The notes under the pieces were generated by a model, which had not been told where the DNA came from, made no database searches, and saw only the letters and a program-made list of their open reading frames with translations. The translations under genes were made by a program, and so were the position numbers. Shown piece after piece: positions 1 through 64,000 of a stretch of 64,000 bases of DNA (the stretch's first letter is position 1; each line of letters opens with the position of its first letter). The stretch lies in contig NZ_CP011388.1 in NCBI RefSeq assembly GCF_001644605.1, forward strand, positions 1,365,001 through 1,429,000, given 5' to 3'. The stretch comes from Paenibacillus swuensis. GTDB lineage: Bacteria > Bacillota > Bacilli > Paenibacillales > DY6.

Positions 1-1532
1 TTGTTCAATGCCTTCTCCGTAGTTTCCCGGTGAATGGTGTTCTTAAACGCAACGAGCACCGCGTCGTCCGTGGCCGAAACCAGTTCGCCATCCGTAAACC
101 AAGCATGAACGGTAATCTTGGTTTCCTTTACCCGCTGCAATGTCTTGCTCCACTGACCCAAGATCTTCTGTACATCCGGATGATCCTTCGCCAATACATA
201 CTCATCCAGTTTAGCCGTTCGCAGCGTACTCGGCGCAGATGCCCGAACCGTGGACCTCGGCTGATTCTTCGCCTCCGCGGAAGCGTTGCCGATATCCCCG
301 CCCGCAAGCTTGACGCCGCTTTGCAGCAGTTGTTCAATCTTCTGCTCCAAGGCATTTACTTTAAGCTCAAGACGAGCCACTTCGCCTGCGCCGGCCGAAG
401 TTCCAGCTTGAACATTGGAGCGTGCAGATGAGGCGCCTGGCTCCGGGAGGTCCAGACTGCAAAGCTTCATCATCGCGACTTCAAACAGTGTCTGGGGCTG
501 AACGGAGTATTTCATCTCCGCCTGATAGTGATTCAGGATATCAATGTACCGAAAGATCCGCTCTTTATCATACAGGTCCAACACGTCCCCGAATGCTTCA
601 ACATTGAGGAGACGATCCGTCATTCGGGCCGCATTCGGCAGAAGCTTTAGCATTAGAATATCCCGATAGCAATAGATAAGATTCTCCAGCAGCTTCTCAG
701 CGCTCTTCCCGTCTTGCATGAAGACGTCAATCTGCTCAAGCACATCGCCTATCTCCTGCCTGGCCACGGAGGCGGCAAGCTTGGCAAATTGCTCTGAGGC
801 CACGCCCCCAGATACATCCAGCACGTCTTGATACGATATACGGTTTCCCGTGAATGAGATGATCTGGTCGAGCAAACTCACCGCATCCCGCATCCCGCCA
901 TCCGATAATCGCGCAATGTACTCGAGCGCATCCGCTGCCGCTTCGATACCCTCCTGCTTGGAAATCAGGCTTAGGCGGTCCACTTGATCCTGCAGCGAAA
1001 TCCTCCGGAAATCAAATCTCTGGCAACGCGATATAATTGTAGCCGGCAGGCGGTGAGGCTCCGTAGTGGCCAGAATAAACATGACGTGCGCAGGAGGCTC
1101 TTCCAATGTCTTCAGCAGAGCGTTGAAAGCTTCTGTTGTTAACATGTGGACTTCATCGATAATGTAAACTTTGTAGCGCACTTCCGTTGGCGCGTACTTC
1201 ACTTTATCGCGAATATCCCGAATTTCCTCCACGCCCCGGTTGGAAGCCGCGTCAATCTCAATCACATCCATGACGGAGCCCGATGTGATTCTGATACAGG
1301 CGTCACACTCATTACAAGGTTCCTCCGCAGGACCCCGCTCACAATTCACGGCTTTGGACAGAACCTTGGCGGCGCTCGTTTTACCGGTTCCACGCGGCCC
1401 GCTGAAGAGGTACGCATGCGTAACCCGGCCTTCCCGGAGCGCGTTCTGCAGCGTCTGCGTAATATGTTGTTGTCCTACAATTTCTTGAAACCGTTGAGGT
1501 CTCCAAGATCGGTATAGTGCTATGTGCGCCAT
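1..1532 (-). CDS. dnaX: DNA polymerase III subunit gamma/tau (partial, 3' end outside window)
   Basis: Clamp-loader ATPase that loads the sliding clamp at the replication fork. Read from the ATG at 1532 the frame shows Walker A GPRGTGKT (residues 45-52), zinc-binding cysteines C64, C73, C76 and C79, a DEVH Walker B, the LLKTLEEPP segment and the TTEP sensor region. About 510 codons lie in the window and the frame is still open at base 1, so the tau C-terminus and stop are missing. A GGAG site sits just upstream of the ATG. A TATAAT-like -10 lies at 1590-1595 on the minus strand, so dnaX may have its own promoter after the kinase gene. In B. subtilis dnaX directly follows the SRP RNA gene; here a kinase lies between them. 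Confidence 0.97.
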   Translation of the reverse strand, partial: MAHIALYRSWRPQRFQEIVGQQHITQTLQNALREGRVTHAYLFSGPRGTGKTSAAKVLSKAVNCERGPAEEPCNECDACIRITSGSVMDVIEIDAASNRGVEEIRDIRDKVKYAPTEVRYKVYIIDEVHMLTTEAFNALLKTLEEPPAHVMFILATTEPHRLPATIISRCQRFDFRRISLQDQVDRLSLISKQEGIEAAADALEYIARLSDGGMRDAVSLLDQIISFTGNRISYQDVLDVSGGVASEQFAKLAASVARQEIGDVLEQIDVFMQDGKSAEKLLENLIYCYRDILMLKLLPNAARMTDRLLNVEAFGDVLDLYDKERIFRYIDILNHYQAEMKYSVQPQTLFEVAMMKLCSLDLPEPGASSARSNVQAGTSAGAGEVARLELKVNALEQKIEQLLQSGVKLAGGDIGNASAEAKNQPRSTVRASAPSTLRTAKLDEYVLAKDHPDVQKILGQWSKTLQRVKETKITVHAWFTDGELVSATDDAVLVAFKNTIHRETTEKALN

Positions 1533-1611
1533 AATAGTTACATCTCCAGAACGAATTAAAGCATGATTTTAACTTGATTGCTATTCCTAATTATACTATA
1601 CATTGAAATAC

Positions 1612-1640
1612 AAAAAAACAGCCACCCGAACAGCCGCTGT
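1612..1640 (-). terminator. Probable terminator of the histidine kinase gene
   Basis: On the minus strand a short stem (ACAGC/GCTGT, with extra G-C rich pairing possible inside) is followed at once by seven T residues. It begins immediately after the kinase stop codon. The stem is only five clean base pairs, so read-through into dnaX is possible. Confidence 0.5.
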
Positions 1641-1641
1641 T

Positions 1642-3087
1642 TTATTGATCATTATAAGGGATACTGACGGTAAAGGTCGTGCCGTACCCTTTGGAAGAAA
1701 CCCGGATGACGCCCCCGATATCATGGATGATGCGCTGACAGACGGAAAGCCCCAAGCCCGTCCCGTTCTCCTTGGTTGTAAAAAACGGATCAAATATTTT
1801 GTCCACGAGGAAAGCGGGTATACCCGGACCTGTATCATGGATATCGATGTTGACCCGGCGAACGTCATGATCCCGCTCTACCCGTTCGCTGATCGTCAAG
1901 GTCCCGCCCGATGACATCGCTTCAATGCCGTTTTTGCAAATATTCAGGAAAACCTGTTTCAGCAGTTCGCGGTTCGCAACCACCCTGGGAACGTCCAGGG
2001 TTGATTGAAACTGCACCGCCGCCCCGTGCAGAATCGCCTCATTATTAATGATGGGCAGAATTTCACGCAATACTGTAGAGACCTCGACCAAGTCAAACGA
2101 TATATTCTTAGGCTTGCTCAACAGCAGGAATTCACTCACCAACTCATTAATTCGATCTATTTCGGAAAGCATAATCTCTGTATAGCTGTGCTCCTTGTCC
2201 ATGCCTTTGTCTTGCAGGGTCTTTTTGAACATTTGCAGAAAGCCTTTAATGGATGTTAACGGATTCCGGATTTCGTGGGCCGTCCCCGCCGCAATCTGCC
2301 CGATCATGGCCAGCCGGTCGCTCCGCTGAACTTGCTCTTCCAGGGATCTGAGGTTAGACACATCTTTAAAGATCACATAGGCGCCAAGGATATTCCCCTC
2401 ATTGTCTTTAAGCAGATTGGAGTCCATAAGCAATTCGTACCGCTTCTGATCATTCATCCAGGATACCGCGTGATTTCGCACAACCATTCCGTCCAAAATC
2501 GTCCTTTGCACCAGTTGATGACCCACCGGTACCGCCGCAAACACATCTTCCATCGTCTGGTTTAAGATAGCTTCCCTTTCGACACCCAGGATACTGCATG
2601 CTTTATCACTAATCTCAATGACTGAAAAATCCATGTCGAAAAGCATGATGCCCAGATTTACGGTCTTCATGAACGTTCCGGGAAATTGCTGCAATAAGAT
2701 GGGCTCAAGCTCTTTCCTGACCTCTTTCAACACGAGCAAGTAAACTGTATCCTGACCTGAGTGTGTTCGGTAAATATAAACCTGCTTGCGCTCACCCTGT
2801 AACGTATCCACGATTAACATCGGCGGATTTGACTTGTTATCAGCACTTTTGAAAAACTCTTCATAAAGTTCCGGCACCGTTCCGCTCAAGGTCAAAATGT
2901 TTGTTAAGGGCCAGCCCACTAAATCCCCGGGCAGCATAGATGACGTATGTAATCGGGTAAACGATTCACTAGCCATCCTTATTCTTCCTTCCGTGTCCGT
3001 AACGACCATTGTCCCAGTCTGAATCTGGGTTATCAAGATCGCAAGCGCGTCCATCGGCTCCCGGAGTTCGTAAGCGGTCGTGTTCAC
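1642..3087 (-). CDS. PAS-domain sensor histidine kinase, sporulation-kinase type, orphan
   Basis: A soluble kinase of 481 residues with no membrane segment. Two PAS-like regions (about 12-125 and 135-245) come before a HisKA domain whose H-box is AHEIRNPLTSIKGFLQ (His271). An HATPase domain follows, with N-box LNICKNGIEAM, G1 DTGPGIP and G2 GTGLGLS. The H-box wording is that of the B. subtilis KinA-E family, which phosphorylates Spo0F. No response regulator is adjacent, so it is an orphan; spo0F lies at 9533-9925. The start is GTG, chosen because AAGGGGGTGA lies 6-9 nt upstream. A role as phosphorelay kinase is inference. The PAS ligand is unknown. Confidence 0.88.
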   Translation of the reverse strand: MNTTAYELREPMDALAILITQIQTGTMVVTDTEGRIRMASESFTRLHTSSMLPGDLVGWPLTNILTLSGTVPELYEEFFKSADNKSNPPMLIVDTLQGERKQVYIYRTHSGQDTVYLLVLKEVRKELEPILLQQFPGTFMKTVNLGIMLFDMDFSVIEISDKACSILGVEREAILNQTMEDVFAAVPVGHQLVQRTILDGMVVRNHAVSWMNDQKRYELLMDSNLLKDNEGNILGAYVIFKDVSNLRSLEEQVQRSDRLAMIGQIAAGTAHEIRNPLTSIKGFLQMFKKTLQDKGMDKEHSYTEIMLSEIDRINELVSEFLLLSKPKNISFDLVEVSTVLREILPIINNEAILHGAAVQFQSTLDVPRVVANRELLKQVFLNICKNGIEAMSSGGTLTISERVERDHDVRRVNIDIHDTGPGIPAFLVDKIFDPFFTTKENGTGLGLSVCQRIIHDIGGVIRVSSKGYGTTFTVSIPYNDQ

Positions 3088-3181
3088 TTCAACTCACCCC
3101 CTTCAATCCAACAGAAAAAAACGTATTTTATACCATTCTCTTACATTCGATTAAGGGCATTAAAAATCCTTCATAAAACAA

Positions 3182-3231
3182 AAACACTGAACACAAATTC
3201 CGAAAAAATTCGGAACATGTAGTCAGTGTTT
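3182..3231 (-). terminator. Terminator downstream of the SRP RNA gene
   Basis: Minus-strand hairpin made of AAACACTGA/TCAGTGTTT (3223-3231 with 3182-3190) enclosing a second hairpin TTCCGAA/TTCGGAA, followed by TTTTGTTTTATG. It lies between the SRP RNA and the kinase gene and can end SRP RNA transcripts. Confidence 0.6.
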
Positions 3232-3264
3232 ATGTTGTACCTAAACTTAATAAAAGTAATAAGT

Positions 3265-3533
3265 ACCGCGCACCTCTCATTGATCGTTGCGATCCGAGCG
3301 TTACTCCTATCGACGGCTCAAATCAGGCAACCCTCCGGCACATGGAACTTCCTGCTTACGGCTGCTTCCTTCCGGACCTGACCGGGTTCACAAGCTTCCA
3401 TTGCGGAGGACCCGACTCTCAACACCACGTGTAAAAGTCGACCTCACATCACAAGACCTCTTCGAGGAATTGTGTCCCGCTGTAGCGGATTGCGGGTTAC
3501 AGGGCACCGCTACCTCCCCACCTAGCACGGTAA
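3265..3533 (-). ncRNA. ffs: Signal recognition particle RNA (scRNA, long Bacillus type)
   Basis: RNA scaffold of the signal recognition particle, which pairs with Ffh for co-translational targeting. The minus strand begins with CCGTGCTAGGTGGGGAGGTA and carries the domain IV apical motif GGTCAGGTCCGGAAGGAAGC with its GGAA loop. It ends near GGTGCGCGGTAC, which pairs with the 5' end (3263-3274 against 3521-3530). About 270 nt is the length of the Bacillus scRNA with an Alu-like domain. The 5' end fits the promoter at 3539-3567. The exact mature ends are not determined. Confidence 0.96.
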
Positions 3534-3538
3534 ACAAT

Positions 3539-3567
3539 AGTATAGCCCAACGCATATGAAATAGCAA
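3539..3567 (-). promoter_or_regulatory. SigA-type promoter of the SRP RNA gene
   Basis: On the minus strand TTGCTA (3562-3567) and TATACT (3539-3544) are separated by exactly 17 nt. Transcription would start near 3532, at the expected 5' end of the SRP RNA. Confidence 0.8.
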
Positions 3568-3606
3568 CCACACGGTATGAATTGGCAACCTTAACGCAGG
3601 ACATGG

Positions 3607-3999
3607 TCAAAATAGTTTAAATGACTTCGTTCCGGAGGTGACTTTGAATTCATATCTGGGCACATTAAAAGACAATAAGGAGTATGCCCTATTCTCGATC
3701 CGGCGCGTTTCTTCCGGCGAAAGCTGGTCTGCGATCTCCAAGTTTACAAAGGCATGGGGACCGTTTACCGTAATCTTGGCGTCCTTCACTTCCGGAATGG
3801 AAAAGATGGCTTGCCTCATCATATCCAGATCCCGCTCATTGGTCCGGGCCGTAGGGCTGATTCTTAAATTCGGATTGGCGCTGGACATACCCAGGTAACC
3901 ATCATCCGCGTATCGCTTCGTATTCGAACTGGTGCCGGAACAGGATGCTGTAAACAACAAGGCCGCACCTGCCAACAATGCAAGTTTTCCACTGCGCAT
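3607..3999 (-). CDS. YhcN/YlaJ-like sporulation lipoprotein
   Basis: Small lipoprotein of 130 residues. The N-terminus MRSGKLALLAG has a hydrophobic core and a lipobox FTASC, so it should be lipid-anchored outside the membrane. The mature part (about 55-130) has the alpha/beta pattern of YhcN/YlaJ spore lipoproteins, including IPEVKDAKITVNGPHAFVNL. The ATG at 3999 is chosen over a longer frame because GGGAGG lies 9 nt upstream and the signal peptide starts there. That ribosome site is the 3' arm of the rpmE terminator hairpin (4003-4078). Family assignment rests on pattern only; a germination or spore-coat role is inferred from the family. Confidence 0.75.
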   Translation of the reverse strand: MRSGKLALLAGAALLFTASCSGTSSNTKRYADDGYLGMSSANPNLRISPTARTNERDLDMMRQAIFSIPEVKDAKITVNGPHAFVNLEIADQLSPEETRRIENRAYSLLSFNVPRYEFKVTSGTKSFKLF

Positions 4000-4002
4000 A
4001 GA

Positions 4003-4078
4003 AAAAAACCTCCCTCTCGGCGGCTTCGCTTTCGCGAATGCTGCCGTATCCATTAGGATGACCGAGGGAGGTTTGTTT
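4003..4078 (-). terminator. rpmE terminator that also contains the ribosome site of the next gene
   Basis: Minus strand: AAACCTCCCTCGG (4062-4074) pairs with CCGAGAGGGAGGTTT (4006-4020) and runs into seven T residues. Inside is a second hairpin with TTCGC-GAAA-GCGAA and flanking CGGC/GCCG. The 3' arm GGGAGG is also the Shine-Dalgarno site of the lipoprotein gene starting at 3999, so the folded hairpin would hide it. Confidence 0.8.
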
Positions 4079-4095
4079 ATGCGGCACAGAGTACC

Positions 4096-4293
4096 TTAGA
4101 TGTTGTATTTCTTTTTAAATTTATCCACGCGACCACCAACATCTGTAAACTTCTGCTTACCCGTGAAGAATGGATGGCATGCGGAGCAAATCTCAACACG
4201 AAGATTTTGCTTGATGGATCCAGTTTCGAACACGTTACCGCAAGCACAAGTTAGAGTTGTGATGTTGTAATTAGGATGAATTCCTTGTTTCAT
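4096..4293 (-). CDS. rpmE: 50S ribosomal protein L31 (zinc-containing form)
   Basis: Ribosomal protein L31 of 65 residues starting [10 protein letters not shown]. It keeps the zinc cysteines (TCACGNVF and CSACHPF), so it is the C+ zinc-dependent form, and the typical [11 protein letters not shown] end. The second ATG (4293) is chosen because AGAGGTG lies 6-7 nt upstream; the first ATG, three codons earlier, is too close to it. Its promoter is at 4358-4386. An imperfect hairpin CTAGGCTTCCATGAAAGCTTAG-like (about 4313-4335) lies in the 5' leader. Zinc-dependent L31 is often exchanged for a zinc-free paralogue in zinc starvation; none is in the window. Confidence 0.97.
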
Positions 4294-4357
4294 TCCATTC
4301 ACCTCTTTCCGCCCTAAGCTTTCATGGAAGCCTAGAGTTATATAGACACATGATCGT

Positions 4358-4386
4358 AGTATATCACGAGCTCTTTATTTACGCAA
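4358..4386 (-). promoter_or_regulatory. SigA-type promoter of rpmE
   Basis: Minus strand TTGCGT (4381-4386), a 17-nt spacer and TATACT (4358-4363). It lies between the radical SAM gene and rpmE, giving a leader of about 60 nt with a small hairpin. A known Firmicutes L31 leader motif exists, but I cannot confirm a match. Confidence 0.7.
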
Positions 4387-4406
4387 TATCCTGCGTCTTA
4401 CAATTA

Positions 4407-5657
4407 TTACAAAGCTTTGACAGGAGGAACATGCGTATACGATCCGATAACAACGCCCGGTAATTCCTCTTGAAAGATTTCAATCATCTGATTCATCCCC
4501 AAGATGTCGCCTTGCGCTTTAGGGATCAGGTTAAGATAGCTTTCCGGATCAATATTCAGATTACGCATCTGAATGAGTTTCAGATCCGTCCGGCGTGCGA
4601 ATTCGATCATGGCTTCAATCTCTTCTTCCCGATCCGTTACGCCGGGGAAAATCAGATAATTAATGGACGTGTATACGCCTTTAGCGGCCGCGTAAATCAT
4701 GGATTTCTCCACATGCGTTAAATTGTACCCGCGCGGTTTGTAGTACGCATTGTAGTGATCATCCAGCGCGCTGATGGTGCTCACACGCATCAAATCAAGA
4801 CCTGCGTCCACAATGCCTCGGATATGATCAGTCAGTCCCGCATTGGTGTTGATGTTAATGTAGCCCAGCTTCGTCTGTTCCCTCACGGTCCGAATGGACT
4901 CGATAATGGTCTTCGCTTGCGTGGAAGGCTCGCCTTCACAGCCCTGCCCGAACGATATAATGCTCTCGGGTGTACGCAGATGCTCCAACATAATCTGGAC
5001 CAGTTCGTCCACATGAGGCTTAAAGTTCATACGCGTCTGCGGCGCGGGAAAACCGCTGTCGTCCGGCTGCTCGGAAATACACCCAAAGCAACCCGCGTTA
5101 CAAGAGAAGGATACGGGCACGGCGCCTTCCCAACGGCGCAAGAACGTGTTGGAAGCCGTCAGGCATTCATAACCTAACGCGCAATTGGACAAATGTGCGT
5201 ACAACCGGTTATCCGGATACTTCGCTGTCAGCCGGTCAACTTCAATCTTGAGCTCTCCCGGGTCGCAATTCATCGGGTTCCACGGCTCGGGATCGTCGGT
5301 TTGGCGGGCTGCCACATAGAAAGCGCCGTCTTTCCAGACGACGGCCGTGTACCCGAACAAAGGGAATTTCTTCTCCTTGTCCGTCTTCACGTAGCTCGGT
5401 ATGGACAATCGGGTAAACCCTTGCGGAAGCAGGGCGCCTACGGCATTATAATCACCCTGAAGCGGCACCATCTGCCCTTTCTTGGAGTCAAACCCGATGG
5501 CGCGCGTATCAGGAAGACTTACTAAAGTAGCTCCGTCCGGGAGCGGTATCAGCTCTTCTTCGAGCAGCTCTGTAATCATATCACCGCTGCGCCCCAAAGC
5601 CAGCAGCTCAGGGTGATCGAATACGTTCCCCTTCGGATCGGCATAGACTAAATGCAT
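4407..5657 (-). CDS. Radical SAM protein of unknown substrate
   Basis: A 416-residue protein with the radical SAM cluster motif CNAGCFGC (C186, C190, C193), which binds a 4Fe-4S cluster and S-adenosylmethionine. FGQGCEGEPS is the GGEP-like SAM-binding strand, and NINTNAG and LMRVSTIS are later barrel strands. About 150 N-terminal residues before the barrel form an extra domain with further cysteines (C131, C159, C165), which might hold another metal centre. The ATG is preceded by AGGAGAAC. It lies 54 nt after rho on the same strand with no clear terminator between, so it is probably co-transcribed with rho. No partner peptide or carrier gene is nearby and the reaction cannot be named. Confidence 0.85.
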   Translation of the reverse strand: MHLVYADPKGNVFDHPELLALGRSGDMITELLEEELIPLPDGATLVSLPDTRAIGFDSKKGQMVPLQGDYNAVGALLPQGFTRLSIPSYVKTDKEKKFPLFGYTAVVWKDGAFYVAARQTDDPEPWNPMNCDPGELKIEVDRLTAKYPDNRLYAHLSNCALGYECLTASNTFLRRWEGAVPVSFSCNAGCFGCISEQPDDSGFPAPQTRMNFKPHVDELVQIMLEHLRTPESIISFGQGCEGEPSTQAKTIIESIRTVREQTKLGYININTNAGLTDHIRGIVDAGLDLMRVSTISALDDHYNAYYKPRGYNLTHVEKSMIYAAAKGVYTSINYLIFPGVTDREEEIEAMIEFARRTDLKLIQMRNLNIDPESYLNLIPKAQGDILGMNQMIEIFQEELPGVVIGSYTHVPPVKAL

Positions 5658-5711
5658 GTCTGTGTTCTCCTATTCATGTTGTTTCGATACTCTGTCATGA
5701 TCCGTTATGGA

Positions 5712-7046
5712 TTATGAGGCTGAATGATTCACTTTCTTGGATACAGAGTTGCTGCTGCTACTGCTGCGAGTCGCCGGCTTCTTCGCTGGCGCGGAGGCGG
5801 CAGGCGCCGTATCCAGACTGTCCAGGAACTCCTGATTCGTCTTCGTATCGCCAAGCTTCTTCAGGAATCCGTCTATAAACTCCAGCGAGTCATTCATATT
5901 CTTGCGAATGGACCACAATTTATCCAATTCCTCTTTTGTTAACAACATTTCTTCCCGGCGTGTTCCGGAACGACGGATATCGATCGCCGGGAAAATGCGG
6001 CGTTCCGCGAATTTACGATCCAGATGCAACTCCATGTTGCCTGTACCTTTAAATTCTTCATAAATCACGTCATCCATTCTGGAGCCTGTTTCCACCAAAG
6101 CTGTCGCCAAGATCGTGAGGGAACCGCCTTCCTCAATGTTTCTGGCCGAGCCGAAGAAACGTTTGGGACGATGGAACGCTCCCGGGTCAATACCGCCTGA
6201 CAATGTTCTTCCTGTCGGAGGCACAACCAGATTATAGGCGCGCGCCAGTCTTGTAATGGAATCGAGCAAAATAACAACATCTTTCTTGTGCTCCACTAAA
6301 CGCAACGCGCGCTCCAACACAAGCTCGGCCACTTTAATATGGTTCTCCGGCAATTCATCGAACGTGGACGCGATGACCTCACCATTAACTGAACGCTGCA
6401 TATCGGTAACTTCCTCGGGACGCTCGTCAATGAGTAACACAATAAGTTCAATGTCGGGATGATTGTGAGAAATGCTGTTGGCGATTTCTTTAAGCAACAG
6501 GGTTTTGCCTGCTTTGGGAGGAGCAACAATTAGGCCGCGCTGCCCTAAACCAACGGGGGCAAGCATATCCATAATGCGGGTCGAAAGGCGATTAGGGGAA
6601 GTTTCAAGTACCATCTTTTTCTGTGGGTAAAGAGGTGTTAAAGCCGGGAAATGAAGCCGTTCAGCCGCTGTATCGGGATTCTCGCCGTTTACTGCATTAA
6701 CTTGAAGCAGCCCGAAATAACGTTCATTTTCTTTAGGCGGCCGGCACTTGCCGGATACCAGATCACCGCTTCGCAGATCAAATCTCCGAATTTGGGAGGC
6801 TGATATATAGATATCCTCTGAACTCGGGAGATAGTTGATTGGGCGCAGGAATCCAAATCCTTCAGACAAGATCTCAAGTACGCCTTCCATAAACATCAGT
6901 CCGCTTTGTTCCGCTTGCGCACGAAGAATCGAGAAAATTAATTCTTTCTTCTTCATCTGGTTATACGAAGTAATTTGGTGCTTCTTCGCCAGTTTATACA
7001 GTTCTGTCAGTTTCATTGCTTCTAAATCGGCAATTTGTAAATCCAT
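5712..7046 (-). CDS. rho: Transcription termination factor Rho
   Basis: Hexameric RNA helicase that ends transcription at Rho-dependent sites. In order: the Rho N-terminal helical region ([21 protein letters not shown]), the RNA-binding OB fold with EGFGFLR, and the RecA-like motor with PPKAGKT (about 176-182), the [10 protein letters not shown] Walker B region and [11 protein letters not shown]. Start ATG 7046 has GGTGGT upstream; the six codons before it come from a GTG inside that site. The last ~30 residues are Ala/Lys/Ser rich ([16 protein letters not shown]) and look disordered, an extension beyond the core. It follows murA and precedes the radical SAM gene. Confidence 0.97.
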
Positions 7047-7140
7047 TAGTATATACCACCACACTATTCTATTTTCAAATCTATTAGGCTAGCTTAGCCA
7101 AACACGGTTCAATCTATTCGACTTTACTCTTATGAAGGTA

Positions 7141-7169
7141 AACCTCCGTCGAACCTGTCTCGGGAGGTT
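7141..7169 (-). terminator. Inverted repeat in the rho leader, possible terminator or attenuator
   Basis: AACCTCC/GGAGGTT separated by 15 nt, just after the murA stop codon and about 95 nt before the rho start. On the minus strand it is followed by TTACC rather than a T-run, so it is a weak intrinsic terminator. It may instead be part of the rho leader; rho is often autoregulated in other bacteria. Confidence 0.35.
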
Positions 7170-7183
7170 AACCGCCAAGCTGT

Positions 7184-8437
7184 TTACGAATCTTCCCGCC
7201 AAACTTCAGCGCCTAAATTGCGTAAATTATCCACAAGATAATCATACCCTCGGTCAATGTACTCGACACCGGTAATTTCCGTAACTCCCGAAACTGCTGT
7301 CAATCCGCCAATGACTAATGCAGCTCCTGCCCGTAAATCGGATGCTTTCACTTTAGCACCGTACAGAGGGCTGCCTTCTATAACTGCCGAGCGGCCTTCC
7401 ACTTTAATCTTGGCCCCCATGCGTACAAGCTCGGGTACATGCTTAAACCGGTTATTGTATACATAATCGGTCAAGATGCTCGTCCCCTTGGCCTGGGTCA
7501 GCAATGAAGTCATGGGCGATTGCAGGTCCGTCGCAAAGCCCGGATACACCAGCGCTTTTACATCGATGGCCGTGTATTCCGGACGACCGATGACCCGAAT
7601 CGCTTCATCCATCTCCACAATCCCGACACCCATTTCTTCCAGCTTGGCGGTAATGGCTTCCATGTGCTTAGGAATCACGTTATCAACAATCACGTCACCC
7701 CGGGTAGCGGCAGCCATAACCATGTAGGTTCCCGCCTGGATACGGTCGGGAATAATGGAGTGTCTGCAGCCGTGCATTTCCGAAACCCCTTCGATGCGGA
7801 TCGTTTCGGTGCCGGCGCCCTTGATCTTGGCTCCCATGGAGTTCAACAATGTTGCTACGTCTATAATTTCAGGCTCTTTAGCCGCGTTTTCTATCGTTGT
7901 GAAACCTTTAGCTCTTGAAGCCGCAAGCATAATATTAATCGTTGCGCCCACACTGACAACATCAAGGTAAATTTTCGCGCCTTGAAGCTCTTTGGCCCGT
8001 ATGTGTATACACCCGTGGTCATTCGTCACTTCCGCGCCCAGTGCTTCGAAGCCTTTAATATGTTGATCAATCGGTCTCGGCTCGAAATTACAGCCGCCGG
8101 GAAGTCCGATCACCGCTTCACCGAATCGTCCTAGCATCGCTCCCATCAAGTAATAGGAGGCTCTTAATTTCTTTACGTTTCCGTTAGGCAGAGGCTTGGA
8201 TTTAGCCTTCGTCGGATCAATGACCATCTTGTCACCGAACCAGTTTACGGAGGTTTCAAGCTCCCCTAGAATCTCGGTTAAAATGCCTACATCGCTCAGC
8301 TTAGGCAAGTTATCCAGTGTTACAGGCGTTTCAGCCAGTATGGCTGCGGGAATCAGAGCTACCGCGCTGTTCTTCGCGCCACTGATCTGCACGGTCCCGC
8401 GGAGTGGTCTGCCGCCGGTTATCATCAATTTTTCCAT
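7184..8437 (-). CDS. murA: UDP-N-acetylglucosamine 1-carboxyvinyltransferase (second MurA type)
   Basis: First committed step of peptidoglycan synthesis: transfer of enolpyruvate from PEP to UDP-GlcNAc. At 417 residues it is of normal length. It has the K22-N23 pair in SGAKNSAV and the catalytic loop [15 protein letters not shown] with Cys116, the residue modified by fosfomycin, plus the late FATDLQSPM segment. The position next to fba and rho is that of the B. subtilis paralogue MurAB/MurZ, so a second murA is likely elsewhere. The AGGAGG site lies 12 nt before the ATG, rather far. No promoter fits in the 50 nt after the fba terminator, so it may depend on read-through. Confidence 0.95.
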
Positions 8438-8486
8438 GGATCTAGCAATCCTCCTACTTCAGCCGCAAAAGAAGTGAAAAGGAAAA

Positions 8487-8504
8487 ACACCGCCGAAACG
8501 GTGT
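8487..8504 (-). terminator. Terminator of fba
   Basis: Minus strand ACACCG-TTTCGG-CGGTGT followed by TTTTCCTTTT. It lies 36 nt after the fba stop and 50 nt before the murA start. Confidence 0.8.
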
Positions 8505-8540
8505 ATTTTCCTTCTTGTCATGCGTTGCTATCATTCGGGA

Positions 8541-9395
8541 TTAAGCTTGGTTGGAACTTCCGAACAAACGGATTTTCTCTTGAACGACTTCAACCATTGC
8601 GTTACGCGCAGGTGTCAGATATTTACGAGGATCGTAAACTTTACCGTCTTTATTCAAAACTTCGCGGATTGCGTTCGTGCAAGCCACTTGGTTCTCAGTG
8701 TTCACATTAATCTTACCGGCGCCAGCTAAGATCGCTTGGCGAATATCATCATCAGGAACGCCGGATCCGCCGTGTAATACAACCGGTACCGGAATAGCCT
8801 TAGCTACTTGCTGGATAATGTCAAACTTGATGTCCGGCTCGCCTGCGTACATACCGTGTGCGGTACCTACTGCAATCGCAAGACAGTCTACGCCTGTTTC
8901 TTCGTAGAAACGGATCGCTTCTTCCGGTTTAGCCAGGGAAGCATTCGCTTCGTCAACGGAGATGTCATCTTCCACGCCGCCGATTGTTCCAAGCTCGCCT
9001 TCAACGGAAACGCCCATAGCGTGAGCCGCTTTAACAACTTCCTTCGTCAGACGGATGTTCTCTTCCAGAGAGTAGTGGGAACCGTCGAACATGACGGAAG
9101 AGAAGCCCGCGCGGATACATTGCATAGCTACTTCAAAGCTGCTGCCGTGATCCAGGTGAAGCGCGATCGGCAATCCGGATTTCTTAGCAGCCGCCTGAGC
9201 GATTGCTACGGTAAATTCCATACCCATATATTTCAGTGCGCCTTCGCTGACACCATAAATAAAAGGGGAATTCTCTTTCATTGCGGCTTCAACGATCGCT
9301 TGCGCAAATTCTAAGTTGTTCATGTTGAATTGACCCACCGCAAACTTGTTCTCTTTCGCTTTCGGTAAAAACTCGTTCATGGAAACCAATGGCAT
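8541..9395 (-). CDS. fba: Class II fructose-bisphosphate aldolase
   Basis: Glycolytic zinc aldolase: fructose-1,6-bisphosphate to dihydroxyacetone phosphate and glyceraldehyde-3-phosphate. At 284 residues it matches B. subtilis FbaA. HLDHGSS holds the catalytic Asp82 and zinc His83. VGTAHGMYAGEP and VLHGGSGVPD provide the other zinc and phosphate ligands. The ATG at 9395 (MPLVSMNEFL) is used because AGGAGG lies 9 nt upstream. It has its own -10 element at 9451-9456 and its own terminator, and lies between spo0F and murA; the transaldolase gene present here in B. subtilis is absent. Confidence 0.97.
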   Translation of the reverse strand: MPLVSMNEFLPKAKENKFAVGQFNMNNLEFAQAIVEAAMKENSPFIYGVSEGALKYMGMEFTVAIAQAAAKKSGLPIALHLDHGSSFEVAMQCIRAGFSSVMFDGSHYSLEENIRLTKEVVKAAHAMGVSVEGELGTIGGVEDDISVDEANASLAKPEEAIRFYEETGVDCLAIAVGTAHGMYAGEPDIKFDIIQQVAKAIPVPVVLHGGSGVPDDDIRQAILAGAGKINVNTENQVACTNAIREVLNKDGKVYDPRKYLTPARNAMVEVVQEKIRLFGSSNQA

Positions 9396-9450
9396 GTCTT
9401 TCTTTCCTCCTGTATCCTTCAATTGTTTCTACTGTAGTTTGTTCAGCGTT

Positions 9451-9456
9451 ATTATA
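9451..9456 (-). promoter_or_regulatory. Probable -10 element of the fba promoter
   Basis: Perfect TATAAT on the minus strand 55 nt before the fba start. The -35 is unclear (TTCCTT at an 18-nt spacer is the best), so the promoter may depend on an activator or on the palindrome just upstream. Confidence 0.5.
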
Positions 9457-9480
9457 ACATATTAACTTCACAAAAAGGAA

Positions 9481-9496
9481 ACAAGCTTAAGCTTGT
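9481..9496. promoter_or_regulatory. Perfect 16-bp palindrome upstream of the fba promoter
   Basis: ACAAGCTTAAGCTTGT is a perfect palindrome with no loop, so it fits a dimeric protein site better than an RNA hairpin. It lies directly upstream of where the fba -35 would be, between the spo0F terminator and the -10 at 9451. The binding protein is unknown. Confidence 0.4.
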
Positions 9497-9521
9497 CCCG
9501 TCCTTATGACTATAAAAAAAA

Positions 9522-9541
9522 GGATCCTGAACTCAGGATCC
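9522..9541 (-). terminator. Terminator overlapping the spo0F stop codon
   Basis: Minus strand GGATCCTGA-GT-TCAGGATCC followed by seven or more T. The TGA stop of spo0F (9533-9535) lies within the stem. Confidence 0.85.
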
Positions 9542-9925
9542 GAATGCAAATCGGCTTTGATCTTTGCCTAACTGGGTATTCACAGCTTGAATCATTTCAT
9601 CAATGTCAAACGGCTTGGTGAAATGCATTAACGCGCCCAGCTCCGTGGATTCTTTAATCATATCCAACTCGCCGTAAGCCGTCATCATGATGACCTTGAT
9701 TTCTTGATTCATCTGCTTGATGTGCTTCAGAATTTCCAGCCCGTCCATGCCCGGGATCTTCATATCCAACAGAACCAAGTCCGGTGATTCCTTCCGCACA
9801 ATCTCCAAAGCCAGTTTTCCGTTCGAGGCTTGGAATGTGTTATACCCTTCACTGCTGAACACTTCGAGTAGCAGGACACGGATGCCGTTCTGGTCGTCAA
9901 CAATCAGCACTTTCTTCTTATCCAA
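9533..9925 (-). CDS. spo0F: Sporulation initiation phosphotransferase Spo0F
   Basis: Single-domain response regulator of 130 residues that relays phosphate from sensor kinases to Spo0B and on to Spo0A. It has the acidic pair D10-D11, the phospho-acceptor D54 in [13 protein letters not shown], the threonine in MMTAYGELD and the lysine in TKPFD. The sequence is close to B. subtilis Spo0F along its whole length and has no output domain. The start is TTG with GGGAGGG 7-8 nt upstream. A SigH-type promoter lies at 10055-10083. Its terminator includes the stop codon. The orphan kinase at 1642-3087 is a possible phosphate donor. Confidence 0.96.
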
Positions 9926-10054
9926 AACTATTCCCTCCCGAGAAATGCGAAACGCCGCCCTATCTCAAGGATTCTTTGCTGACTGAAAACTGCACGTTGG
10001 GGCTCATTCGCGAATGTAAGATGTAAAGTATGCGTTGCAACACCTTTCGGTATA

Positions 10055-10083
10055 TAATTCGCTCTTGATTTCCAAATTCCTGC
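10055..10083 (-). promoter_or_regulatory. SigH-type promoter of spo0F
   Basis: Minus strand GCAGGAATT (10075-10083), an 11-nt gap, then AGCGAATTA (10055-10063). This fits the SigH consensus RnAGGAwww / RnnGAATww, with the same gap as the well-known spoVG promoter as I recall it. It lies 130 nt before the spo0F start. SigH control of spo0F is known in B. subtilis. Confidence 0.75.
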
Positions 10084-10111
10084 TGTTTCTCTCTATATTC
10101 CCAAATAAAAA

Positions 10112-11734
<1,623 letters not shown>

Positions 11735-11828
11735 CTAGAGTTATGGATCTATTTTTTCCTAATTCAAGCGATTCATGAAAAAACATGCAAAATAATTCCT
11801 TACCCACAAAATTACACACAAAAAAAAG

Positions 11829-11857
11829 AAAGCGCACCCGTCGAAACGGGGCACTTT
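11829..11857 (-). terminator. Terminator of rpoE
   Basis: Minus strand AAAGTGCCCCGT-TTCG-ACGGGTGCGCTTT, a long stem with a tetraloop and two mismatches, followed by TTTTTTTT. It ends the rpoE transcript about 115 nt after its stop. Confidence 0.85.
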
Positions 11858-11969
11858 ACAGGGTATTTATATAAGAAAATTGTAAATGTAATTTTTTAGC
11901 CCGAAGCATAGTTTACCTCGTACTCCGAGTGATGTCAAGAAGAAGCCTTGAGGTCAAGAGAGTCTTGGA

Positions 11970-12539
11970 TTACTTGTCTTCCTCTTCATCTAGATCCGCT
12001 TCTTCTTCATCTTCCTCCGCATCGTCTAACTCTTCATCGATTTCGGCGTCAGCATCTTCGTCTTCAATCTCCGCGTCCTCGATGGCTACGTCGTCTTCCG
12101 CTTCTTCGACGTCTTCATCTTCACCATAGAGCTCTTCGCCCTCTTCGTCGAAGCTGTCGTCTCCGCTGTATGCGTCTTCCTCTTCAGCGAACATGTCGTC
12201 GTCATCCAGATCGTCGTCCTCATCGTTGATGATCCGCGGACGCTTGGCTCCGCCGGTCACGTTGTCGTCACCTTTCTCGACAGGATACCAACGCTTCAAG
12301 CCCCACAGGTTGCTGCCTATGCAAGCGAAACGGCCGTCAATATTTATTTCCGTATATATTTGTGCGATGACCTGCATCACTTCTTCTTCGCTCAGACCTT
12401 TAATCTTGGAAATCTCCATCATCAGGTCACGATAATAAAAGGGAGTATTCGCCGCTTTCAGTACCTCGAAGGCCAAGTCGACCATAGGCATTTCTTTGGC
12501 TTGCTCCGGGTTGATTTTTAACGCGTAAGAGCTGCTCAT
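11970..12539 (-). CDS. rpoE: DNA-directed RNA polymerase delta subunit
   Basis: Small polymerase subunit found in Bacillota that increases promoter selectivity and recycling. Residues 1-90 form the winged-helix HARE-like domain (MVDLAFEVLKAANTPFYYRDLM, ending in LWGLKRWYPVE). From about residue 105 to the end the chain is almost only Asp and Glu with few other residues, the acidic nucleic-acid-mimic tail. The ATG at 12539 is preferred to a GTG three codons earlier because AAAGGA is about 10 nt upstream. Upstream, on the same strand, lies a strongly structured region with its own terminator (12642-12850). Confidence 0.94.
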   Translation of the reverse strand: MSSSYALKINPEQAKEMPMVDLAFEVLKAANTPFYYRDLMMEISKIKGLSEEEVMQVIAQIYTEINIDGRFACIGSNLWGLKRWYPVEKGDDNVTGGAKRPRIINDEDDDLDDDDMFAEEEDAYSGDDSFDEEGEELYGEDEDVEEAEDDVAIEDAEIEDEDADAEIDEELDDAEEDEEEADLDEEEDK

Positions 12540-12641
12540 CCCTGACACATCCTTTCACATTCACAATTAGGCATATTTATTAAACTATCCATTATCTCAC
12601 TAAGTAAAACCTATTTTATACAAAAAATCAACTTTCGGGAC

Positions 12642-12673
12642 AAAAAAAAAGATGCGAAGGAAAAATCCTTCGC
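12642..12673 (-). terminator. Minus-strand terminator upstream of rpoE
   Basis: Minus strand GCGAAGG-ATTTTT-CCTTCGC followed by ATC and nine T residues. There is no minus-strand protein gene directly upstream, so it ends either an untranslated leader of rpoE or a separate RNA. Confidence 0.75.
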
Positions 12674-12850
12674 AGGTGACTGTATCCTCTGCTATGGCGA
12701 ACCCTGTTTCACCATAGCAGATTGCCTAGAAAGAGCATATGCCCTTACTCCATACTATGAGCGCCCGACAGGAATGACACGGTCCGGAGCCTATTTATTC
12801 CAATATCAGGCAGTGTCCCCAAGCCGGAATAATGCCCCCCACATAAGATA
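12642..12850 (-). ncRNA. Candidate structured RNA or attenuated leader upstream of rpoE
   Basis: This stretch fills the 345-bp gap between rpoE and the subtilase gene. On the minus strand it contains a hairpin of at least ten pairs, TCTGCTATGG/CCATAGCAGA (12688-12721), just before the terminator. Further upstream is a nested stem with GACAC/GTGTC and GCCT/AGGC (about 12768-12826). No good promoter is visible upstream (a TATCTT -10 near 12849-12854 lacks a -35) and no start codon opens a useful frame. It could be a small RNA, an rpoE leader or a decayed element. Confidence 0.4.
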
Positions 12851-12884
12851 GGTTAAATTGTTAATTGTACAGGGGGTATTCCCA

Positions 12885-14015
12885 TTGGACCATGTCGGGT
12901 TCTGGCATTTGTTGCATGATGAAATCAACGAGAGTCCGATCCAGCAGCCGCGACATATTATTCGCTTCCACAATCCAACGGAATATGCCCGGTGTATCGG
13001 ACAACTTAAACGGCTTCAGCCCACCCTTGCCAAACTTGTTGAAGTTCAGGACATGAAGCTGATCCATGGCGTGTCCTGCAATCTTCATTCGGTTTCCCAC
13101 ATTATCAAAGCCCATAGCCGGCACCTATATGTTGAAGAGGATGTCGTCGCCAGGGTGCATGAATCGTCTCCGTTGACCTCCTTCAGCAATAAGCGCTTAC
13201 CTTGGGGCGTGCGTCAGATTAAAGCCCCCGCGGTGTGGAACAAATCCACGGGCAGCCGCATCCGGGTAGCCGTTATTGATACAGGCGTTGATCATCAACA
13301 CCCGGATCTTCGGCACTGCCTGTCCAAGGGTGTCAACCTGATCCAACGCCGGATGCTGCCCCATGACGATAACGGCCACGGCACCCACATCGCCGGAACC
13401 ATTGCCGCAGCCGGACAGCAGCACGGCCTGGTCGGTGTCGCGCCGCGGGCAAGCATCCATGCCGTGAAATCATTCGACAAGAACGGCGCCGCGTTCATAT
13501 CCGATATCATCCTTGGTATCGATTGGTGCGTCCGCAACGGCATCGATATCATCAATATGAGCTTCGGCATGAAAAGCCGCAGCGACTCGCTGCTTCAGGC
13601 GGTGCGCGGCGCCTATCAAGCCGGTGTTATCATTGTCGCGTCCTCCGGAAATGAAGGCAAAAAGCTGACCATGGACTATCCGGCCCGCTACCCCCAGACC
13701 ATTTCCGTCGGCGCGATCGGCAAGGACAACCGCGTCGCTCCTTTCAGCAACCGAAGCAAAAAAATCGATATTTACGCGCCCGGCGAAAAGATCATGTCCA
13801 CCTGGCTGCGGGGTAAATATCACGAGCTGAGCGGCACCTCCATGGCCACCTCGCATGTCAGCGGTGTCATCGCCTTGCTGCTATCGGCCAAACCGGGGCT
13901 CAAGCCTGATGAGATCCGCAAGCTGCTGAAGAAAGGTTCGATCCCGCTTCGCGAAGCGAGAATAAAAGGAACCGGGCGCATTGATGCCGCCCGGCTCTTC
14001 CGTGCTATGAGATAG
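12885..14015 (+). CDS. Subtilisin-like serine protease (S8) without signal peptide
   Basis: Serine protease of 376 residues. The catalytic triad is Asp132 (AVIDTGVDHQHPDL), His165 (DNGHGTHIAG) and Ser319 (SGTSMATSHVSG), with the oxyanion Asn256 in SSGNEG. Residues about 20-95 look like an I9-type propeptide/inhibitor domain. There is no signal peptide or membrane segment, so it may act inside the cell or forespore, or leave by another route. The start is TTG at 12885 with AGGGGG 8 nt upstream. It stands alone on the plus strand, convergent with argS, inside a conserved minus-strand block, so it looks inserted there. It resembles the many Paenibacillus S8 peptidases. Confidence 0.9.
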   Translation: MDHVGFWHLLHDEINESPIQQPRHIIRFHNPTEYARCIGQLKRLQPTLAKLVEVQDMKLIHGVSCNLHSVSHIIKAHSRHLYVEEDVVARVHESSPLTSFSNKRLPWGVRQIKAPAVWNKSTGSRIRVAVIDTGVDHQHPDLRHCLSKGVNLIQRRMLPHDDNGHGTHIAGTIAAAGQQHGLVGVAPRASIHAVKSFDKNGAAFISDIILGIDWCVRNGIDIINMSFGMKSRSDSLLQAVRGAYQAGVIIVASSGNEGKKLTMDYPARYPQTISVGAIGKDNRVAPFSNRSKKIDIYAPGEKIMSTWLRGKYHELSGTSMATSHVSGVIALLLSAKPGLKPDEIRKLLKKGSIPLREARIKGTGRIDAARLFRAMR

Positions 14016-14039
14016 CCGGTTTCGCTCCCGGCTGCTGCG

Positions 14040-15764
14040 TTAGTGTTGGGTGTTCCGCTCTTCTTCGGTGTCTGTTTCCGCCGTACTATTCGTCATCTGA
14101 TCCGGCGCGGATACGCCGATCAAGCCAAGAACGTTACGAATCACAACTCGCACGGCATCCAGCAAGGCCAGTCGGGCTTGCGTCTGCTCTTGGTCATCCG
14201 TAATCGCCTTGTGCGCTTTGTAATAGCTATGAAGTTGTCCCGCCAATTCGTATACATAACGAACGAGGCGATGAGGCGCAAAACCTTGCGCGGCAACGGC
14301 AATCTCTTCAGGCAGCACGGCCATCTTAAGCAGCAAGTCATACTCGGCGTCAGCGGTTAACGCATGCAGATTCACTTCGCTAAGCGGAAGCAATTGAACG
14401 CCTTGCTCCTCCGCTTTGCGGAAAATACTGCAAATCCGGGCATGCGCGTATTGCACGTAGAACACCGGATTCTCGTTGGAAGTGGAAATCGCCAAATCCA
14501 TGTCGAAATCCAGATGAGAATCCATGCTGCGCATCGTGAAGAAGTAGCGGATGGCATCCACGCCGACTTCATCCATAAGATCTTCCATCGTGACGGCTTT
14601 CCCCGTCCGCTTGGACATCTTGACTTTCTCGCCGTTCTGGAACAGGCTGACCATTTGCGCGATCAGCACGATGAGTTTATCCGGGTCGTTCCCCAGCGCC
14701 GACATCGCCGCTTTCATCCGCGGAATGTACCCATGATGATCCGCGCCCCAGATGTTGATGATTTGATCGTAACCGCGGGCATACTTGGTTTTGTGGTAAG
14801 CAATATCCGGCGTCAAATACGTATAACTGCCGTCGTTCTTGATCAGAACACGGTCTTTGTCATCCCCGTAATCGGTCGTGCGCAACCAAGTCGCTCCGCC
14901 GTCCTCGAAAGTCTGACCTTTCGCCTTCAGATCATCCAGCGCTTCAATGACTTGCCCGGACGTGTAAAGTGATGTTTCACTGAACCACTCCTGGAAATGC
15001 ACGCCGAACCGGCCAAGGTCCCGTTTAATCTTATTCAATTCTTTCTCTAAACCGTATGTTCTAAAGAACTCAAGACGCTCTTCTTCAGGCATATCGGCGA
15101 TGACATTACCCTTCTCGGCGATCAGGTCCTTGGCGAAACCCTTGATGTCCTCCCCGTGATAACCGTCCTCAGGCATATCCACTTCCTGGCCAAGCGCTTG
15201 CAGGTAACGCGCCTCAATGGATTTCGCCAGGTTCATCACCTGATTGCCCGCATCGTTAATGTAATACTCCCGGGTAACTTCATAGCCCGCGAAATCAAGC
15301 ACGTTGCATAACGCGTCGCCTACCGCCGCCCCGCGGGCATGGCCCAAGTGCAAGCTGCCGGTCGGATTCGCGCTGACAAACTCCATCTGTACGCGTTGCC
15401 CTTCGCCCATTTGGACACGGCCGTAATTCTTTTGTGCCTCCGCGACTTCCTGCAAAACGTTGTACAGGTAGCTGCGGTCCATAAAGAAGTTAATAAATCC
15501 AGGTCCGGCAATTTCCGCCTTCTCGATTCCTGCCGAAGACTTATCCAAGTGTTCCAAAATGCTCTCGGCAATCTGTCTGGGATTCTTCTTCGCCAGCTTT
15601 GTCAGTTGCATGGCCGCGTTCGTGGAGAAATCGCCGTGCGCCTTCTCCTTCGGCACTTCCAGCGCAACTTCCACCGACGTTCCGGCTTCCACGATGCCTG
15701 ATACGGAAATAGCCGCAGCAATAGCATCTTTCAAGCTTTGTTTCATTTGTTCCAATGCGCTCAT
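14040..15764 (-). CDS. argS: Arginyl-tRNA synthetase
   Basis: Class I synthetase that charges tRNA-Arg. At 574 residues it has the N-terminal additional domain (1 to about 110), the HIGH-like motif in [14 protein letters not shown], the KMSKR motif in [14 protein letters not shown] and the alpha-helical anticodon domain ending [12 protein letters not shown]. After that comes a polar tail of some 17 residues rich in Thr and Glu. The ribosome site AGGAGG overlaps the last codons of ywiB, so translation is probably coupled. No T-box leader is seen. Confidence 0.97.
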
Positions 15765-15770
15765 TTAAGG

Positions 15771-16181
15771 TCAAACCTCCTGGTAATTCATCTTTATAGT
15801 ATAATTCCCGGCAAGCTCGCCGTTCACATATAGATCATAGTTCAACTGCAGCTTCCCGGTATTCTCGGCAATATCCGCTTCTATGCGTTGGGTATCTGTC
15901 TCCAGGGACAGCGCGGTGAATGGTGTTCGGTACGTTCCCGGCAACTTTCGGCCTACCATGAACATCTGATCGGACTCCACTTCGCCATGACGGATAATCT
16001 TCACTTCCATCGGCACAATCTTCACAGTGGTCATCGTTCGGCCCATCGCCTCGTCCGTCTCCGGGTAGCGCAGATATACGGTGCCTTCCTTGCGGTAAAG
16101 ACTGCCTTCCACCTGCTGTACATAGGTTTCCCCGTCATGCCTGCTCTCTACGGTCAGTTGCACGGTTGTCCCGGTAGCCAT
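15771..16181 (-). CDS. ywiB: DUF1934 beta-barrel protein (YwiB family)
   Basis: Cytosolic protein of 136 residues, predicted mostly beta strand, ending ELAGNYTIKMNYQEV. It matches the DUF1934/YwiB family by pattern and by its position directly before argS, the order known from B. subtilis. The function is unknown. The stop is 6 nt before the argS start and contains its ribosome site. The start ATG (16181) has AGGAG 11 nt upstream; a nearer ATG is out of frame. The promoter is at 16220-16248. Confidence 0.85.
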   Translation of the reverse strand: MATGTTVQLTVESRHDGETYVQQVEGSLYRKEGTVYLRYPETDEAMGRTMTTVKIVPMEVKIIRHGEVESDQMFMVGRKLPGTYRTPFTALSLETDTQRIEADIAENTGKLQLNYDLYVNGELAGNYTIKMNYQEV

Positions 16182-16219
16182 AACATTCTACTCTCCTGTC
16201 TCCATAAATCCTTACGACT

Positions 16220-16248
16220 ATAATATACACTTCCCGTTTAACATTCAA
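16220..16248 (-). promoter_or_regulatory. SigA-type promoter of ywiB-argS
   Basis: Minus strand TTGAAT (16243-16248), a 17-nt spacer and TATTAT (16220-16225), 39 nt before the ywiB start. Confidence 0.7.
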
Positions 16249-16271
16249 GGAAGCGCAGCGAAATTGATAAG

Positions 16272-16302
16272 TGCATGATTCGCCGTTCGATAGCGCAAAA
16301 TA
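16272..16302 (+). promoter_or_regulatory. Possible SigG/SigF promoter of the gerA-type operon
   Basis: Plus strand TGCATG (16272-16277), an 18-nt spacer and CAAAATA (16296-16302), 34 nt before the first ger gene. This resembles the forespore SigG pattern (TGnATA / CATnnTA), which controls gerA operons in B. subtilis. The match is imperfect. Confidence 0.35.
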
Positions 16303-16335
16303 TGCCAATCTTAGATTATTTCGGGAGTTGAACCT

Positions 16336-17757
16336 ATGAATGCCGCTTCAATGCCTACATCCGTTGATACCGACCTCAAGTTGAATGAGCAAACTTTACG
16401 CGCTAGAGTTCATCATACGGCCGACCTGGATATTAAGAAGTTTGCGCTCTCCGCATCGGATACTCCGGCGTTCGTCGCCTATATGAAAGGTGCTGTCGAC
16501 GAACAGAAACTCTATAATTATCTGCAGCCTCTGTTATTAAACAGCTTCCCGACCGCTCATCCCCGAGGGGACGCAACGTTCGGTCAAATTAAACAATCCT
16601 CAGAATGGGAAGTTATCCAGTCCTCCCTGTTCGAAGGCATGTCCTGCGTATTCATTCAAGGCGAATCCCAGGTTATCCTCTTAGATACGACCTCGTGGCC
16701 CGTAAGCCCAGTCACGGAGCCGCAATCTGAGTTTACACTGAAAGGCGCTCGAATCGGTTTCAATGAGTCCGGCGCATCCAGCCTAGCCATGATTCGAAGC
16801 TATCTGCCCACATCTGATTTGCGAATTCGCAAGATGACCGTTGGCACTGCAACCAAAACCCAAGTCTATCTTCTTTCCATGAAGAATATCGCTGATGAGG
16901 AAGACATTGAAGTATTAGCGGACCGCATTGCCCGTACGGATACCGATGCGATTCTGAATACAGGAGAGCTCGTGGAGTATATTGAAGATCGGCGCTTTAC
17001 CTTATTCCCTCAGTTTGTTCTCACGGAGCGTCCGGATTGGGTAGCGACCAACCTGTTAAACGGTAAAGTAGCCCTTGTGGTGGACCGCTCGCCGCATGTG
17101 CTCCTTGGTCCCGTCTCGTTCCTTTCCTTCTTTCATTCCGTCGACGATCACAACATGCGCTGGCCTGTCGCTACGTTCTTCCGATTGTTAAGATTCGCCG
17201 GCTTGCTTATTGCCGTATTGCTGCCTTCCTTCTATATTGCGGCCATCTCGTTTCATTATGAAATCATCCCTATTGATTTGGTTTATTCCATCGGCATTTC
17301 TCTGGAACAGGTTCCGTTTCCGCCGATTATTGAAGCGCTGTTCATGGAAATCACCTTGGAGATGCTGAGGGAGGCTGGCTTACGCCTGCCATCCAAGATC
17401 GGTCAGACGATCGGGATTGTAGGAGGTATCGTCATCGGACAAGCCGCCGTGCAAGCTAATTTTGTCAGCAATATTATGATTATCGTAGTCGCCCTGACCG
17501 CCATCGCCTCCTTCATCCAACCGAATCAAGATATGGGCTCCGCTCTGCGCCTGCTGCGGTTCCCTTTCATGTTGGCCGCTTACTTCATGGGCTTGATCGG
17601 CATCGTCATCGGCATCATGATCGTTGTCATTCATGTGCTCTCCCTTCAATCTCTGAATAAATCGTATACCGCTCCGTTATTTCCCGTCCGATTGGGCAAA
17701 TGGAAGTCCGCTATCCTGCGTCTCCCCTTAACAACGTTGAAGAGGTCGTCCAAATGA
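16336..17757 (+). CDS. Spore germination receptor subunit A (GerAA family)
   Basis: First subunit of a nutrient germinant receptor in the spore inner membrane. The soluble N-terminal half (1 to about 275) carries SLFEGMSCVFIQGES and LNGKVALVVDRSPHVLLGP. The membrane half has the family signature VPFPPIIEALFMEITLEMLREAG and IVGGIVIGQAAVQANFVS, with about five membrane segments. At 473 residues it is normal length. The ATG follows GGGAG by about 9 nt. Its stop overlaps the next start as ATGA. The germinant cannot be predicted. Confidence 0.94.
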   Translation: MNAASMPTSVDTDLKLNEQTLRARVHHTADLDIKKFALSASDTPAFVAYMKGAVDEQKLYNYLQPLLLNSFPTAHPRGDATFGQIKQSSEWEVIQSSLFEGMSCVFIQGESQVILLDTTSWPVSPVTEPQSEFTLKGARIGFNESGASSLAMIRSYLPTSDLRIRKMTVGTATKTQVYLLSMKNIADEEDIEVLADRIARTDTDAILNTGELVEYIEDRRFTLFPQFVLTERPDWVATNLLNGKVALVVDRSPHVLLGPVSFLSFFHSVDDHNMRWPVATFFRLLRFAGLLIAVLLPSFYIAAISFHYEIIPIDLVYSIGISLEQVPFPPIIEALFMEITLEMLREAGLRLPSKIGQTIGIVGGIVIGQAAVQANFVSNIMIIVVALTAIASFIQPNQDMGSALRLLRFPFMLAAYFMGLIGIVIGIMIVVIHVLSLQSLNKSYTAPLFPVRLGKWKSAILRLPLTTLKRSSK

Positions 17758-18860
17758 AAATCATGAAGAGAGACGAAATGAACCTGACGCAGTATATCCT
17801 CTACATCTACAAGACGCAGATCGGTATCGGTATCCTGACGTTGCCGCGCCTTCTGATGGAGGAGGGGAATACAGACGGCTGGATCTCCATTATCATCAGC
17901 TATGTTATAACCATAGCCGTAAGTTACATGATCATCCGCATCATGGAACGTTTTCCGACTATGACGTTATTCGAGGTGCTGAATTGTTTGTTCGGCCGTT
18001 GGATCGGAGGATTGCTTCGGTGGGTTTGGGTCATCTATATGTTCTTGGCCGCCTTTACGGTGCTGTTCACAACGATTTTCATTATTCATGTCTGGATTTT
18101 GAGAAATACAGCCTCTTGGATCGTGATGGCCGCCTATCTGGTCCCCTTGTTTCTTGTGGCCCGCAGCCCCATGCAGATTCAGGGTCGGTATGCGGAATTT
18201 GTATTTATTTCATCCCTGTGGATGTATCCGATGCTGTTCTTCCCGTTGAATGACAGTCAATTGTTGAATTTGTTACCTGTTTTTAAGGAAGGACTTCTCC
18301 CCATTATGAAAGCAGTCAAGATCTCCATCCTGCCTTACCTTGGATTTGAGCTGGCCTTCTTCCTATACCCCTTCCTGATCCAGAAGAAATCCGCGTTCAA
18401 AGGCATTGTGATAGCCAACACCATGTCCTTAGCCCTCTATTTACTGGTTACCCTTGTGGCTTTCGTCTATTTCAGCAATGAGGGTCTGAAGGATTATTAT
18501 TGGCCCACCCTACAGCTGCTGAAGACGATCAAGTTCACTTTCATTGAACGATTCGAGATCGTGTTTCTCTCCTTTTATTTAATTACACTGTCTCAAACCA
18601 TCGCGCCGTATCTACATTTCTCTACCGTCGGCATGTCCTGGGGACCCCGATTCCGTTCCAATCAGGTATCTCTGGTGTGCTCCGCGGCAGGCATGTTCAC
18701 GCTGTCTGTATTCTATAGTCCTTCCTATCATGAATTGGAACAATTATCCTCGCTGTATAATTACACTGGACTCGTGATGGCATTCGGTTTTCCTTGTTTA
18801 CTGGGGTTGTATTTATTGTGCGTACCGGGGGCCGCAAGAAAGGGGGAAAGACGAACATGA
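17754..18860 (+). CDS. Spore germination receptor subunit B (GerAB family)
   Basis: Integral membrane subunit of 368 residues with about ten membrane segments, related to APC amino-acid transporters. It opens with the typical N-terminus NLTQYILYIYKTQIGIGILTLPR. The start is the ATG at 17754, overlapping the previous stop (ATGA) with GAAGAGG 8 nt upstream, instead of a longer upstream frame. In characterised receptors this subunit binds the germinant. Its stop again overlaps the next gene as ATGA, so the three proteins are translationally coupled and likely made in equal amounts. Confidence 0.93.
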   Translation: MKIMKRDEMNLTQYILYIYKTQIGIGILTLPRLLMEEGNTDGWISIIISYVITIAVSYMIIRIMERFPTMTLFEVLNCLFGRWIGGLLRWVWVIYMFLAAFTVLFTTIFIIHVWILRNTASWIVMAAYLVPLFLVARSPMQIQGRYAEFVFISSLWMYPMLFFPLNDSQLLNLLPVFKEGLLPIMKAVKISILPYLGFELAFFLYPFLIQKKSAFKGIVIANTMSLALYLLVTLVAFVYFSNEGLKDYYWPTLQLLKTIKFTFIERFEIVFLSFYLITLSQTIAPYLHFSTVGMSWGPRFRSNQVSLVCSAAGMFTLSVFYSPSYHELEQLSSLYNYTGLVMAFGFPCLLGLYLLCVPGAARKGERRT

Positions 18861-19981
18861 AGCTCTGGTTCCAAGCGGTCATCGTCGCTCTATGCTGTAT
18901 CCTGACCGGTTGCGCCGACCGGCTCGACCTCGAGCATACATCGATGATATTGATTACCGGCATTGATGTGTCGGAGGAGGACAATAATGACATTCAGGTG
19001 TTCTCTAAAGTGTTGCAATTCGACGAAGACGCCAGTAAAAAGGAAACGAATCTCTCTAATCAATCAAAAACGTTGCGCGAAGCCCGGACTAACTTCAATT
19101 CAGAGAGCAGCGGCATCGTCGTCGCCGGCAAAACACAAATTTTTGTAGTGAGCAAAGCCCTGTTAAGAAAGAAAGATTTATACCCCTATCTGGATGTGTA
19201 TTTCAGAGATGCCAAAAATTCAAACAGCGCCTTGATTTCCGTCTGTGATTGCTCCATTAAGACATTGTTCGAGTACAAGACTCCCCAACAGCCTGTCCTG
19301 ACCGAGTATATTCGCAAACTCATTGAATTTGGGTATGCGGAAGAAATTACAGTGATGACCACGATGGAGAAGTTTCATTACATGCGATTCGAGAAGGGCT
19401 TGACGCCTTCCATTACTGAAATTAAACCTGTGAAGAACACCATTAAAATTATGGGGACCAGTTTGATTAACAGCAACGGTAAATGTGTCGAGCTCTTGAA
19501 TTTCAAAGAAAGCGCATTGCTGTTGTTATTGAAGAACGATACAACCAATAATATGTCATATTTATTCAATCTGAAGATTCCTCCAAGGGACGACACTATA
19601 CAGTTGAACATGAATATGAAACAAGGCCGGCCGAAAATAAAGACCCGTTACCGCAAAGGGAAATTTCACTTTGATATCCGGATCCCTCTAGAGATGGAGG
19701 TAACGGAAGTCAATGTTCATATTGATTTCGAGAAGCAGGAAACCAAGCTAATCCGTATGATTGAGCAGCAGTTGAATCGGGATCTCATGAAGTTGATTCA
19801 CAAAACCCAGAAACGGAAAATAGACCCCGTTGGTATGGGGGTCTACGCCAGAGCACAGCAATACAATCACTTCAAGGGGGTCCAGGACCATTGGACCGAT
19901 GCCTACGGGGATGCTGAATTCCATATCACAACGGATGTGAAGATTAATCGGTATGGCGTGATTAAAGGCTTTGTTCCGTAG
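18857..19981 (+). CDS. Spore germination receptor lipoprotein subunit C (GerAC family)
   Basis: Lipoprotein of 374 residues. The signal peptide ends in the lipobox LTGC (Cys near residue 18), followed by RLDLEHTSMILITGIDVSEE, typical of GerAC proteins. The C-terminal part with a long helix (EKQETKLIRMIEQQLNRDLMK) matches domain 3 of the family. The start at 18857 overlaps the GerAB stop; GGGGGAAAG is the ribosome site. It is the third gene of the operon; no fourth (GerD-like) gene follows. It is convergent with the DUF2935 gene, 12 bp away. Confidence 0.92.
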   Translation: MKLWFQAVIVALCCILTGCADRLDLEHTSMILITGIDVSEEDNNDIQVFSKVLQFDEDASKKETNLSNQSKTLREARTNFNSESSGIVVAGKTQIFVVSKALLRKKDLYPYLDVYFRDAKNSNSALISVCDCSIKTLFEYKTPQQPVLTEYIRKLIEFGYAEEITVMTTMEKFHYMRFEKGLTPSITEIKPVKNTIKIMGTSLINSNGKCVELLNFKESALLLLLKNDTTNNMSYLFNLKIPPRDDTIQLNMNMKQGRPKIKTRYRKGKFHFDIRIPLEMEVTEVNVHIDFEKQETKLIRMIEQQLNRDLMKLIHKTQKRKIDPVGMGVYARAQQYNHFKGVQDHWTDAYGDAEFHITTDVKINRYGVIKGFVP

Positions 19982-19993
19982 AAGCGAGCCCTC

Positions 19994-20830
19994 TTATGAG
20001 TCAGGGAAGGAGGCTTTCGTAAGGGAACAATTCGGTATGGTCGCCGTTTGCATATGAAAGGCGCTTAGTTGAATCAAGAAATAGCAGGTTTCCGGTTGAT
20101 GGTGCTCCAGAAAACGCAACGTAGTCCGCGACAATAATCTCGTACCCCGATACTGCGCGATAATCATCTCTACGTACTTATAGAATTGCACCGTCATCTC
20201 GGCCGCTTCCGCCGCCATCTGCTTCTGGACGTCGAAGCCAGGTTCAAGAAAGCGCAAGTAACCTTTAATCGCGTCGTTCTTCACGATGAGCGCCTGAAAG
20301 GCGGCAATGAAATCGTCGGTCTGCTTCAGCTTGCGGAGCTCCACCGGGTCGAGTATATTTCGAAGCAAGACGGCATGACCCAGCTGATCCCCAAGCCAAA
20401 GGTCAAATAAGCCCGTTAAAGGTAACGGCGTATAATCCTGACCTTGCATATAGAAGGTTAGAATTCGCAGATATTCCAAATTCTCTTCCAGTGTGCCGTT
20501 TAAGTAAGACGGTGTTGTGTTAAGGTTCACCTCGTTCAGAATTCTCCGTCTCTGCATCTCCCCTTCAAATCGATAATAACCTAAGGCGATCGGATAAGAT
20601 GCTTGGGCGAATGCGATCATGGAAGCGTCCGTCACGGTCGACATCCCGGGAATCGTCCCCAGCTGCCGGAGCAATTCCTTGAACGCATCTATATACGATT
20701 GCGCTGCACGCACGGCATCCGTTTCCATAGGAGATAGGAAATCGCGTATAAAAATCGCATGATCTTCCAAAATCTGCAGCCAGAACTGATGTTCTTGCCA
20801 CGGCGAAATGCCATGTATGGATAGTGTCAT
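19994..20830 (-). CDS. DUF2935 helical protein
   Basis: Protein of 278 residues with two similar helical halves, each starting near a FWLQILEDHAIFIRDFL-like or QLGHAVLLRN-like segment. This is the DUF2935 pattern, a ferritin-like four-helix fold with His/Glu residues that could bind metal. The function is unknown. It has no signal peptide or membrane segment. AGGGGG lies 6-7 nt before the ATG. It is a single gene after the large catabolic operon, and its end abuts the ger operon end. Confidence 0.75.
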   Translation of the reverse strand: MTLSIHGISPWQEHQFWLQILEDHAIFIRDFLSPMETDAVRAAQSYIDAFKELLRQLGTIPGMSTVTDASMIAFAQASYPIALGYYRFEGEMQRRRILNEVNLNTTPSYLNGTLEENLEYLRILTFYMQGQDYTPLPLTGLFDLWLGDQLGHAVLLRNILDPVELRKLKQTDDFIAAFQALIVKNDAIKGYLRFLEPGFDVQKQMAAEAAEMTVQFYKYVEMIIAQYRGTRLLSRTTLRFLEHHQPETCYFLIQLSAFHMQTATIPNCSLTKASFPDS

Positions 20831-20910
20831 GTTAAACCCCCTGTCCCAATTAGCTTCTACATCAGCATTATATGGTGTTCGTCCAGGGATTCATGACATA
20901 AATATATAAA

Positions 20911-20938
20911 AAGAGTAAAGCCATGCAGTTGGACTCTT
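20911..20938 (-). terminator. Terminator at the end of the sulfatase/ABC operon
   Basis: Minus strand AAGAGT/ACTCTT with a 16-nt loop that may pair further, followed by TTTATATATTT. The stop codon of the last sulfatase lies in the 5' arm. Confidence 0.6.
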
Positions 20939-22307
20939 ATCCGTCTTCTCTGTAAGGATTCTGCAATTCCGACAGACTTTCGAGCTGGTTCTTCTGAAAT
21001 TCATGCGCTCGCTCATTCTCCCGTTCCGGCGAGCAGATCCGTCTAAGTTCCTCTTCGAGCTCCTGTGCCTTGTCGGGATGGGCTTCGTACACATTCCTAC
21101 GTTCATCGGGGTCTTCACTCAGGTGGAACAGCTGATGAGGGGCTTCCATGTAATAGATCAGCTTCCACGCACCCTTGCGAATCATGTAAGCGCCGGATCG
21201 GGTACCATGCCCGTGGTATTCGGAGAAAATTACCCGATCCTCATCCTGTGCCGCAATGGTTTGCAGCGGCTCCCCGACCCAACTTGCGGGCCTCGGCACT
21301 TGGGCCGCATGGAACAGCGAAGCTTGCACATCATGCAGGTCGACAGGAGTAGTGACCTCCGCCGCCTTGGCATACCCCGGGCCGGCGGCCAGGCAAGGAA
21401 TGCGCACCGAATCCTCGTATAAGGAGCATTTCCACCACATCCCGAATTTACCGAGCATCTCCCCGTGATCCGACGTATAGATGATTTGTGTCGTATTCAG
21501 GAGACCTTGCGCTTCCATCTTGTCCAGCAATCTTCCCAGTTGATCGTCCACGAAAGCCACATTCCCCGCATACCCTCTTCGAAGCCCCCGAATCTGTTCT
21601 TCTGTGAATAGATCCGTTTCGAAATGGCCGCGCAAATCACGCGCATATTCATGTCTAGCACTTTCCTCATCTCTACCCCATGCCGGCAAATCCGCGGCTT
21701 GCGGATACAAGTCCCAATAAGGGGAGGTGTTCCATTGCGGGAAGTGAGGATTTACCAGGTTGATCGTTAAACACCAGCGGCTTTGAATCGTTGGAGAGAC
21801 TTCATCCAGCCAACGCAATGCGGCATCCATGACCTTCAGGTCATTGTTGAAGGCATCTTGCTTTACGCCGTATCCGTCCGCTCGTTGAGCTGCGCCTTTC
21901 CGAATGGATAGCGGGCGGCGCCCAAAGTGGGCATCTCCGGGCACAGGCCGATCCTTGCTGTAATGCATTTCTGAAAACCCCAGTTGCTCTCCTGGCGCAT
22001 ACACATCCGTTTTGCCGAAATAAGCCGTGTACACGCCCTGTTCCCTTAACACATCGCCATACGTTGGAGCATCGCTTGGAATGCCGAGGTTACAATTGCT
22101 GTAGTTCTGCAGCTCATGTACCCGCTTTCCCGACATGAAAGCGCTCCGGCTCGGGCTGCACAAAGGCGAAGGACAATACGCATGCCTGTAGACCGTTCCT
22201 TGGTCCCGGAGACGTTCCATATTCGGAGTACGTATGTAAGGGTGGCCGTATACCGAGGAATACAACGGGTTATGCTCATCGGATATCATTACTATGGAAT
22301 TGTTCAT
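20937..22307 (-). CDS. Sulfatase (formylglycine-dependent, type I)
   Basis: Hydrolyses sulfate esters. At 456 residues it has the alkaline-phosphatase fold: metal ligands in MISDEHN (near 8-12), the maturation motif C50-S-P-S-R, the KTDVYAPG region and TSDHGEMLG. Cys50 must be turned into formylglycine by a separate enzyme, which is not in the window. The style with SDEHNP and the choline-sulfatase-like DLHDVQ region suggests a small sulfate ester or sugar sulfate. No signal peptide is seen, so it should act in the cytoplasm on imported substrate. It is the last gene of the operon, 19 bp after the second sulfatase. Confidence 0.92.
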   Translation of the reverse strand: MNNSIVMISDEHNPLYSSVYGHPYIRTPNMERLRDQGTVYRHAYCPSPLCSPSRSAFMSGKRVHELQNYSNCNLGIPSDAPTYGDVLREQGVYTAYFGKTDVYAPGEQLGFSEMHYSKDRPVPGDAHFGRRPLSIRKGAAQRADGYGVKQDAFNNDLKVMDAALRWLDEVSPTIQSRWCLTINLVNPHFPQWNTSPYWDLYPQAADLPAWGRDEESARHEYARDLRGHFETDLFTEEQIRGLRRGYAGNVAFVDDQLGRLLDKMEAQGLLNTTQIIYTSDHGEMLGKFGMWWKCSLYEDSVRIPCLAAGPGYAKAAEVTTPVDLHDVQASLFHAAQVPRPASWVGEPLQTIAAQDEDRVIFSEYHGHGTRSGAYMIRKGAWKLIYYMEAPHQLFHLSEDPDERRNVYEAHPDKAQELEEELRRICSPERENERAHEFQKNQLESLSELQNPYREDG

Positions 22308-22326
22308 GGCAGCTGAAACTCCTTCA

Positions 22327-23676
22327 TTATCGCCGCGCTTCGGCTTCGGTGACCCGCCGTTGACCGCTGCGTTTCTCTTCCGCCGGCAATATGAGCGCCT
22401 CTTCCTCCCCGGCTTGAACCATCCTCTTCAGCAGACGCTCCCTCAGCACAGCCTTCACTTCCCGATGGGACTCATAATGAATCAAATTATGAAGCTCGTA
22501 AGGGTCGGCCTGAAGATCATACAAGTATTCCTCTACATAAGTATCGGATGAGGCATCCGTCCGATTCGGTTCGGGCGATGCTACGGAATACTTCCATCGC
22601 GACGTACGAAGGGCTCGGCCGATTTGAGCTTCGCTGATCTGTACGTAAACATCGTCAGGCCAATCCTCCGTTTCCCTGCGCAGCAAAGGCTGAATCGGAC
22701 GGCCCTGCATGGCGTCCGGCACCGGAATTCCGGCCGCTTTCAGCAATGTCGGCGGTATATCGATAAGACTGATCAGCTCGCGGATTTGGCCTCGACTGTC
22801 AAAGCCGGGTCCGATGAGCGCAGTCGGTACCCGAATGGAACTTTCGTGGCAAGACCGTTTATATTCGGCGTTGCGCGTCTTGAAGTGACAGGCATGGTCC
22901 GAAGTAAACAGAATAATCGTGTCGTCTGCCAGGTCCAGGCTCTTTACGGCATCCCAGACACGGCCGAGCGCTTCATCAAGCCGCTTGACCATCCCGTAAT
23001 ATCCGCCCAAATGCTGGGCACTCGTTCCCCCGAGCGCGGCCAGGTCCGGCGGCGCCCACCTGCCCGTATAGCTTTCCTGATAGACGTCCGGCGAAGGATA
23101 GTCGTCGCGATGATTCTGGTGATGCGGCTCCAGGAAAGACAAGAAGAGAAAGAACGGATCGTTCTGTTCCCTGTCTATAAACCGGATCGCGTCATCCGCT
23201 AACGCATCCACCCGATAACCCGGTAACTTGACACGCTCGTTATCGTTATTGAACAGGACCGCGTCGTACGCGTCGGACGTCATTTCCAACGCGTTCGCCC
23301 CCAGCCAATAATCATAGCCCCCTCGCTTCGCCTCCGGCACCGGATTCTCATCCGCAAGATGCCACTTGCCGATATAACCCGTTCGGTATCCGGCTTCCCG
23401 GAAGTAATGAGCTAACGTTCTTGTGCCTTCCGGAAGCGGAATCTGATTGCGGTGGCATCCCGTGGTGGTCGGGTAAAGCCCTGTCTGCATCGCCGATCGC
23501 GCAGGACCGCAAACCGGCTGGCAAGTAAACGAATGGTACAGATGGGTACCCCGCACAGCCACCCGGTCGAAATTCGGGGTGAGTCCCAGCGGGTTGCCAT
23601 GTACCCCGGCCGTATCCCACCGCTGCTGGTCTGTGAAAAATACGATGATGTTCGGTTGCGTGCCTCTTCGTGCCAT
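22327..23676 (-). CDS. Sulfatase (formylglycine-dependent, type I), second paralogue
   Basis: A 449-residue sulfatase: NIIVFFTDQQRW with metal ligands near D16-Q17, maturation motif C56-G-P-A-R, GYIGKWHL and FTSDHACHFK. It differs clearly from its neighbour, including Ala rather than Ser in CxPxR, so the two probably have different substrates or act in sequence. There is no signal peptide, so it is cytoplasmic. The C-terminal 30 residues are charged and look disordered. AGGAGACG precedes the ATG. It follows the first solute-binding protein gene by 53 bp. Confidence 0.92.
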   Translation of the reverse strand: MARRGTQPNIIVFFTDQQRWDTAGVHGNPLGLTPNFDRVAVRGTHLYHSFTCQPVCGPARSAMQTGLYPTTTGCHRNQIPLPEGTRTLAHYFREAGYRTGYIGKWHLADENPVPEAKRGGYDYWLGANALEMTSDAYDAVLFNNDNERVKLPGYRVDALADDAIRFIDREQNDPFFLFLSFLEPHHQNHRDDYPSPDVYQESYTGRWAPPDLAALGGTSAQHLGGYYGMVKRLDEALGRVWDAVKSLDLADDTIILFTSDHACHFKTRNAEYKRSCHESSIRVPTALIGPGFDSRGQIRELISLIDIPPTLLKAAGIPVPDAMQGRPIQPLLRRETEDWPDDVYVQISEAQIGRALRTSRWKYSVASPEPNRTDASSDTYVEEYLYDLQADPYELHNLIHYESHREVKAVLRERLLKRMVQAGEEEALILPAEEKRSGQRRVTEAEARR

Positions 23677-23729
23677 CCGGATCGTCTCCTCGCAATCTTT
23701 TTGAAGAACACATGCTGCTCTCTATGCTC

Positions 23730-25301
23730 TTAACGCTTGTAATCCGCAGCCGTGAAATCTTTGGTCGCATCCCAATGCGGGAACGTAAAATCTTTGCGGC
23801 TCACTTGAACACCTTCCGCCGTCACTTTCTTCAATGCATCGTCGAGCCCTTTGTTTAATTTCTCGTCGTACGCTTTGAGCAAGGCTGGCGCGTCTTTCTC
23901 TGCGCCCGTCAGCACCGATTGCAGAATCTCGTTAAATCCCGGCTTGACCTTCGGCTGACCCAACGTGCCGAGCTCTAGAACGACCTTGGATGTCTGCGGA
24001 TTCTGAATAGCATAGTCCGGTCTCAGGCGCAGCACTTCTTTATGCAGCTTCAAGAAAGACTCGAATTCCGGGTAAGGATACAGCGCTTGGTTCTCGTTAA
24101 TGCTCTGAATCGGCGTCAAAGCAACACCGCTGTTTAGGTATTTCTCATAGAACCATGGCGATGCGAAAGCTTTCTCAATGAATTCCGCCGCGGCTTCAGG
24201 GTTCTTGGATCCTGCGGAGATGATATACCCGTTGGGCTGGGCCTGCACGTAATGATGCGTAGGCTGACTGCCCGTCGGCGTCGGCACGGGTGCAAGCCCC
24301 AGCTTGACGTCCGGCGTATCCCGCTTGGCGATCCACATCCGGGCGCGCCCGTCAATGAGGAAAGCGGCCTTTCCTTGACCGAACAAGACGCTCGCCTCCG
24401 CAGCTTTAATTGTATAAGAAGAAGGAAGAATGCTGCCGTCCGCCTTTAGCTGCGTCACGAAATCGAAAGCGTCCAGCACCGCCTTGGAACTGTACTCATA
24501 CTTTCCTGTGTTGTAGTTGAAGCCATCCACGACTTGCGGGGAGATGCCGGCGGAAAGCGAATGTACGATCTTGGTAATGCCTGCCGCATCCCCGTTGTCG
24601 CCGCCTCCGAAGACAAATCCGAAGACGTCACCTTTTCCTTGATCCGTGACCTTCTTGGCGGCTTCCCGCAGCTCCTTCCAGGTGGTCGGCGGTTTCTCCG
24701 GATCCAGCCCGGCATTCTGGAGCACATCCTTGTTATAGTACAAGATTGAACCGAGAACCGGTCCTGTCAGCGGCCAGGAGTATGTCTTCCCGTCAATTAC
24801 GTTAACGCCTTCGGCGAACGACCCTTCAATGAACTGTTTCTTCCATGCATCCGTAACCAGACCGTCTAACGGCTGAGCCAGACCATTCGCCACCATACCG
24901 CGAATATCCGTATTCTGCGGCGTCATCAGGATATCCGGCAGTTCGTTCGAGGTTGCGGCCGCCTGCACCGCCGTATTGTATTCCGCCCATGGCATAAACC
25001 GAGCTTCCACACGAATGCGGCCTTTGTTCTTCTCATTAAATTCTTTAATCATCCGTTGACCGGGACTTGCGTCTCCTTTCAAGAAATCATTGCCGCCCCA
25101 TACCGTTACGAGCGTCTCTTTCGCTTGCGGCTCAGCTGTTTCATTCTTAGCCTCACCCTTATTCTCACCCTTGTTCTCTGCCTTTGCCTGCCCCTTAGGC
25201 TGGGAATCCACGTTATTTCCCGCACAACCGCTAAGCGCAATCACCGAGGCCAGCGCTATCCCCGTCACCCATCTCAAACCATACTTACGTTTCATCAACA
25301 C
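23730..25301 (-). CDS. Extracellular sugar-binding lipoprotein of ABC importer 1
   Basis: Binding protein of the carbohydrate uptake family 1. The signal peptide ends in the lipobox LSGC; a linker rich in Lys, Glu and Gly follows, then the type I binding fold with LVTVWGGNDFL, LPDILMTPQNTD, ILYYNKDVL and GKAAFLIDGRARMW. The GTG at 25301 is chosen since GGAGG is 7 nt upstream; an ATG two codons later is also possible. It is the third gene from the 3' end, after its two permeases. The ligand is unknown; the linked sulfatases suggest a sulfated sugar. Confidence 0.9.
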   Translation of the reverse strand: MLMKRKYGLRWVTGIALASVIALSGCAGNNVDSQPKGQAKAENKGENKGEAKNETAEPQAKETLVTVWGGNDFLKGDASPGQRMIKEFNEKNKGRIRVEARFMPWAEYNTAVQAAATSNELPDILMTPQNTDIRGMVANGLAQPLDGLVTDAWKKQFIEGSFAEGVNVIDGKTYSWPLTGPVLGSILYYNKDVLQNAGLDPEKPPTTWKELREAAKKVTDQGKGDVFGFVFGGGDNGDAAGITKIVHSLSAGISPQVVDGFNYNTGKYEYSSKAVLDAFDFVTQLKADGSILPSSYTIKAAEASVLFGQGKAAFLIDGRARMWIAKRDTPDVKLGLAPVPTPTGSQPTHHYVQAQPNGYIISAGSKNPEAAAEFIEKAFASPWFYEKYLNSGVALTPIQSINENQALYPYPEFESFLKLHKEVLRLRPDYAIQNPQTSKVVLELGTLGQPKVKPGFNEILQSVLTGAEKDAPALLKAYDEKLNKGLDDALKKVTAEGVQVSRKDFTFPHWDATKDFTAADYKR

Positions 25302-25333
25302 ATCTATTCCTCCCCATATTTTACTAGCATCCT

Positions 25334-26170
25334 TCAACCTTTGACCGCACCGGCGACACCTTCAATAAAATAACGCTGCAACATGATAAATACGGCCAAA
25401 ATAGGGACAAGCGAAATGCTCGCAGCCGCGGCCATACCGGTCCAATCCATGGTGTTCTCCCCCACGAACTGGAACATGCCGACACCCAAGGTCCGCAGTT
25501 CAGGTTTGCTGAGCGTGAGTGTGAGCGGCATCAGGAACGCGTTCCAAGACCACATAAACTGCATGATGGCCGTCGTGGCGATGATCGGTTTGGCCAAGGG
25601 CAGCATAATGGTCGCGAATGTTCGAACAAAACCGCTCCCATCCACCTCCGCGGATTCCTCCAATTCCTTCGGCAAACCCCTAAAGTAAGCCACGAACAAC
25701 AGAATAAACAGCACATGCCCTCCGCCGACTTCCGCGATAATGATCCCCCACAGCGAGTTATTCAAACCCAGCGCATTCACGAGCGAATAGATCGAAATAA
25801 TCGTGTATCCCTTGGGCATGAACAAGGTCGCCGTAATAGCCGAAACAAACAGCAATCGTCCCCTAAACCGGAATCGGCCTATGGCGTAACCCGTCAGCGA
25901 GCACAGCGCGATGATGATGACGACTACAGAAACGGTGACGATGAGCGTATTCCAGAAATACACGGAAAAGCGCGCCGTCTCCCAGGCTCTCGCGAAATTC
26001 GAGAATTGAATCTGCTGCGGTACCAGGTTAATGCCCGATGTAATGTACTCGTTATTCGTCTTGAACGAAGCCGTGATCATCCAGATGAAAGGAAACACCC
26101 AGATGAGACCAAGCCCGAGCAATAACGTGTGTACAACGAGTACAGGGGCAAACTTAAGCTTCTTCTTCAT
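25334..26170 (-). CDS. ABC importer 1 permease, MalG/UgpE type
   Basis: Inner-membrane permease of 278 residues with six membrane segments and the EAA loop EVDGSGFVRTFATIMLPLAKP, where the ATPase docks. The N-terminus (LVVHTLLLGLGLIWVFPFIWM) is typical of the second permease of sugar importers. GGAGGTG precedes the ATG. It lies 11 bp after its partner permease. No ATPase gene is in the operon, so a shared MsmX-like ATPase must energise it. Confidence 0.92.
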   Translation of the reverse strand: MKKKLKFAPVLVVHTLLLGLGLIWVFPFIWMITASFKTNNEYITSGINLVPQQIQFSNFARAWETARFSVYFWNTLIVTVSVVVIIIALCSLTGYAIGRFRFRGRLLFVSAITATLFMPKGYTIISIYSLVNALGLNNSLWGIIIAEVGGGHVLFILLFVAYFRGLPKELEESAEVDGSGFVRTFATIMLPLAKPIIATTAIMQFMWSWNAFLMPLTLTLSKPELRTLGVGMFQFVGENTMDWTGMAAAASISLVPILAVFIMLQRYFIEGVAGAVKG

Positions 26171-26181
26171 CGTGACACCTC

Positions 26182-27144
26182 CTAAGCCGCTCCCGATGCT
26201 TTACGGCCTCCGCTCCATTTCACCAACAATCCCAACAGGACCGAAATCAACATGACGACAATTCCGTACAGGACGCCCGCGGCGGAAGCGAATCCGATGC
26301 GCGCCTCCCCGCTGCCCGAGAAGGCATACCGATAAATGTATAAGTCCACCATGTCCGTTTGGAAAGCGGGGCCGCCGTCCGTCATCGTTTTCACCAGATC
26401 AAATACATGAAGTGCATTCACGGCCGATATGAGCAAAATAACGCTTCCCACAGGAATCAACAACGGAAGTGTGAGGTAACGCAGCAGTTGCCAAGGGGAT
26501 GCGCCGTCGATACGAGCCGCTTCGAACAACTCTTTGGGCAACGATTGAATGCCCGCGAGCCAATACACCAGCTTCATCCCGAAACTCTTCCAGATTCCGA
26601 CCAGGATGACAATGGTCATGGCGGTTTCCGTCGACCCGAGCCAGTTGACAGGCGTATCAATCAAACCCAGTGTGAGCAACACCTCGTTCAGCAGACCTTT
26701 GTAAGCACCAAATACGAACCGCATCACCAATCCGACGACCGCAGTCGTGGTCACAACAGGCAGAAAGTAGAGCGTCCGGTAGAACACTTTGCCCCTTAGC
26801 CAATTCGCATCCAACAACAAGGCCATCAGAAGCGCCAGGGGCACTTGAATCGCGACCAACGCTACCATGAACAGAAGACTGTTCCGAAAAGCATTCCAGA
26901 AGTAGGGATCCAGCAGCGTTTCTTTGAAATTGGCCAAGCCTGCAAAGTCTTTAAGTGAACCGTACCCGTTCCAGTTAAAAAAAGCGTACACATAGCTCAT
27001 GATGGTGGGATACAGCGTAAACAGAATAAACAAAATCAGCTGCGGAGCAATAAACGCAAGACACCAGAGTTCCTTGCGCGTTCGATAATGCAGTCTTGCC
27101 CGATGCGCCGGCCTGCGTAATGCTTTGGGTACAATCGTCTGCAT
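26182..27144 (-). CDS. ABC importer 1 permease, MalF/UgpA type
   Basis: Permease of 320 residues with six membrane segments and the EAA loop EAARIDGASPWQLLRYLTLPLLIP. The start of the first segment (FIAPQLILFILFTLYPTIMSY) and MTDGGPAFQTD are typical of UgpA-like subunits. A basic N-terminal tail of 30 residues precedes the first segment. GGGAGGTG is the ribosome site. It lies between a Gfo/Idh/MocA gene and its partner permease. Confidence 0.92.
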   Translation of the reverse strand: MQTIVPKALRRPAHRARLHYRTRKELWCLAFIAPQLILFILFTLYPTIMSYVYAFFNWNGYGSLKDFAGLANFKETLLDPYFWNAFRNSLLFMVALVAIQVPLALLMALLLDANWLRGKVFYRTLYFLPVVTTTAVVGLVMRFVFGAYKGLLNEVLLTLGLIDTPVNWLGSTETAMTIVILVGIWKSFGMKLVYWLAGIQSLPKELFEAARIDGASPWQLLRYLTLPLLIPVGSVILLISAVNALHVFDLVKTMTDGGPAFQTDMVDLYIYRYAFSGSGEARIGFASAAGVLYGIVVMLISVLLGLLVKWSGGRKASGAA

Positions 27145-27162
27145 GGTTCACCTCCCTCCATG

Positions 27163-28314
27163 TTAGAAGCCGCTGTGCTTCACAACCGCCCACGTTCGGT
27201 TTTCAATGGCCGATTCCACGGCTTCCACCACTTCCTGACAGCGAAGACCATCCACGCACGTAGGCAGCGCCGGTGTCAGCCGACGGCCGGATACGGCATC
27301 CAGCACATCCTTCACGAGGTGAACAAATGTATTCTCGAAGCCGATCACATGCCCCGGTCCCCACCATCCTTCGGCATACGGATGAATGCCCGGACGCGTG
27401 ACCGTAATCTTGCGGTAACCCTGCACATGGGACGCGTCTTCCGTAGTAAAATACTCCAGCTCATTCAATTGTTGAAAGTTGAACCGCACACTCCCTCGGC
27501 TTCCCGAAATCTCGAATTCGTTCGTACATTTATGGCCCGTAGCGTAGCGCGTAGCCTCCAACGTACCCAGTGCCCCGTTGGCAAACTGCAGCAAAGCCGC
27601 CGTAGCGTCATCTACCGTCACCGAATGAAGCGCATCGCTGCCGGGAACGGGACGTTCATAGATGAACGTCCGAGCCGTCGCCGAAACCTCCGCAATATCC
27701 CCGACCAGGTAACGTGCCAGATCGATGATATGGCTCCCCAGATCACCCAGGGCGCCGGAACCCGCTTCTGTCTTGTCTAACCGCCAGGTGGCCGGGGCAT
27801 TGGAATCTACAAGCCAGTCTTGAAGGAATCGGCCGCGAAAGTGATAAATCTGTCCAATCTTGCCTTCATCGATAAGCTGTTTCGCCAGCTGAACCGCCGG
27901 CACGTAGCGATAGTTGAAGCACACGGCGTGACGCATGCCGAAGTCCTGTTCAGCCTTTAGAACGGCTTCCGTCATGGCGCGGGCACGATCCCCATTCAGC
28001 GCAATCGGCTTCTCAACCAGCACATGCTTGCCGAAGCGCGCCGCTTCCACGACAATCTCGTCGTGAAGACGATTCGGCGCGCAGATGTCCACCAGATCCA
28101 CTTCCTCTTGCCGGAGGAGTTCCTTCCAATCGCGGGTGATTCCCTTCCATCCAAAGTTTGCCGCCATGGAAGCCAGCGCTTCCGGATCTCTCCCGCAAAT
28201 CCATTCCATTCGCGGCACGGCCGTTTCGAAGAATGCATTGACGTTGCGGTAAGCGAAGCTGTGCGCTCTTCCCATCTTCTTGTAGCCAACCAATCCTATG
28301 CCTACGGTATTCAT
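27163..28314 (-). CDS. Gfo/Idh/MocA family dehydrogenase 1
   Basis: NAD(P)-dependent sugar or cyclitol oxidoreductase of 383 residues. The Rossmann fold opens with GIGLVGYKKMGRAHS, followed by DLVDICAPNRLHDEIV and the EKPIA motif with the catalytic-domain lysine. The C-terminal sheet domain holds FNYRYVPA and LGDLGSHIIDLARYLVG with the conserved His. The fold and length match inositol dehydrogenase-like proteins. It sits between the two import systems in the operon. The substrate is unknown, likely the imported sugar or its desulfated product. Confidence 0.92.
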   Translation of the reverse strand: MNTVGIGLVGYKKMGRAHSFAYRNVNAFFETAVPRMEWICGRDPEALASMAANFGWKGITRDWKELLRQEEVDLVDICAPNRLHDEIVVEAARFGKHVLVEKPIALNGDRARAMTEAVLKAEQDFGMRHAVCFNYRYVPAVQLAKQLIDEGKIGQIYHFRGRFLQDWLVDSNAPATWRLDKTEAGSGALGDLGSHIIDLARYLVGDIAEVSATARTFIYERPVPGSDALHSVTVDDATAALLQFANGALGTLEATRYATGHKCTNEFEISGSRGSVRFNFQQLNELEYFTTEDASHVQGYRKITVTRPGIHPYAEGWWGPGHVIGFENTFVHLVKDVLDAVSGRRLTPALPTCVDGLRCQEVVEAVESAIENRTWAVVKHSGF

Positions 28315-28326
28315 CGCGTAAACTCC

Positions 28327-29886
28327 TCAATCGATATAGATACCCGCGTATTTCTTATTGATTTCATCCGTTATTTGCTGACCTCCCGATTGTTTCCACA
28401 GGGTCACGAAGTCATCAAAGCCCTTCTCCAAATCGATTTCGCCTTTAATAAATTTGACGATATATTCATTCTCCAGCTTGTTCAGATCCGGATACTCGGT
28501 CATTGCGGGTACGGACACTTTGAGCTGTTCTACCGTTGTCACACCTTGACTTAGCTGATCCCGGAACGTTTCGACTTCCACCGGATAGTCGTATTTCTCC
28601 ATATGCTTCGATTTATTCCCGAACAGACCGTAGAACGTTCCTGCGCCGATTTTATATTTGAGGGCTTCACTTGCGTACTCCGGCTTCATGATCGGCTTGC
28701 CGTCCTGAAGTTCGTAGTGGTCGCCTTCCAATCCGTATACTGCGGTTAGATAGGTACTGTCGTCACTGGATAAAGCATGAAGGATCTCCAAGATGCGCTG
28801 TTTCTTCTCCGGGGATTCAGCAACCTGCGCACCCAGCGCGACAAATCCGTTCTTCGAGCCATAGGAGAAGGCGGTGCCCGCCCCGTTTGGCCCCGTAAGC
28901 GGTTTGCCGATCACGATAGGCGTGTTCGAGTTCTTGGCCTTAAACGGGACACCGATGAGTCCCATCTGGGTATTGAATTGAAATGACATCCAATCGGCCG
29001 CGCCCAGTTTCTGATTAATGAAATCGTTGTGGAAGTCCTTGGGCTTCTTAGTGATGAATTCTGGATCGAGCAGACCCTCTTTGTACCACCGATTCAGCAC
29101 TTTAAGCGCCTCGCGCGAAGCATCCGAGATGAGACCGTTGACAATGATGTTATCTTGAACCATCCACCCGGGTATGGTCTGAAATGCGCCGAATACGGCG
29201 TTGAAGGATCGCTGTTCCACCCCAAAGGAGGAATACCCGTAAGTATCCTTGACCCCGTTGCCGTCGGGATCATTGTTACGGAATTTGTGGATGACGTCCT
29301 CAAACTCCTCCAGCGTTTTCGGCGGCTCAGTGTACCCGATTTTTTTGAGCCAATCACCGTTATATGCGGGTAGAAAAGGAAGACTTCCCAATGGCCAATA
29401 GATGGGCAGCGCATAGCTTTTGCCGTCGACAAGGGCGTACTTCCACAGGGATGGATCGACCTCGTCTATGGACTTAGCGTAATCGGGAAGAGCTTGACGA
29501 ATATCCTGTTCGGATAATTCCGCCAGAACGCCTTGCTTTGTAAACATCTCCACTTGTTCCGGGTTATCCAGCCACAATACGTCGGGAATTTCACCGCCGC
29601 TCAGCTTGATATTCAGTTGCTCGCTATAGTTCCCTCGTTCGAGGCGAATATTGGTGAACTTTACGTTGAACTGTTGCTCGAGCGCTTTCTGCACTGGCGT
29701 GTCATCCGTATCAGGCGGGTTAAAGCTTACCCAGGTGATCGGGATGGGAGCCTGTTTCTGTTTGTTATCTGTGCTAGTCGTCTCCGGCGATTTAACGGCC
29801 TCTCCGCCGCTGCAGCCGCTTAACGCCGCTCCTGCCAGCACGCTGATGATCATCGCCGCCTTCAACATATACTTGCTTGCAGCCAT
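28327..29886 (-). CDS. Extracellular solute-binding lipoprotein of ABC importer 2 (LplA type)
   Basis: Lipoprotein of 519 residues with lipobox LSGC, then ITWVSFNPPDTDDTPVQKALEQ and the large binding fold of the LplA/YtcQ group common in Paenibacillus. It contains the calcium-loop-like segment NNDPDGNGVKDTYG near 210-223. GGAGGAAG precedes the ATG. It is encoded right after its two permeases (29934-31810), which are of the matching YtcP and YteP types. In this family ligands are often plant or animal polysaccharide fragments such as rhamnogalacturonan or glycosaminoglycan pieces; this one is not known. Confidence 0.9.
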   Translation of the reverse strand: MAASKYMLKAAMIISVLAGAALSGCSGGEAVKSPETTSTDNKQKQAPIPITWVSFNPPDTDDTPVQKALEQQFNVKFTNIRLERGNYSEQLNIKLSGGEIPDVLWLDNPEQVEMFTKQGVLAELSEQDIRQALPDYAKSIDEVDPSLWKYALVDGKSYALPIYWPLGSLPFLPAYNGDWLKKIGYTEPPKTLEEFEDVIHKFRNNDPDGNGVKDTYGYSSFGVEQRSFNAVFGAFQTIPGWMVQDNIIVNGLISDASREALKVLNRWYKEGLLDPEFITKKPKDFHNDFINQKLGAADWMSFQFNTQMGLIGVPFKAKNSNTPIVIGKPLTGPNGAGTAFSYGSKNGFVALGAQVAESPEKKQRILEILHALSSDDSTYLTAVYGLEGDHYELQDGKPIMKPEYASEALKYKIGAGTFYGLFGNKSKHMEKYDYPVEVETFRDQLSQGVTTVEQLKVSVPAMTEYPDLNKLENEYIVKFIKGEIDLEKGFDDFVTLWKQSGGQQITDEINKKYAGIYID

Positions 29887-29933
29887 GTTACTTCCTCCTT
29901 CAATTAGAAATAATTCTTAAATAGTTTAAAGGG

Positions 29934-30824
29934 CTACCCTTTGAGAGAGCCGACAAGAACGCCTTTGACGAAATACTTCTGAATAAAGGGGTATACGACC
30001 ATGATCGGCACAATACTCACCATCAACGTTGCCGCCTTGACCGTTTCGGGAATAACGGATTCCACACCGGAAACCTGATCCATCAGCGCCTGTGTTTCCA
30101 CCGTCATGTTCTCGACAACCAATCTGCGCAAATAAGTTTGGAGAACCATCAGCTTAGGATCCTGAATATAGAGCAGACCGTCATACCAGGCATTCCAATG
30201 GTGTACCGCGGTCCAGAGTCCAATGGTTGCCAGAATCGGTCTGGATAAGGGAAGCACGATGGAGAAAAGGATGCGAATATCGCTTGCTCCGTCGATCTTG
30301 GCGGAATCCTCAAGCTCCTCCGGCAAACTCGCGAAGAAATTACGCATGATGAGCATGGAGAACGTACTGATCAGAAACGGCGGCAGAAGGATGTATGCCC
30401 AACGAGAGTCGATCATCCCCAAATTTTTCACAAGCAGATACGTAGGAATGAGTCCTCCTTGAAAAAACATGGTGAATACAAAGAACATGGTGTAGAAACT
30501 CCTGTGGGGCAAATACTTCTTGGACAACGGATAGGCCGTCGCAGCCATGAACAGAAGCGCCAGCGGTGTTCCGACCAAGGTGCGGAAGAGGGTGTTTCCG
30601 AAACCGATCCAGACGCGCTCGGATTGAAATACTTTGCGATAAGCTTCCAGGGATAGCTCCTTAGGAAACAGATGAATGCCGGGACGAATCGCCTCCGGAG
30701 GCGTGCTGAACGAAACCGACATAAGATGGATAAACGGGTAGACCATGGAGATGCAGAGCAGTGAAATGAGTCCGACGGCAGTCACCTGAAACCATCGTTC
30801 CCCTGTCGTCATATGAACAGGCAT
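29934..30824 (-). CDS. ABC importer 2 permease, YtcP/LplC type
   Basis: Permease of 296 residues with six membrane segments and EAA loop DSAKIDGASDIRILFSIVLPLSRP. The MDQVSGVESVIPETVKAATLMV stretch near the C-terminus and the end YFVKGVLVGSLKG are marks of the YtcP/LplC group. GGGGGTGAG precedes the ATG. It lies 11 bp after the partner permease and 47 bp before the binding protein. Confidence 0.92.
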   Translation of the reverse strand: MPVHMTTGERWFQVTAVGLISLLCISMVYPFIHLMSVSFSTPPEAIRPGIHLFPKELSLEAYRKVFQSERVWIGFGNTLFRTLVGTPLALLFMAATAYPLSKKYLPHRSFYTMFFVFTMFFQGGLIPTYLLVKNLGMIDSRWAYILLPPFLISTFSMLIMRNFFASLPEELEDSAKIDGASDIRILFSIVLPLSRPILATIGLWTAVHHWNAWYDGLLYIQDPKLMVLQTYLRRLVVENMTVETQALMDQVSGVESVIPETVKAATLMVSIVPIMVVYPFIQKYFVKGVLVGSLKG

Positions 30825-30835
30825 GCACTCACCCC

Positions 30836-31810
30836 CTAGAAAAGGCCTTCTTGACCCGATTTTTTGACCAGATAGTTAGCAGACAACAGCATGAGAAAGC
30901 CTACCAGATTCTTGAACAAGCCTACCGCAGTGGTGAAGCTGTATTGCATCTTGGTAATGCCCACCCTGAACACATAGGTGTCAATAATGTCCCCAACTTC
31001 ATAGACTCCCGCATTATACAGATTGAACACTTGATCAAACCCCGCATCCATTAAGTCTCCCACTCTCAAAATAAACATGATGGCGATAATGGGCAGAATA
31101 CCGGGCAGCGTTATATGCACGAGTTGCTTCCAACGATTAGCCCCGTCCACATGAGCGGCTTCGTACAGTTGAGGATTGATCCCGGCTAAAGCGGCTAAGT
31201 AAACGATCGTTCCCCAGCCGATTTCTTTCCATATGGATGAAACAACCAGTGTAAACCGGAAATACGCAGGATCGCCGAGAAAATAGATCGGCTCCATGCC
31301 GAACAGCGAAAGCAGCTGATTGACAATCCCGTGGTTGGGTGACAACATCGTGAGCAGCAGGCCCGACAACACAACCCAGGATAAGAAATGCGGCATATAG
31401 GAAATGGACTGCGCGATGCGTTTGAACAGCTTGAATCTGAGTTCATTGAAAAGCAATGCCAACACGATGGGTGCCGGGAAACCGAACAGGATGTGATAGA
31501 AGCTGATGATCAGCGTGTTTTTCAGAATCCGTCCGAAATCATTGGTGGATGAGAACATTCGTTCAAAATGTTTGAGGCCGACCCAGGGACTTCCCGTGAT
31601 CCCGTCAACAATCCGAAAATCCTTAAAAGCCAGTTGGATTCCGTATAAGGGGCCGTAGTAAAACACCGCGTACCATACGAGTGCCGGAAGCAGCATCAAG
31701 AACAGGTACTTGTGTTTGTAATAGAGCTTTATCGTATCGGCAAGCTTCCTGGGCAGCGATAATTTCACAGCGGTCAACCCTGACGTAGAGGGATGTTTGT
31801 TACCTTCCAT
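30836..31810 (-). CDS. ABC importer 2 permease, YteP/LplB type
   Basis: Permease of 324 residues. After a 30-residue cytoplasmic tail come six membrane segments, with FYYGPLYGIQLAFKDF at the first periplasmic-side loop and EAA loop EAAHVDGANRWKQLVHITLPGI. The NAGVYEVGDIIDTYVFRVG stretch is typical of the LplB/YteP group. AGGAGGG precedes the ATG. It follows the TIM-barrel genes by 13 bp. Like the other set, it has no ATPase gene nearby. Confidence 0.92.
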   Translation of the reverse strand: MEGNKHPSTSGLTAVKLSLPRKLADTIKLYYKHKYLFLMLLPALVWYAVFYYGPLYGIQLAFKDFRIVDGITGSPWVGLKHFERMFSSTNDFGRILKNTLIISFYHILFGFPAPIVLALLFNELRFKLFKRIAQSISYMPHFLSWVVLSGLLLTMLSPNHGIVNQLLSLFGMEPIYFLGDPAYFRFTLVVSSIWKEIGWGTIVYLAALAGINPQLYEAAHVDGANRWKQLVHITLPGILPIIAIMFILRVGDLMDAGFDQVFNLYNAGVYEVGDIIDTYVFRVGITKMQYSFTTAVGLFKNLVGFLMLLSANYLVKKSGQEGLF

Positions 31811-31823
31811 AGCACCCTCCTGA

Positions 31824-32567
31824 TTACACGTTGAGTTGCTGTTTCAAATAGTTCCGGCTCATGGAAGCGCTAAGGAACGGATCCCGGTCTGTGAAGTCCT
31901 GTTCCACCGTCCACCAAGGCAACCGGAGATCGGCTAACCTGTGCAGCAGCGGCTCCAGGTTCATCTCCCCTTCTCCAAGTTCCTTCCACTGCTCCCCCAG
32001 CGTATCTTTGACATGAACATATCGGATGTCCTCACTGTAACGGTCTATGAAGTCGATCACATCAACTCCCGCCCGATGTACCCAGGCCAGATCTACGGCC
32101 AAGGGCACGTGATACGACTTCGTCAGAGTGTCGAAGAACGACGCCGTGCCGCCTGTAAATTCAGCAGCGTGATTGTGATAACACAATGTCGTTCCTTCCT
32201 CGCCGCATAGCTCCCTGACCTGCGCGGCGAGCTCGAACCACGGCTGCTGCTGCGGCTCATAGCCCATGCTCACTATCAAGTATGGAATCTCCAGCTCGTT
32301 CATCCCTTCAAGCAATCGCTTCAGCCTCTCTTTCCCCTCCTGCTTCTCGAACGCCAGCAGATTGGCGTGAAGAGCCGCCAACGAGAAATCGGGGTTACGC
32401 TGCAAATAACGCTTTAGCTGCTGCTCTTGCTCCAACAAGATCGTGTACCGAACCTCAACGCCCGCATACCCTGCCAGAGCCGCCTGATCGAAGACGGCGG
32501 CGAAATTCTCCGCCACTTGCGTAAGCCCCCATAACCTTGCCTGTATGGCCACTTTGGTGTTACTCAT
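31824..32567 (-). CDS. Xylose-isomerase-like TIM barrel protein (sugar isomerase/epimerase) 1
   Basis: A 247-residue TIM barrel of the AP endonuclease 2/IolE/IolH fold. Barrel-end ligands are visible: Glu in VEVRY, the LCYHNHAAEF strand, VDLAWVHRAG and YVHVKDTLG. These supply the metal-binding Glu, His and Asp residues of sugar-ketose isomerases, epimerases and dehydratases. GGGGGCAA lies before the ATG. It is one of three such genes in the operon, which is common in cyclitol and rare-sugar pathways. The exact reaction is unknown. Confidence 0.85.
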   Translation of the reverse strand: MSNTKVAIQARLWGLTQVAENFAAVFDQAALAGYAGVEVRYTILLEQEQQLKRYLQRNPDFSLAALHANLLAFEKQEGKERLKRLLEGMNELEIPYLIVSMGYEPQQQPWFELAAQVRELCGEEGTTLCYHNHAAEFTGGTASFFDTLTKSYHVPLAVDLAWVHRAGVDVIDFIDRYSEDIRYVHVKDTLGEQWKELGEGEMNLEPLLHRLADLRLPWWTVEQDFTDRDPFLSASMSRNYLKQQLNV

Positions 32568-32578
32568 CGAATTGCCCC

Positions 32579-33454
32579 CTAGAGATACTGCTCGAGATGC
32601 CTCTTGGCATGCAGCAGCCCTTGTTGAATTCGTTCATCCGAACCGGACCAGACCGGATCCTCGTGCTCGATGCTAAGGATGCCGCCGTAGTTAACCTCCT
32701 GCAGCGCGGTAATGAATCGGCCCCAGTCCACGTCCCCCTGGCCCGGAATGCGATGACGCCACCAGCGGCAGGTCAACATACCTTCCTCGCGCAGAACAGA
32801 CGGCAGCACTTCGGTGTCCTTGGCTTGCGCCAGGAAGATACGGTCTTTGAATTCGTGAACGGCATGGGCATAATCGATACCCTGCCATACGAGATGCGAA
32901 GGATCTAAATTCAACCCTAAGGCGGGAGACGGCACAAGCTCAAACAAGGATCGCCACAACACGGGTGAAACCGCTATGTTATGAACGGGCGGCCAGAATT
33001 CATACATGGGACAGTTCTCGAACGCCAGCTTGACGCCTAACTTCTCCGCCTCCTCTGCGATAGGTGTAAATACCTCGGCATAGGGCTCCAAATTCGCTTC
33101 CAGCGTCTTGCTTGGATCACGCCCCGTAAAGGTGGAAACGATCGGAATACCCAGGCGATGTGCCGCACGGAGCAGAACGGCTATCATCTCCCTCGCTTCG
33201 CTGCGGTCCGCCGGGTTCGGAGACAGAAACGGAATGGCCCCGAACATGAGACCGGTGATGGGCAGCTCATATCGGTCTTGTATGCTTAACAAGCGATCCA
33301 GATCCTTGCCTTCCGCAAGCTGCCGCCAATTCAGATGTTTGTAGCGGGGACCAGCATGCAGTTCTACGCCGGCAAACCCATGCTCCTTGGCCCACTGAAA
33401 CGTACGCTCAACCTCCCAATGCAACAGGCAGGAGTTGTAGATCCCTACTTTCAT
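32579..33454 (-). CDS. Xylose-isomerase-like TIM barrel protein 2
   Basis: A 291-residue TIM barrel. Metal-site strands are seen in GVELHAGP, KLAFENCPMYE, LGLNLDPSHLVWQGI, IFLAQAKDTE and LSIEHEDPVW, giving the Glu-Asp-His-Glu set of the IolE/IolH-like family. The N-terminal YNSCLLHWEVERTFQWAKEHG is typical for this group in Paenibacillus sugar clusters. Its start overlaps the end of the preceding dehydrogenase gene as ATGA, so it is translationally coupled. The substrate is not known. Confidence 0.87.
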   Translation of the reverse strand: MKVGIYNSCLLHWEVERTFQWAKEHGFAGVELHAGPRYKHLNWRQLAEGKDLDRLLSIQDRYELPITGLMFGAIPFLSPNPADRSEAREMIAVLLRAAHRLGIPIVSTFTGRDPSKTLEANLEPYAEVFTPIAEEAEKLGVKLAFENCPMYEFWPPVHNIAVSPVLWRSLFELVPSPALGLNLDPSHLVWQGIDYAHAVHEFKDRIFLAQAKDTEVLPSVLREEGMLTCRWWRHRIPGQGDVDWGRFITALQEVNYGGILSIEHEDPVWSGSDERIQQGLLHAKRHLEQYL

Positions 33455-34491
33455 GCACTCAACTCCCGGGAGAAACGCTCGAAGTCAATCGCTTCACCGG
33501 TCTCGATTGATTTAAAGATGGCAAGCGTGAGGGTCAGCACATCCCTGCCGGCCTGGAATCCTGCGCTTGCTGCGCCTTGTTGCTCGATCGATTGAACGAA
33601 CAACTGAAACTGCTCCTGATGCAAGGACGGGTAGACGTGCAGCGGTACTTCCTCCACACCGTCTTCTTCATAGACGGTGATCTTGGACGGGTTGGCGTTG
33701 AAGCCGCCTTCAGCTCCGCCCCGGGGTCCCAGGATGCGGTCCTGGTGTCCCCGCAGCTTCGTCTGAGGCGGCATCCCCCAACTGACCGTGAATGTTCCGA
33801 TGTCACCGGACTCATATTCCACGGTCACGACGGCGGAATCAATCGCCAGTTCCTCGATATGGGACAGCTCCCGGCGTTCTCTAGCCAGCACGCGGCCTTG
33901 CGCGTACACTGTCTTCGGCGACGAATTAAATACGGTCTGCCACATCATGTAGTAATGACAGCCCAGGTCCATCAACGGTCCCATATTGCCGTTCGCATCG
34001 TGCATGATTCGCTTGGGGCGGATTTCCGCTATAGAGTCACAAGCGAAGAGTACAGGTCTCCCGAGCCGGCCGCTCTGCACCAAAGCCCGCGCAGCCAGCA
34101 CGCCTTGCGACAGATTTCGCTGCAAACCTAAACCGAATTGAACGCCTGCCTCCGTCACGGCCTTCTCCATCGCATCCGCGTCCTCGAGGCTTCTTGTTAA
34201 CGGCTTTTCGCAGAAAATATGCTTTCCCTGATTCGCTGCGAATACCGTAACCTCTCTATGCAAGGGAAGCGGCAAGCAGATGGACACGATATCCACATTC
34301 CCTTGGGGAATGGATTCTTGGTAGTCGGTATAAACCCCCGGCACTTGAAATGCTTGGGCTAGAGCTTCCGCCCTCCCTTGGTCTACATCGGTAACAGAGA
34401 CAACTTGGTGCCCGGCGAGCTGCCAGCCCTTGACATGCTGCCTGCCCATGTCACCGGCACCGATTACCGCAATGTTCCACACTTTGGTCAT
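33451..34491 (-). CDS. Gfo/Idh/MocA family dehydrogenase 2
   Basis: A 346-residue NAD(P)-dependent dehydrogenase. It has AVIGAGDMGRQHVKGW, VDIVSICLPLPLHREV and FCEKPLTR, then MDLGCHYYMMWQTVF in the substrate domain. In place of the usual GxHxxD it reads GCHYYM, still with the His. It overlaps both neighbours by 4 bp (ATGA), so three genes (34488-35294, this one, 32579-33454) form one coupled unit. An isomerase/dehydrogenase/isomerase order suggests keto-sugar formation and epimerisation. Confidence 0.91.
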   Translation of the reverse strand: MTKVWNIAVIGAGDMGRQHVKGWQLAGHQVVSVTDVDQGRAEALAQAFQVPGVYTDYQESIPQGNVDIVSICLPLPLHREVTVFAANQGKHIFCEKPLTRSLEDADAMEKAVTEAGVQFGLGLQRNLSQGVLAARALVQSGRLGRPVLFACDSIAEIRPKRIMHDANGNMGPLMDLGCHYYMMWQTVFNSSPKTVYAQGRVLARERRELSHIEELAIDSAVVTVEYESGDIGTFTVSWGMPPQTKLRGHQDRILGPRGGAEGGFNANPSKITVYEEDGVEEVPLHVYPSLHQEQFQLFVQSIEQQGAASAGFQAGRDVLTLTLAIFKSIETGEAIDFERFSRELSA

Positions 34492-35294
34492 TGAACCTTC
34501 TCCTTAGAACGGGCTGCGGCCTGCACATCGGCCAACAGCTCCTTAATATATGCAACACTGGTATGAAGTTCGGTCAACCCCGCTTCCTTGCACTCAAATC
34601 CAAGCGGACCGTCGTAACGGACCTTATGAAGCACATGAAGAACCTGCTGGAAATCAACTACACCCTGTCCAGGCAACTTGCGCTCGGAATCGGACAGATG
34701 TACGAGCCCGAGTGCTGAGCCTAACTGAGCGGTAACATCCGTCACATCCTGCTGCTCCACAAACATGTGATACGTATCAATCATCGTCTTCACATTGGGG
34801 CGCCCGACCTCGCTTACAAGAGCCAAGCCCTTCAGAGGATCGTGCAAAAACTCGCTTTCCCTGCGGTTTAACGGTTCCATGATGAGCGTTACGGGGATCC
34901 CCGCAGCCCACTCGGCCAACTCATCCAGCATCGTAATGAGCACCCAATCGGATGCCTCCGGCCTCAGTTCCGACTTACCGAAACGCGGTACAAAGATCAA
35001 TCGTCCGGCTCCGACCTCGGCAGCCAGCTCTATACGCTCTTTGAACAAATCCAGAGCTTGAACGCGCGCAGCCGCCGTCAAATCGATTAATGAGCTGCCC
35101 GCCTTTCCCAATTGCCCGTAGACTGCGGCAGACACGAGTCCGGTATCCCGCAACGCGCTTTTCACCTCGATCAACTGTTGCTTGAGCACCCCTCCCATAA
35201 GATCGATGCCATCAAAACCCGCGTCCTTCACTTTCCTGCAAACCTCGCTCATATTCAGACCCTGAATCATATTTTCCTTGCAAGTCAGTAACAT
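34488..35294 (-). CDS. Xylose-isomerase-like TIM barrel protein 3, first gene of the operon
   Basis: A 268-residue TIM barrel isomerase/epimerase with GFDGIDLMGG, IFVPRFG, VTLIMEPLNRRESEF, TMIDTYHMFVEQ, LVHLSDSERKLPGQG and LGFECKE. The EPLNR strand and the DTYHM strand carry the metal ligands as in tagatose/psicose 3-epimerase-like proteins. The ATG at 35294 is used because AGGAGG is 11 nt upstream; a longer frame to 35399 has no good site and an unlikely Cys-rich start. As first gene of the 13-gene operon its upstream region, shared with the divergent araC-type gene, should hold the promoter. Confidence 0.86.
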   Translation of the reverse strand: MLLTCKENMIQGLNMSEVCRKVKDAGFDGIDLMGGVLKQQLIEVKSALRDTGLVSAAVYGQLGKAGSSLIDLTAAARVQALDLFKERIELAAEVGAGRLIFVPRFGKSELRPEASDWVLITMLDELAEWAAGIPVTLIMEPLNRRESEFLHDPLKGLALVSEVGRPNVKTMIDTYHMFVEQQDVTDVTAQLGSALGLVHLSDSERKLPGQGVVDFQQVLHVLHKVRYDGPLGFECKEAGLTELHTSVAYIKELLADVQAAARSKEKVQ

Positions 35295-35563
35295 AGTTAT
35301 GAAACTCCTCCTCTTTCTGAATACAGAAAAACACCATATCGGCGAGTTGCTCAAACATGCGCATAACGTTAATGCACGCGTAAGGGGCTTCGTTTCCATG
35401 GTGTCTCCAGTGGTCCGGTCGACAATTCCTACTAATCATATAGGATTTATTATGTTAAAGTTATATTATCAAGGCGGATGCGGATCGTCAATGTCAGTTT
35501 GCGTGCCAATACCATTTGTCACTTTGTGTGCTGCCTATATTAACCGAAAGAGGGAGATCCATT

Positions 35564-36445
35564 GTGTACGAACAGCATAATCAATTTATTGAACGACACT
35601 TCTTTACACCCTCCGAACATGAAAAGATCAGCGGGGTATGGCCGGTAAGGCTGGGCAGAAATCGGGCTAAGCCCAACTATTACATCGGTCCCAAGGTATC
35701 CTCCCTATGCAGCTTGCATTTCGTATTGAAAGGCAAAGGTATGTTCGTTCAAGACGAGATTCATTATCCTATTGCCGAACAAGACTTATTCTGCTTATTC
35801 CCGAAGAAATCGTCGGTATACTATACCGATCCGGATCATCCTCTTGAGATGATCTGGGTCGCATTCGACGGCAAGCATACGATACGCACCTTATATCGAG
35901 CGGGCATTAAGCCCAACGAGCCTCACACGAAATCCGCCCTGACTCCGGAAGTAAAAGCAACGCTGCAAGAATGGTTTCAACTTGCTGAAGGGGGTGAACG
36001 CCTAAGCGCGGATTACTTCCGGCTTGCATTAACCTTCAAGTTATTCGGGCATTTGACGGTAAACTCGCATGAGAATACCCCGGAGCACAGAACGGAAGCC
36101 TCCACGGATTGGCTTGCCATGGCTCAGGACTACTTAAAAAGCCATTACATGGAGGGAGTAAGCGTTGACAAGGCAGCGCAGTTCGTGGGCATTGATCGGA
36201 GTCATTTCAGCAAGAAATTTCGACAGACTTACGGTTTGTCGCCCATCCAATACATTCAAGGGCTGAAGATGGAACAAGCCAGGCAGATGATGGCCGAAAA
36301 TACATATTCCCTTACAGAAATCGCGCTATCGGTCGGCTATCCCGACTTATTCAGTTTCTCCAAAGCGTTCAAGCGACACTATACGGTTACACCCACAGCT
36401 TATGCGATCCAGTTGAACAACAAAGATGCCCTTACATCGGAGTGA
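35564..36445 (+). CDS. AraC-family transcriptional regulator
   Basis: A 293-residue regulator. Residues 1 to about 150 form a cupin-like sensing domain (LHFVLKGKGMFVQDEIHYPIAEQDLFCLFP). The last 100 residues hold two helix-turn-helix motifs: VDKAAQFVGIDRSHFSKKFRQTYGLSPIQYI and ALSVGYPDLFSFSKAFKRHY regions. The start is GTG with GAGGGAG 8 nt upstream; an in-frame ATG 16 codons earlier has no site. It is divergent from the sugar operon, 269 bp apart, and likely controls it in response to the substrate. No clear operator is seen, though AT-rich -10-like sequences lie at 35440-35475. Confidence 0.9.
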   Translation: MYEQHNQFIERHFFTPSEHEKISGVWPVRLGRNRAKPNYYIGPKVSSLCSLHFVLKGKGMFVQDEIHYPIAEQDLFCLFPKKSSVYYTDPDHPLEMIWVAFDGKHTIRTLYRAGIKPNEPHTKSALTPEVKATLQEWFQLAEGGERLSADYFRLALTFKLFGHLTVNSHENTPEHRTEASTDWLAMAQDYLKSHYMEGVSVDKAAQFVGIDRSHFSKKFRQTYGLSPIQYIQGLKMEQARQMMAENTYSLTEIALSVGYPDLFSFSKAFKRHYTVTPTAYAIQLNNKDALTSE

Positions 36446-36490
36446 CGACCGCCGCCTTCCCTCATTCGTTCTTTCCCGACTCACAAAAAA

Positions 36491-36510
36491 AGACCTCCAA
36501 GAGGAGGTCT
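36491..36510. terminator. Terminator between the AraC gene and the metallo-hydrolase
   Basis: AGACCTCC-AAGA-GGAGGTCT, an eight-pair stem. On the minus strand seven T residues follow, so it serves the metallo-hydrolase gene; on the plus strand only GTTTAG follows. Confidence 0.8.
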
Positions 36511-36517
36511 GTTTAGA

Positions 36518-37441
36518 TCATTCATGAGGTTGGGAAGAAACCCAGTTCCCTCCATCGGTTTCGAACCACACGTCGGGCCGATATTTGGTGCTCCAGTACT
36601 CCACATCCGGATAGCGCGTATTCAACCTGGCTTTTAATTGTCCGCTGTTGGTAAGATCATTGGAAATTTGAGTAATGATGACTTTATGGGTCTGTTTGGC
36701 GAACACATAATCAAGGAACGTGTTAGAGTTGGAATCGTTATAACCATGATGTCCCGCTTTGAGAATATGATTATCATTCAAACCATGATTTAATCTCAAA
36801 TCATTCAGCGTATCGTTTAAGGCGTCCCCCGTAAAGAGAATGCCTTTATTGTTATATTTCAAAGAGAATACAAGGGAGTAACTGTTAGCGGTATTCCCTG
36901 TTCCGGAAGCGTTTAGAACGACCCCGGTTCGCGGTGAAAGCACTTTGGCGGATAAACTGTAGCCGTTCACGGTTGTGGTTGGGAACAGATAATCATTGGC
37001 TACCTTCTTCTCGATCGTAATGCCCTTCGCACTAGCTGCGGTTTGCATGGCAATATAATCCGGAGAAGTGTCCGGTGCGCCGTCGCCCGGGAAGAAGATT
37101 TGTCCGATATCGAATTGATTAATAATCTCCGAATGGTTGCCGATGTGATCCAGATGCATATGTGTGGCGACAAGATAATCGATACGCGTAACGCCTAAAT
37201 CCTGAATCTTCTGAAGCACAATACTTTCTTCCTCGGCAATACCGGAATCAACCAGCATAATCTTGTTGTTCGGGAGTTGAACCAGAATGGCGTCCCCCGT
37301 TACTCCCAGGACATGTACTTTCAGGGAAGGGCCCACCGCGAATCCGCGATTAGGGGCGATGTACAGGAATGCAGTCACAAGCAGAGCAAGAGCGAACAAA
37401 CTTACCAGGCCGGATTTCCTAAATCTTTTCATCGTCATCAT
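36518..37441 (-). CDS. Secreted ComEC-like metallo-beta-lactamase-fold hydrolase
   Basis: A 307-residue protein. An N-terminal membrane segment/signal (residues 8-30) leads to a metallo-beta-lactamase domain like the C-terminal domain of ComEC: VHVLGVTGDAILVQLP, LVDSG, ATHMHLDHIGNHSEI (zinc motif HxHxDH), GILFTGDA and LKAGHHGYNDS. Such stand-alone secreted proteins are thought to be nucleases or phosphodiesterases. AGGAGG lies just before the first ATG. It stands alone between the AraC gene and repeat copy A. The substrate is not known. Confidence 0.87.
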   Translation of the reverse strand: MMTMKRFRKSGLVSLFALALLVTAFLYIAPNRGFAVGPSLKVHVLGVTGDAILVQLPNNKIMLVDSGIAEEESIVLQKIQDLGVTRIDYLVATHMHLDHIGNHSEIINQFDIGQIFFPGDGAPDTSPDYIAMQTAASAKGITIEKKVANDYLFPTTTVNGYSLSAKVLSPRTGVVLNASGTGNTANSYSLVFSLKYNNKGILFTGDALNDTLNDLRLNHGLNDNHILKAGHHGYNDSNSNTFLDYVFAKQTHKVIITQISNDLTNSGQLKARLNTRYPDVEYWSTKYRPDVWFETDGGNWVSSQPHE

Positions 37442-37732
37442 TCATTCCTCCTGATTAATAGATAGACCCATTAATACCCACTAATTTTATAGGGTTTATT
37501 GGATATAGAGATCATACCAAGAGTTGATGCACCTTGAAATGTCAATCTGGGTGTTCCTTTATTTGTCATTTTAGGTGTCCATCCGCACAGCGTAAGAAAA
37601 CCTCTATCGAGCGAGGTCTCTCAGGGTAGGCGGCCGTGTTCTTGGCTCTGTTGGAAACTACAGAGTTCGCGCGCGGAGCTGGATCATGTTGCTGGCTGGG
37701 TCAACTACCACGTAATAAATGCATTTCAGCGT

Positions 37733-37824
37733 CGATGCTGGGTTATCCCCAAGAATCAGGTGAACATTATATTCGTTTCGATGCTGGGTTATCCCCAAGA
37801 ATCAGGTGAAAATGCTATCCGTTC
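37733..37824. repeat. Two tandem 46-bp units, left arm of copy A
   Basis: Units start at 37733 and 37779, exactly 46 bp apart, each beginning CGATGCTGGGTTATCCCC and AAGAATCAGGTGAA. They diverge in their last ~14 bp. Confidence 0.9.
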
Positions 37825-38068
37825 TTTCCAAAAAAATTTGTAGTAATTAACAAATAACTTAGTTATTGGGATTAATCCAACATCATTTAAACTCATGTCA
37901 GTCCTTCTGTTCGAGTTCCTTTCGTTCATTATGGTTACAGAAAGCATAACGCTTGCGACACATTAAATTACATTTGCGATTCTGTTCTTTGTTAGAAGAA
38001 ACGAGCAATTTTTTATATTTCCTTCTCCACATTTTCCATATATCACTGCATTGCCTACTTCTATCACA

Positions 38069-38195
38069 CCACTGAGCCTTCGGGATAACCCAGCATTCCA
38101 GTTCTTCGATCATACCACTGAGCCTTCGGGATAACCCAGCATTCCAGTTCTTCGATCATACCACTGAGCCTTCGGGATAACCCAGCATTCCAGTT
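38069..38195. repeat. Three tandem 46-bp units, right arm of copy A
   Basis: Units start at 38069, 38115 and 38161, each beginning CCACTGAGCCTTCGGGATAA and CCCAGCATTCCAGTTC. The first two are identical over 46 bp except at the junctions; the third stops after about 35 bp. The core is the reverse complement of the left-arm core. Confidence 0.92.
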
Positions 38196-38255
38196 TAACT
38201 AAACAAACCTAGTTATCACCCATAATTTATATACTTTCTAATATATTAAAAAAAA

Positions 38256-38277
38256 GAGCAAGGCCTAAGCCCTGCTC
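38256..38277 (-). terminator. Terminator of speB
   Basis: Minus strand GAGCAGGGC-TTAG-GCCTTGCTC (one mismatch) followed by eight T. It begins 20 bp beyond the right border of repeat copy A. Confidence 0.8.
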
Positions 38278-38293
38278 CCCCACAACGTATATT

Positions 38294-39163
38294 TTACTTC
38301 ACAAATCCAAGCAGCATTTCGCGAATCAGCTTGGCAGCCACAATTTGTGTTTGCTCGCTATGGTCGTAGACCGGAGCCACTTCCACCACATCACAGCCCA
38401 CCACGTTAGCACCGGATGCGGCGATCGCATGCACAGCGCCCAACAGTTCCTTGGACGTGATGCCGCCGGCTTCCGCCGTGCCTGTGCCCGGCGCCGCGGA
38501 CGGATCCAGGACGTCGATGTCAATTGTCACGTACACTGGACGGCCTTCAAGCTCAGGCAACGCCTGCTTCAACGGCTCCAACACTTCGAACGGGAAGAAG
38601 TTGATGTTCTCGCGTCCGTACTTGAACTCCTCGCGAGAGCCCGAGCGAATGCCGAACTGATAGATGTTCTTGCCTCCCATCATCTCCGCCGCCTTGCGAA
38701 TCGGCGTAGAGTGGGACAGCGGTTCGCCTTCATAATTCTCGCGTAGATCCGCATGCGCGTCGATATGAATGATGGCGAGATCCGGATACTTCTTGTAAAC
38801 TTCTTGCAGCACCGGCCAAGTTACCAGATGTTCGCCGCCCATGCCGACCGGGAATTTCCCGTCCGACAACAATCCGCTCACGTACTCCTGAATAATATCC
38901 AGGCTGCGTCCCGCGTTGCCGAAAGGAAGCAACAGATCGCCAGCATCAAAGTAAGTGATTTCTTCCAGACTCTTGTCGAGATACGGGCTGTATTCTTCCA
39001 GTCCAATCGATACCTCGCGAATCCGGGCAGGTCCGAACCGGGAACCCGGACGGAACGATACCGTGTAGTCCATCGGCATGCCGTAAATGACCGCTTTGCT
39101 GCTCGCATAGTCGTCAGAGCTTAAGATGAAGACGTTGCCTGAGTATGTTTGATCCAAACGCAT
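38294..39163 (-). CDS. speB: Agmatinase
   Basis: Hydrolyses agmatine to putrescine and urea, with two manganese ions. At 289 residues it has the ureohydrolase signatures GMGGEHLVTWP, IIHIDAHADLRENYEG and VTIDIDVLDPSAAPGTGTAEAGG, with all His/Asp ligands present. It lies 12 bp after speE, the same pair and order as in B. subtilis. AGGAGG precedes the ATG and overlaps the end of speE, so the two are an operon making putrescine and spermidine. Confidence 0.96.
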   Translation of the reverse strand: MRLDQTYSGNVFILSSDDYASSKAVIYGMPMDYTVSFRPGSRFGPARIREVSIGLEEYSPYLDKSLEEITYFDAGDLLLPFGNAGRSLDIIQEYVSGLLSDGKFPVGMGGEHLVTWPVLQEVYKKYPDLAIIHIDAHADLRENYEGEPLSHSTPIRKAAEMMGGKNIYQFGIRSGSREEFKYGRENINFFPFEVLEPLKQALPELEGRPVYVTIDIDVLDPSAAPGTGTAEAGGITSKELLGAVHAIAASGANVVGCDVVEVAPVYDHSEQTQIVAAKLIREMLLGFVK

Positions 39164-39175
39164 GAAGTCTTCCTC

Positions 39176-40003
39176 CTATTTACACAGATCTTCTACAAAT
39201 TTAGGCAATACGAACGCCGCTTTGTGCAGACGAGGCGTGTAGTATTTTGTGTCGATTTCCGCGATTTGCGTTTCGTCCACTTGCAGCGGATCATATTTCT
39301 TGCTGCCCATCGTGAATGTCCATAGTCCGCTTGGGTACGTAGGAATATTCGCCGCATAAACACGGGTAATCGGGAAAATTTCTTTTACGTCTTTATTCAC
39401 CTTTTGGATCAAATCCGCTTTAAACCAAGGGTTGTCTGTTTGAGCAACGAAAATGCCGTCTTCCTTCAGCGCTTCAAAAATCCCTTGATAGAACCCGCGC
39501 TCGAACAAAGGCGCCGCCGGGCCCACAGGCTCCGTGGAGTCAACCATGATCACGTCATATGTATTCTTATGCTCATGGATGTGCATGAAACCGTCATTGA
39601 CAATCACTTCCACACGCGGGTTGTCCAGCTCTCCTGCGATTTCCGGAAGGTACTTTTTGCTATACTCAATAACTTTACCGTCGATTTCAACCAGAACTGC
39701 TTTCTCCACGCCCGGATGCTTCATAATTTCACGAATGACACCGCCGTCGCCGCCGCCGACAACCAATACATGCTTCGGATTCGGATGTGTAAACAGGGCA
39801 GGATGAGCTACCATCTCGTGGTAAACAAACTCATCTTTAATCGTGGTCATGACCATGCCGTCCAATACCAGCATACGCCCGAACTCTTCTGTATCAATCA
39901 TGTCCAGCTTCTGAAAATCCGTTTGCTCCGAAACGAATGTTTGTGTGATTTTGGCTGTGATGCCGAACGATTCCGTCTGTTTCTCCGTGTACCATAATTC
40001 CAT
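39176..40003 (-). CDS. speE: Spermidine synthase
   Basis: Transfers an aminopropyl group from decarboxylated SAM to putrescine. At 275 residues it starts [19 protein letters not shown] and has [17 protein letters not shown] (SAM site), [19 protein letters not shown] and [16 protein letters not shown] with the catalytic Asp. The ATG at 40003 has AGAAGGG upstream; the longer frame to 40132 would cross the promoter. A promoter is at 40140-40167, leaving a ~130-nt leader with two hairpins. Confidence 0.97.
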
Positions 40004-40139
40004 AGTGAACCCTTCTTTCTTCTTCGTGATTTGTGATGTGATTATTTTACCAAAAAGAGACCCGTTCATCCCTTGCGTCATTTGAGGTTTAAGGACCTTC
40101 CGCCCTGAAGGGAAAAAGCCTGTGCCAGGCACAAATTGT

Positions 40140-40167
40140 ATTATAGTCGAACCCTGTCAAAATGCAA
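40140..40167 (-). promoter_or_regulatory. SigA-type promoter of speE-speB
   Basis: Minus strand TTGCAT (40162-40167), a 16-nt spacer and TATAAT (40140-40145). The leader that follows has GCCTG-TGC-CAGGC (40118-40130) and CCTTC/GAAGG hairpins (about 40096-40112). Confidence 0.65.
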
Positions 40168-40281
40168 CCATAAACAAGCCGCTCATGAAAATTTTACAAA
40201 ATAAAACCCGCTCCTTGAATAGCTCCGCCCATAACTTTCCATACTGTTAACTAAGCGGTATTAACGAAAGGAGTGCGGATC

Positions 40282-42354
40282 ATGAAACGAGCGGCAACCC
40301 ATCCCCCTGCAGACCCTTCGGACGGACAAGAAAACCAGCCTATGGTCAGAGCTTATATTCGGTTTAAAAAGTTCATGTCTTTCCTGTTCAAAACCGCGGG
40401 TGTATTGGTTGTGCTGTCTGTCATCGGTCTCTTATTTTTGCGCATCCAATCGCTCCCTGCCTCTTCCATCACCCAAACCTCACAGATTTATGATACGAAC
40501 GGCGTGTTGATCGACAGCTACCATTCCGGGCAGAACCGTCAGGTCGTGCCTATGAAAGATATATCCCCATTTCTTGTCCAAGCGACGCTGGCTATCGAAG
40601 ACAATCGGTTCTACAACCATATGGGCATTGATTTTCGAGGGTTAGCCCGGGCGATTGTCGTGGACATTCAGCATATGGCCAAAGTACAAGGAGCCAGCAC
40701 AATTACGCAGCAGCTTGCCCGTAACCTTTATTTGACGCAGGAGCGCACCTGGGAACGCAAAGTGAAAGAAGCCATGTACACCATTCAACTGGAAATGAAT
40801 TATTCCAAGGATGAGATACTTGAGAAATATCTGAATCAAATTTATTACGGTCATTCCACATACGGTGCAGAAACGGCCGCACAGGTTTACTACGGCAAGA
40901 CCGCTAAGGAATTAACGCTTGCGGAAAGCGCGCTTTTGGCAGGCGTACCTAAAGGTCCCAAATATTATTCTCCTTATATGAACTTGAGCAACGCCTTAGG
41001 GAGACAGAAAACCGTGCTGCAATCCATGGTGAAGTACGGATATATTACCCAACGCCAGGCGGATGAGGCAGCGGGTGTGCCTATGCAATTTAAACCGCTG
41101 ACTGCCGCCAAGCCCGCGCTGGCGCCTTATTTCCGCGATTACGTGAAGCAGGTCATCACAACCAAGCTGGGAATCGATGAGAAGCTGCTGGACGCGGGAG
41201 GTTTCAAGATTTATACGACGCTGGATGTGAAAGCGCAGGAAATCGCGGAGAAAACGATCCGCGAACAACTGGCGGGCACGCAGGAGCTTCAAGCGGCCTT
41301 GATCTCGCTGGACCCGCGCAATGGCTACATTAAAGCGATGGTCGGCGGACGCGATTATAACGAGAATCAATATAATCGCGTCTTTGCCGAAACGCGGCAG
41401 CCGGGCTCCGCGTTTAAGCCGTTGTTGTACCTGGCGGCATTGGAGAGCAAAGCGTTTACGCCGATGACCCGCTTCCGCAGCGAGCCGACGACGTTCACCT
41501 ACGACGACGGCAAGCAGACGTACACCCCCCGTAACTACGGCGGGAAGTACGTCAACGATCTGATCGATATGCGGCAGGCGATCGCCGAATCGGATAACAT
41601 CTACGCCGTAAGCACGATTCAGCAGCTGTCGCCGGCGAAAGTGATTGAAACGGCCCGCAAGCTGGGTATCGACAGCGCCATGAAGCCGCTGCCTTCCCTG
41701 GCTCTAGGGACGTTTCCGGCGAGCCCGTTCGAGATGGCCGTAGCTTACGGCACCATCGGGAACCATGGCGTGAAGGCGACGCCTACCGCCGTGGTGAAAA
41801 TCGTGGACGGCCAGGGACGGGTGCTGTACGAGTCGCAACCTGTGGAGGAGCAGGCCGCGGACCCCGCTTCCGCTTACGTTCTCACCAATTTGATGCAAAG
41901 CGTATTTGAAGAGGGCGGCACGGGCAATCGGGTGTCGAGCTACCTGAAGCGGCCCGTCGCCGGTAAGAGCGGCACCACGAATTCCGACGCCTGGATGGTC
42001 GGATATACGCCGGAGCTGAGCACGGCTGTGTGGGTTGGACATGACAAAGGCCGTGCCATCACCTCCATTGAATCGAGAAAGGCGGCTCCCATTTTCGCCG
42101 AGTTTACGGAGGGCGCACTCGCGTCCGTACCGCCGAAGATGTTCGAGATGCCGGAGGATGTTGTCAGCATCTATGTGGATCCGGTCAGCGGTAAACTGGC
42201 TACCGCGGCCTGCGCACAATCTCGTATGGAAGTGTTCGTGAAGGGCACTGAGCCTAAGGAATATTGCGGAGACGGTACGGCGCCGATCACACCTGCCGAT
42301 GATAAGCACCACAGCTCTTGGTGGCAGGATTTGAAGAAGTGGTGGACGAATTAG
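40282..42354 (+). CDS. pbpG: Class A penicillin-binding protein (PbpG/PBP2d-like)
   Basis: Bifunctional peptidoglycan polymerase of 690 residues. A membrane anchor (about 38-56) is followed by the glycosyltransferase domain with catalytic Glu106 (ATLAIEDNRFYNHMGID) and GASTITQQLARNLYL. The transpeptidase domain has Ser376-AFK379, the SDN motif (AESDNIYA) and KSGTTNSD. The ATG at 40282 has AAAGGAG 8 nt upstream. The position next to speE-speB and ywhD matches B. subtilis pbpG, a forespore gene under SigF. A weak forespore-like element (CCATA, then GGTATTA, near 40240-40265) is too poor to call. Confidence 0.93.
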   Translation: MKRAATHPPADPSDGQENQPMVRAYIRFKKFMSFLFKTAGVLVVLSVIGLLFLRIQSLPASSITQTSQIYDTNGVLIDSYHSGQNRQVVPMKDISPFLVQATLAIEDNRFYNHMGIDFRGLARAIVVDIQHMAKVQGASTITQQLARNLYLTQERTWERKVKEAMYTIQLEMNYSKDEILEKYLNQIYYGHSTYGAETAAQVYYGKTAKELTLAESALLAGVPKGPKYYSPYMNLSNALGRQKTVLQSMVKYGYITQRQADEAAGVPMQFKPLTAAKPALAPYFRDYVKQVITTKLGIDEKLLDAGGFKIYTTLDVKAQEIAEKTIREQLAGTQELQAALISLDPRNGYIKAMVGGRDYNENQYNRVFAETRQPGSAFKPLLYLAALESKAFTPMTRFRSEPTTFTYDDGKQTYTPRNYGGKYVNDLIDMRQAIAESDNIYAVSTIQQLSPAKVIETARKLGIDSAMKPLPSLALGTFPASPFEMAVAYGTIGNHGVKATPTAVVKIVDGQGRVLYESQPVEEQAADPASAYVLTNLMQSVFEEGGTGNRVSSYLKRPVAGKSGTTNSDAWMVGYTPELSTAVWVGHDKGRAITSIESRKAAPIFAEFTEGALASVPPKMFEMPEDVVSIYVDPVSGKLATAACAQSRMEVFVKGTEPKEYCGDGTAPITPADDKHHSSWWQDLKKWWTN

Positions 42355-42472
42355 TATTCGTAAAATTATATTGAAATAACGCTTAGTAACACTTAGCATT
42401 ACCACATATTAACTTGGAAAATTTCGCGTCAACCTCTACTAAGTTAAAATATTCTAATTGTTTTCTAATAAT

Positions 42473-42502
42473 AAAGCGGGACTCCTTGAGGGTACCCGCT
42501 TT
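42473..42502 (+). terminator. Terminator after the PBP gene
   Basis: AAAGCGGG/CCCGCTTT, eight pairs, with a 14-nt loop and a short T-rich tail (CTTC). It lies about 120 nt beyond the stop. Confidence 0.6.
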
Positions 42503-42586
42503 CTTCATGCCTTGGTAAATGATGGGCAGATTCAATATGCTATACTTCGGGTACGGCTCCAGAAGCCAGAATCCAGGAGGAACAAC

Positions 42587-43075
42587 ATGAATCCACTTCA
42601 CAAGAACATCCTTAAGAAACTGGCTGTCATCAGCATCAGCTCAACGATTTTCCTTACAGGCACAACCGCATACATAGCGCCGTCCGTCGAGGCGGCAAGC
42701 TCCTCCCGCGATCGCGTCATCTCGATCGGCAACCAATACTTAGGCACGCCTTACAAATTCGGAGCGCAATTCGGCGTAACCAGCCGTTTCGATTGCTCTT
42801 CTTTCACGAAATGGGTATACAGCCGCGTAGGCAAAACCCTGAAACGCGCTTCTAAAGATCAAGCGAGACAAGGCTACTTCGTACCGCGCAGCCAATTGGT
42901 GAAAGGCGATCTCGTCTTCTTCACCACGTCGAGCAGATCTGGCATTTCCCACGTAGGCATCTATGCGGGAAATAGCCGAGTGTTACATACGTACGGAGCC
43001 GGCGGCGTAAAATATTCCTCCATGAAATCCGGATGGTGGAACTCCCATTACGTTACAGCGCGTCGCGTACTGTAA
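42587..43075 (+). CDS. Secreted NlpC/P60 peptidoglycan endopeptidase 1
   Basis: A 162-residue cell-wall hydrolase. A signal peptide (cleavage near VEA-AS, residues 35-37) is followed directly by the NlpC/P60 domain with Cys70 (RFDCSSF), His122 (GISHVGIY) and His134. It has no SH3 or LysM targeting domain, so it is a minimal form. AGGAGG lies 6 nt before the ATG at 42587; the longer frame overlaps the terminator. It cuts stem peptides between D-Glu and diaminopimelate in characterised relatives. It is about 44% of the size of typical multi-domain family members. Confidence 0.91.
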   Translation: MNPLHKNILKKLAVISISSTIFLTGTTAYIAPSVEAASSSRDRVISIGNQYLGTPYKFGAQFGVTSRFDCSSFTKWVYSRVGKTLKRASKDQARQGYFVPRSQLVKGDLVFFTTSSRSGISHVGIYAGNSRVLHTYGAGGVKYSSMKSGWWNSHYVTARRVL

Positions 43076-43091
43076 TATCCCGCAAGAAAAT

Positions 43092-43127
43092 AGAACCTGC
43101 CCCCGATTCACTCGGGAGGCAGGTTCT
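43092..43127. terminator. Bidirectional terminator between the hydrolase and ywhD
   Basis: AGAACCTGCC/GGCAGGTTCT with an inner CGA/TCG pair. TTTG follows on the plus strand and TATTTTC on the minus strand, where it also serves nothing obvious beyond the ywhD stop. Confidence 0.75.
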
Positions 43128-43135
43128 TTGCATTC

Positions 43136-43702
43136 CTATGCCAAGCCTTGCTTTAATTCCTCGCTGGAAGCCGCCCACCACTCCGGGTTGTGCGCCATCA
43201 GCAGACTGCGAAGCGAAGCCTTTTCTTCCGGGCTGAGCCCCTCCAGGATGAATCGGCGCTTCAGCGCGTAATCCAGCTTGTTCACATGGTCCGCAAGGAT
43301 CTTCCACCCTCTGCGGGCTTCCGCATCCACCAGCATCTCGCAAGCGGTCGCACCCCCGTAGCAAGTGCCTACTTCCATCCGGTCCACAGCGACCCAGACA
43401 ACCCAGCACTTCTTGCCGTTCGGCACATCCTCTTTATTCATCGAGAACTTAATCCCGCGTTCCACCTTACTCTTCGCATGCATCGCCCCGTCATCGATAT
43501 ACGCCTGTCCGTCTTCAATAATTACGCAAGAGACGTTGCTGAGATCAATCGTTCCCGCGCCAAAGCCCCGGTGAGGTTTATTGCTTACCACGTTGAGCGC
43601 AATTTGCTTCTTCTCTTTCTTCGCCGGTTCCGCGCCTGCGCCTGCGCCAGCACCAGCTGCTTGTCCTTCGTTATTGCCCGTCGGTTGTTCTCCGTTCGTC
43701 AT
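43136..43702 (-). CDS. ywhD: YwhD family protein
   Basis: A 188-residue cytosolic protein of the YwhD family, function unknown. The N-terminal 30 residues are low complexity (AGAGAGAEPAKKEKK). The folded part starts at ALNVVSNKPHRGFGAGTIDLSNVS and contains DDGAMHAKSKVERGIKF and GKKCWVVWVAVDR; it ends with a helical stretch. The assignment rests on resemblance to B. subtilis YwhD and on the shared neighbourhood with pbpG, speE and speB. GGGAGG lies 8 nt before the ATG. A TATAAT -10 is at 43732-43737 on the minus strand without a clear -35. Confidence 0.85.
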   Translation of the reverse strand: MTNGEQPTGNNEGQAAGAGAGAGAEPAKKEKKQIALNVVSNKPHRGFGAGTIDLSNVSCVIIEDGQAYIDDGAMHAKSKVERGIKFSMNKEDVPNGKKCWVVWVAVDRMEVGTCYGGATACEMLVDAEARRGWKILADHVNKLDYALKRRFILEGLSPEEKASLRSLLMAHNPEWWAASSEELKQGLA

Positions 43703-43841
43703 CTATATTACCTCCCTGTATCACGCTGTTAATTATAGTGTGACCTTCTATTGTTTATTTTAGCTGAGAAATATTTTGCGGACAAGACACATATACATGC
43801 GATAGACGCTTGTCAAGCTTGTCAACGGGAGGAAAAATTGT

Positions 43842-45881
43842 ATGAACCATCGGCTTACCCTGCTACTTCTGCCCCTGCTCATCATCATCGCCCTGATCGG
43901 CATTGTTCTATATGACCCGGCCGAGCCTTCCAGATCCGCTCTCAGCGAGGTCAAGCCATCAGGCAAAGGCGCGAATGCAAACAAATCCAAGCAGCAACCG
44001 AAGGCCAAGCCCCAACCGCCTTCCGCTAAAGCGCCCTCCAAAGGAACTTCCGCTCCCGACCTTCCCGTGGTAAAGAAGCCGGAGCCTTTGAGCAAGCGCG
44101 TAGTTGAGTATCATATTCATGCCAAGTGGAATCCGGCGAATAAACAGATTAACGGCACCCAGACACTCACTTGGACGAATCCCGGCAAGAACGCGGTCAG
44201 TGAAATGTATTTCCACTTGTACCCCAATGCGTTCGAATCCATGGACACCACGTTCATGAAAGAGTCGGGAGGCAAGTTGCGTTCGGACCAAATGCAGGCG
44301 GGCAGCTTCGGGTTCATGAACATCACGGCAATGAAAACAGCCGAAGGAACCAATCTGCTGCCGCGGCTGCAACCCGTGCAGCCGGACGACGGCAACAAGA
44401 ACGACCGAACGCTGGTTAAGCTTCGGTTGCCGGAGCCGGTGCCGCCGAAAGGCAGTATTACCCTGCGCATGGCTTTCGAGGTTCAGCTTCCGCATACATT
44501 CGCCAGAATGGGCTACGCCGGCGATTTCGTCATGGCGGGTCAATGGTTCCCGAAGGCCGCCGCCTATGAGTTGGCCGGTACCCGGGGCCGAAGCGCGGAG
44601 GGTTGGAACGCCCACCAGTACCACGGCAATTCGGAGTTCTACTCCGATTTCGGCATCTATAACGTGAAGGTCGCCGTACCTTCGAATTACGTCGTTGCCG
44701 CGACAGGCTTCCAGACCAAGCCGACCGCGGATAAGAACGGCATCCGCACCTATCAGTTTTACGCGGATGATGTTCATGATTTCGCCTGGTCCGCTTCCCC
44801 GCACTTCGTCTATGCGGAGGAACCGTTCTCCGCGCCGAATGTGCCGGGCGTGCGGATCAAGCTCTATTTGGACCCGAAGCATAAAGATTTGCAGGATCGT
44901 TATTTCCATGCCGCCAAGTCCGCATTGACGGAATACAGCAAGTGGTATGGCCAGTATCCCTACAGCACCTTGTCGATCGTGGTTCCTCCGGAAGAGGGGA
45001 ACGGCGCCGGCGGCATGGAGTATCCGACCCTTGTGACGGGTTTCGGGGCATCCACCGAGGATCCCGGCCTCGAGCTTGAACGTGTCGTGGTTCACGAGAT
45101 CGCGCATCAGTACTGGTACGGTATTGTGGCCAGCAATGAATTTGAGGAAGCTTGGCTGGATGAAGGCTTTGCCTCCTACTCGGAAGACAAGGTCATGGAG
45201 AAGGAATACGGGGTCGCGCCCAATCTTCCGGTGGAATCAAGTTACATCACTTCACCCGCTCCGCTGAAGCAGCTGTCGTGGAAATACAACAGCCACAATC
45301 ATTACGCGGAGAACGTGTATACGCGGGCGAAGCTGGTCCTGTTGGGCATTGAGAAGGAAATCGGGCAGAAAGCGATGAGCCGGGTGATCCGGACCTATTT
45401 TGCCAAATGGAAATACAAGCATCCGTCCACTTCCGACTTTCAAGCCGTGCTCGAGCAGATTACCAAGAAAGACTGGGACCGCTACTTCAATCAGTATGTT
45501 TACGGCAACATGATGGCGGATTACGCCGTGGAAGATATTCGAACGGAGCGTGTGCGGCAGAACGGAAACACGGTCTATGAACATCGGGTGTACATTCGCA
45601 AGCATGGGGCGGATTTCAGCAAAATACCGATCGTATTTCAGTTCGAGGACGGAACCTCCATGAAGAAAATGTGGAACGGAACCGAAGCGCTGACGGAATA
45701 CAAAATCACGAACGCCTCTCCGCTGGCTTGGGTCGCCATTGATCCGCAATACACCATCGTTGTGGAGAACAAACATATTAACAACTTTATGAAAGCCGAT
45801 GTGGCAACGGATTCGAACATTCGCTGGAATCTTAGCATTACCAAAATCGTGGAAGCCTTGATCGGCTCCCTGGCATGGTGA
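43842..45881 (+). CDS. Membrane-anchored M1-family metallopeptidase
   Basis: A 679-residue zinc aminopeptidase-like protein. One N-terminal membrane segment (5-23) and a Pro/Lys/Ala-rich linker (30-85) lead to the beta-sandwich domain and the catalytic domain. The zinc motif is His418-E-I-A-His422, with Glu441 18 residues later, and GAGGMEYPTLV replaces the classical GAMEN exopeptidase loop. The enzyme should sit outside the cell, anchored by its N-terminus. GGGAGG precedes the ATG. It is followed after 11 bp by a membrane-protein gene, probably co-transcribed. The substrate is unknown; the linker suggests wall-spanning. Confidence 0.9.
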   Translation: MNHRLTLLLLPLLIIIALIGIVLYDPAEPSRSALSEVKPSGKGANANKSKQQPKAKPQPPSAKAPSKGTSAPDLPVVKKPEPLSKRVVEYHIHAKWNPANKQINGTQTLTWTNPGKNAVSEMYFHLYPNAFESMDTTFMKESGGKLRSDQMQAGSFGFMNITAMKTAEGTNLLPRLQPVQPDDGNKNDRTLVKLRLPEPVPPKGSITLRMAFEVQLPHTFARMGYAGDFVMAGQWFPKAAAYELAGTRGRSAEGWNAHQYHGNSEFYSDFGIYNVKVAVPSNYVVAATGFQTKPTADKNGIRTYQFYADDVHDFAWSASPHFVYAEEPFSAPNVPGVRIKLYLDPKHKDLQDRYFHAAKSALTEYSKWYGQYPYSTLSIVVPPEEGNGAGGMEYPTLVTGFGASTEDPGLELERVVVHEIAHQYWYGIVASNEFEEAWLDEGFASYSEDKVMEKEYGVAPNLPVESSYITSPAPLKQLSWKYNSHNHYAENVYTRAKLVLLGIEKEIGQKAMSRVIRTYFAKWKYKHPSTSDFQAVLEQITKKDWDRYFNQYVYGNMMADYAVEDIRTERVRQNGNTVYEHRVYIRKHGADFSKIPIVFQFEDGTSMKKMWNGTEALTEYKITNASPLAWVAIDPQYTIVVENKHINNFMKADVATDSNIRWNLSITKIVEALIGSLAW

Positions 45882-45892
45882 GGTGAACCAAG

Positions 45893-46714
45893 ATGATGAC
45901 GCAATGGGTAAAACAAGGATGGTTTTCGGCCATTCGACAATTTTCGATCATTTTGCTGTTATTTATTTATCAATTATTATGGGGACTTGTGCTCTATCGG
46001 TTTATCGAATCCATTGTTTACCCGCTCTTGCGGAGGTACCCCGGAGACGCTTTGGAAACTTCATCCCTGCACTTATTCTTCGCGGAAAGTCAATTTCAGC
46101 TTACGAAAACCGGAATCAGCTATTCCTATATCGCCATTCTGGGCGCCCTGTTGTTGATCCGTCTCATCGCTTCACCCCTGATCCAGGCGGGACTCTTTCA
46201 TTGTATTCACTTGGCCGATGTGAGAGACAAGCGCAAGTTTCTGCATGGCGTGAAACGCTGGGGTCTGTTCTTTATCGGAATGTATTGGCTTCAACTCTTT
46301 CTCACCTTGCTGCCGGCCTACTGGATTCTGCCTCATGCGCTCGTCATTTACGACAGTCAGCCGTCCCTGACCCCGATGCTGATGCACTTCAGCCCTTGGC
46401 TTGCAGGCTGGATCCTGTATGCGTTCGTCCTGCATCTGATCTTCCTGTCCATCGGGATCGGCAAGGTGAGCGGAGGCAAGCTCCTGCATTCGCTTAAGGT
46501 ATCCTTCCGTCACCTGATGCCTATGGCGCTTGCCGCGTTGCTTCTGCTATCCATTGCCGGCGGCATCTACGCCGTAACGACGGCCGTGTCGTTGGTCTGG
46601 GCCGGGTTGCTTGCGCTCATTATGCATCAAATGTACCACCTGGTCCGTACCCTGCTTAAAGTATGGGGCGTGGCCACACAATACCACCTCTGGCACGCCA
46701 AAAGCGGGCTGTAG
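45893..46714 (+). CDS. Multi-pass membrane protein of unknown function
   Basis: A 273-residue protein with about six hydrophobic segments (near 15-40, 80-105, 120-145, 165-190, 205-230 and 230-250). I recognise no family. Charged loops are short and no catalytic motif is visible. GAGGTG lies before tandem ATG codons. It follows the M1 peptidase by 11 bp and ends before a strong terminator, so the two form an operon; it might assist or be regulated with the peptidase. Confidence 0.8.
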   Translation: MMTQWVKQGWFSAIRQFSIILLLFIYQLLWGLVLYRFIESIVYPLLRRYPGDALETSSLHLFFAESQFQLTKTGISYSYIAILGALLLIRLIASPLIQAGLFHCIHLADVRDKRKFLHGVKRWGLFFIGMYWLQLFLTLLPAYWILPHALVIYDSQPSLTPMLMHFSPWLAGWILYAFVLHLIFLSIGIGKVSGGKLLHSLKVSFRHLMPMALAALLLLSIAGGIYAVTTAVSLVWAGLLALIMHQMYHLVRTLLKVWGVATQYHLWHAKSGL

Positions 46715-46731
46715 AGATTACGCGAAAATAA

Positions 46732-46762
46732 GCCGTTCCTGTAATTCGGGGACGGTTTTTTT
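46732..46762 (+). terminator. Terminator of the M1 peptidase operon
   Basis: CCGTTCC/GGGGACGG stem (one bulge) followed by TTTTTTT. It lies about 20 nt after the membrane-protein stop. Confidence 0.8.
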
Positions 46763-46853
46763 GCTGTTTCACGAAAAAAAATGTGACTAATTTGTGACTA
46801 AAGGAGGATTTACGAAAAAAAGATCGAATTGTAGGAGAGGAAAAAATAATTAA

Positions 46854-46978
46854 ACTTATCTTTGCCGAGTTCCCGCAAGGGAAACGGGGGATCCATTTTT
46901 GGGTGAATTGACCTCGCAACAAAGTGGTCATAGGGAACCTTCTCACCGAACCCTCAAGCTAACCTCGTAGGCACCGGA
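46854..46978 (+). promoter_or_regulatory. c-di-AMP riboswitch (ydaO/yuaA class)
   Basis: The leader carries the ydaO hallmarks: TTTGCCGAGTTCCCGC, AACGGGGGATCC, TTGGGTGAATT, TAGGGAACCTTCT, CCGAACCCTCAAGC and AGCTAACCTCGTAGGC, with TGCC/GGCA closing the aptamer. This class senses the second messenger cyclic di-AMP and is generally an OFF switch before cell-wall hydrolase and ion-transport genes. The NlpC/P60 gene starts 15 nt later. No clear terminator lies between aptamer and gene, so control may be at the ribosome site (GGAAGGGG, 46976-46983), which directly abuts the closing stem. Confidence 0.92.
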
Positions 46979-46993
46979 AGGGGCATCTTTGTT

Positions 46994-47458
46994 TTGAGAA
47001 AAGTTTCAGTGTTCGTACTAGGACTAGCCGTTTCACTATCTTTACAGGTGGGCATGGTTTCAGCCCAGACATCGCTCGACAAAGAAGTGTCGAAATTAGT
47101 CGGAATTGATTACAATTACGGCGGAACGACCAAGAGCGGCTTCGATTGCTCCGGATTCACATCTTATGTGTTCGACCGGTTCGATATTGATTTGCCGCAC
47201 TCTTCCAGATCGCAAGCTCAGCTTGGCTCGAAAGTGAGCAAGGATGAATTGCGCGAAGGGGATTTAGTTTTCTTTGATACAGGCGGAGACGGTATCTCCC
47301 ATGTTGGTGTTTATGTAGGAGATGGCAGCTTTGCACATGCTTCAAGCAAGAAAGGCGTCAGTATCAGCAAGCTAAGCGATTCTTATTATGTGAAGAGATA
47401 TGTGACCGCTCGCAGAGTTCTGTCGGAGACTTCCTTTAAACAGGTCATCGCAGAGTAA
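46994..47458 (+). CDS. Secreted NlpC/P60 peptidoglycan endopeptidase 2, under c-di-AMP riboswitch
   Basis: A 154-residue wall hydrolase: signal peptide (1 to about 24, ending VSA), then a bare NlpC/P60 domain with Cys52 (FDCSGF), His103 (GISHVGVY) and His115. The start is TTG at 46994, about 10 nt after GGAAGGGG; no ATG fits. The first 20 residues are a good signal sequence, supporting this start. Control by the riboswitch upstream ties wall cutting to c-di-AMP, as seen in other Bacillota. It is similar in layout to the gene at 42587 but differs in sequence. Confidence 0.93.
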   Translation: MRKVSVFVLGLAVSLSLQVGMVSAQTSLDKEVSKLVGIDYNYGGTTKSGFDCSGFTSYVFDRFDIDLPHSSRSQAQLGSKVSKDELREGDLVFFDTGGDGISHVGVYVGDGSFAHASSKKGVSISKLSDSYYVKRYVTARRVLSETSFKQVIAE

Positions 47459-47548
47459 GTAGTCGGTCTTCCATCCGCAGGCGCCGAGTGCGAATCGGTT
47501 TACCTGCCATTCATTAGAGAGCTTCGAAAAGGCGCCGTTACCGCGGAC

Positions 47549-47572
47549 AAGCCTTTCGGGGCTTTATTTTTT
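47549..47572 (+). terminator. Terminator after the riboswitch-controlled hydrolase
   Basis: AAGCC-TTTCGG-GGCTT followed by TATTTTTT. It lies about 90 nt after the stop. Confidence 0.8.
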
Positions 47573-47600
47573 CCTGCCGGATACTAAAGGAGCCATTCCA

Positions 47601-48980
47601 ATGTACTTGTTTATGCATAGAAAAGATTTACGAATTGAAGATTTGCGAGCGTTCGACAGACTGCGGGATCAGGGCCAGCCCGGGATACATCTGCTCATTC
47701 TGGATCCGGTGTTACTGGATGAAGAGCGGGCTAACGATCACAGCGGCCGTACTTTTCTGCGCGCGGCGGGTCAGCTGATTAAGCAGTATGAACAGGCGGA
47801 CCGGCATTTAAATCTCCTCTACGGAAATCCGGCCGAGGTGCTTGCTGCGGTGTTGCGCGCGCATCCCGTTACAGAAGTTGTCTTCCACGAAGACTATACT
47901 CCCTATGCTCGTCGGCGGGATGGAGCTTTAGCTGAAGCAGCCGCTGCGCATGCCGTACCGGTTTACGCCGTACCTAATGCTACGTTAGCGGATATTGAGT
48001 CGTTTCAACAATATTCGGGGAAAAAAGATCCCTATAAAGTATTTACACCATTTTACAGAAAAATGAAAACGTATCTGGAACTTTTTTATTCGCCGGCGTC
48101 GGCGGTTTCATTGAAGGATTTGGATACAGTTCGTCTGAACGAAGAGGTGCTGCGTCCCTATGCCGTTCCTCCTGAGGTTCAAGCCTTATTGGAAAGAGCT
48201 GCGCCTTCTGCAGAGGAGCCTTCCGCGGAATCGGTGCTTACAACGTTTCTGGAGGAGCGCCTGGAGGATTACGACGCTAAACGAGATGATTATCGCGGCG
48301 ATTTCACGAGCGGAATCAGCTCGTTGCTGAATACGGGAGCGCTGTCGATCCGCCGCGTGTATGAGCGGCTCCTGGACTGCGAACACCGCGACCCGTGGCT
48401 GCGGCAACTGATATGGCGCGAGTTTTACCTGTACCAGGCTCAGCTGGACCCGTTCTTCTTCCGATATGAAGAACAATACGATATGCGTGAGCTGTCGGAC
48501 GTTCACTTGAAAGCTTGGCGCAGCGGCACGACGGGGATTCCCATCATCGATGCGGCTATGCGGGAGCTGAACGCGACCGGGCGGATGCCGAATCGTCTGC
48601 GCATGGTCACAGCCATGTTCCTGACGAAGAACCTGCTCTGCCCGTTTCCGCTGGGAGAGCAGTATTTCCGGCGGAAGCTGGCGGATTACGACCATATTTT
48701 GAACCGGGGGGGATGGTTGTGGAGCTCTTCCATCGGTTTCGATGCCGCACCTTACTTCCGGATTATGAACCCCGTCTCGCAATCTGTGAAGTTTGATCCC
48801 CGGGGAGAGTACATTCGGCGCTGGCTGCCCGAGCTCGCTCATCTGTCCGACAAGGAGATCCATCAACCCCGGCCTGAGGCCATCGTGGATCTGAAGCTTT
48901 CCCGCGCCGTAGCCATCGACCGCTACCGCAGCTTGTTGGCTACCCGAGTAAACCTTGCGGACGCGGATATGGTAGACTGA
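47601..48980 (+). CDS. phr: DNA photolyase family protein with broken tryptophan triad
   Basis: Class I photolyase/cryptochrome fold of 459 residues. The antenna domain (1-130, MYLFMHRKDLRIEDL) leads to the FAD domain with YRGDFTSGISSLLNTG, LIWREFY, TGIPIIDAAMREL, NRLRM and GGWLWSSSIGFDAAPYFRI. Aligned to E. coli PhrB from memory with a constant offset of ten, Trp382 is kept as Trp372. Trp359 is Phe349, Trp306 is Arg296, Trp338 is Arg328 and His340 is Pro330. Two of three electron-chain tryptophans are therefore missing. It may still repair cyclobutane dimers. AAAGGAG precedes the ATG. The AP endonuclease gene follows. Confidence 0.9.
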   Translation: MYLFMHRKDLRIEDLRAFDRLRDQGQPGIHLLILDPVLLDEERANDHSGRTFLRAAGQLIKQYEQADRHLNLLYGNPAEVLAAVLRAHPVTEVVFHEDYTPYARRRDGALAEAAAAHAVPVYAVPNATLADIESFQQYSGKKDPYKVFTPFYRKMKTYLELFYSPASAVSLKDLDTVRLNEEVLRPYAVPPEVQALLERAAPSAEEPSAESVLTTFLEERLEDYDAKRDDYRGDFTSGISSLLNTGALSIRRVYERLLDCEHRDPWLRQLIWREFYLYQAQLDPFFFRYEEQYDMRELSDVHLKAWRSGTTGIPIIDAAMRELNATGRMPNRLRMVTAMFLTKNLLCPFPLGEQYFRRKLADYDHILNRGGWLWSSSIGFDAAPYFRIMNPVSQSVKFDPRGEYIRRWLPELAHLSDKEIHQPRPEAIVDLKLSRAVAIDRYRSLLATRVNLADADMVD

Positions 48981-49033
48981 TAGAATCCTTTTGCTCATAG
49001 AAAAGGATAAGTTCTGATCAGTAAGGAGAATGA

Positions 49034-49792
49034 ATGACATTGAAGCTGGTATCTTGGAACGTCAACGGCTTGCGAGCCTGTGTGAATAAAGGGTTTATGG
49101 ACTACTTCAGGGAGATGGACGCCGATCTGTTCTGCCTGCAGGAAACCAAGTTGCAAGAGGGTCAGATTGCGCTGGAACTGGATGGGTACTACCAATTCTG
49201 GAACTATGCGGAGAAGAAGGGGTACTCGGGAACGGCGATTTTCAGCAAAAAAGCCCCTCTCTCGGTACGGAACGGCCTCGAAGGCGAACCGGATCCCGAA
49301 GGAAGGGTTATTACGCTGGAATTTGAGCATTTCTATCTCGTGAATGTCTATTCGCCCAATGCCCGCCGCGACCTCTCCAGACTGGATTTCAGATTGGATT
49401 GGGAGGACCGTTTCAGAGCTTATCTGATGAAGCTGGACGCAGATAAACCCGTGATGGTTTGCGGAGATCTGAATGTCGCTCACCAGGAGATTGATCTGAA
49501 GAATCCGAAGCCGAACCTCGGCAATTCCGGATTCACCCTGGAAGAGCGGGGCAAGATGACGGAGCTGCTGGGATCCGGCTTCGTGGATACGTTCCGACAT
49601 TTCTATCCGGACCGGGCGGAAGTTTACTCTTGGTGGTCCTATATGCCCGGAGTCCGGTCCCGAAATGTCGGATGGCGTATCGATTACTTCTTAGCTTCCA
49701 CACGTTTAGAGGATGCGCTGGTTGATGCGGGAATTGATTGCGATATAACCGGAAGCGACCATTGCCCGGTTGTATTGGAGATTACAATTTAA
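49034..49792 (+). CDS. exoA: Exodeoxyribonuclease III / AP endonuclease
   Basis: Base-excision repair enzyme that cuts 5' to abasic sites. At 252 residues it matches B. subtilis ExoA: LKLVSWNVNGLRA, FCLQETKL (metal Glu), VYSPNA, CGDLNVAHQEIDL, SWWSYM and the final GSDHCPV with the catalytic His. AAGGAG lies 5 nt before the ATG. It is 53 bp after the photolyase gene, so a DNA-repair pair is likely. Its stop overlaps the convergent cupin stop by 4 bp. Confidence 0.96.
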   Translation: MTLKLVSWNVNGLRACVNKGFMDYFREMDADLFCLQETKLQEGQIALELDGYYQFWNYAEKKGYSGTAIFSKKAPLSVRNGLEGEPDPEGRVITLEFEHFYLVNVYSPNARRDLSRLDFRLDWEDRFRAYLMKLDADKPVMVCGDLNVAHQEIDLKNPKPNLGNSGFTLEERGKMTELLGSGFVDTFRHFYPDRAEVYSWWSYMPGVRSRNVGWRIDYFLASTRLEDALVDAGIDCDITGSDHCPVVLEITI

Positions 49793-50439
49793 GGCTGGTA
49801 GTTTCCGATACGCCACTGTTGATGACTGCCGGCTGCGGATGCGTAATTCGGCTGGTAATGGTCCTGTGCACGCTGCTCAAGATACTCTAACTGTTCCGTA
49901 CGTTGCGGAACCGGCGGGCCGATCAAGACGGATTCTGTAAGCGGCGCAAGCACTTGCTCCAGCTCTTCCCCGTTAATGCCGTAGGCGAGTTGTAACACAT
50001 CTTTCGGCGTTTTCAGGAGCACATCGGACTCGAGTACGGTTTCCGGCAAGCTGTTATCGAACACTGCCAAAAATTGCGTATTGTCCTCCATAGCCACCTG
50101 CCAGTGGAACCAGCCCATCGGAATGTAGACGGTTTGCGCCGCTTTCAACCGGTAGCTGAGCAATTCTTTGGTGTTCGGGTTTAGAACAGAAATGACGATT
50201 TCACCTTTGACAACATAAACGAGCTCTGCGGAATTCGGATGCCAGTGCGGCTCAACAATGTTCCCTTGGCTTAAGTAGATGTCCAGCAAGGCCAGGTCTT
50301 TCAACACGGGCAATTGCGTTTTGGTCAGGGCGTAGATGAAGTTCTGGTCATTCTTCTTGAAGAGCACGGTGTTCTTCATATCGTAAGCTAAATTGAGTTG
50401 AGGGGAAGCCAAATCCATTCCTTCATAACGTTCGAACAT
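49789..50439 (-). CDS. Cupin-domain protein
   Basis: A 216-residue protein with one cupin barrel. Metal ligands are visible in EPHWHPNSAELVYVVKGE (motif 1, His-His-Glu) and GWFHWQV (motif 2, His), as in oxalate-decarboxylase-like cupins. Residues 1-40 (MFERYEGMDLASPQLNLAYD) and a 60-residue tail, Gln/Tyr-rich at the end, flank it. The tail resembles Paenibacillus/Bacillus cupins linked to spores, but that link is a guess. The ATG at 50439 is preferred, with AGGAAT 7-8 nt upstream. It has no signal peptide. The enzymatic activity is unknown. Confidence 0.84.
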   Translation of the reverse strand: MFERYEGMDLASPQLNLAYDMKNTVLFKKNDQNFIYALTKTQLPVLKDLALLDIYLSQGNIVEPHWHPNSAELVYVVKGEIVISVLNPNTKELLSYRLKAAQTVYIPMGWFHWQVAMEDNTQFLAVFDNSLPETVLESDVLLKTPKDVLQLAYGINGEELEQVLAPLTESVLIGPPVPQRTEQLEYLEQRAQDHYQPNYASAAGSHQQWRIGNYQP

Positions 50440-50526
50440 GGGGATTCCTGCCTTTCGGTATTGGGCTATTGTCACCATACTCTATGCATCTGCCCAGAAT
50501 GAAGTGCTTGTGTACTATAAGATCTA

Positions 50527-50840
50527 TAAGAAAACCTCTATCGAGGCTGGATCATGTTGCTTGGTCAACTGCCAAGTATGATTGTATTTCAACACCGATG
50601 CTGGGTTATCCCGAAGAATCAGGCAAAAATAATATCCGTTCTTTTCAAAAAAACACTTGATACAAGAGCATTTGTTTGGTATTCTATAACATATTAAGAA
50701 CGCTTGTTCCCATTTTATGGGTGATGAAGTGAGGATTATGTCTACTTGTGAAGTAACTTTCGATCATACCACTGAGCCTTCGGGATAACCCAGCATTTCA
50801 GTCCAAATAAGGTTCAGCAACACCCCATAATTTATATACT
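50527..50840. repeat. Dispersed repeat element, copy B (314 bp)
   Basis: Short copy of the element at 37593. It has the same left border (50527-50545) and right border (50824-50840), and one unit per arm. The arms form a perfect 19-bp inverted repeat, ATGCTGGGTTATCCCGAAG at 50598-50616 against 50778-50796. Between the arms is about 160 bp of AT-rich sequence with no protein gene. As with copy A, a minus-strand gene starts on its left (cupin) and the terminator of a minus-strand gene lies 13 bp to its right. It occupies most of the 460-bp gap. Confidence 0.8.
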
Positions 50841-50852
50841 ATATATTAAGAA

Positions 50853-50892
50853 AAGGACCAGAAAGCTCTCTCACGAGCAGCTTCCGGTCCTT
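50853..50892 (-). terminator. Terminator of the ABC exporter gene
   Basis: Minus strand AAGGACCGGAAGC/GCTTTCTGGTCCTT with one mismatch, followed by TTCTTAATA. It lies 8 bp after the gene. Confidence 0.75.
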
Positions 50893-50899
50893 CTTCATG

Positions 50900-52618
50900 T
50901 TATGCGAATTGCGCCCCGCTCAACCGCGCATAGGCGCCGCCCGCCGCGAGCAGCTCCTCGTGACGGCCTTCCTCTTCGATGCCCTTCTCGGTCACCACCA
51001 GGATCCGGTCCGCATGGCGGATGGTCGCTAACCTGTGAGCGATAATCAGCGTCGTCCGATTATGCGACAAGCGCTCCAGCGCCTGCTGGATAAGCTGCTC
51101 CGTCTCGGTGTCGAGCGCGGATGTCGCCTCGTCCAGTATCAGAATCGGCGGATTCTTCAGGAAGATTCGCGCGATGGACAGCCTCTGACGTTGCCCGCCG
51201 GACAGCTTCAGCCCCCGCTCCCCGATGAACGTATCGAGCCCTTCAGGCAGCGATGCAATCAGAGAGTCAAGCGACGCCTGGCTGGCGGCGGCCACAATCT
51301 CTTCCTCGGACGCCCCCAAGCGGCCGTAAGCAATGTTCTCGCGAATGGTTCCGTTAAACAGGAACACATCCTGTTGCACAACGCCGATCTGGTTGCGCAG
51401 CGACGTCTGCTTCATCTTGCGGATATCCATCCCGTCGATGGATATCTCCCCGCTGTCGATTTCGTAGAATCGCGGAATCAGGCTGCACAGCGTGGACTTA
51501 CCGGCGCCGGAAGGCCCGACCAAAGCTACCGTCTCTCCGGCGTTCAGCTTCAAGTTCATGTTGCGGAGCACATGCGCGTGATTCTCGTACCCGAAGGTGA
51601 CGTTACGGAATTCAATGTCGCCCCGCAACCGGGCAACTTCCACCGCATCCTTGGCATCCTTCACGTCAGGCTCGGTATCCATCAGCTCGCAAAACCGTTT
51701 AAACCCGGCCATCCCCTTCGGATACAACTCCAGCAAAGCATTAATTTTCTCAATCGGACGCAGAAAAATATTCACATACAACAAGAAACCGACCAGCTCA
51801 CCGTAGCTCAATTTCCCTTGGTAAGCGAACCAGGTGCCGAAGATCAGAACGGTCAGCGTAATGAACCGCGTCAACATGTAAATGCCGGACAGGCTCAACG
51901 ATATCGCAAGATAGGACTGCAGCTTAGCCGAGCGAAACGCCTGGTTGTTCTTGTCGAAACGAGCTCTCTCGAACGACTCGTTGCCGAACGATTTCACCAC
52001 GCGGATGCCGGAGATGCTGTCTTCCACGCGCGCGTTGACATCAGCGATTTTTTCGAACATTTGGGTGGCGGCTTTGCTGAGCTTCTGGTTGAAATACACG
52101 ATAATCCATGCCAAAATCGGCACAACAATGAACGTGATGCAGGCAAGCTCCCAGTTGACCATGAACATGATGCCGAAGGCGCCGACCAGCGTCATGATCG
52201 CAATGAACAAGTCCTCCGGACCGTGATGCGCCATCTCGCCCAGATCGAAGAGATCGTTCGTCAGGCGTGACATGATCTGCCCCGTCTTGGTGTTGTCGAA
52301 GAACCGGAACGAAAGCTTTTGCACATGGTTGAAGAGCTGTTTGCGCATATCGGTTTCGATGTTGATCCCGAGCATATGACCCCAATAGTTCACAACGAAT
52401 TGCAGCCCCATAGAGATGAGATACATGACCAGCAAACCTACGCACACCCACACAATCTGAGTCCAATTCCCTGTCGGCAGCAGCTTGTCGATCGTCCACT
52501 GAACACCGATGGGAAAACCCAATTCCAGCAGCGCGGCGAATACAGCACAGGTGAAATCGAACAGGAACAGTTTCTTGTAAGGCACATAATAGGCCATAAA
52601 GCGGCGGATTTGAGACAT
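50900..52618 (-). CDS. ABC exporter, fused membrane and ATPase domains
   Basis: A 572-residue half-transporter that should work as a dimer. Six membrane segments lie in residues 1-310. The ATPase domain has Walker A GPSGAGKSTL, signature LSGGQRQRLS, Walker B ILILDEATSALD and the H-loop IAHRLAT. It belongs to the MsbA/lipid and drug exporter group. AAAGGAG precedes the ATG. It is a single gene, divergent from the next. The substrate cannot be told from sequence; without a partner gene a homodimer is likely. Confidence 0.93.
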   Translation of the reverse strand: MSQIRRFMAYYVPYKKLFLFDFTCAVFAALLELGFPIGVQWTIDKLLPTGNWTQIVWVCVGLLVMYLISMGLQFVVNYWGHMLGINIETDMRKQLFNHVQKLSFRFFDNTKTGQIMSRLTNDLFDLGEMAHHGPEDLFIAIMTLVGAFGIMFMVNWELACITFIVVPILAWIIVYFNQKLSKAATQMFEKIADVNARVEDSISGIRVVKSFGNESFERARFDKNNQAFRSAKLQSYLAISLSLSGIYMLTRFITLTVLIFGTWFAYQGKLSYGELVGFLLYVNIFLRPIEKINALLELYPKGMAGFKRFCELMDTEPDVKDAKDAVEVARLRGDIEFRNVTFGYENHAHVLRNMNLKLNAGETVALVGPSGAGKSTLCSLIPRFYEIDSGEISIDGMDIRKMKQTSLRNQIGVVQQDVFLFNGTIRENIAYGRLGASEEEIVAAASQASLDSLIASLPEGLDTFIGERGLKLSGGQRQRLSIARIFLKNPPILILDEATSALDTETEQLIQQALERLSHNRTTLIIAHRLATIRHADRILVVTEKGIEEEGRHEELLAAGGAYARLSGAQFA

Positions 52619-52744
52619 TGTGACACTCCTTTTTGCGGTGTAGCGTTAGCATGAGCATTTGGTACTCATCGTACACGTTGGCCGGATTTTCGTCCAGGTA
52701 ACAATTAAGTTATAGTCGCGACGATGATTCCGACTGAACCAATA

Positions 52745-52773
52745 TTTACGGCTTTCGGACGCGGTGTTACAAT
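52745..52773 (+). promoter_or_regulatory. SigA-type promoter
   Basis: Plus strand TTTACG (52745-52750), a 17-nt spacer and TACAAT (52768-52773), 41 nt before the ribosome site AGGAGAG of the next gene. Confidence 0.65.
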
Positions 52774-52838
52774 AAAAGACCTATGCTTGTGACCAAAAAA
52801 TTAACATTCTGTTAGGAGAGATTCTCATCGGCACTACC

Positions 52839-53474
52839 TTGCGCAAAATTCTATTCTACCTCTTCGTTTTCGTGCTCACTCTTCTCTTAACTTGGCAGGA
52901 TGTGCACATTGGCCTCATTCTCGGAATTGTGTTCGCCTTGTCTTTTCTGATCCTGATTTTCCCCGACCTCTATATGATGTTTCTGGAGACAAGAATTGAC
53001 CGGTTGGAGAGGTATCTCCTTGGGCAGCGTGCTAAGCCCACCGTCAACCTGATCTATGCTATGGCGAATAAACAGGATGAGGAAGTGGAAGAACTCTACA
53101 ATCTTATGCTGGCCAAATATAAAAACAAACAGCGGCAAGCCTTATTGATCTGCTCTTATGCGGCTTATAAAGACCAAGTCAGCACGGTGAAAGACAGCGT
53201 ACGGGAAATACAATCCGCTGCTTACCGGATATATTATGAGACCGCCATACTACTGGAAGAGAGACGTCCCGATGAGGCCAGAGCCTTGGCGGAGCAATTG
53301 ACGAAGCCGTGGATGAAGCATAGTATTCTGGCCGAAATCGAGCTTAAAGCGGGGAACCGCAACGAAGCGATGCGGCACGCCGGGGAGGCGATGAGGACTG
53401 CCAAAGGCGCACAGCGATATGTCCTGTACAAGCATTATGAACGGGAATTGCCAGAAGGGCTTGTCCGCATGTAG
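52839..53474 (+). CDS. Membrane-anchored protein of unknown function with helical C-terminus
   Basis: Two N-terminal membrane segments (about 3-19 and 23-44) are followed by a cytoplasmic, charged, helical region (50-211) that looks TPR-like, with repeated helix pairs such as LYNLMLAKYKNKQRQALL and ARALAEQLTKPWMKHSILAEIEL. No family is recognised. Start: TTG at 52839 gives a good membrane start, but the ribosome site AGGAGAG (52814-52820) lies 18 nt away. An in-frame ATC at 52827 lies at the ideal 6 nt. A promoter is at 52745-52773. It is divergent from the ABC exporter and followed by the NHL-repeat gene. Confidence 0.75.
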   Translation: MRKILFYLFVFVLTLLLTWQDVHIGLILGIVFALSFLILIFPDLYMMFLETRIDRLERYLLGQRAKPTVNLIYAMANKQDEEVEELYNLMLAKYKNKQRQALLICSYAAYKDQVSTVKDSVREIQSAAYRIYYETAILLEERRPDEARALAEQLTKPWMKHSILAEIELKAGNRNEAMRHAGEAMRTAKGAQRYVLYKHYERELPEGLVRM

Positions 53475-53581
53475 CTGATACGCGTCATTTATGTAATTTA
53501 TTCCTTTAGAAGGATTGACTTTTATTCACGCGCTCATTATTGTCTACATTGAGACTACAAAACATGGGAGGCGATCCATCA

Positions 53582-54517
53582 ATGGCAGCAACAGGAACGG
53601 CAACGGTTACGGTCGGCAATGCATTCAGACAATATGAAGTGGCTGAAGGGTGGGCGAAATTGCCCGCTACCATCACACTGGGGTACACGCATGGTGTTGA
53701 AGTGGACTCGGCTGGGAATGTATATATATTCCATATGAACAAGCCGAGTGTTGTTAAATTCGACAGCGAGGGTAACTACCTATCTTCCTGGGGCGATGAA
53801 TATGAAAGCAGAGCGCATGGTTTTCTCTTGCACCAAGAAGACGGCGAGGAGTTCTTCTACCTGACGGATATGTCCGGCCGCGTCGTTAAGACTACGTTGG
53901 ACGGTAAGGTTCTGCTGGCGATAGAGACACCGGATCTGCCTGACATTTACGATGCGGATCGCAAGTTCATTCCTACGGACGTTGCCGTAGCGCCAAACGG
54001 GGATATTTACGTTGCGGACGGTTACGGTCAACACTATATCCATCAATATAATCAGGAAGGCGCCTTGCTGCGTTCCTGGGGCGGAGCAGGCTCCGACATC
54101 GGCAAACTGAACTGCCCTCACGGCATTTCAGTGGACCTGCGTCATAGCGAGCCTGAGCTGTATGTAGCGGATCGCGGCAACCACCGGATTCAGGTGTTCA
54201 CATTGGACGGTCAGTATAAACGAATTATTGATGAGAACATGGACGCGCCTTGCAGCTTCTACTATCATGGCGATGAAGTGATTTTCCCTGATCTGCACAG
54301 CCGGGTCACGATTCTGGACAAGAACGATCAACTGATCGCGCATCTGGGTGAAGATCAACAGGCCTACAAGCAGCAAGGTTGGCCGGATCTTCCGCTGGAC
54401 TACTTCCGCACGAACCGCTTCAGCTCCCCGCACGGCGTATGCTTCGATGCGGACGGTAACATCTACGTTGCCGAGTGGACGCAGCACGGTCGCATTACAA
54501 AGTTACTTCGTAAATAA
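53582..54517 (+). CDS. NHL-repeat beta-propeller protein
   Basis: A 311-residue protein of NHL repeats, each with a pattern like HGVEVDSAGNVYIFHMNKPSV, DVAVAPNGDIYVADGYGQH, HGISVDLRHSEPELYVADRGNHRIQVF and HGVCFDADGNIYVAEW. Five to six blades are expected, similar to the lyase domain of peptidylglycine amidating enzyme. There is no signal peptide, so it is probably cytosolic. GGGAGG lies 10 nt before the ATG at 53582. It could hydrolyse a small molecule or bind a partner. It is convergent with the dioxygenase gene over a shared terminator. Confidence 0.88.
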   Translation: MAATGTATVTVGNAFRQYEVAEGWAKLPATITLGYTHGVEVDSAGNVYIFHMNKPSVVKFDSEGNYLSSWGDEYESRAHGFLLHQEDGEEFFYLTDMSGRVVKTTLDGKVLLAIETPDLPDIYDADRKFIPTDVAVAPNGDIYVADGYGQHYIHQYNQEGALLRSWGGAGSDIGKLNCPHGISVDLRHSEPELYVADRGNHRIQVFTLDGQYKRIIDENMDAPCSFYYHGDEVIFPDLHSRVTILDKNDQLIAHLGEDQQAYKQQGWPDLPLDYFRTNRFSSPHGVCFDADGNIYVAEWTQHGRITKLLRK

Positions 54518-54522
54518 TGAGC

Positions 54523-54558
54523 AAGGCCTGAACAACCCTCAGGGTTGGTTCAGGCCTT
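54523..54558 (+). terminator. Terminator of the NHL-repeat gene
   Basis: AAGGCCTGAAC/GTTCAGGCCTT with an inner CCCT/AGGG pair, followed by TTATTTTG. On the minus strand no T-run follows, so it mainly serves the plus strand. Confidence 0.85.
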
Positions 54559-54567
54559 TTATTTTGA

Positions 54568-55470
54568 TCAAAGGCTCAGTGCCTCTTTAATACTCAGCTC
54601 CAGCGGCGAATACCCTTCATTTCCGGTGCGATCAAACTCCATCCGGTCCTTTAGCGGCGTTGTACGGTTGCACATAAATCTCGGCGTTCCGGCGTGATTG
54701 GCTGAGGGCGCGTGGTACAGAAACGGGTGGCATAAGATGACATCGCCCGGTGAACCGGTCGTTTCCACGACACGAAGACGGACTCCTTCGGCATCAATCG
54801 TCTCGGTCATGAACTTCTCCACACGGCTCCGACCATCTCCGCTCTCCTCGCTCTCCCCCGTCAGTTCAGCCATCCAAGGATGACTCCGATTCACCGCGCC
54901 AATCGCGGGTCCTTGCTCTGTGCCGTCCGGAAATGCGGACAAGTACTTGGCGACGATCTTGTGGGAGCCTTCCGCAACCAATGTGCCGCCTCCGCGCGTG
55001 CCAATTTCCGAAAATAAACACAGACACAACAGCCCTTGCTCCGGGCTATCGACGTAATGTCGGAAATGCTGTCCGTCCCAATGCCATCCGCCCTTCGGCA
55101 CATCCCACGCCTTATCGCTTCCCAATGCGAAGTTAACCGGCCACCACCCATAAGTTGCGACAAGCTCCGTCTCACCGCAGACACTTCGTTCCGCCCAACG
55201 GCCGGCACCGATTAAATCTTCTATGGCATCCGCCAAGCGCTTCGTATTGCACAGCTGGAAGTCGTCGTGCGAATAGGCCTCATTGATCTGCACCATCGGT
55301 TTAGTCCATGTGGATGAATCATCCTTCAGCATACCCATAGGCTTCATGCGCTCCCACACCAGGTCCTGGCAAGCCAAGGCAACCTCCCTCGGGAACCCTT
55401 CCGCAAGCTTGACCCAGCCGCGCTCTTTAAACTGCTCCACCTGCTCATTCGACAACACGGAATAACTCAC
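54568..55470 (-). CDS. Phytanoyl-CoA dioxygenase (PhyH) family protein
   Basis: Iron(II)/2-oxoglutarate-dependent oxygenase-like protein of about 300 residues. The jelly-roll metal site is HWDGQHF (His-x-Asp) with the distal His in CHPFLYHAPSANHAG and a following Arg in TPRFMCNRT for 2-oxoglutarate. The start is unclear. The frame is open from a GTG at 55506 with no ribosome site. The GTG at 55470 has GAAGGGGC about 10 nt upstream and is used here; another GTG four codons later is possible. It is a single gene and the substrate is unknown. Confidence 0.84.
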   Translation of the reverse strand: MSYSVLSNEQVEQFKERGWVKLAEGFPREVALACQDLVWERMKPMGMLKDDSSTWTKPMVQINEAYSHDDFQLCNTKRLADAIEDLIGAGRWAERSVCGETELVATYGWWPVNFALGSDKAWDVPKGGWHWDGQHFRHYVDSPEQGLLCLCLFSEIGTRGGGTLVAEGSHKIVAKYLSAFPDGTEQGPAIGAVNRSHPWMAELTGESEESGDGRSRVEKFMTETIDAEGVRLRVVETTGSPGDVILCHPFLYHAPSANHAGTPRFMCNRTTPLKDRMEFDRTGNEGYSPLELSIKEALSL

Positions 55471-55736
55471 CTTACTCCACGCCCCTTCATACGTCACTCG
55501 ATTCACTGGCCAGAATGAGAACCTTTTCTTATCGAATTATATCCCAATCAAAATAGCTTTACGAGGGGTCTTTCTTCGGGTACGGGTGCTATTTTTCGGG
55601 TCAGATCGCGAGAGATTTAAACAGCATGTTAATATAGAAGGAGATTATGATCGGTCTTGCGATTGTCTACCTGAATTCCGTCAAATACATTGTTACTGAG
55701 CATATCTATTAATTATGGATAGAGGGAGAAGATTAC

Positions 55737-56882
55737 ATGTCAGGAGTTAAACAACGGGCCGTTTCCTTGGATTTAGCCAGAGGGTTCATGCTGCTGCTTA
55801 TTACCCTCGCGCATGCCCCTCTCTACTTGTACGGCGCCGAGCCCGGAATGCTGCAAAGAGTGGCTGGCGCCTCCTTCTTCGATCAAATCGTAAACCTGTT
55901 CGGTATACTCTTGATTGACAACCGGGCCAGAGCGATGTTTGCCGTGCTCCTGGGCTATGGAATCGTGCTTGCTTTCCAAAGTCAAATCTCCAGGGGATTC
56001 AGCGGGAAAGAAGCTTTAGCCATCCTCCGGCGGCGTTCCTGGGTTCTCATTCTGTTCGGGATCGCCTTGGCGGTCCTGATTGGCGGTCAGGATATATTCA
56101 TGGCTTACGGCATTGCCATCCTTCTCGTTGGCTGGCTGTTACCTCGAAGCAACCGTGCGTTAATACGAACATTTATAATTGTCACCGCATGTTATGCTGT
56201 GGTGATCCCAATCCTATGGGGATTTAATATGCAAGATATCGGCAGTTACAGCTTTCCTCCGGAATTCGCCGCCACGGATACCTACCTCAGTTATACCTTG
56301 GAGCGATTGTTTACGTTTCCGATTACTCCTGTTCTGATCCATCTGATGTTCCCGGTTCTTCCGCCGGTGCTGCTTGGCATGTGGATCGCCAAATTCCGGC
56401 TGTTAACCAACCCTGAGCTTCGGTTAAAAACTCTTTATTTTATCGCATCTATAGGCTTATCGGTATCCTTAGCCGGAGCGTTGCCTCTTACCTTCGTGGG
56501 TACGGGCTGGCAGCCTCCATTATTCACAGTCGGCATCCTTTACGGCATTCACATCCTCACCGGCTTTGCGGGAGGGCTGGCATATGCGGCACTATTCGGT
56601 ATCATCGGGGCCAAATTAACACAACCCGGACGGTACACCTTTACGCTCACGGCTTTGGGGAAACGCTCCCTGACGTTCTACGTGTGGAATGAGGCGATTC
56701 TTGTCCTGCTCCTGTCGCCGGTCGCTCTCGACTTAGGCGGGCGGACAAGCAACGGAACCGCGACGTTGATTGCCTTGGGGGTCTGGGGACTCTCTGTTCT
56801 TTTGGCCGCAATGATGGAAAAGCGCAATCGGAACGGACCTTTGGAAGTGTTGTTGCGGCGGTTGGTTTATCGTCGTTCTTAA
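55737..56882 (+). CDS. DUF418 family membrane protein
   Basis: A 381-residue membrane protein with about nine segments. RAVSLDLARGFMLLLITLAHAPLY at the N-terminus and the C-terminal DUF418 region with GKRSLTFYVWNEAILVLLLSP place it in the YeiB/DUF418 group, which is related to acyltransferase-3/heparan acetyltransferase folds. GAGGGAG precedes the ATG. A 21-codon frame at 55647-55712 lies just upstream. Its function is unknown; relatives are thought to be transporters or acyl-transferring enzymes. Confidence 0.86.
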   Translation: MSGVKQRAVSLDLARGFMLLLITLAHAPLYLYGAEPGMLQRVAGASFFDQIVNLFGILLIDNRARAMFAVLLGYGIVLAFQSQISRGFSGKEALAILRRRSWVLILFGIALAVLIGGQDIFMAYGIAILLVGWLLPRSNRALIRTFIIVTACYAVVIPILWGFNMQDIGSYSFPPEFAATDTYLSYTLERLFTFPITPVLIHLMFPVLPPVLLGMWIAKFRLLTNPELRLKTLYFIASIGLSVSLAGALPLTFVGTGWQPPLFTVGILYGIHILTGFAGGLAYAALFGIIGAKLTQPGRYTFTLTALGKRSLTFYVWNEAILVLLLSPVALDLGGRTSNGTATLIALGVWGLSVLLAAMMEKRNRNGPLEVLLRRLVYRRS

Positions 56883-56905
56883 AATTGCGGGCGGGCATCG
56901 CTTAA

Positions 56906-58168
56906 TTACGTCGATTTGGCCCGTGAATAGAGGATGACAGGGATAAGCATCAGCGAGAGCAAGCTGCCTGTAAGGGAAAGGAAAGCGTAACTGGTGTGGG
57001 ATACGATTACACCTGATAAAGCGCCGCCGGACGCGCCTGCCAATGCGACTAACACCTCGATGGAGCCTTGCGTTTTGGCGCGTGTATCCGGGGTTGTAGC
57101 ATGAATGATTTGTGCTGTGCCGCTGATCAGACCGAAATTCCATCCGATTCCCAGCAGCGCCAAAGCTGTCACCAGTCCCAGCATGGAATGGGACGGTACG
57201 ATCGCCCCTAGCGCGCCTGCAGCAAGCAAGGTTCCTCCCGATGCATAGGACATTGCCGTATACCCGAATTTATCCGTCAGCGCTCCGGTTACTAAGGAAG
57301 GCAAAAACATGCACGCGATATGTATACCAATGACCAAACCCACCTCACTTATACTGTGTCCGTGAAGCCTCATGTGGACGGGCATCATGGTCATCAGCGC
57401 AACCATGACGATCTGGGTCAATACCATAACGGTCGTCCCGATGAGAAGCCCGCGGTTACGGGTAATCTTTTCGCTTCCCTCTGTGTTTAGAGCAACACCT
57501 GCTACAACTTTATCCTTATTGGCTATAGCTATTGCAACAAGTAAGGGATCCGGCCGGAGAAACGCCCAGATCATCCCGCCAGCCAACAGGAACGCGGCGG
57601 CCGCAAGCAGGAAAGGTCCAGCCAAGGCCGGTATCCCGAGAGACTCTGCAAACTCCCCCGTAACATGGACCAGATTGGGTCCTGCCACAGCCCCGAATGT
57701 CGTAGATACCATAGCTATGCTAATCGCCCTCGCCCGTTCCTTCGGCTTCGCCAAGTCTGTTCCCGCATACCTAGCCTGCAAATTTGTAGATGTTCCAGCA
57801 CCATACACAACGAGGGAAATAAAGAGCAGCGTCAGATTGTCGGCGACTGCCGCAAGGACGACTCCGGCCGCGCCTGTACCTCCTGCCAAGAACCCCGCGC
57901 TTAGCCCCGTCCTTCTCCCCCACCTCTGGGAAAGCCGGCCCACAATAAAGGCCGCACCTGCAGACCCTAACGTAATCAACGCGGAAGGCAATCCGGCCAA
58001 ACTGTCTGTTCCCATCATATCCAGAGCAAGCAACGCGCCTACAGTCACGCCTGCCGCCAGACCCGCACCGCCAAAAATCTGCGCAATGACAACGATCACC
58101 AGACTTCTTCGGTAAAGTTCCCGCTGTTTCTTTGGAGAATCGTAATAACTTTGGATCTGTTCCTGCAT
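56906..58168 (-). CDS. Major facilitator superfamily transporter
   Basis: A 420-residue transporter with 12 predicted membrane segments. The loop between segments 2 and 3, FIVGRLSQRWGRRTGLSAG, is the MFS motif A (GxxxDrxGRR-like), and DKFGYTAM is its counterpart in the second half. There is a 45-bp gap to the convergent DUF418 gene. The start ATG (58168) has AGAAGGG upstream. It is divergent from the padR operon, sharing a 167-bp promoter region. It is likely a drug or metabolite exporter; the substrate is unknown. Control by the neighbouring PadR is possible but not shown. Confidence 0.9.
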   Translation of the reverse strand: MQEQIQSYYDSPKKQRELYRRSLVIVVIAQIFGGAGLAAGVTVGALLALDMMGTDSLAGLPSALITLGSAGAAFIVGRLSQRWGRRTGLSAGFLAGGTGAAGVVLAAVADNLTLLFISLVVYGAGTSTNLQARYAGTDLAKPKERARAISIAMVSTTFGAVAGPNLVHVTGEFAESLGIPALAGPFLLAAAAFLLAGGMIWAFLRPDPLLVAIAIANKDKVVAGVALNTEGSEKITRNRGLLIGTTVMVLTQIVMVALMTMMPVHMRLHGHSISEVGLVIGIHIACMFLPSLVTGALTDKFGYTAMSYASGGTLLAAGALGAIVPSHSMLGLVTALALLGIGWNFGLISGTAQIIHATTPDTRAKTQGSIEVLVALAGASGGALSGVIVSHTSYAFLSLTGSLLSLMLIPVILYSRAKST

Positions 58169-58286
58169 CAGCCGCCCCGCCCTTCTACTATAGTTTCCAG
58201 TTATTTTGATGGTATCTTATTTCCCCCTAAATTTCACGTGTTTCCATGACGTTTTTTGAGCAAAGTAATTTATTTGAAATAGTACC

Positions 58287-58315
58287 TTGACAGTCACAGT
58301 AGTATGCCGTATTAT
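58287..58315 (+). promoter_or_regulatory. SigA-type promoter of the padR operon
   Basis: Perfect TTGACA (58287-58292), a 17-nt spacer and TATTAT (58310-58315), 20 nt before the padR start. This is one of the best consensus promoters in the window. PadR proteins often repress their own promoter, but no clear ATGT/ACAT operator is visible. Confidence 0.85.
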
Positions 58316-58335
58316 ACAGATATGGAGGTGATGGT

Positions 58336-58665
58336 ATGAGCGAGAACAAGATCACATCCGACCTGCTGCGCGGACATACGGATACGATGATTTTACGGAT
58401 CTTGTCTGAAGCTGACCGCTATGGCTACGAGATTGTCAAGCTGATTGCCGAGCGCTCGGACGGCGAGTATGAATTAAAGGAAGCTACAATGTACTCCAGC
58501 GTTCGACGGCTTGAAGCGGAAGGCGATATCGAGTGGTATTGGGGAGATGAATCCCAGGGCGGACGACGGAAGTATTTCCGAATTACAGATAAGGGCAAGA
58601 CGACATACGAACAGAACAAGAGCAACTGGGAATATGCCAAACGTATTCTTAAAAACTTATTATAA
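58336..58665 (+). CDS. PadR-family transcriptional regulator
   Basis: A 109-residue winged-helix repressor: LLRGHTDTMILRILSEADRYGYEIVK, ELKEATMYSSVRRLEAEGDIEWYWG and GGRRKYFRITDKGKTTYEQ. The short C-terminal helix is the form that dimerises by its last helix. GGAGGTGAT precedes the ATG. It starts a four-gene operon with a pentapeptide-repeat protein, an ABC ATPase and an ABC permease, and probably senses the compound that the transporter handles. Ligand unknown. Confidence 0.93.
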   Translation: MSENKITSDLLRGHTDTMILRILSEADRYGYEIVKLIAERSDGEYELKEATMYSSVRRLEAEGDIEWYWGDESQGGRRKYFRITDKGKTTYEQNKSNWEYAKRILKNLL

Positions 58666-58679
58666 GGAGTGTTTCGATT

Positions 58680-59546
58680 ATGAATCAGAAATTAAACAAC
58701 TATCTAAACGGTGTTTTCACACCATATGACGGGGTAAAGAGCGTCACTGAATTAAAGGCAGACCTGCTGTCTGATTTGCAGGAGCGGTTTAACGAACTGA
58801 AAGCCGAGGGCAAGGACGATGAAACGGCTTTTCAGATGACCATTGAAAGCATCGGCGACATTGAGCAAACGATCCTAGAGGTCGCCAACCTCTCGCGCTC
58901 ACTGGAGCGTCAGGTAGTGACAAACTTCAGCGCGAGTAATCTGGCGCAGAGCGATTTCGCAGGCGTTACCGCTCACAAAGGTCAATTTAACGCAAGCGCG
59001 TTACGCGGTACCGACTTCGCGGGCGCGGACTTAACCGGAAGTTCGTTTAAGAGCAGTGACATGCGTGAAGCCAATTTTGACGGGGCGAATTTGACGGACT
59101 GCCATTTATCCTCACTTGACCTTTCGAATGCAAGCTTCCATGAATCGATTCTGGTACGCACTAACTTCAGCAGTTCCGGATTGGAAGGATCGCAATTTAA
59201 AGGCGTTAAGCTGAGAGACGTCACGCTAAGCAAGACTGATCTTACCAAAACCATCTTTGAAAACTGCACGTTTGACGGCGTAGACTTTAAACATTGCGAC
59301 TTGAGCGGGCAGCGTTTTGACGGGCAGACCTTTATCGGTGTTAAATTTGACAAGTCGGCTGTAAACGATGTTTCGTTCAGGGGCGCTACACTCAAGAATG
59401 TTTCGTTCCAAGCGTTCTTCTCGCTGACCAATAAGTATTACCGCGGGATCAAGACCATCTGCTTTGACGGCGCGTTCATGGATAAACTGACCTACGCCTC
59501 GCTTAAAGGCATGGGAGCCGATTTGTCCAAAGTTACGGTTCAATAA
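58680..59546 (+). CDS. HAAS-like domain fused to a pentapeptide-repeat domain
   Basis: A 288-residue protein. Residues 1-70 are helical (LNGVFTPYDGVKSVTELKADL and DDETAFQMTIESIGDIEQTI), resembling the HAAS/permease-prefix domain often encoded after padR. Residues 80-275 are pentapeptide repeats of the A(D/N)Lxx type, for example ASNLAQSDFAG, LRGTDFAGADLTGSSF, MREANFDGANLTD and LSGQRFDGQTFIG, expected to form a right-handed four-sided beta-helix. There is no signal peptide. AAGGAG precedes the ATG; 14 bp after padR. Pentapeptide proteins can mimic DNA or guard gyrase; here a role with the transporter is inferred from the operon. Confidence 0.87.
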   Translation: MNQKLNNYLNGVFTPYDGVKSVTELKADLLSDLQERFNELKAEGKDDETAFQMTIESIGDIEQTILEVANLSRSLERQVVTNFSASNLAQSDFAGVTAHKGQFNASALRGTDFAGADLTGSSFKSSDMREANFDGANLTDCHLSSLDLSNASFHESILVRTNFSSSGLEGSQFKGVKLRDVTLSKTDLTKTIFENCTFDGVDFKHCDLSGQRFDGQTFIGVKFDKSAVNDVSFRGATLKNVSFQAFFSLTNKYYRGIKTICFDGAFMDKLTYASLKGMGADLSKVTVQ

Positions 59547-59560
59547 GGAGGAGAAGCGAG

Positions 59561-60319
59561 ATGAACAATAAATCCATTCAAGTGAAGGGATTGCAGAAAT
59601 CCTACAAGCAACTGCAAGTGCTGAAGGGTGTGGATTTCGAGGTGGAGAAGGGCAGTATATTCGCACTGCTCGGCTCCAATGGAGCGGGTAAGACAACGGT
59701 TGTCCGAATTCTCACCACGCTGCTGAAACCGGATAGCGGAACAGCCGCCGTGAACGGATACGATGTTGTGACCAATCCGGACGGCGTAAGGCAATCCATC
59801 AGCCTCACCGGGCAGTTTGCGGCAGTGGATGAGATTTTGACCGGCCGGGAGAATCTCATCATGATCGCCAAGCTCCGCTACCTCCCCAATCCGCGACAGG
59901 TTGCAGATGACATGCTTAAGCGCTTTAATCTGACAGATGCTGCGGACCGCAGGACGTCGACGTATTCAGGCGGTATGCGCCGCAGGCTTGATATCGCTTT
60001 GAGTCTCGTGGGAAAACCGCAGATCGTGTTCCTTGACGAGCCGACTACAGGCCTTGACCCCGAATCGCGTATCGAGGTTTGGAAGATTGTGAAGGAGCTT
60101 TCCGAAGGCGGAACCACCGTGTTCCTCACCACTCAGTATTTGGAAGAGGCTGAGCAGTTGGCCGACCGGATTGCCATTTTGCACGAGGGAAAGATTATTG
60201 CAGGCGGCACTTTGGCGGAGTTGAAGAAACGGTTCCCACCGGCGAAGGTGGAGTATGTTGAGAAACAGCCGACATTAGAGGAAATATTCCTCGCGATCGT
60301 TGGCAAGAAGGGGGCATAA
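59561..60319 (+). CDS. ABC transporter ATPase, DrrA type
   Basis: A 252-residue ATPase with Walker A GSNGAGKTTVV, Q-loop TGQFAAVDE, signature YSGGMRRRLDIALSL and Walker B IVFLDEPTTGLDP, then the H-loop FLTTQYLEEAEQLAD. The TGQ.AAVDE..TG.EN stretch and the C-terminal segment KVEYVEKQPTLEEIFL mark the daunorubicin-exporter (DrrA/CcmA) subgroup. AGGAGG lies before the ATG, 14 bp after the pentapeptide gene. It pairs with the permease that follows. It is likely a drug or peptide exporter. Confidence 0.94.
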   Translation: MNNKSIQVKGLQKSYKQLQVLKGVDFEVEKGSIFALLGSNGAGKTTVVRILTTLLKPDSGTAAVNGYDVVTNPDGVRQSISLTGQFAAVDEILTGRENLIMIAKLRYLPNPRQVADDMLKRFNLTDAADRRTSTYSGGMRRRLDIALSLVGKPQIVFLDEPTTGLDPESRIEVWKIVKELSEGGTTVFLTTQYLEEAEQLADRIAILHEGKIIAGGTLAELKKRFPPAKVEYVEKQPTLEEIFLAIVGKKGA

Positions 60320-60323
60320 GTAA

Positions 60324-61091
60324 ATGGAAGCAGCAAAAAAACACTTTATCAGCGACTTGAGCGTTATGCTAGGACGCTCCATGCGCCATATTTCCCGCAG
60401 CGTGGACACAATCATGACGGTGACTATTACGCCGATCGCGATGATGCTGCTGTTCGTCTATGTATTCGGAGGCGCCATTGAAACCGGAACGGATAACTAT
60501 GTGAATTACCTGCTGCCCGGCATCCTGCTGATTGCGATTGCCAGCGGTGTGGCGTACACGGCTTTCCGGCTGTTCACCGATGTGCAACGGGGCATCTTGG
60601 AGCGGTTTCACACCATGCCGATTTCAAGCTCCGCTCTATTGTGGGGGCATGTGCTAACCTCGCTGGTCTCCAATGCGATTTCGGTTGTCGTCATCATACT
60701 CGTAGCGTTAATCATGGGCTTTTCCTCGTCGGCTGGGCTGCTGTCCTGGCTTGCCGTAGCCGGTATCCTCACATTGTTCACACTCGCCTTAACCTGGGTC
60801 GCGGCCATTGCCGGACTAACCGCCAAAACCGTGGACGGCGCCAGCGCCTTCTCCTACCCGATTATCTTCCTGCCATTCATCAGCTCGGCGTTTGTACCTA
60901 CCGATACGATGCCGAAAGCCGTTCGCATCTTCGCCGAGAATCAGCCGGTGACTTCTATCGTGGAAGCCATCCGCGCGCTTTTGTCCAGTCAGCCGGTGGG
61001 CAATGACATCTGGATCGCTCTTGCATGGTGTGTGGGAATTACGCTCGTGGCTTATGTTTTTGCAATGAGGGCTTATAAGAAGCGGGTTTAA
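60324..61091 (+). CDS. ABC-2 type permease, DrrB type
   Basis: A 255-residue permease with six membrane segments and the ABC-2 loop LFTDVQRGILERFHTMPISSSALLWGHVL. FISSAFVPTDTMPKAVRIFAENQPVTSIVEAIR is the DrrB-like conserved end. It starts 4 bp after the ATPase stop, with AAGGGGG upstream. Together they form a two-gene exporter controlled by the upstream PadR. The operon ends at an inverted repeat (61104-61144). Confidence 0.93.
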   Translation: MEAAKKHFISDLSVMLGRSMRHISRSVDTIMTVTITPIAMMLLFVYVFGGAIETGTDNYVNYLLPGILLIAIASGVAYTAFRLFTDVQRGILERFHTMPISSSALLWGHVLTSLVSNAISVVVIILVALIMGFSSSAGLLSWLAVAGILTLFTLALTWVAAIAGLTAKTVDGASAFSYPIIFLPFISSAFVPTDTMPKAVRIFAENQPVTSIVEAIRALLSSQPVGNDIWIALAWCVGITLVAYVFAMRAYKKRV

Positions 61092-61103
61092 AGTGCGGGA
61101 AGT

Positions 61104-61144
61104 CACAAACAGAGCATTGGCAATTGACGCCGATGCTCTTGTGG
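61104..61144. terminator. Inverted repeat between convergent genes, likely terminator
   Basis: AGAGCATTGGC (61111-61121) pairs with GCCGATGCTCT (61129-61139) with one mismatch, extended by CACAA/TTGTG. No T-run follows on either strand, so termination is plausible but not certain. Confidence 0.5.
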
Positions 61145-61151
61145 TTGCCAC

Positions 61152-61379
61152 TTACTTTCTCGGAAGAGACTTCGTAACAGACACTAACATCAGCCCAATG
61201 ACCAATATGAACGCCCACGCGCCAAACGAGGCCCAGCCTTCCGGCAATAATCCCAAAAATGTATAGGAAACCGGCTTACCAAAGATCGCTCGAATCAACG
61301 GTTGAGCAATTGTTGCCAGCCCGATAAGGCTTAACACGATACCTAACACTTGCAAGCCGTCATTGCGTATTTTCCTCAT
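61152..61379 (-). CDS. Small two-segment membrane protein
   Basis: A 75-residue protein with two membrane segments (about 11-30 and 45-65), ending VTKSLPRK. No family is recognised. The ATG at 61379 is used because AGGAGG is 7 nt upstream; this start lies 20 bp inside the end of the tetR gene, so the two are coupled. It is probably the target or partner of the TetR regulator. Confidence 0.75.
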   Translation of the reverse strand: MRKIRNDGLQVLGIVLSLIGLATIAQPLIRAIFGKPVSYTFLGLLPEGWASFGAWAFILVIGLMLVSVTKSLPRK

Positions 61380-61962
61380 GTCCATCCCTCCTCGTCGCAA
61401 GAATAAAAGTTCGTACCGTCTCTTCTATCGTTTCGTCCATATCCTGGATTTCGTTGTTTACAATTCTGTTGCTAACCGCATCGATTGCACTTCTGACGAA
61501 CATCGCCATTAACGCCGGGGCAAATATTCTGAAATTCTTTTCTTCCATCTGACCATAAAGAAAAATTTCAATAAGAGGTTGGTATACGTGGTTATCTGTG
61601 CCCGAGAAGACCAGTTCGCCCGCCTTATTCCTATGGTTTCCGATAATCTGAATCATAGCCATTGTCCGTATAGCGTTATCGGAAACGAAGTGCAAATTGG
61701 TAGAAATATAGGACTCTAGCGCTTTAGGCGCGGTTTCGGTAATGACCATGTGTTTTGCCATGTATTCAGCGGCATCTCCGAAATACGTTTGTACAAGTTC
61801 GCTAAACAATATATCCTTCTGAGCAAAATGGTAGGTCAATACGCCCTTGCTAATCTCCATATGTTCGCAAAGCAAGCCAAGAGAAAACCCCGAGTATCCA
61901 TATTTGGCCAAAAGCTCTTGAGCTGCATGCAGGATATGTTCACGGGTATTGATAAGCTTCAC
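61360..61962 (-). CDS. TetR-family transcriptional regulator
   Basis: A 200-residue repressor. The N-terminal helix-turn-helix reads TREHILHAAQELLAKYGYSGFSLGLLCEHMEISKGVLTYHF with the usual spacing. The C-terminal ligand domain begins near YISTNLHFV and is helical. The GTG at 61962 overlaps the only good ribosome site (AAAGGAG); an in-frame ATC at 61953 sits 8 nt after it, so the true start is uncertain. It precedes and overlaps the small membrane-protein gene. It may control that gene and itself; the inducer is unknown. Confidence 0.91.
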   Translation of the reverse strand: MKLINTREHILHAAQELLAKYGYSGFSLGLLCEHMEISKGVLTYHFAQKDILFSELVQTYFGDAAEYMAKHMVITETAPKALESYISTNLHFVSDNAIRTMAMIQIIGNHRNKAGELVFSGTDNHVYQPLIEIFLYGQMEEKNFRIFAPALMAMFVRSAIDAVSNRIVNNEIQDMDETIEETVRTFILATRRDGHEENTQ

Positions 61963-62064
61963 TCCTTTCCGTTGCGTTCAGATGCTGGTTATATATAAGC
62001 TCATATTTATATTTTAGTACGACCGTACTAATTAATCAAGTCTATTCAAAATTCATGCCACATC

Positions 62065-62107
62065 AAAAAGACCGAGGTATTCCACGAGGGTGGGTCCCGG
62101 TCTTTTT
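62065..62107 (-). terminator. Terminator after the PyrG-tail-like gene
   Basis: AAAAAGACCG/CGGTCTTTTT with a 23-nt loop; T-runs on both strands. It lies about 45 bp beyond the stop at 62154. Confidence 0.85.
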
Positions 62108-62153
62108 GCAAGTAAAATATAAATTAAACTTAGGCCTGATGAATATTTAGAAA

Positions 62154-62852
62154 TTATTTATTTGCGGCTTGAATAAAAGCCTTAATTAACGGATGTACAA
62201 TTTTGTTCAAAGCAGACCGCTCAGGCTGAAATAATGCTCCGACATAGAAGGGATGCTGGCTATATTCCATAATCCGAGTTTCACCATTATGATCAACTCC
62301 GACAATCCGAATACCAGCCTTTTCTAAGTGTGAAGCAAAATCCGGATTTAACCCATAATTACAAGTGCCATATTGCTCTGAAATTTCATTCGTTCCGTAC
62401 ACTGTTGCAACTTTTGAATCTGGAGCGAGTCTGAATTTTTGCGTTTTTTCACTGACCGAGCATGTTAGAGGAGCAACCAGCAGAACGGATGCATCTGGGT
62501 TTTCCTCGGCATGATCTGCTTCATGCAGTCCCAGCGCATTTCTGGCGAATTCAATGATCATGTGTTGAAATCCGCCGCACGTCCCCAAGAAAGGCACTTG
62601 ATTCTCACGAGCATACCGTATGCCGTTAAGAGCTCCTTGCATACTGGCATAAGGACTTGCAGGAACGGTCCACCAGATCGCCTGATACTTCGCCAACCTC
62701 TGTTCGAAACCTTCTTCCAGTACAGTAGTTGCAATCCACTCGAAGTCGACAACAATTCCAAGATCATTCGCCGCTAATTCAATAGCCTGAGGAATTGCCA
62801 CATGCGCTACGACCTGTGGATCATAGTCACCGATTAACGCTACACGAATCAT
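62154..62852 (-). CDS. Stand-alone glutaminase-like protein related to the CTP synthase C-terminus
   Basis: A 232-residue protein resembling the glutaminase half of PyrG: VALIGDYDPQV at the start, AIWWTVPASPYASMQGALNGIRYARENQVPFLGTCGGFQHM with the nucleophile Cys92, and a late GALFQPERSAL. In CTP synthase the last motif is FHPE with the catalytic His; here it is Gln209, with Glu211 kept. The triad is therefore incomplete, and ordinary glutaminase activity is doubtful. Annotated relatives are called CTP-synthase-tail-related proteins. It stands alone, with no synthetase partner; the real pyrG is at 10112. Function unknown. Confidence 0.85.
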   Translation of the reverse strand: MIRVALIGDYDPQVVAHVAIPQAIELAANDLGIVVDFEWIATTVLEEGFEQRLAKYQAIWWTVPASPYASMQGALNGIRYARENQVPFLGTCGGFQHMIIEFARNALGLHEADHAEENPDASVLLVAPLTCSVSEKTQKFRLAPDSKVATVYGTNEISEQYGTCNYGLNPDFASHLEKAGIRIVGVDHNGETRIMEYSQHPFYVGALFQPERSALNKIVHPLIKAFIQAANK

Positions 62853-63013
62853 CGCTGCTCACCTCGCTAATCAAGAGTTTAATGAAGAACATATAAAATG
62901 AGATTTTATGCTAGATAATGGATATTTGTCAATCTGATTTCATAAGCTTTTACGCAACAATTATGGGTTATATGCGTTATATAAGGTAATTCAATATCAG
63001 GAGGAGATTGTCT

Positions 63014-63955
63014 ATGCTCGCGTTCCATCGTGTCTTATCCCGGCGCACAGCCCTTGCAGCTATTGCTGTTGCAGCCTTGACGGTTCATGCCGGCAGTGCG
63101 TTCGCTCTTGCATCCTCTGGTCCGGTTGCTGCCGCATCCGCGGTCACCGTATCCTCGTCAGCCAAAGTGTACAACACCTTCAACACTCTGTTGCGTAAGC
63201 CCGGCGGGTTGCCTCAGGCCATTACCTACCTGAACGCGCATATTCATCAAGCAACCAACTATCAGGCGACGGCGATGGTGCTCCAACTGGAGAATGCACT
63301 GAAGGCGGAGCTGCCGCGGATGGAAGCCAGGTTCACTCCACAAGTATCGGAGAAGTTGATGAAAGTGTATGTGTACAAGGAGGATTTTGCTTCGACGCTA
63401 AGTCGTACACGTGACCCGCAGTTGCGCAAGTTGCTGCAACTGGCCGCTTCCAGCGGGTACCGTCAGCACTCCTCTGAAGGAATCATTTATCCGGTGGTAG
63501 ATTACACAGATCTGATCAAGTACAAGAAGTATGTTACGGCGGACCTTCAAGCGTACATCGATATTATGGCAGCTCAGACTCTCCGTCCTTCAACCAACGA
63601 CGCCGCGCTCGCGATTGGCTACCAGGAGTTGGTGAACCGCGGACTTGCGCTGGAGCAATTCATGGCGAAGTATCCGAAGTCGAACCGCTACGTACAGGTC
63701 GCCAACCTGTTCAGAGAAACGAAATACATGATCTTCTACAGTCCGAGCAACACACCGCTGTTCGACTATGACGGCGAAGAGGTTATGCGCGCGAATGCCC
63801 GGATCGGTTATAGTGCCGTGCTGAAACGCAACCCGGCGACGGCTAGCCCGCTCCTACAGCTGTTAGCTACGTTCATGAGCATTGCTGAAGCTTCCGATTT
63901 CAAAAAGTCCGAAGCGGTTGAGACCTTCCTGCAGGAGAAGGTATCGCTGGATTAA
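63014..63955 (+). CDS. Secreted protein of unknown family
   Basis: A 313-residue protein with a clear signal peptide (basic RVLSRRT, hydrophobic ALAAIAVAALTV, cleavage near AFA-LA at about 30-33). The mature part is mainly helical (VYNTFNTLLRKPGGLPQAITYLNAH and similar), with charged amphipathic stretches but no cysteines or known catalytic motif. I recognise no family. AGGAGG lies 9 nt before the ATG at 63014. It is a single gene ending in a strong terminator. Confidence 0.8.
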   Translation: MLAFHRVLSRRTALAAIAVAALTVHAGSAFALASSGPVAAASAVTVSSSAKVYNTFNTLLRKPGGLPQAITYLNAHIHQATNYQATAMVLQLENALKAELPRMEARFTPQVSEKLMKVYVYKEDFASTLSRTRDPQLRKLLQLAASSGYRQHSSEGIIYPVVDYTDLIKYKKYVTADLQAYIDIMAAQTLRPSTNDAALAIGYQELVNRGLALEQFMAKYPKSNRYVQVANLFRETKYMIFYSPSNTPLFDYDGEEVMRANARIGYSAVLKRNPATASPLLQLLATFMSIAEASDFKKSEAVETFLQEKVSLD

Positions 63956-63959
63956 TGAT

Positions 63960-63997
63960 AGAAGGCTTCGCAACCCTAGGGCAGCGAAGCCTTCTTT
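63960..63997 (+). terminator. Terminator of the secreted-protein gene
   Basis: AGAAGGCTTCGC/GCGAAGCCTTCT, twelve pairs with a 12-nt loop, then TTGTT at the window end. Confidence 0.85.
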
Positions 63998-64000
63998 GTT

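What the first reader, a model, noticed from the sequence alone, without database searches (positions are those of the whole stretch)
37593..38235. Unknown two-copy repeat element built from inverted arrays of 46-bp units
Copy A (37593-38235) and copy B (50527-50840) share both borders, the left block GGATCATGTTGCT, the core ATGCTGGGTTATCCC and the right tail, in the same orientation. In A the left arm has two direct 46-bp units and the right arm three inverted ones; in B there is one per arm, forming a perfect 19-bp inverted repeat. There is no transposase, no terminal inverted repeat and no obvious target duplication. In both cases the element sits between the 5' end of one minus-strand gene and the terminator of another. 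This could be a non-autonomous mobile element with subterminal hairpins, an RNA with a long stem, or a protein-binding array. The unit number varies between copies, which suggests slippage or selection for copy number.
Basis: seen in the sequence. Interest (0 to 1): 0.72.

Follow-up and report, generated by a model that had tools for sequence, protein, structure and literature searches.

The report
Dead SOS-controlled transposase with repeat arrays
The two repeats are shortened copies of a widespread bacterial element whose gene makes a transposase-like protein that has lost its cutting site, carries DNA-damage switches in its promoter, and sits between arrays of what was once its own recognition sequence.

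Summary
Copies A and B are internally deleted members of a family with ~1.4-kb full-length members in the same genome. Those encode a ~302-aa IS1595-like protein with zinc ribbon, HTH and RNase H fold but no catalytic triad: the second Asp is missing in 72 of 72 members tested and present in 4 of 4 ordinary relatives. Eight own copies show mean dN/dS 0.12. The repeat core TATCCC-N6-TCAG derives from the terminal inverted repeat of ordinary IS1595 relatives, multiplied into inward-facing arrays: 280 sites here against 2 control sites; around 80 homologous genes 194 of 196 sites face inward. LexA-type boxes precede 73 of 80 homologs and 14 of 14 own copies examined, and this genome's lexA. Copies lie beside intrinsic terminators. 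Best reading: an SOS-controlled, catalytically dead transposase that binds its amplified ends, REPIN-RAYT-like in organisation but from an unrelated protein family. Binding, induction and function are inferred. The paper searches made showed no description.

The parts
37601..38246 (+). Copy A: internally deleted element, left border CCTCTATCGAG, right border ...TATACTTTCTAATATAT
   Evidence: 18-copy comparison
37744..37805 (+). Copy A left array: TATCCC-N6-TCAG at 37744-37759 and 37790-37805 (46-bp units)
38072..38179 (-). Copy A right array: CTGA-N6-GGGATA starting at 38072, 38118 and 38164 (46-bp units)
37819..38022 (+). Degenerate remnant of the dead-transposase gene (61% identity to residues 181-246, 4 in-frame stops)
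   Evidence: G000:C1:1402819-1403022
38247..38281 (-). A/T tract and intrinsic terminator of the arginase-family gene 38294-39163, reading into the element
   Evidence: stem 13, loop 4; gene
50535..50846 (+). Copy B: internally deleted element
   Evidence: sequence
50607..50622 (+). Copy B left site TATCCCGAAGAATCAG
50772..50787 (-). Copy B right site CTGAGCCTTCGGGATA
50698..50709 (+). LexA-type SOS box GAACGCTTGTTC kept from the gene's promoter
50738..50766 (+). First nine codons of the dead-transposase gene; the deletion joins TTTCGATCA here to nearly the same letters in the right-array unit
   Evidence: sequence comparison by eye
50527..50534 (.). Left copy of the candidate 8-bp target duplication TAAGAAAA
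   Evidence: not significant over nine copies
50847..50854 (.). Right copy of the candidate 8-bp target duplication TAAGAAAA
   Evidence: not significant over nine copies

Best explanation
Copies A and B are deletion derivatives of a family of elements built around a catalytically dead relative of IS1595 transposases. SHOWN by sequence: the protein keeps the zinc ribbon, HTH and RNase H fold but lacks the catalytic residues, with a tree consistent with one loss before the family spread through Paenibacillus, Cohnella and Ammoniphilus; it is under purifying selection; its gene carries LexA-type boxes; it is flanked by inward-facing arrays of a site derived from the lineage's terminal inverted repeat (TATCCC-N6-TCAG plus a clade-specific outer half); such arrays also stand alone across the genome, mostly between genes, often next to intrinsic terminators. 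INFERRED: DNA damage frees the gene from LexA; the protein binds the arrays and, as transposases do, brings the two inward arms together, but cannot cut. Arrays change in unit number by slippage or unequal exchange and lose the gene by deletion between short repeats, as in B. Binding at the 3' ends of genes would act as an SOS-controlled roadblock or bridge. How the type-1 copies were dispersed is open: their borders lie roughly 80-130 bp outside the arrays, so simple end-to-end IS1595 transposition does not explain them.
For: Homology and fold: zinc ribbon E 6e-10; 59 of 59 aligned relatives match NF033547 and PF12760; AlphaFold model of L102 pLDDT 90.2; RNase H core against HIV integrase Z 8.6, rmsd 3.2, 103 aligned, and ISCth4 transposase Z 8.4, rmsd 4.1, 168 aligned. 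Dead site: D at the second position in 0 of 72, at the first in 4 of 72; 4 of 4 intact rows have both. Seven intact rows lie on one side of a branch, 100/100, in a 65-row tree. Selection: dN/dS 0.055-0.197 over 28 pairs of 8 own copies; 0.12-0.17 in the 7 of 9 flank-matched cross-species pairs with measurable dS. Motif: upstream 113 inward vs 1 outward, downstream 81 vs 1, reversed control 0, 80 loci; genome count 280 vs 2; the 14 densest of 99 genomes all have a homolog. The motif is a terminal repeat: in intact relatives L180 CGTGGCTATCCCCTTAACTCAG, L165 TTTGATTATCCAACTAGCTCAG and L271 TCTGATCATCCCACTAGCTCAG. SOS boxes: 73 of 80 vs 0.57 (shuffled) and 0.75 (flank windows) expected; five before the own lexA, one before a Y-family polymerase gene. 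Terminators: 13 of 18 copies vs 35 of 1000 random windows (score 12 or more); relatives, downstream, 20 of 64 reading inward vs 3 of 64 outward.
Against: No binding, expression or function was measured. The recA promoter of this genome shows no exact box. 19 of 72 dead rows have some D or E within two columns of the second catalytic position, and a Glu of the YLxEF motif is conserved (51 of 59), though intact relatives share it. The link between motif density and gene is modest outside the densest genomes (median 3.7 vs 2.4 per Mb, p = 2e-4); G023, G030 and G036 have 10, 6 and 6 matches to the protein but only 13, 6 and 6 exact motifs. 6 of 78 dead loci show no exact motif on either side; of the three of them searched for inverted repeats, two have variants (L115, L169) and one (L121) shows none. 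Only one of the intact terminal repeats (L180, right copy) has the exact TATCCC-N6-TCAG; the others are variants, and for L276 no convincing terminal repeat was found. Target duplications are not significant. Low dN/dS in a multi-copy family could also reflect past mobility.
Confidence: 0.72

Rival explanations
1. Purely selfish decay: an ordinary IS1595 family and its MITE-like derivatives that lost activity; the arrays are fossils with no present role.
For: A, B and several other copies are deleted or carry stops; derivatives keep terminal-repeat sites as MITEs do.
Against: The second catalytic Asp is missing in all 72 dead rows tested while 75 of the 80 matched stretches (two of them intact relatives) have no in-frame stop, dN/dS is ~0.12 within the genome and 0.12-0.17 between species at shared loci, and SOS boxes are kept.
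Confidence: 0.15
2. Still mobile by a non-canonical chemistry: the protein cuts DNA with other residues, or is an adaptor that recruits an active nuclease in trans, and A and B are mobilised in trans.
For: 18 alignable type-1 copies with shared borders; exact 8-bp AT-rich repeats at B and at 1009k, the length IS1595 elements make; strong placement beside terminators.
Against: In the RNase H part the only columns with 60% or more D/E in A3 are the two of the YLDE motif, whose Glu intact relatives share; the 15 PF12762 matches in this genome all fall on dead-family genes; borders lie outside the terminal repeats; dS between copies is 0.15-0.55, so copying is not recent.
Confidence: 0.2
3. Dominant-negative immunity: the dead protein occupies terminal repeats of active IS1595 relatives and blocks their transposition; SOS control matches the SOS boxes of the active elements.
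For: Related core site and the same kind of SOS box in intact and dead lineages.
Against: Intact-type and dead genes occur together in at least two genomes (G037, G097, read by hand; depletion not formally tested); array amplification is not needed for repression.
Confidence: 0.1
4. A structured RNA or a transcription-termination device made of two opposed arrays.
For: Strong folding of B (z -3.85 and -3.53 on the two strands); position at gene ends.
Against: Folding follows from any inverted repeat; no Rfam match; several solo arrays have exact sites on one strand only (FFFFFFF at 663 kb, RRR at 898 kb).
Confidence: 0.06

Closest known systems
REPIN-RAYT systems (REP-associated tyrosine transposases; PMC2817692, PMC3116915, passages read)
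   Same: A transposase-derived gene flanked by inverted copies of a short, mostly extragenic repeat that is also dispersed through the genome, with repeat flavours that go with the gene type.
   Different: RAYTs are IS200/IS605-type tyrosine enzymes that keep catalytic residues, are single-copy and have palindromic REPs. Here: RNase H/IS1595 lineage, catalytic residues lost, eight full-length copies of 90% identity or more in one genome, a non-palindromic site in tandem arrays, SOS boxes.
IS1595 family insertion sequences (PMC8101967, PMC12561309, passages read)
   Same: Protein homology, zinc ribbon, related terminal-repeat sequence, single gene.
   Different: No catalytic triad; terminal repeats multiplied into arrays; type-1 borders lie outside the repeats; some loci shared between species.
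MITEs
   Same: A and B are short non-coding deletion derivatives of a coding element.
   Different: The parent transposase lacks its catalytic site; no simple terminal inverted repeat at the borders; placed beside terminators in one orientation.
DDE-lost Merlin/IS1595 proteins of protists, suggested domestication (PMC8101967, passages read)
   Same: Conserved IS1595-domain proteins without the DDE motif.
   Different: Eukaryotic; no association with dispersed arrays is mentioned for them in the passages read.

Membership tests
IS1595 insertion sequence family | Transposase homology (Zn_ribbon_IS1595, IS1595 transposase models) | tested here: met
   59 of 59 match PF12760 and NF033547, 38 of 59 match PF12762, at E 0.01
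IS1595 insertion sequence family | DDE-type catalytic residues | tested here: not met
   First Asp in 4 of 72, second in 0 of 72; both in 4 of 4 intact relatives
IS1595 insertion sequence family | Terminal inverted repeats at the element ends | tested here: inconclusive
   Terminal-repeat-like sites flank the gene inward on both sides (53 of 80 loci with exact sites on both), but type-1 borders lie outside them; a diverged TATC-N8-TCAG stands near the left border in 5 of 18 copies and the right border in 0 of 18
IS1595 insertion sequence family | 8-bp target duplication | tested here: inconclusive
   Exact in 2 of 9 copies; permutation p = 0.11
REPIN-RAYT | Transposase gene flanked by inverted repeats that are dispersed in the genome | tested here: met
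REPIN-RAYT | IS200/IS605-type tyrosine (HUH) transposase | tested here: not met
   IS1595 zinc ribbon and RNase H core instead
REPIN-RAYT | Catalytic residues conserved | tested here: not met
   (residues of its own lineage)
REPIN-RAYT | Short palindromic repeat | tested here: not met
   The site TATCCC-N6-TCAG is not a palindrome
MITE | Non-coding internal-deletion derivative of a coding element | tested here: met
   A and B against full-length copies
MITE | Mobilised in trans by an active transposase | not testable with these tools
   The PF12762 matches in this genome all fall on dead-family genes
LexA/SOS regulon | GAAC-N4-GTTC/T operator at the promoter | tested here: met
   73 of 80 homologs, 14 of 14 own copies examined; same boxes at own lexA and a Y-family polymerase gene; none exact at recA
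LexA/SOS regulon | Induction by DNA damage, dependent on LexA | not testable with these tools
   needs RNA measurement
Structured non-coding RNA | Match to a described RNA family | tested here: inconclusive
   No Rfam match at gathering score over A and B or in seven other loci

The most novel reading that the evidence does not exclude
A DNA-damage-inducible chromosomal system in the order of Paenibacillus: a transposase that gave up catalysis, perhaps once and long ago, was kept for its DNA-pairing ability, and now binds amplified copies of its ancestral ends (up to 280 sites, in dozens of clusters near gene 3' ends and terminators) during the SOS response, blocking or bridging them. It would be an independent counterpart of REPIN-RAYT built on a different enzyme class.
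Probability: 0.35. Interest if true: 0.88.

Novelty: new variant of a known kind. Interest (0 to 1): 0.76.

Why it matters
A puzzle of REPIN-RAYT systems is why a transposase that no longer spreads itself is kept with its repeats. Here an unrelated transposase lineage shows a similar arrangement with its catalytic residues lost, which argues against ongoing transposition by its own chemistry as the simple answer. There are hundreds of family members to compare, loci shared between species, and an SOS promoter signature that suggests when the protein acts. Because these genes match the 'IS1595 family transposase' model, routine annotation would hide the group.

Tried and rejected
Structured RNA: Rfam over the window and seven family loci gave nothing for A or B. 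Group IIC introns came to mind (recalled) because they also target terminators; no Rfam intron match in those calls. Defence: no PADLOC match for two proteins. Target duplications: tested on nine copies, not significant. Foldseek alone was weak (best E 0.027, ISCth4 transposase); VIA gave Z 8.6 and 8.4, and the tool warns that Z of 7 to 8 is common without clear relatives, so the fold claim rests also on sequence homology. Dominant-negative immunity: read by hand, no obvious exclusion of active relatives. Plasmids and phages: 272 and 2 records matched; the 15 and 2 rows shown were under 30% identity, and the annotated plasmid rows are called IS1595-type transposases; the other 257 plasmid records were not inspected. 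Papers: seven searches listed nothing that by title or abstract describes catalytically dead IS1595 proteins with arrays, or SOS boxes at IS1595 genes; one search was for REPIN-RAYT. Only listings were seen, except for passages in PMC12561309, PMC8101967, PMC3116915, PMC2817692, PMC4234289 and PMC11442139. Corrections made on the way: I first noted that both intact-triad loci among the 80 lacked the motif; searches show that L180 has one, overlapping the end of its match, in its terminal repeat. I also first wrote that no acidic residue is conserved in the RNase H part; one search shows the Glu of YLxEF is.

Rows dropped or chosen: 5 of 80 loci with in-frame stops left out of the catalytic alignment, and 2 truncated ones from the catalytic-column counts; one search leaves out L165 and L180 (78 of 80 used); one search uses 9 of 18 copies, those whose borders looked legible; one search gives no ratio for 2 of 9 pairs (dS saturated); L276 was put with the intact rows of the tree by reading its sequence. 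The own-genome stretches were partly chosen around known sites, so they are not a random sample.

Full report
Observation. Both copies are as described. A carries two direct 46-bp units and three inverted ones; B carries one site per arm with a perfect 19-bp inverted repeat. The core 15-mer, with up to 2 mismatches, occurs 168 times in the 5.01-Mb genome against 4 for the reversed pattern, so A and B belong to a large family.

Full-length members. Eighteen members of this type were compared. Some are ~1.4 kb and contain one gene. A search of the own genome found 8 full-length copies and one 5'-truncated copy of that gene (90-100% identity to the query), 6 diverged paralogs with open frames (46-60%), and fragments, including one inside copy A with 4 stops. 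Copy B keeps the promoter region and first nine codons; its deletion junction falls in letters shared with the right-array unit.

The protein. It matches the IS1595 zinc ribbon (E 6e-10) and weakly the IS1595 DDE domain; 59 of 59 aligned relatives match NF033547 and PF12760, 38 of 59 PF12762. Aligned with ordinary IS1595 relatives, the first catalytic Asp is kept in 4 of 72 and the second in 0 of 72, against 4 of 4 intact ones; 19 of 72 have some D or E within two columns of the second, and the stretch after it is deleted. In the RNase H part the only columns of A3 with 60% or more D/E are the two of the YLDE motif, whose Glu (51 of 59) intact relatives share. A model of L102 (pLDDT 90.2) keeps the RNase H core: HIV integrase Z 8.6, rmsd 3.2, 103 aligned; ISCth4 transposase Z 8.4, rmsd 4.1, 168 aligned. 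In a tree of 65 proteins the 7 intact rows form one side of a branch (100/100; midpoint root only), consistent with a single loss of the site; the seven own-genome rows form one clade (99/95), a lineage-specific expansion.

Selection and age. Among 8 own copies dN/dS is 0.055-0.197, mean 0.116, with dS 0.15-0.55: not fresh copies. Several pairs of loci in different species share both flanks. Nine such pairs were compared; in the seven with measurable dS, dN/dS is 0.12-0.17. The outer half of the site is similar within most pairs, by eye, while the number of exact sites differs in 7 of 9.

The repeat. Its general form is TATCCC-N6-TCAG preceded by a clade-specific outer half. Within 1.5 kb of the 80 genes there are 113 upstream sites facing inward against 1 outward, 81 downstream inward against 1, and none for the reversed control; 53 of 80 have exact sites on both sides. 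Genome counts: 280 here against 2 control sites; in 34 relatives with a match to the protein the median is 3.7 per Mb, in 64 without 2.4 (p = 2e-4; control not different, p = 0.39), and the 14 densest genomes all have a match (the matches include intact relatives). Against a simple rule, G023, G030 and G036 have matches but few exact motifs. In the own-genome stretches examined there are 47 multi-site clusters; of the 34 with exact sites on both strands, 32 have all F sites before all R sites, usually with near-constant unit spacing within an arm. Most multi-site solo arrays carry, by eye, an outer half of a resident paralog's class. A second genome (G071, 210 sites; 3 genes) shows the same layout in the places listed.

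Origin of the repeat. Intact-triad relatives have terminal repeats of this form: L180 CGTGGCTATTGCCTTCACTCAG / CGTGGCTATCCCCTTAACTCAG, L165 TTTGATTCTCCAGTTAGCTCAG / TTTGATTATCCAACTAGCTCAG, L271 TCTGATCATCCCTTTGGCTCAG / TCTGATCATCCCACTAGCTCAG, and the G073 insertion sequence TTTGAATATCAAGTTGTTTCAG. Copies of the last, 97-99% identical in 5 of 6 fetched, are flanked by AT-rich direct repeats such as TAAAATGA (read by eye). For L276 no convincing repeat was found. The arrays are thus multiplied ancestral transposase ends, which makes the protein the expected binder (inferred).

SOS control. The B. subtilis LexA operator is GAAC-N4-GTTC (PMC4234289, passage). GAAC-N4-GTTY-type boxes lie within 150 bp upstream of 73 of 80 homologs (shuffled 0.57, flank windows 0.75) and of 14 of 14 own copies examined. 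In this genome five such boxes lie within 180 bp before the LexA domain match and one stands just before a Y-family polymerase gene; recA shows none. Intact relatives L165 and G073 (by eye) carry boxes too, so the control probably predates the loss of catalysis.

Placement. In 13 of 18 type-1 copies an intrinsic terminator (score 12 or more) lies within 190 nt outside the right array and reads into the element; 1 of 18 has one on the other strand; random windows 35 of 1000. Around relatives (score 13 or more), downstream terminators read inward in 20 of 64 and outward in 3; upstream 9 of 61 and 1; random 9 of 1000. In 0.86 Mb of own sequence, partly chosen around known sites, 119 of 152 exact sites lie outside predicted genes (86% coding), and clusters avoid divergent gene pairs (1 of 27, against 104 of 450 background gaps).

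What is not explained. Type-1 borders lie roughly 80-130 bp outside the arrays, with only a diverged terminal-repeat-like TATC-N8-TCAG near the left end (5 of 18) and none at the right, so end-to-end IS1595 transposition does not account for the dispersed unit. B and 1009k have exact 8-bp AT-rich repeats at their borders, but the set as a whole is not significant.

Verdict. Structural identity (deletion derivatives of a dead-transposase element with terminal-repeat arrays): about 0.93. SOS control: about 0.85 on sequence grounds. Function as an SOS-induced array binder or bridge: about 0.4. It works like REPIN-RAYT in organisation but fails that family's defining enzyme features, and it fails IS1595's catalytic feature, so I file it as a new variant of the kind 'transposase-derived protein kept with its dispersed ends'.

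Noticed in passing
window 46853-46988 (+): c-di-AMP riboswitch (ydaO/yuaA leader), Rfam 70.9 bits.
   Followed up: no
window 3266-3530 (-): Bacterial large SRP RNA, Rfam 199.8 bits.
   Followed up: no
own genome, about 3.2-5.0 Mb: Few places with the exact type-1 15-mer were listed in this third of the chromosome (one, at 4.2 Mb, of 23 places seen); the listing was cut, so the bias is unproven.
   Followed up: no
L064 1237-1357, L065 2591-2711, L074 1190-1341, L078 1246-1509: Short-unit tandem repeats (6-11 bp) stand beside the dead-transposase genes in several genomes; they may reflect slippage or gap repair at these loci.
   Followed up: no
L265-L270 (G073): An ordinary, apparently recent IS1595 insertion sequence with SOS-type boxes in its promoter: six copies fetched, five of them 97-99% identical, AT-rich direct repeats at the borders. 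SOS-controlled IS1595 elements may be general in this order.
   Followed up: partly
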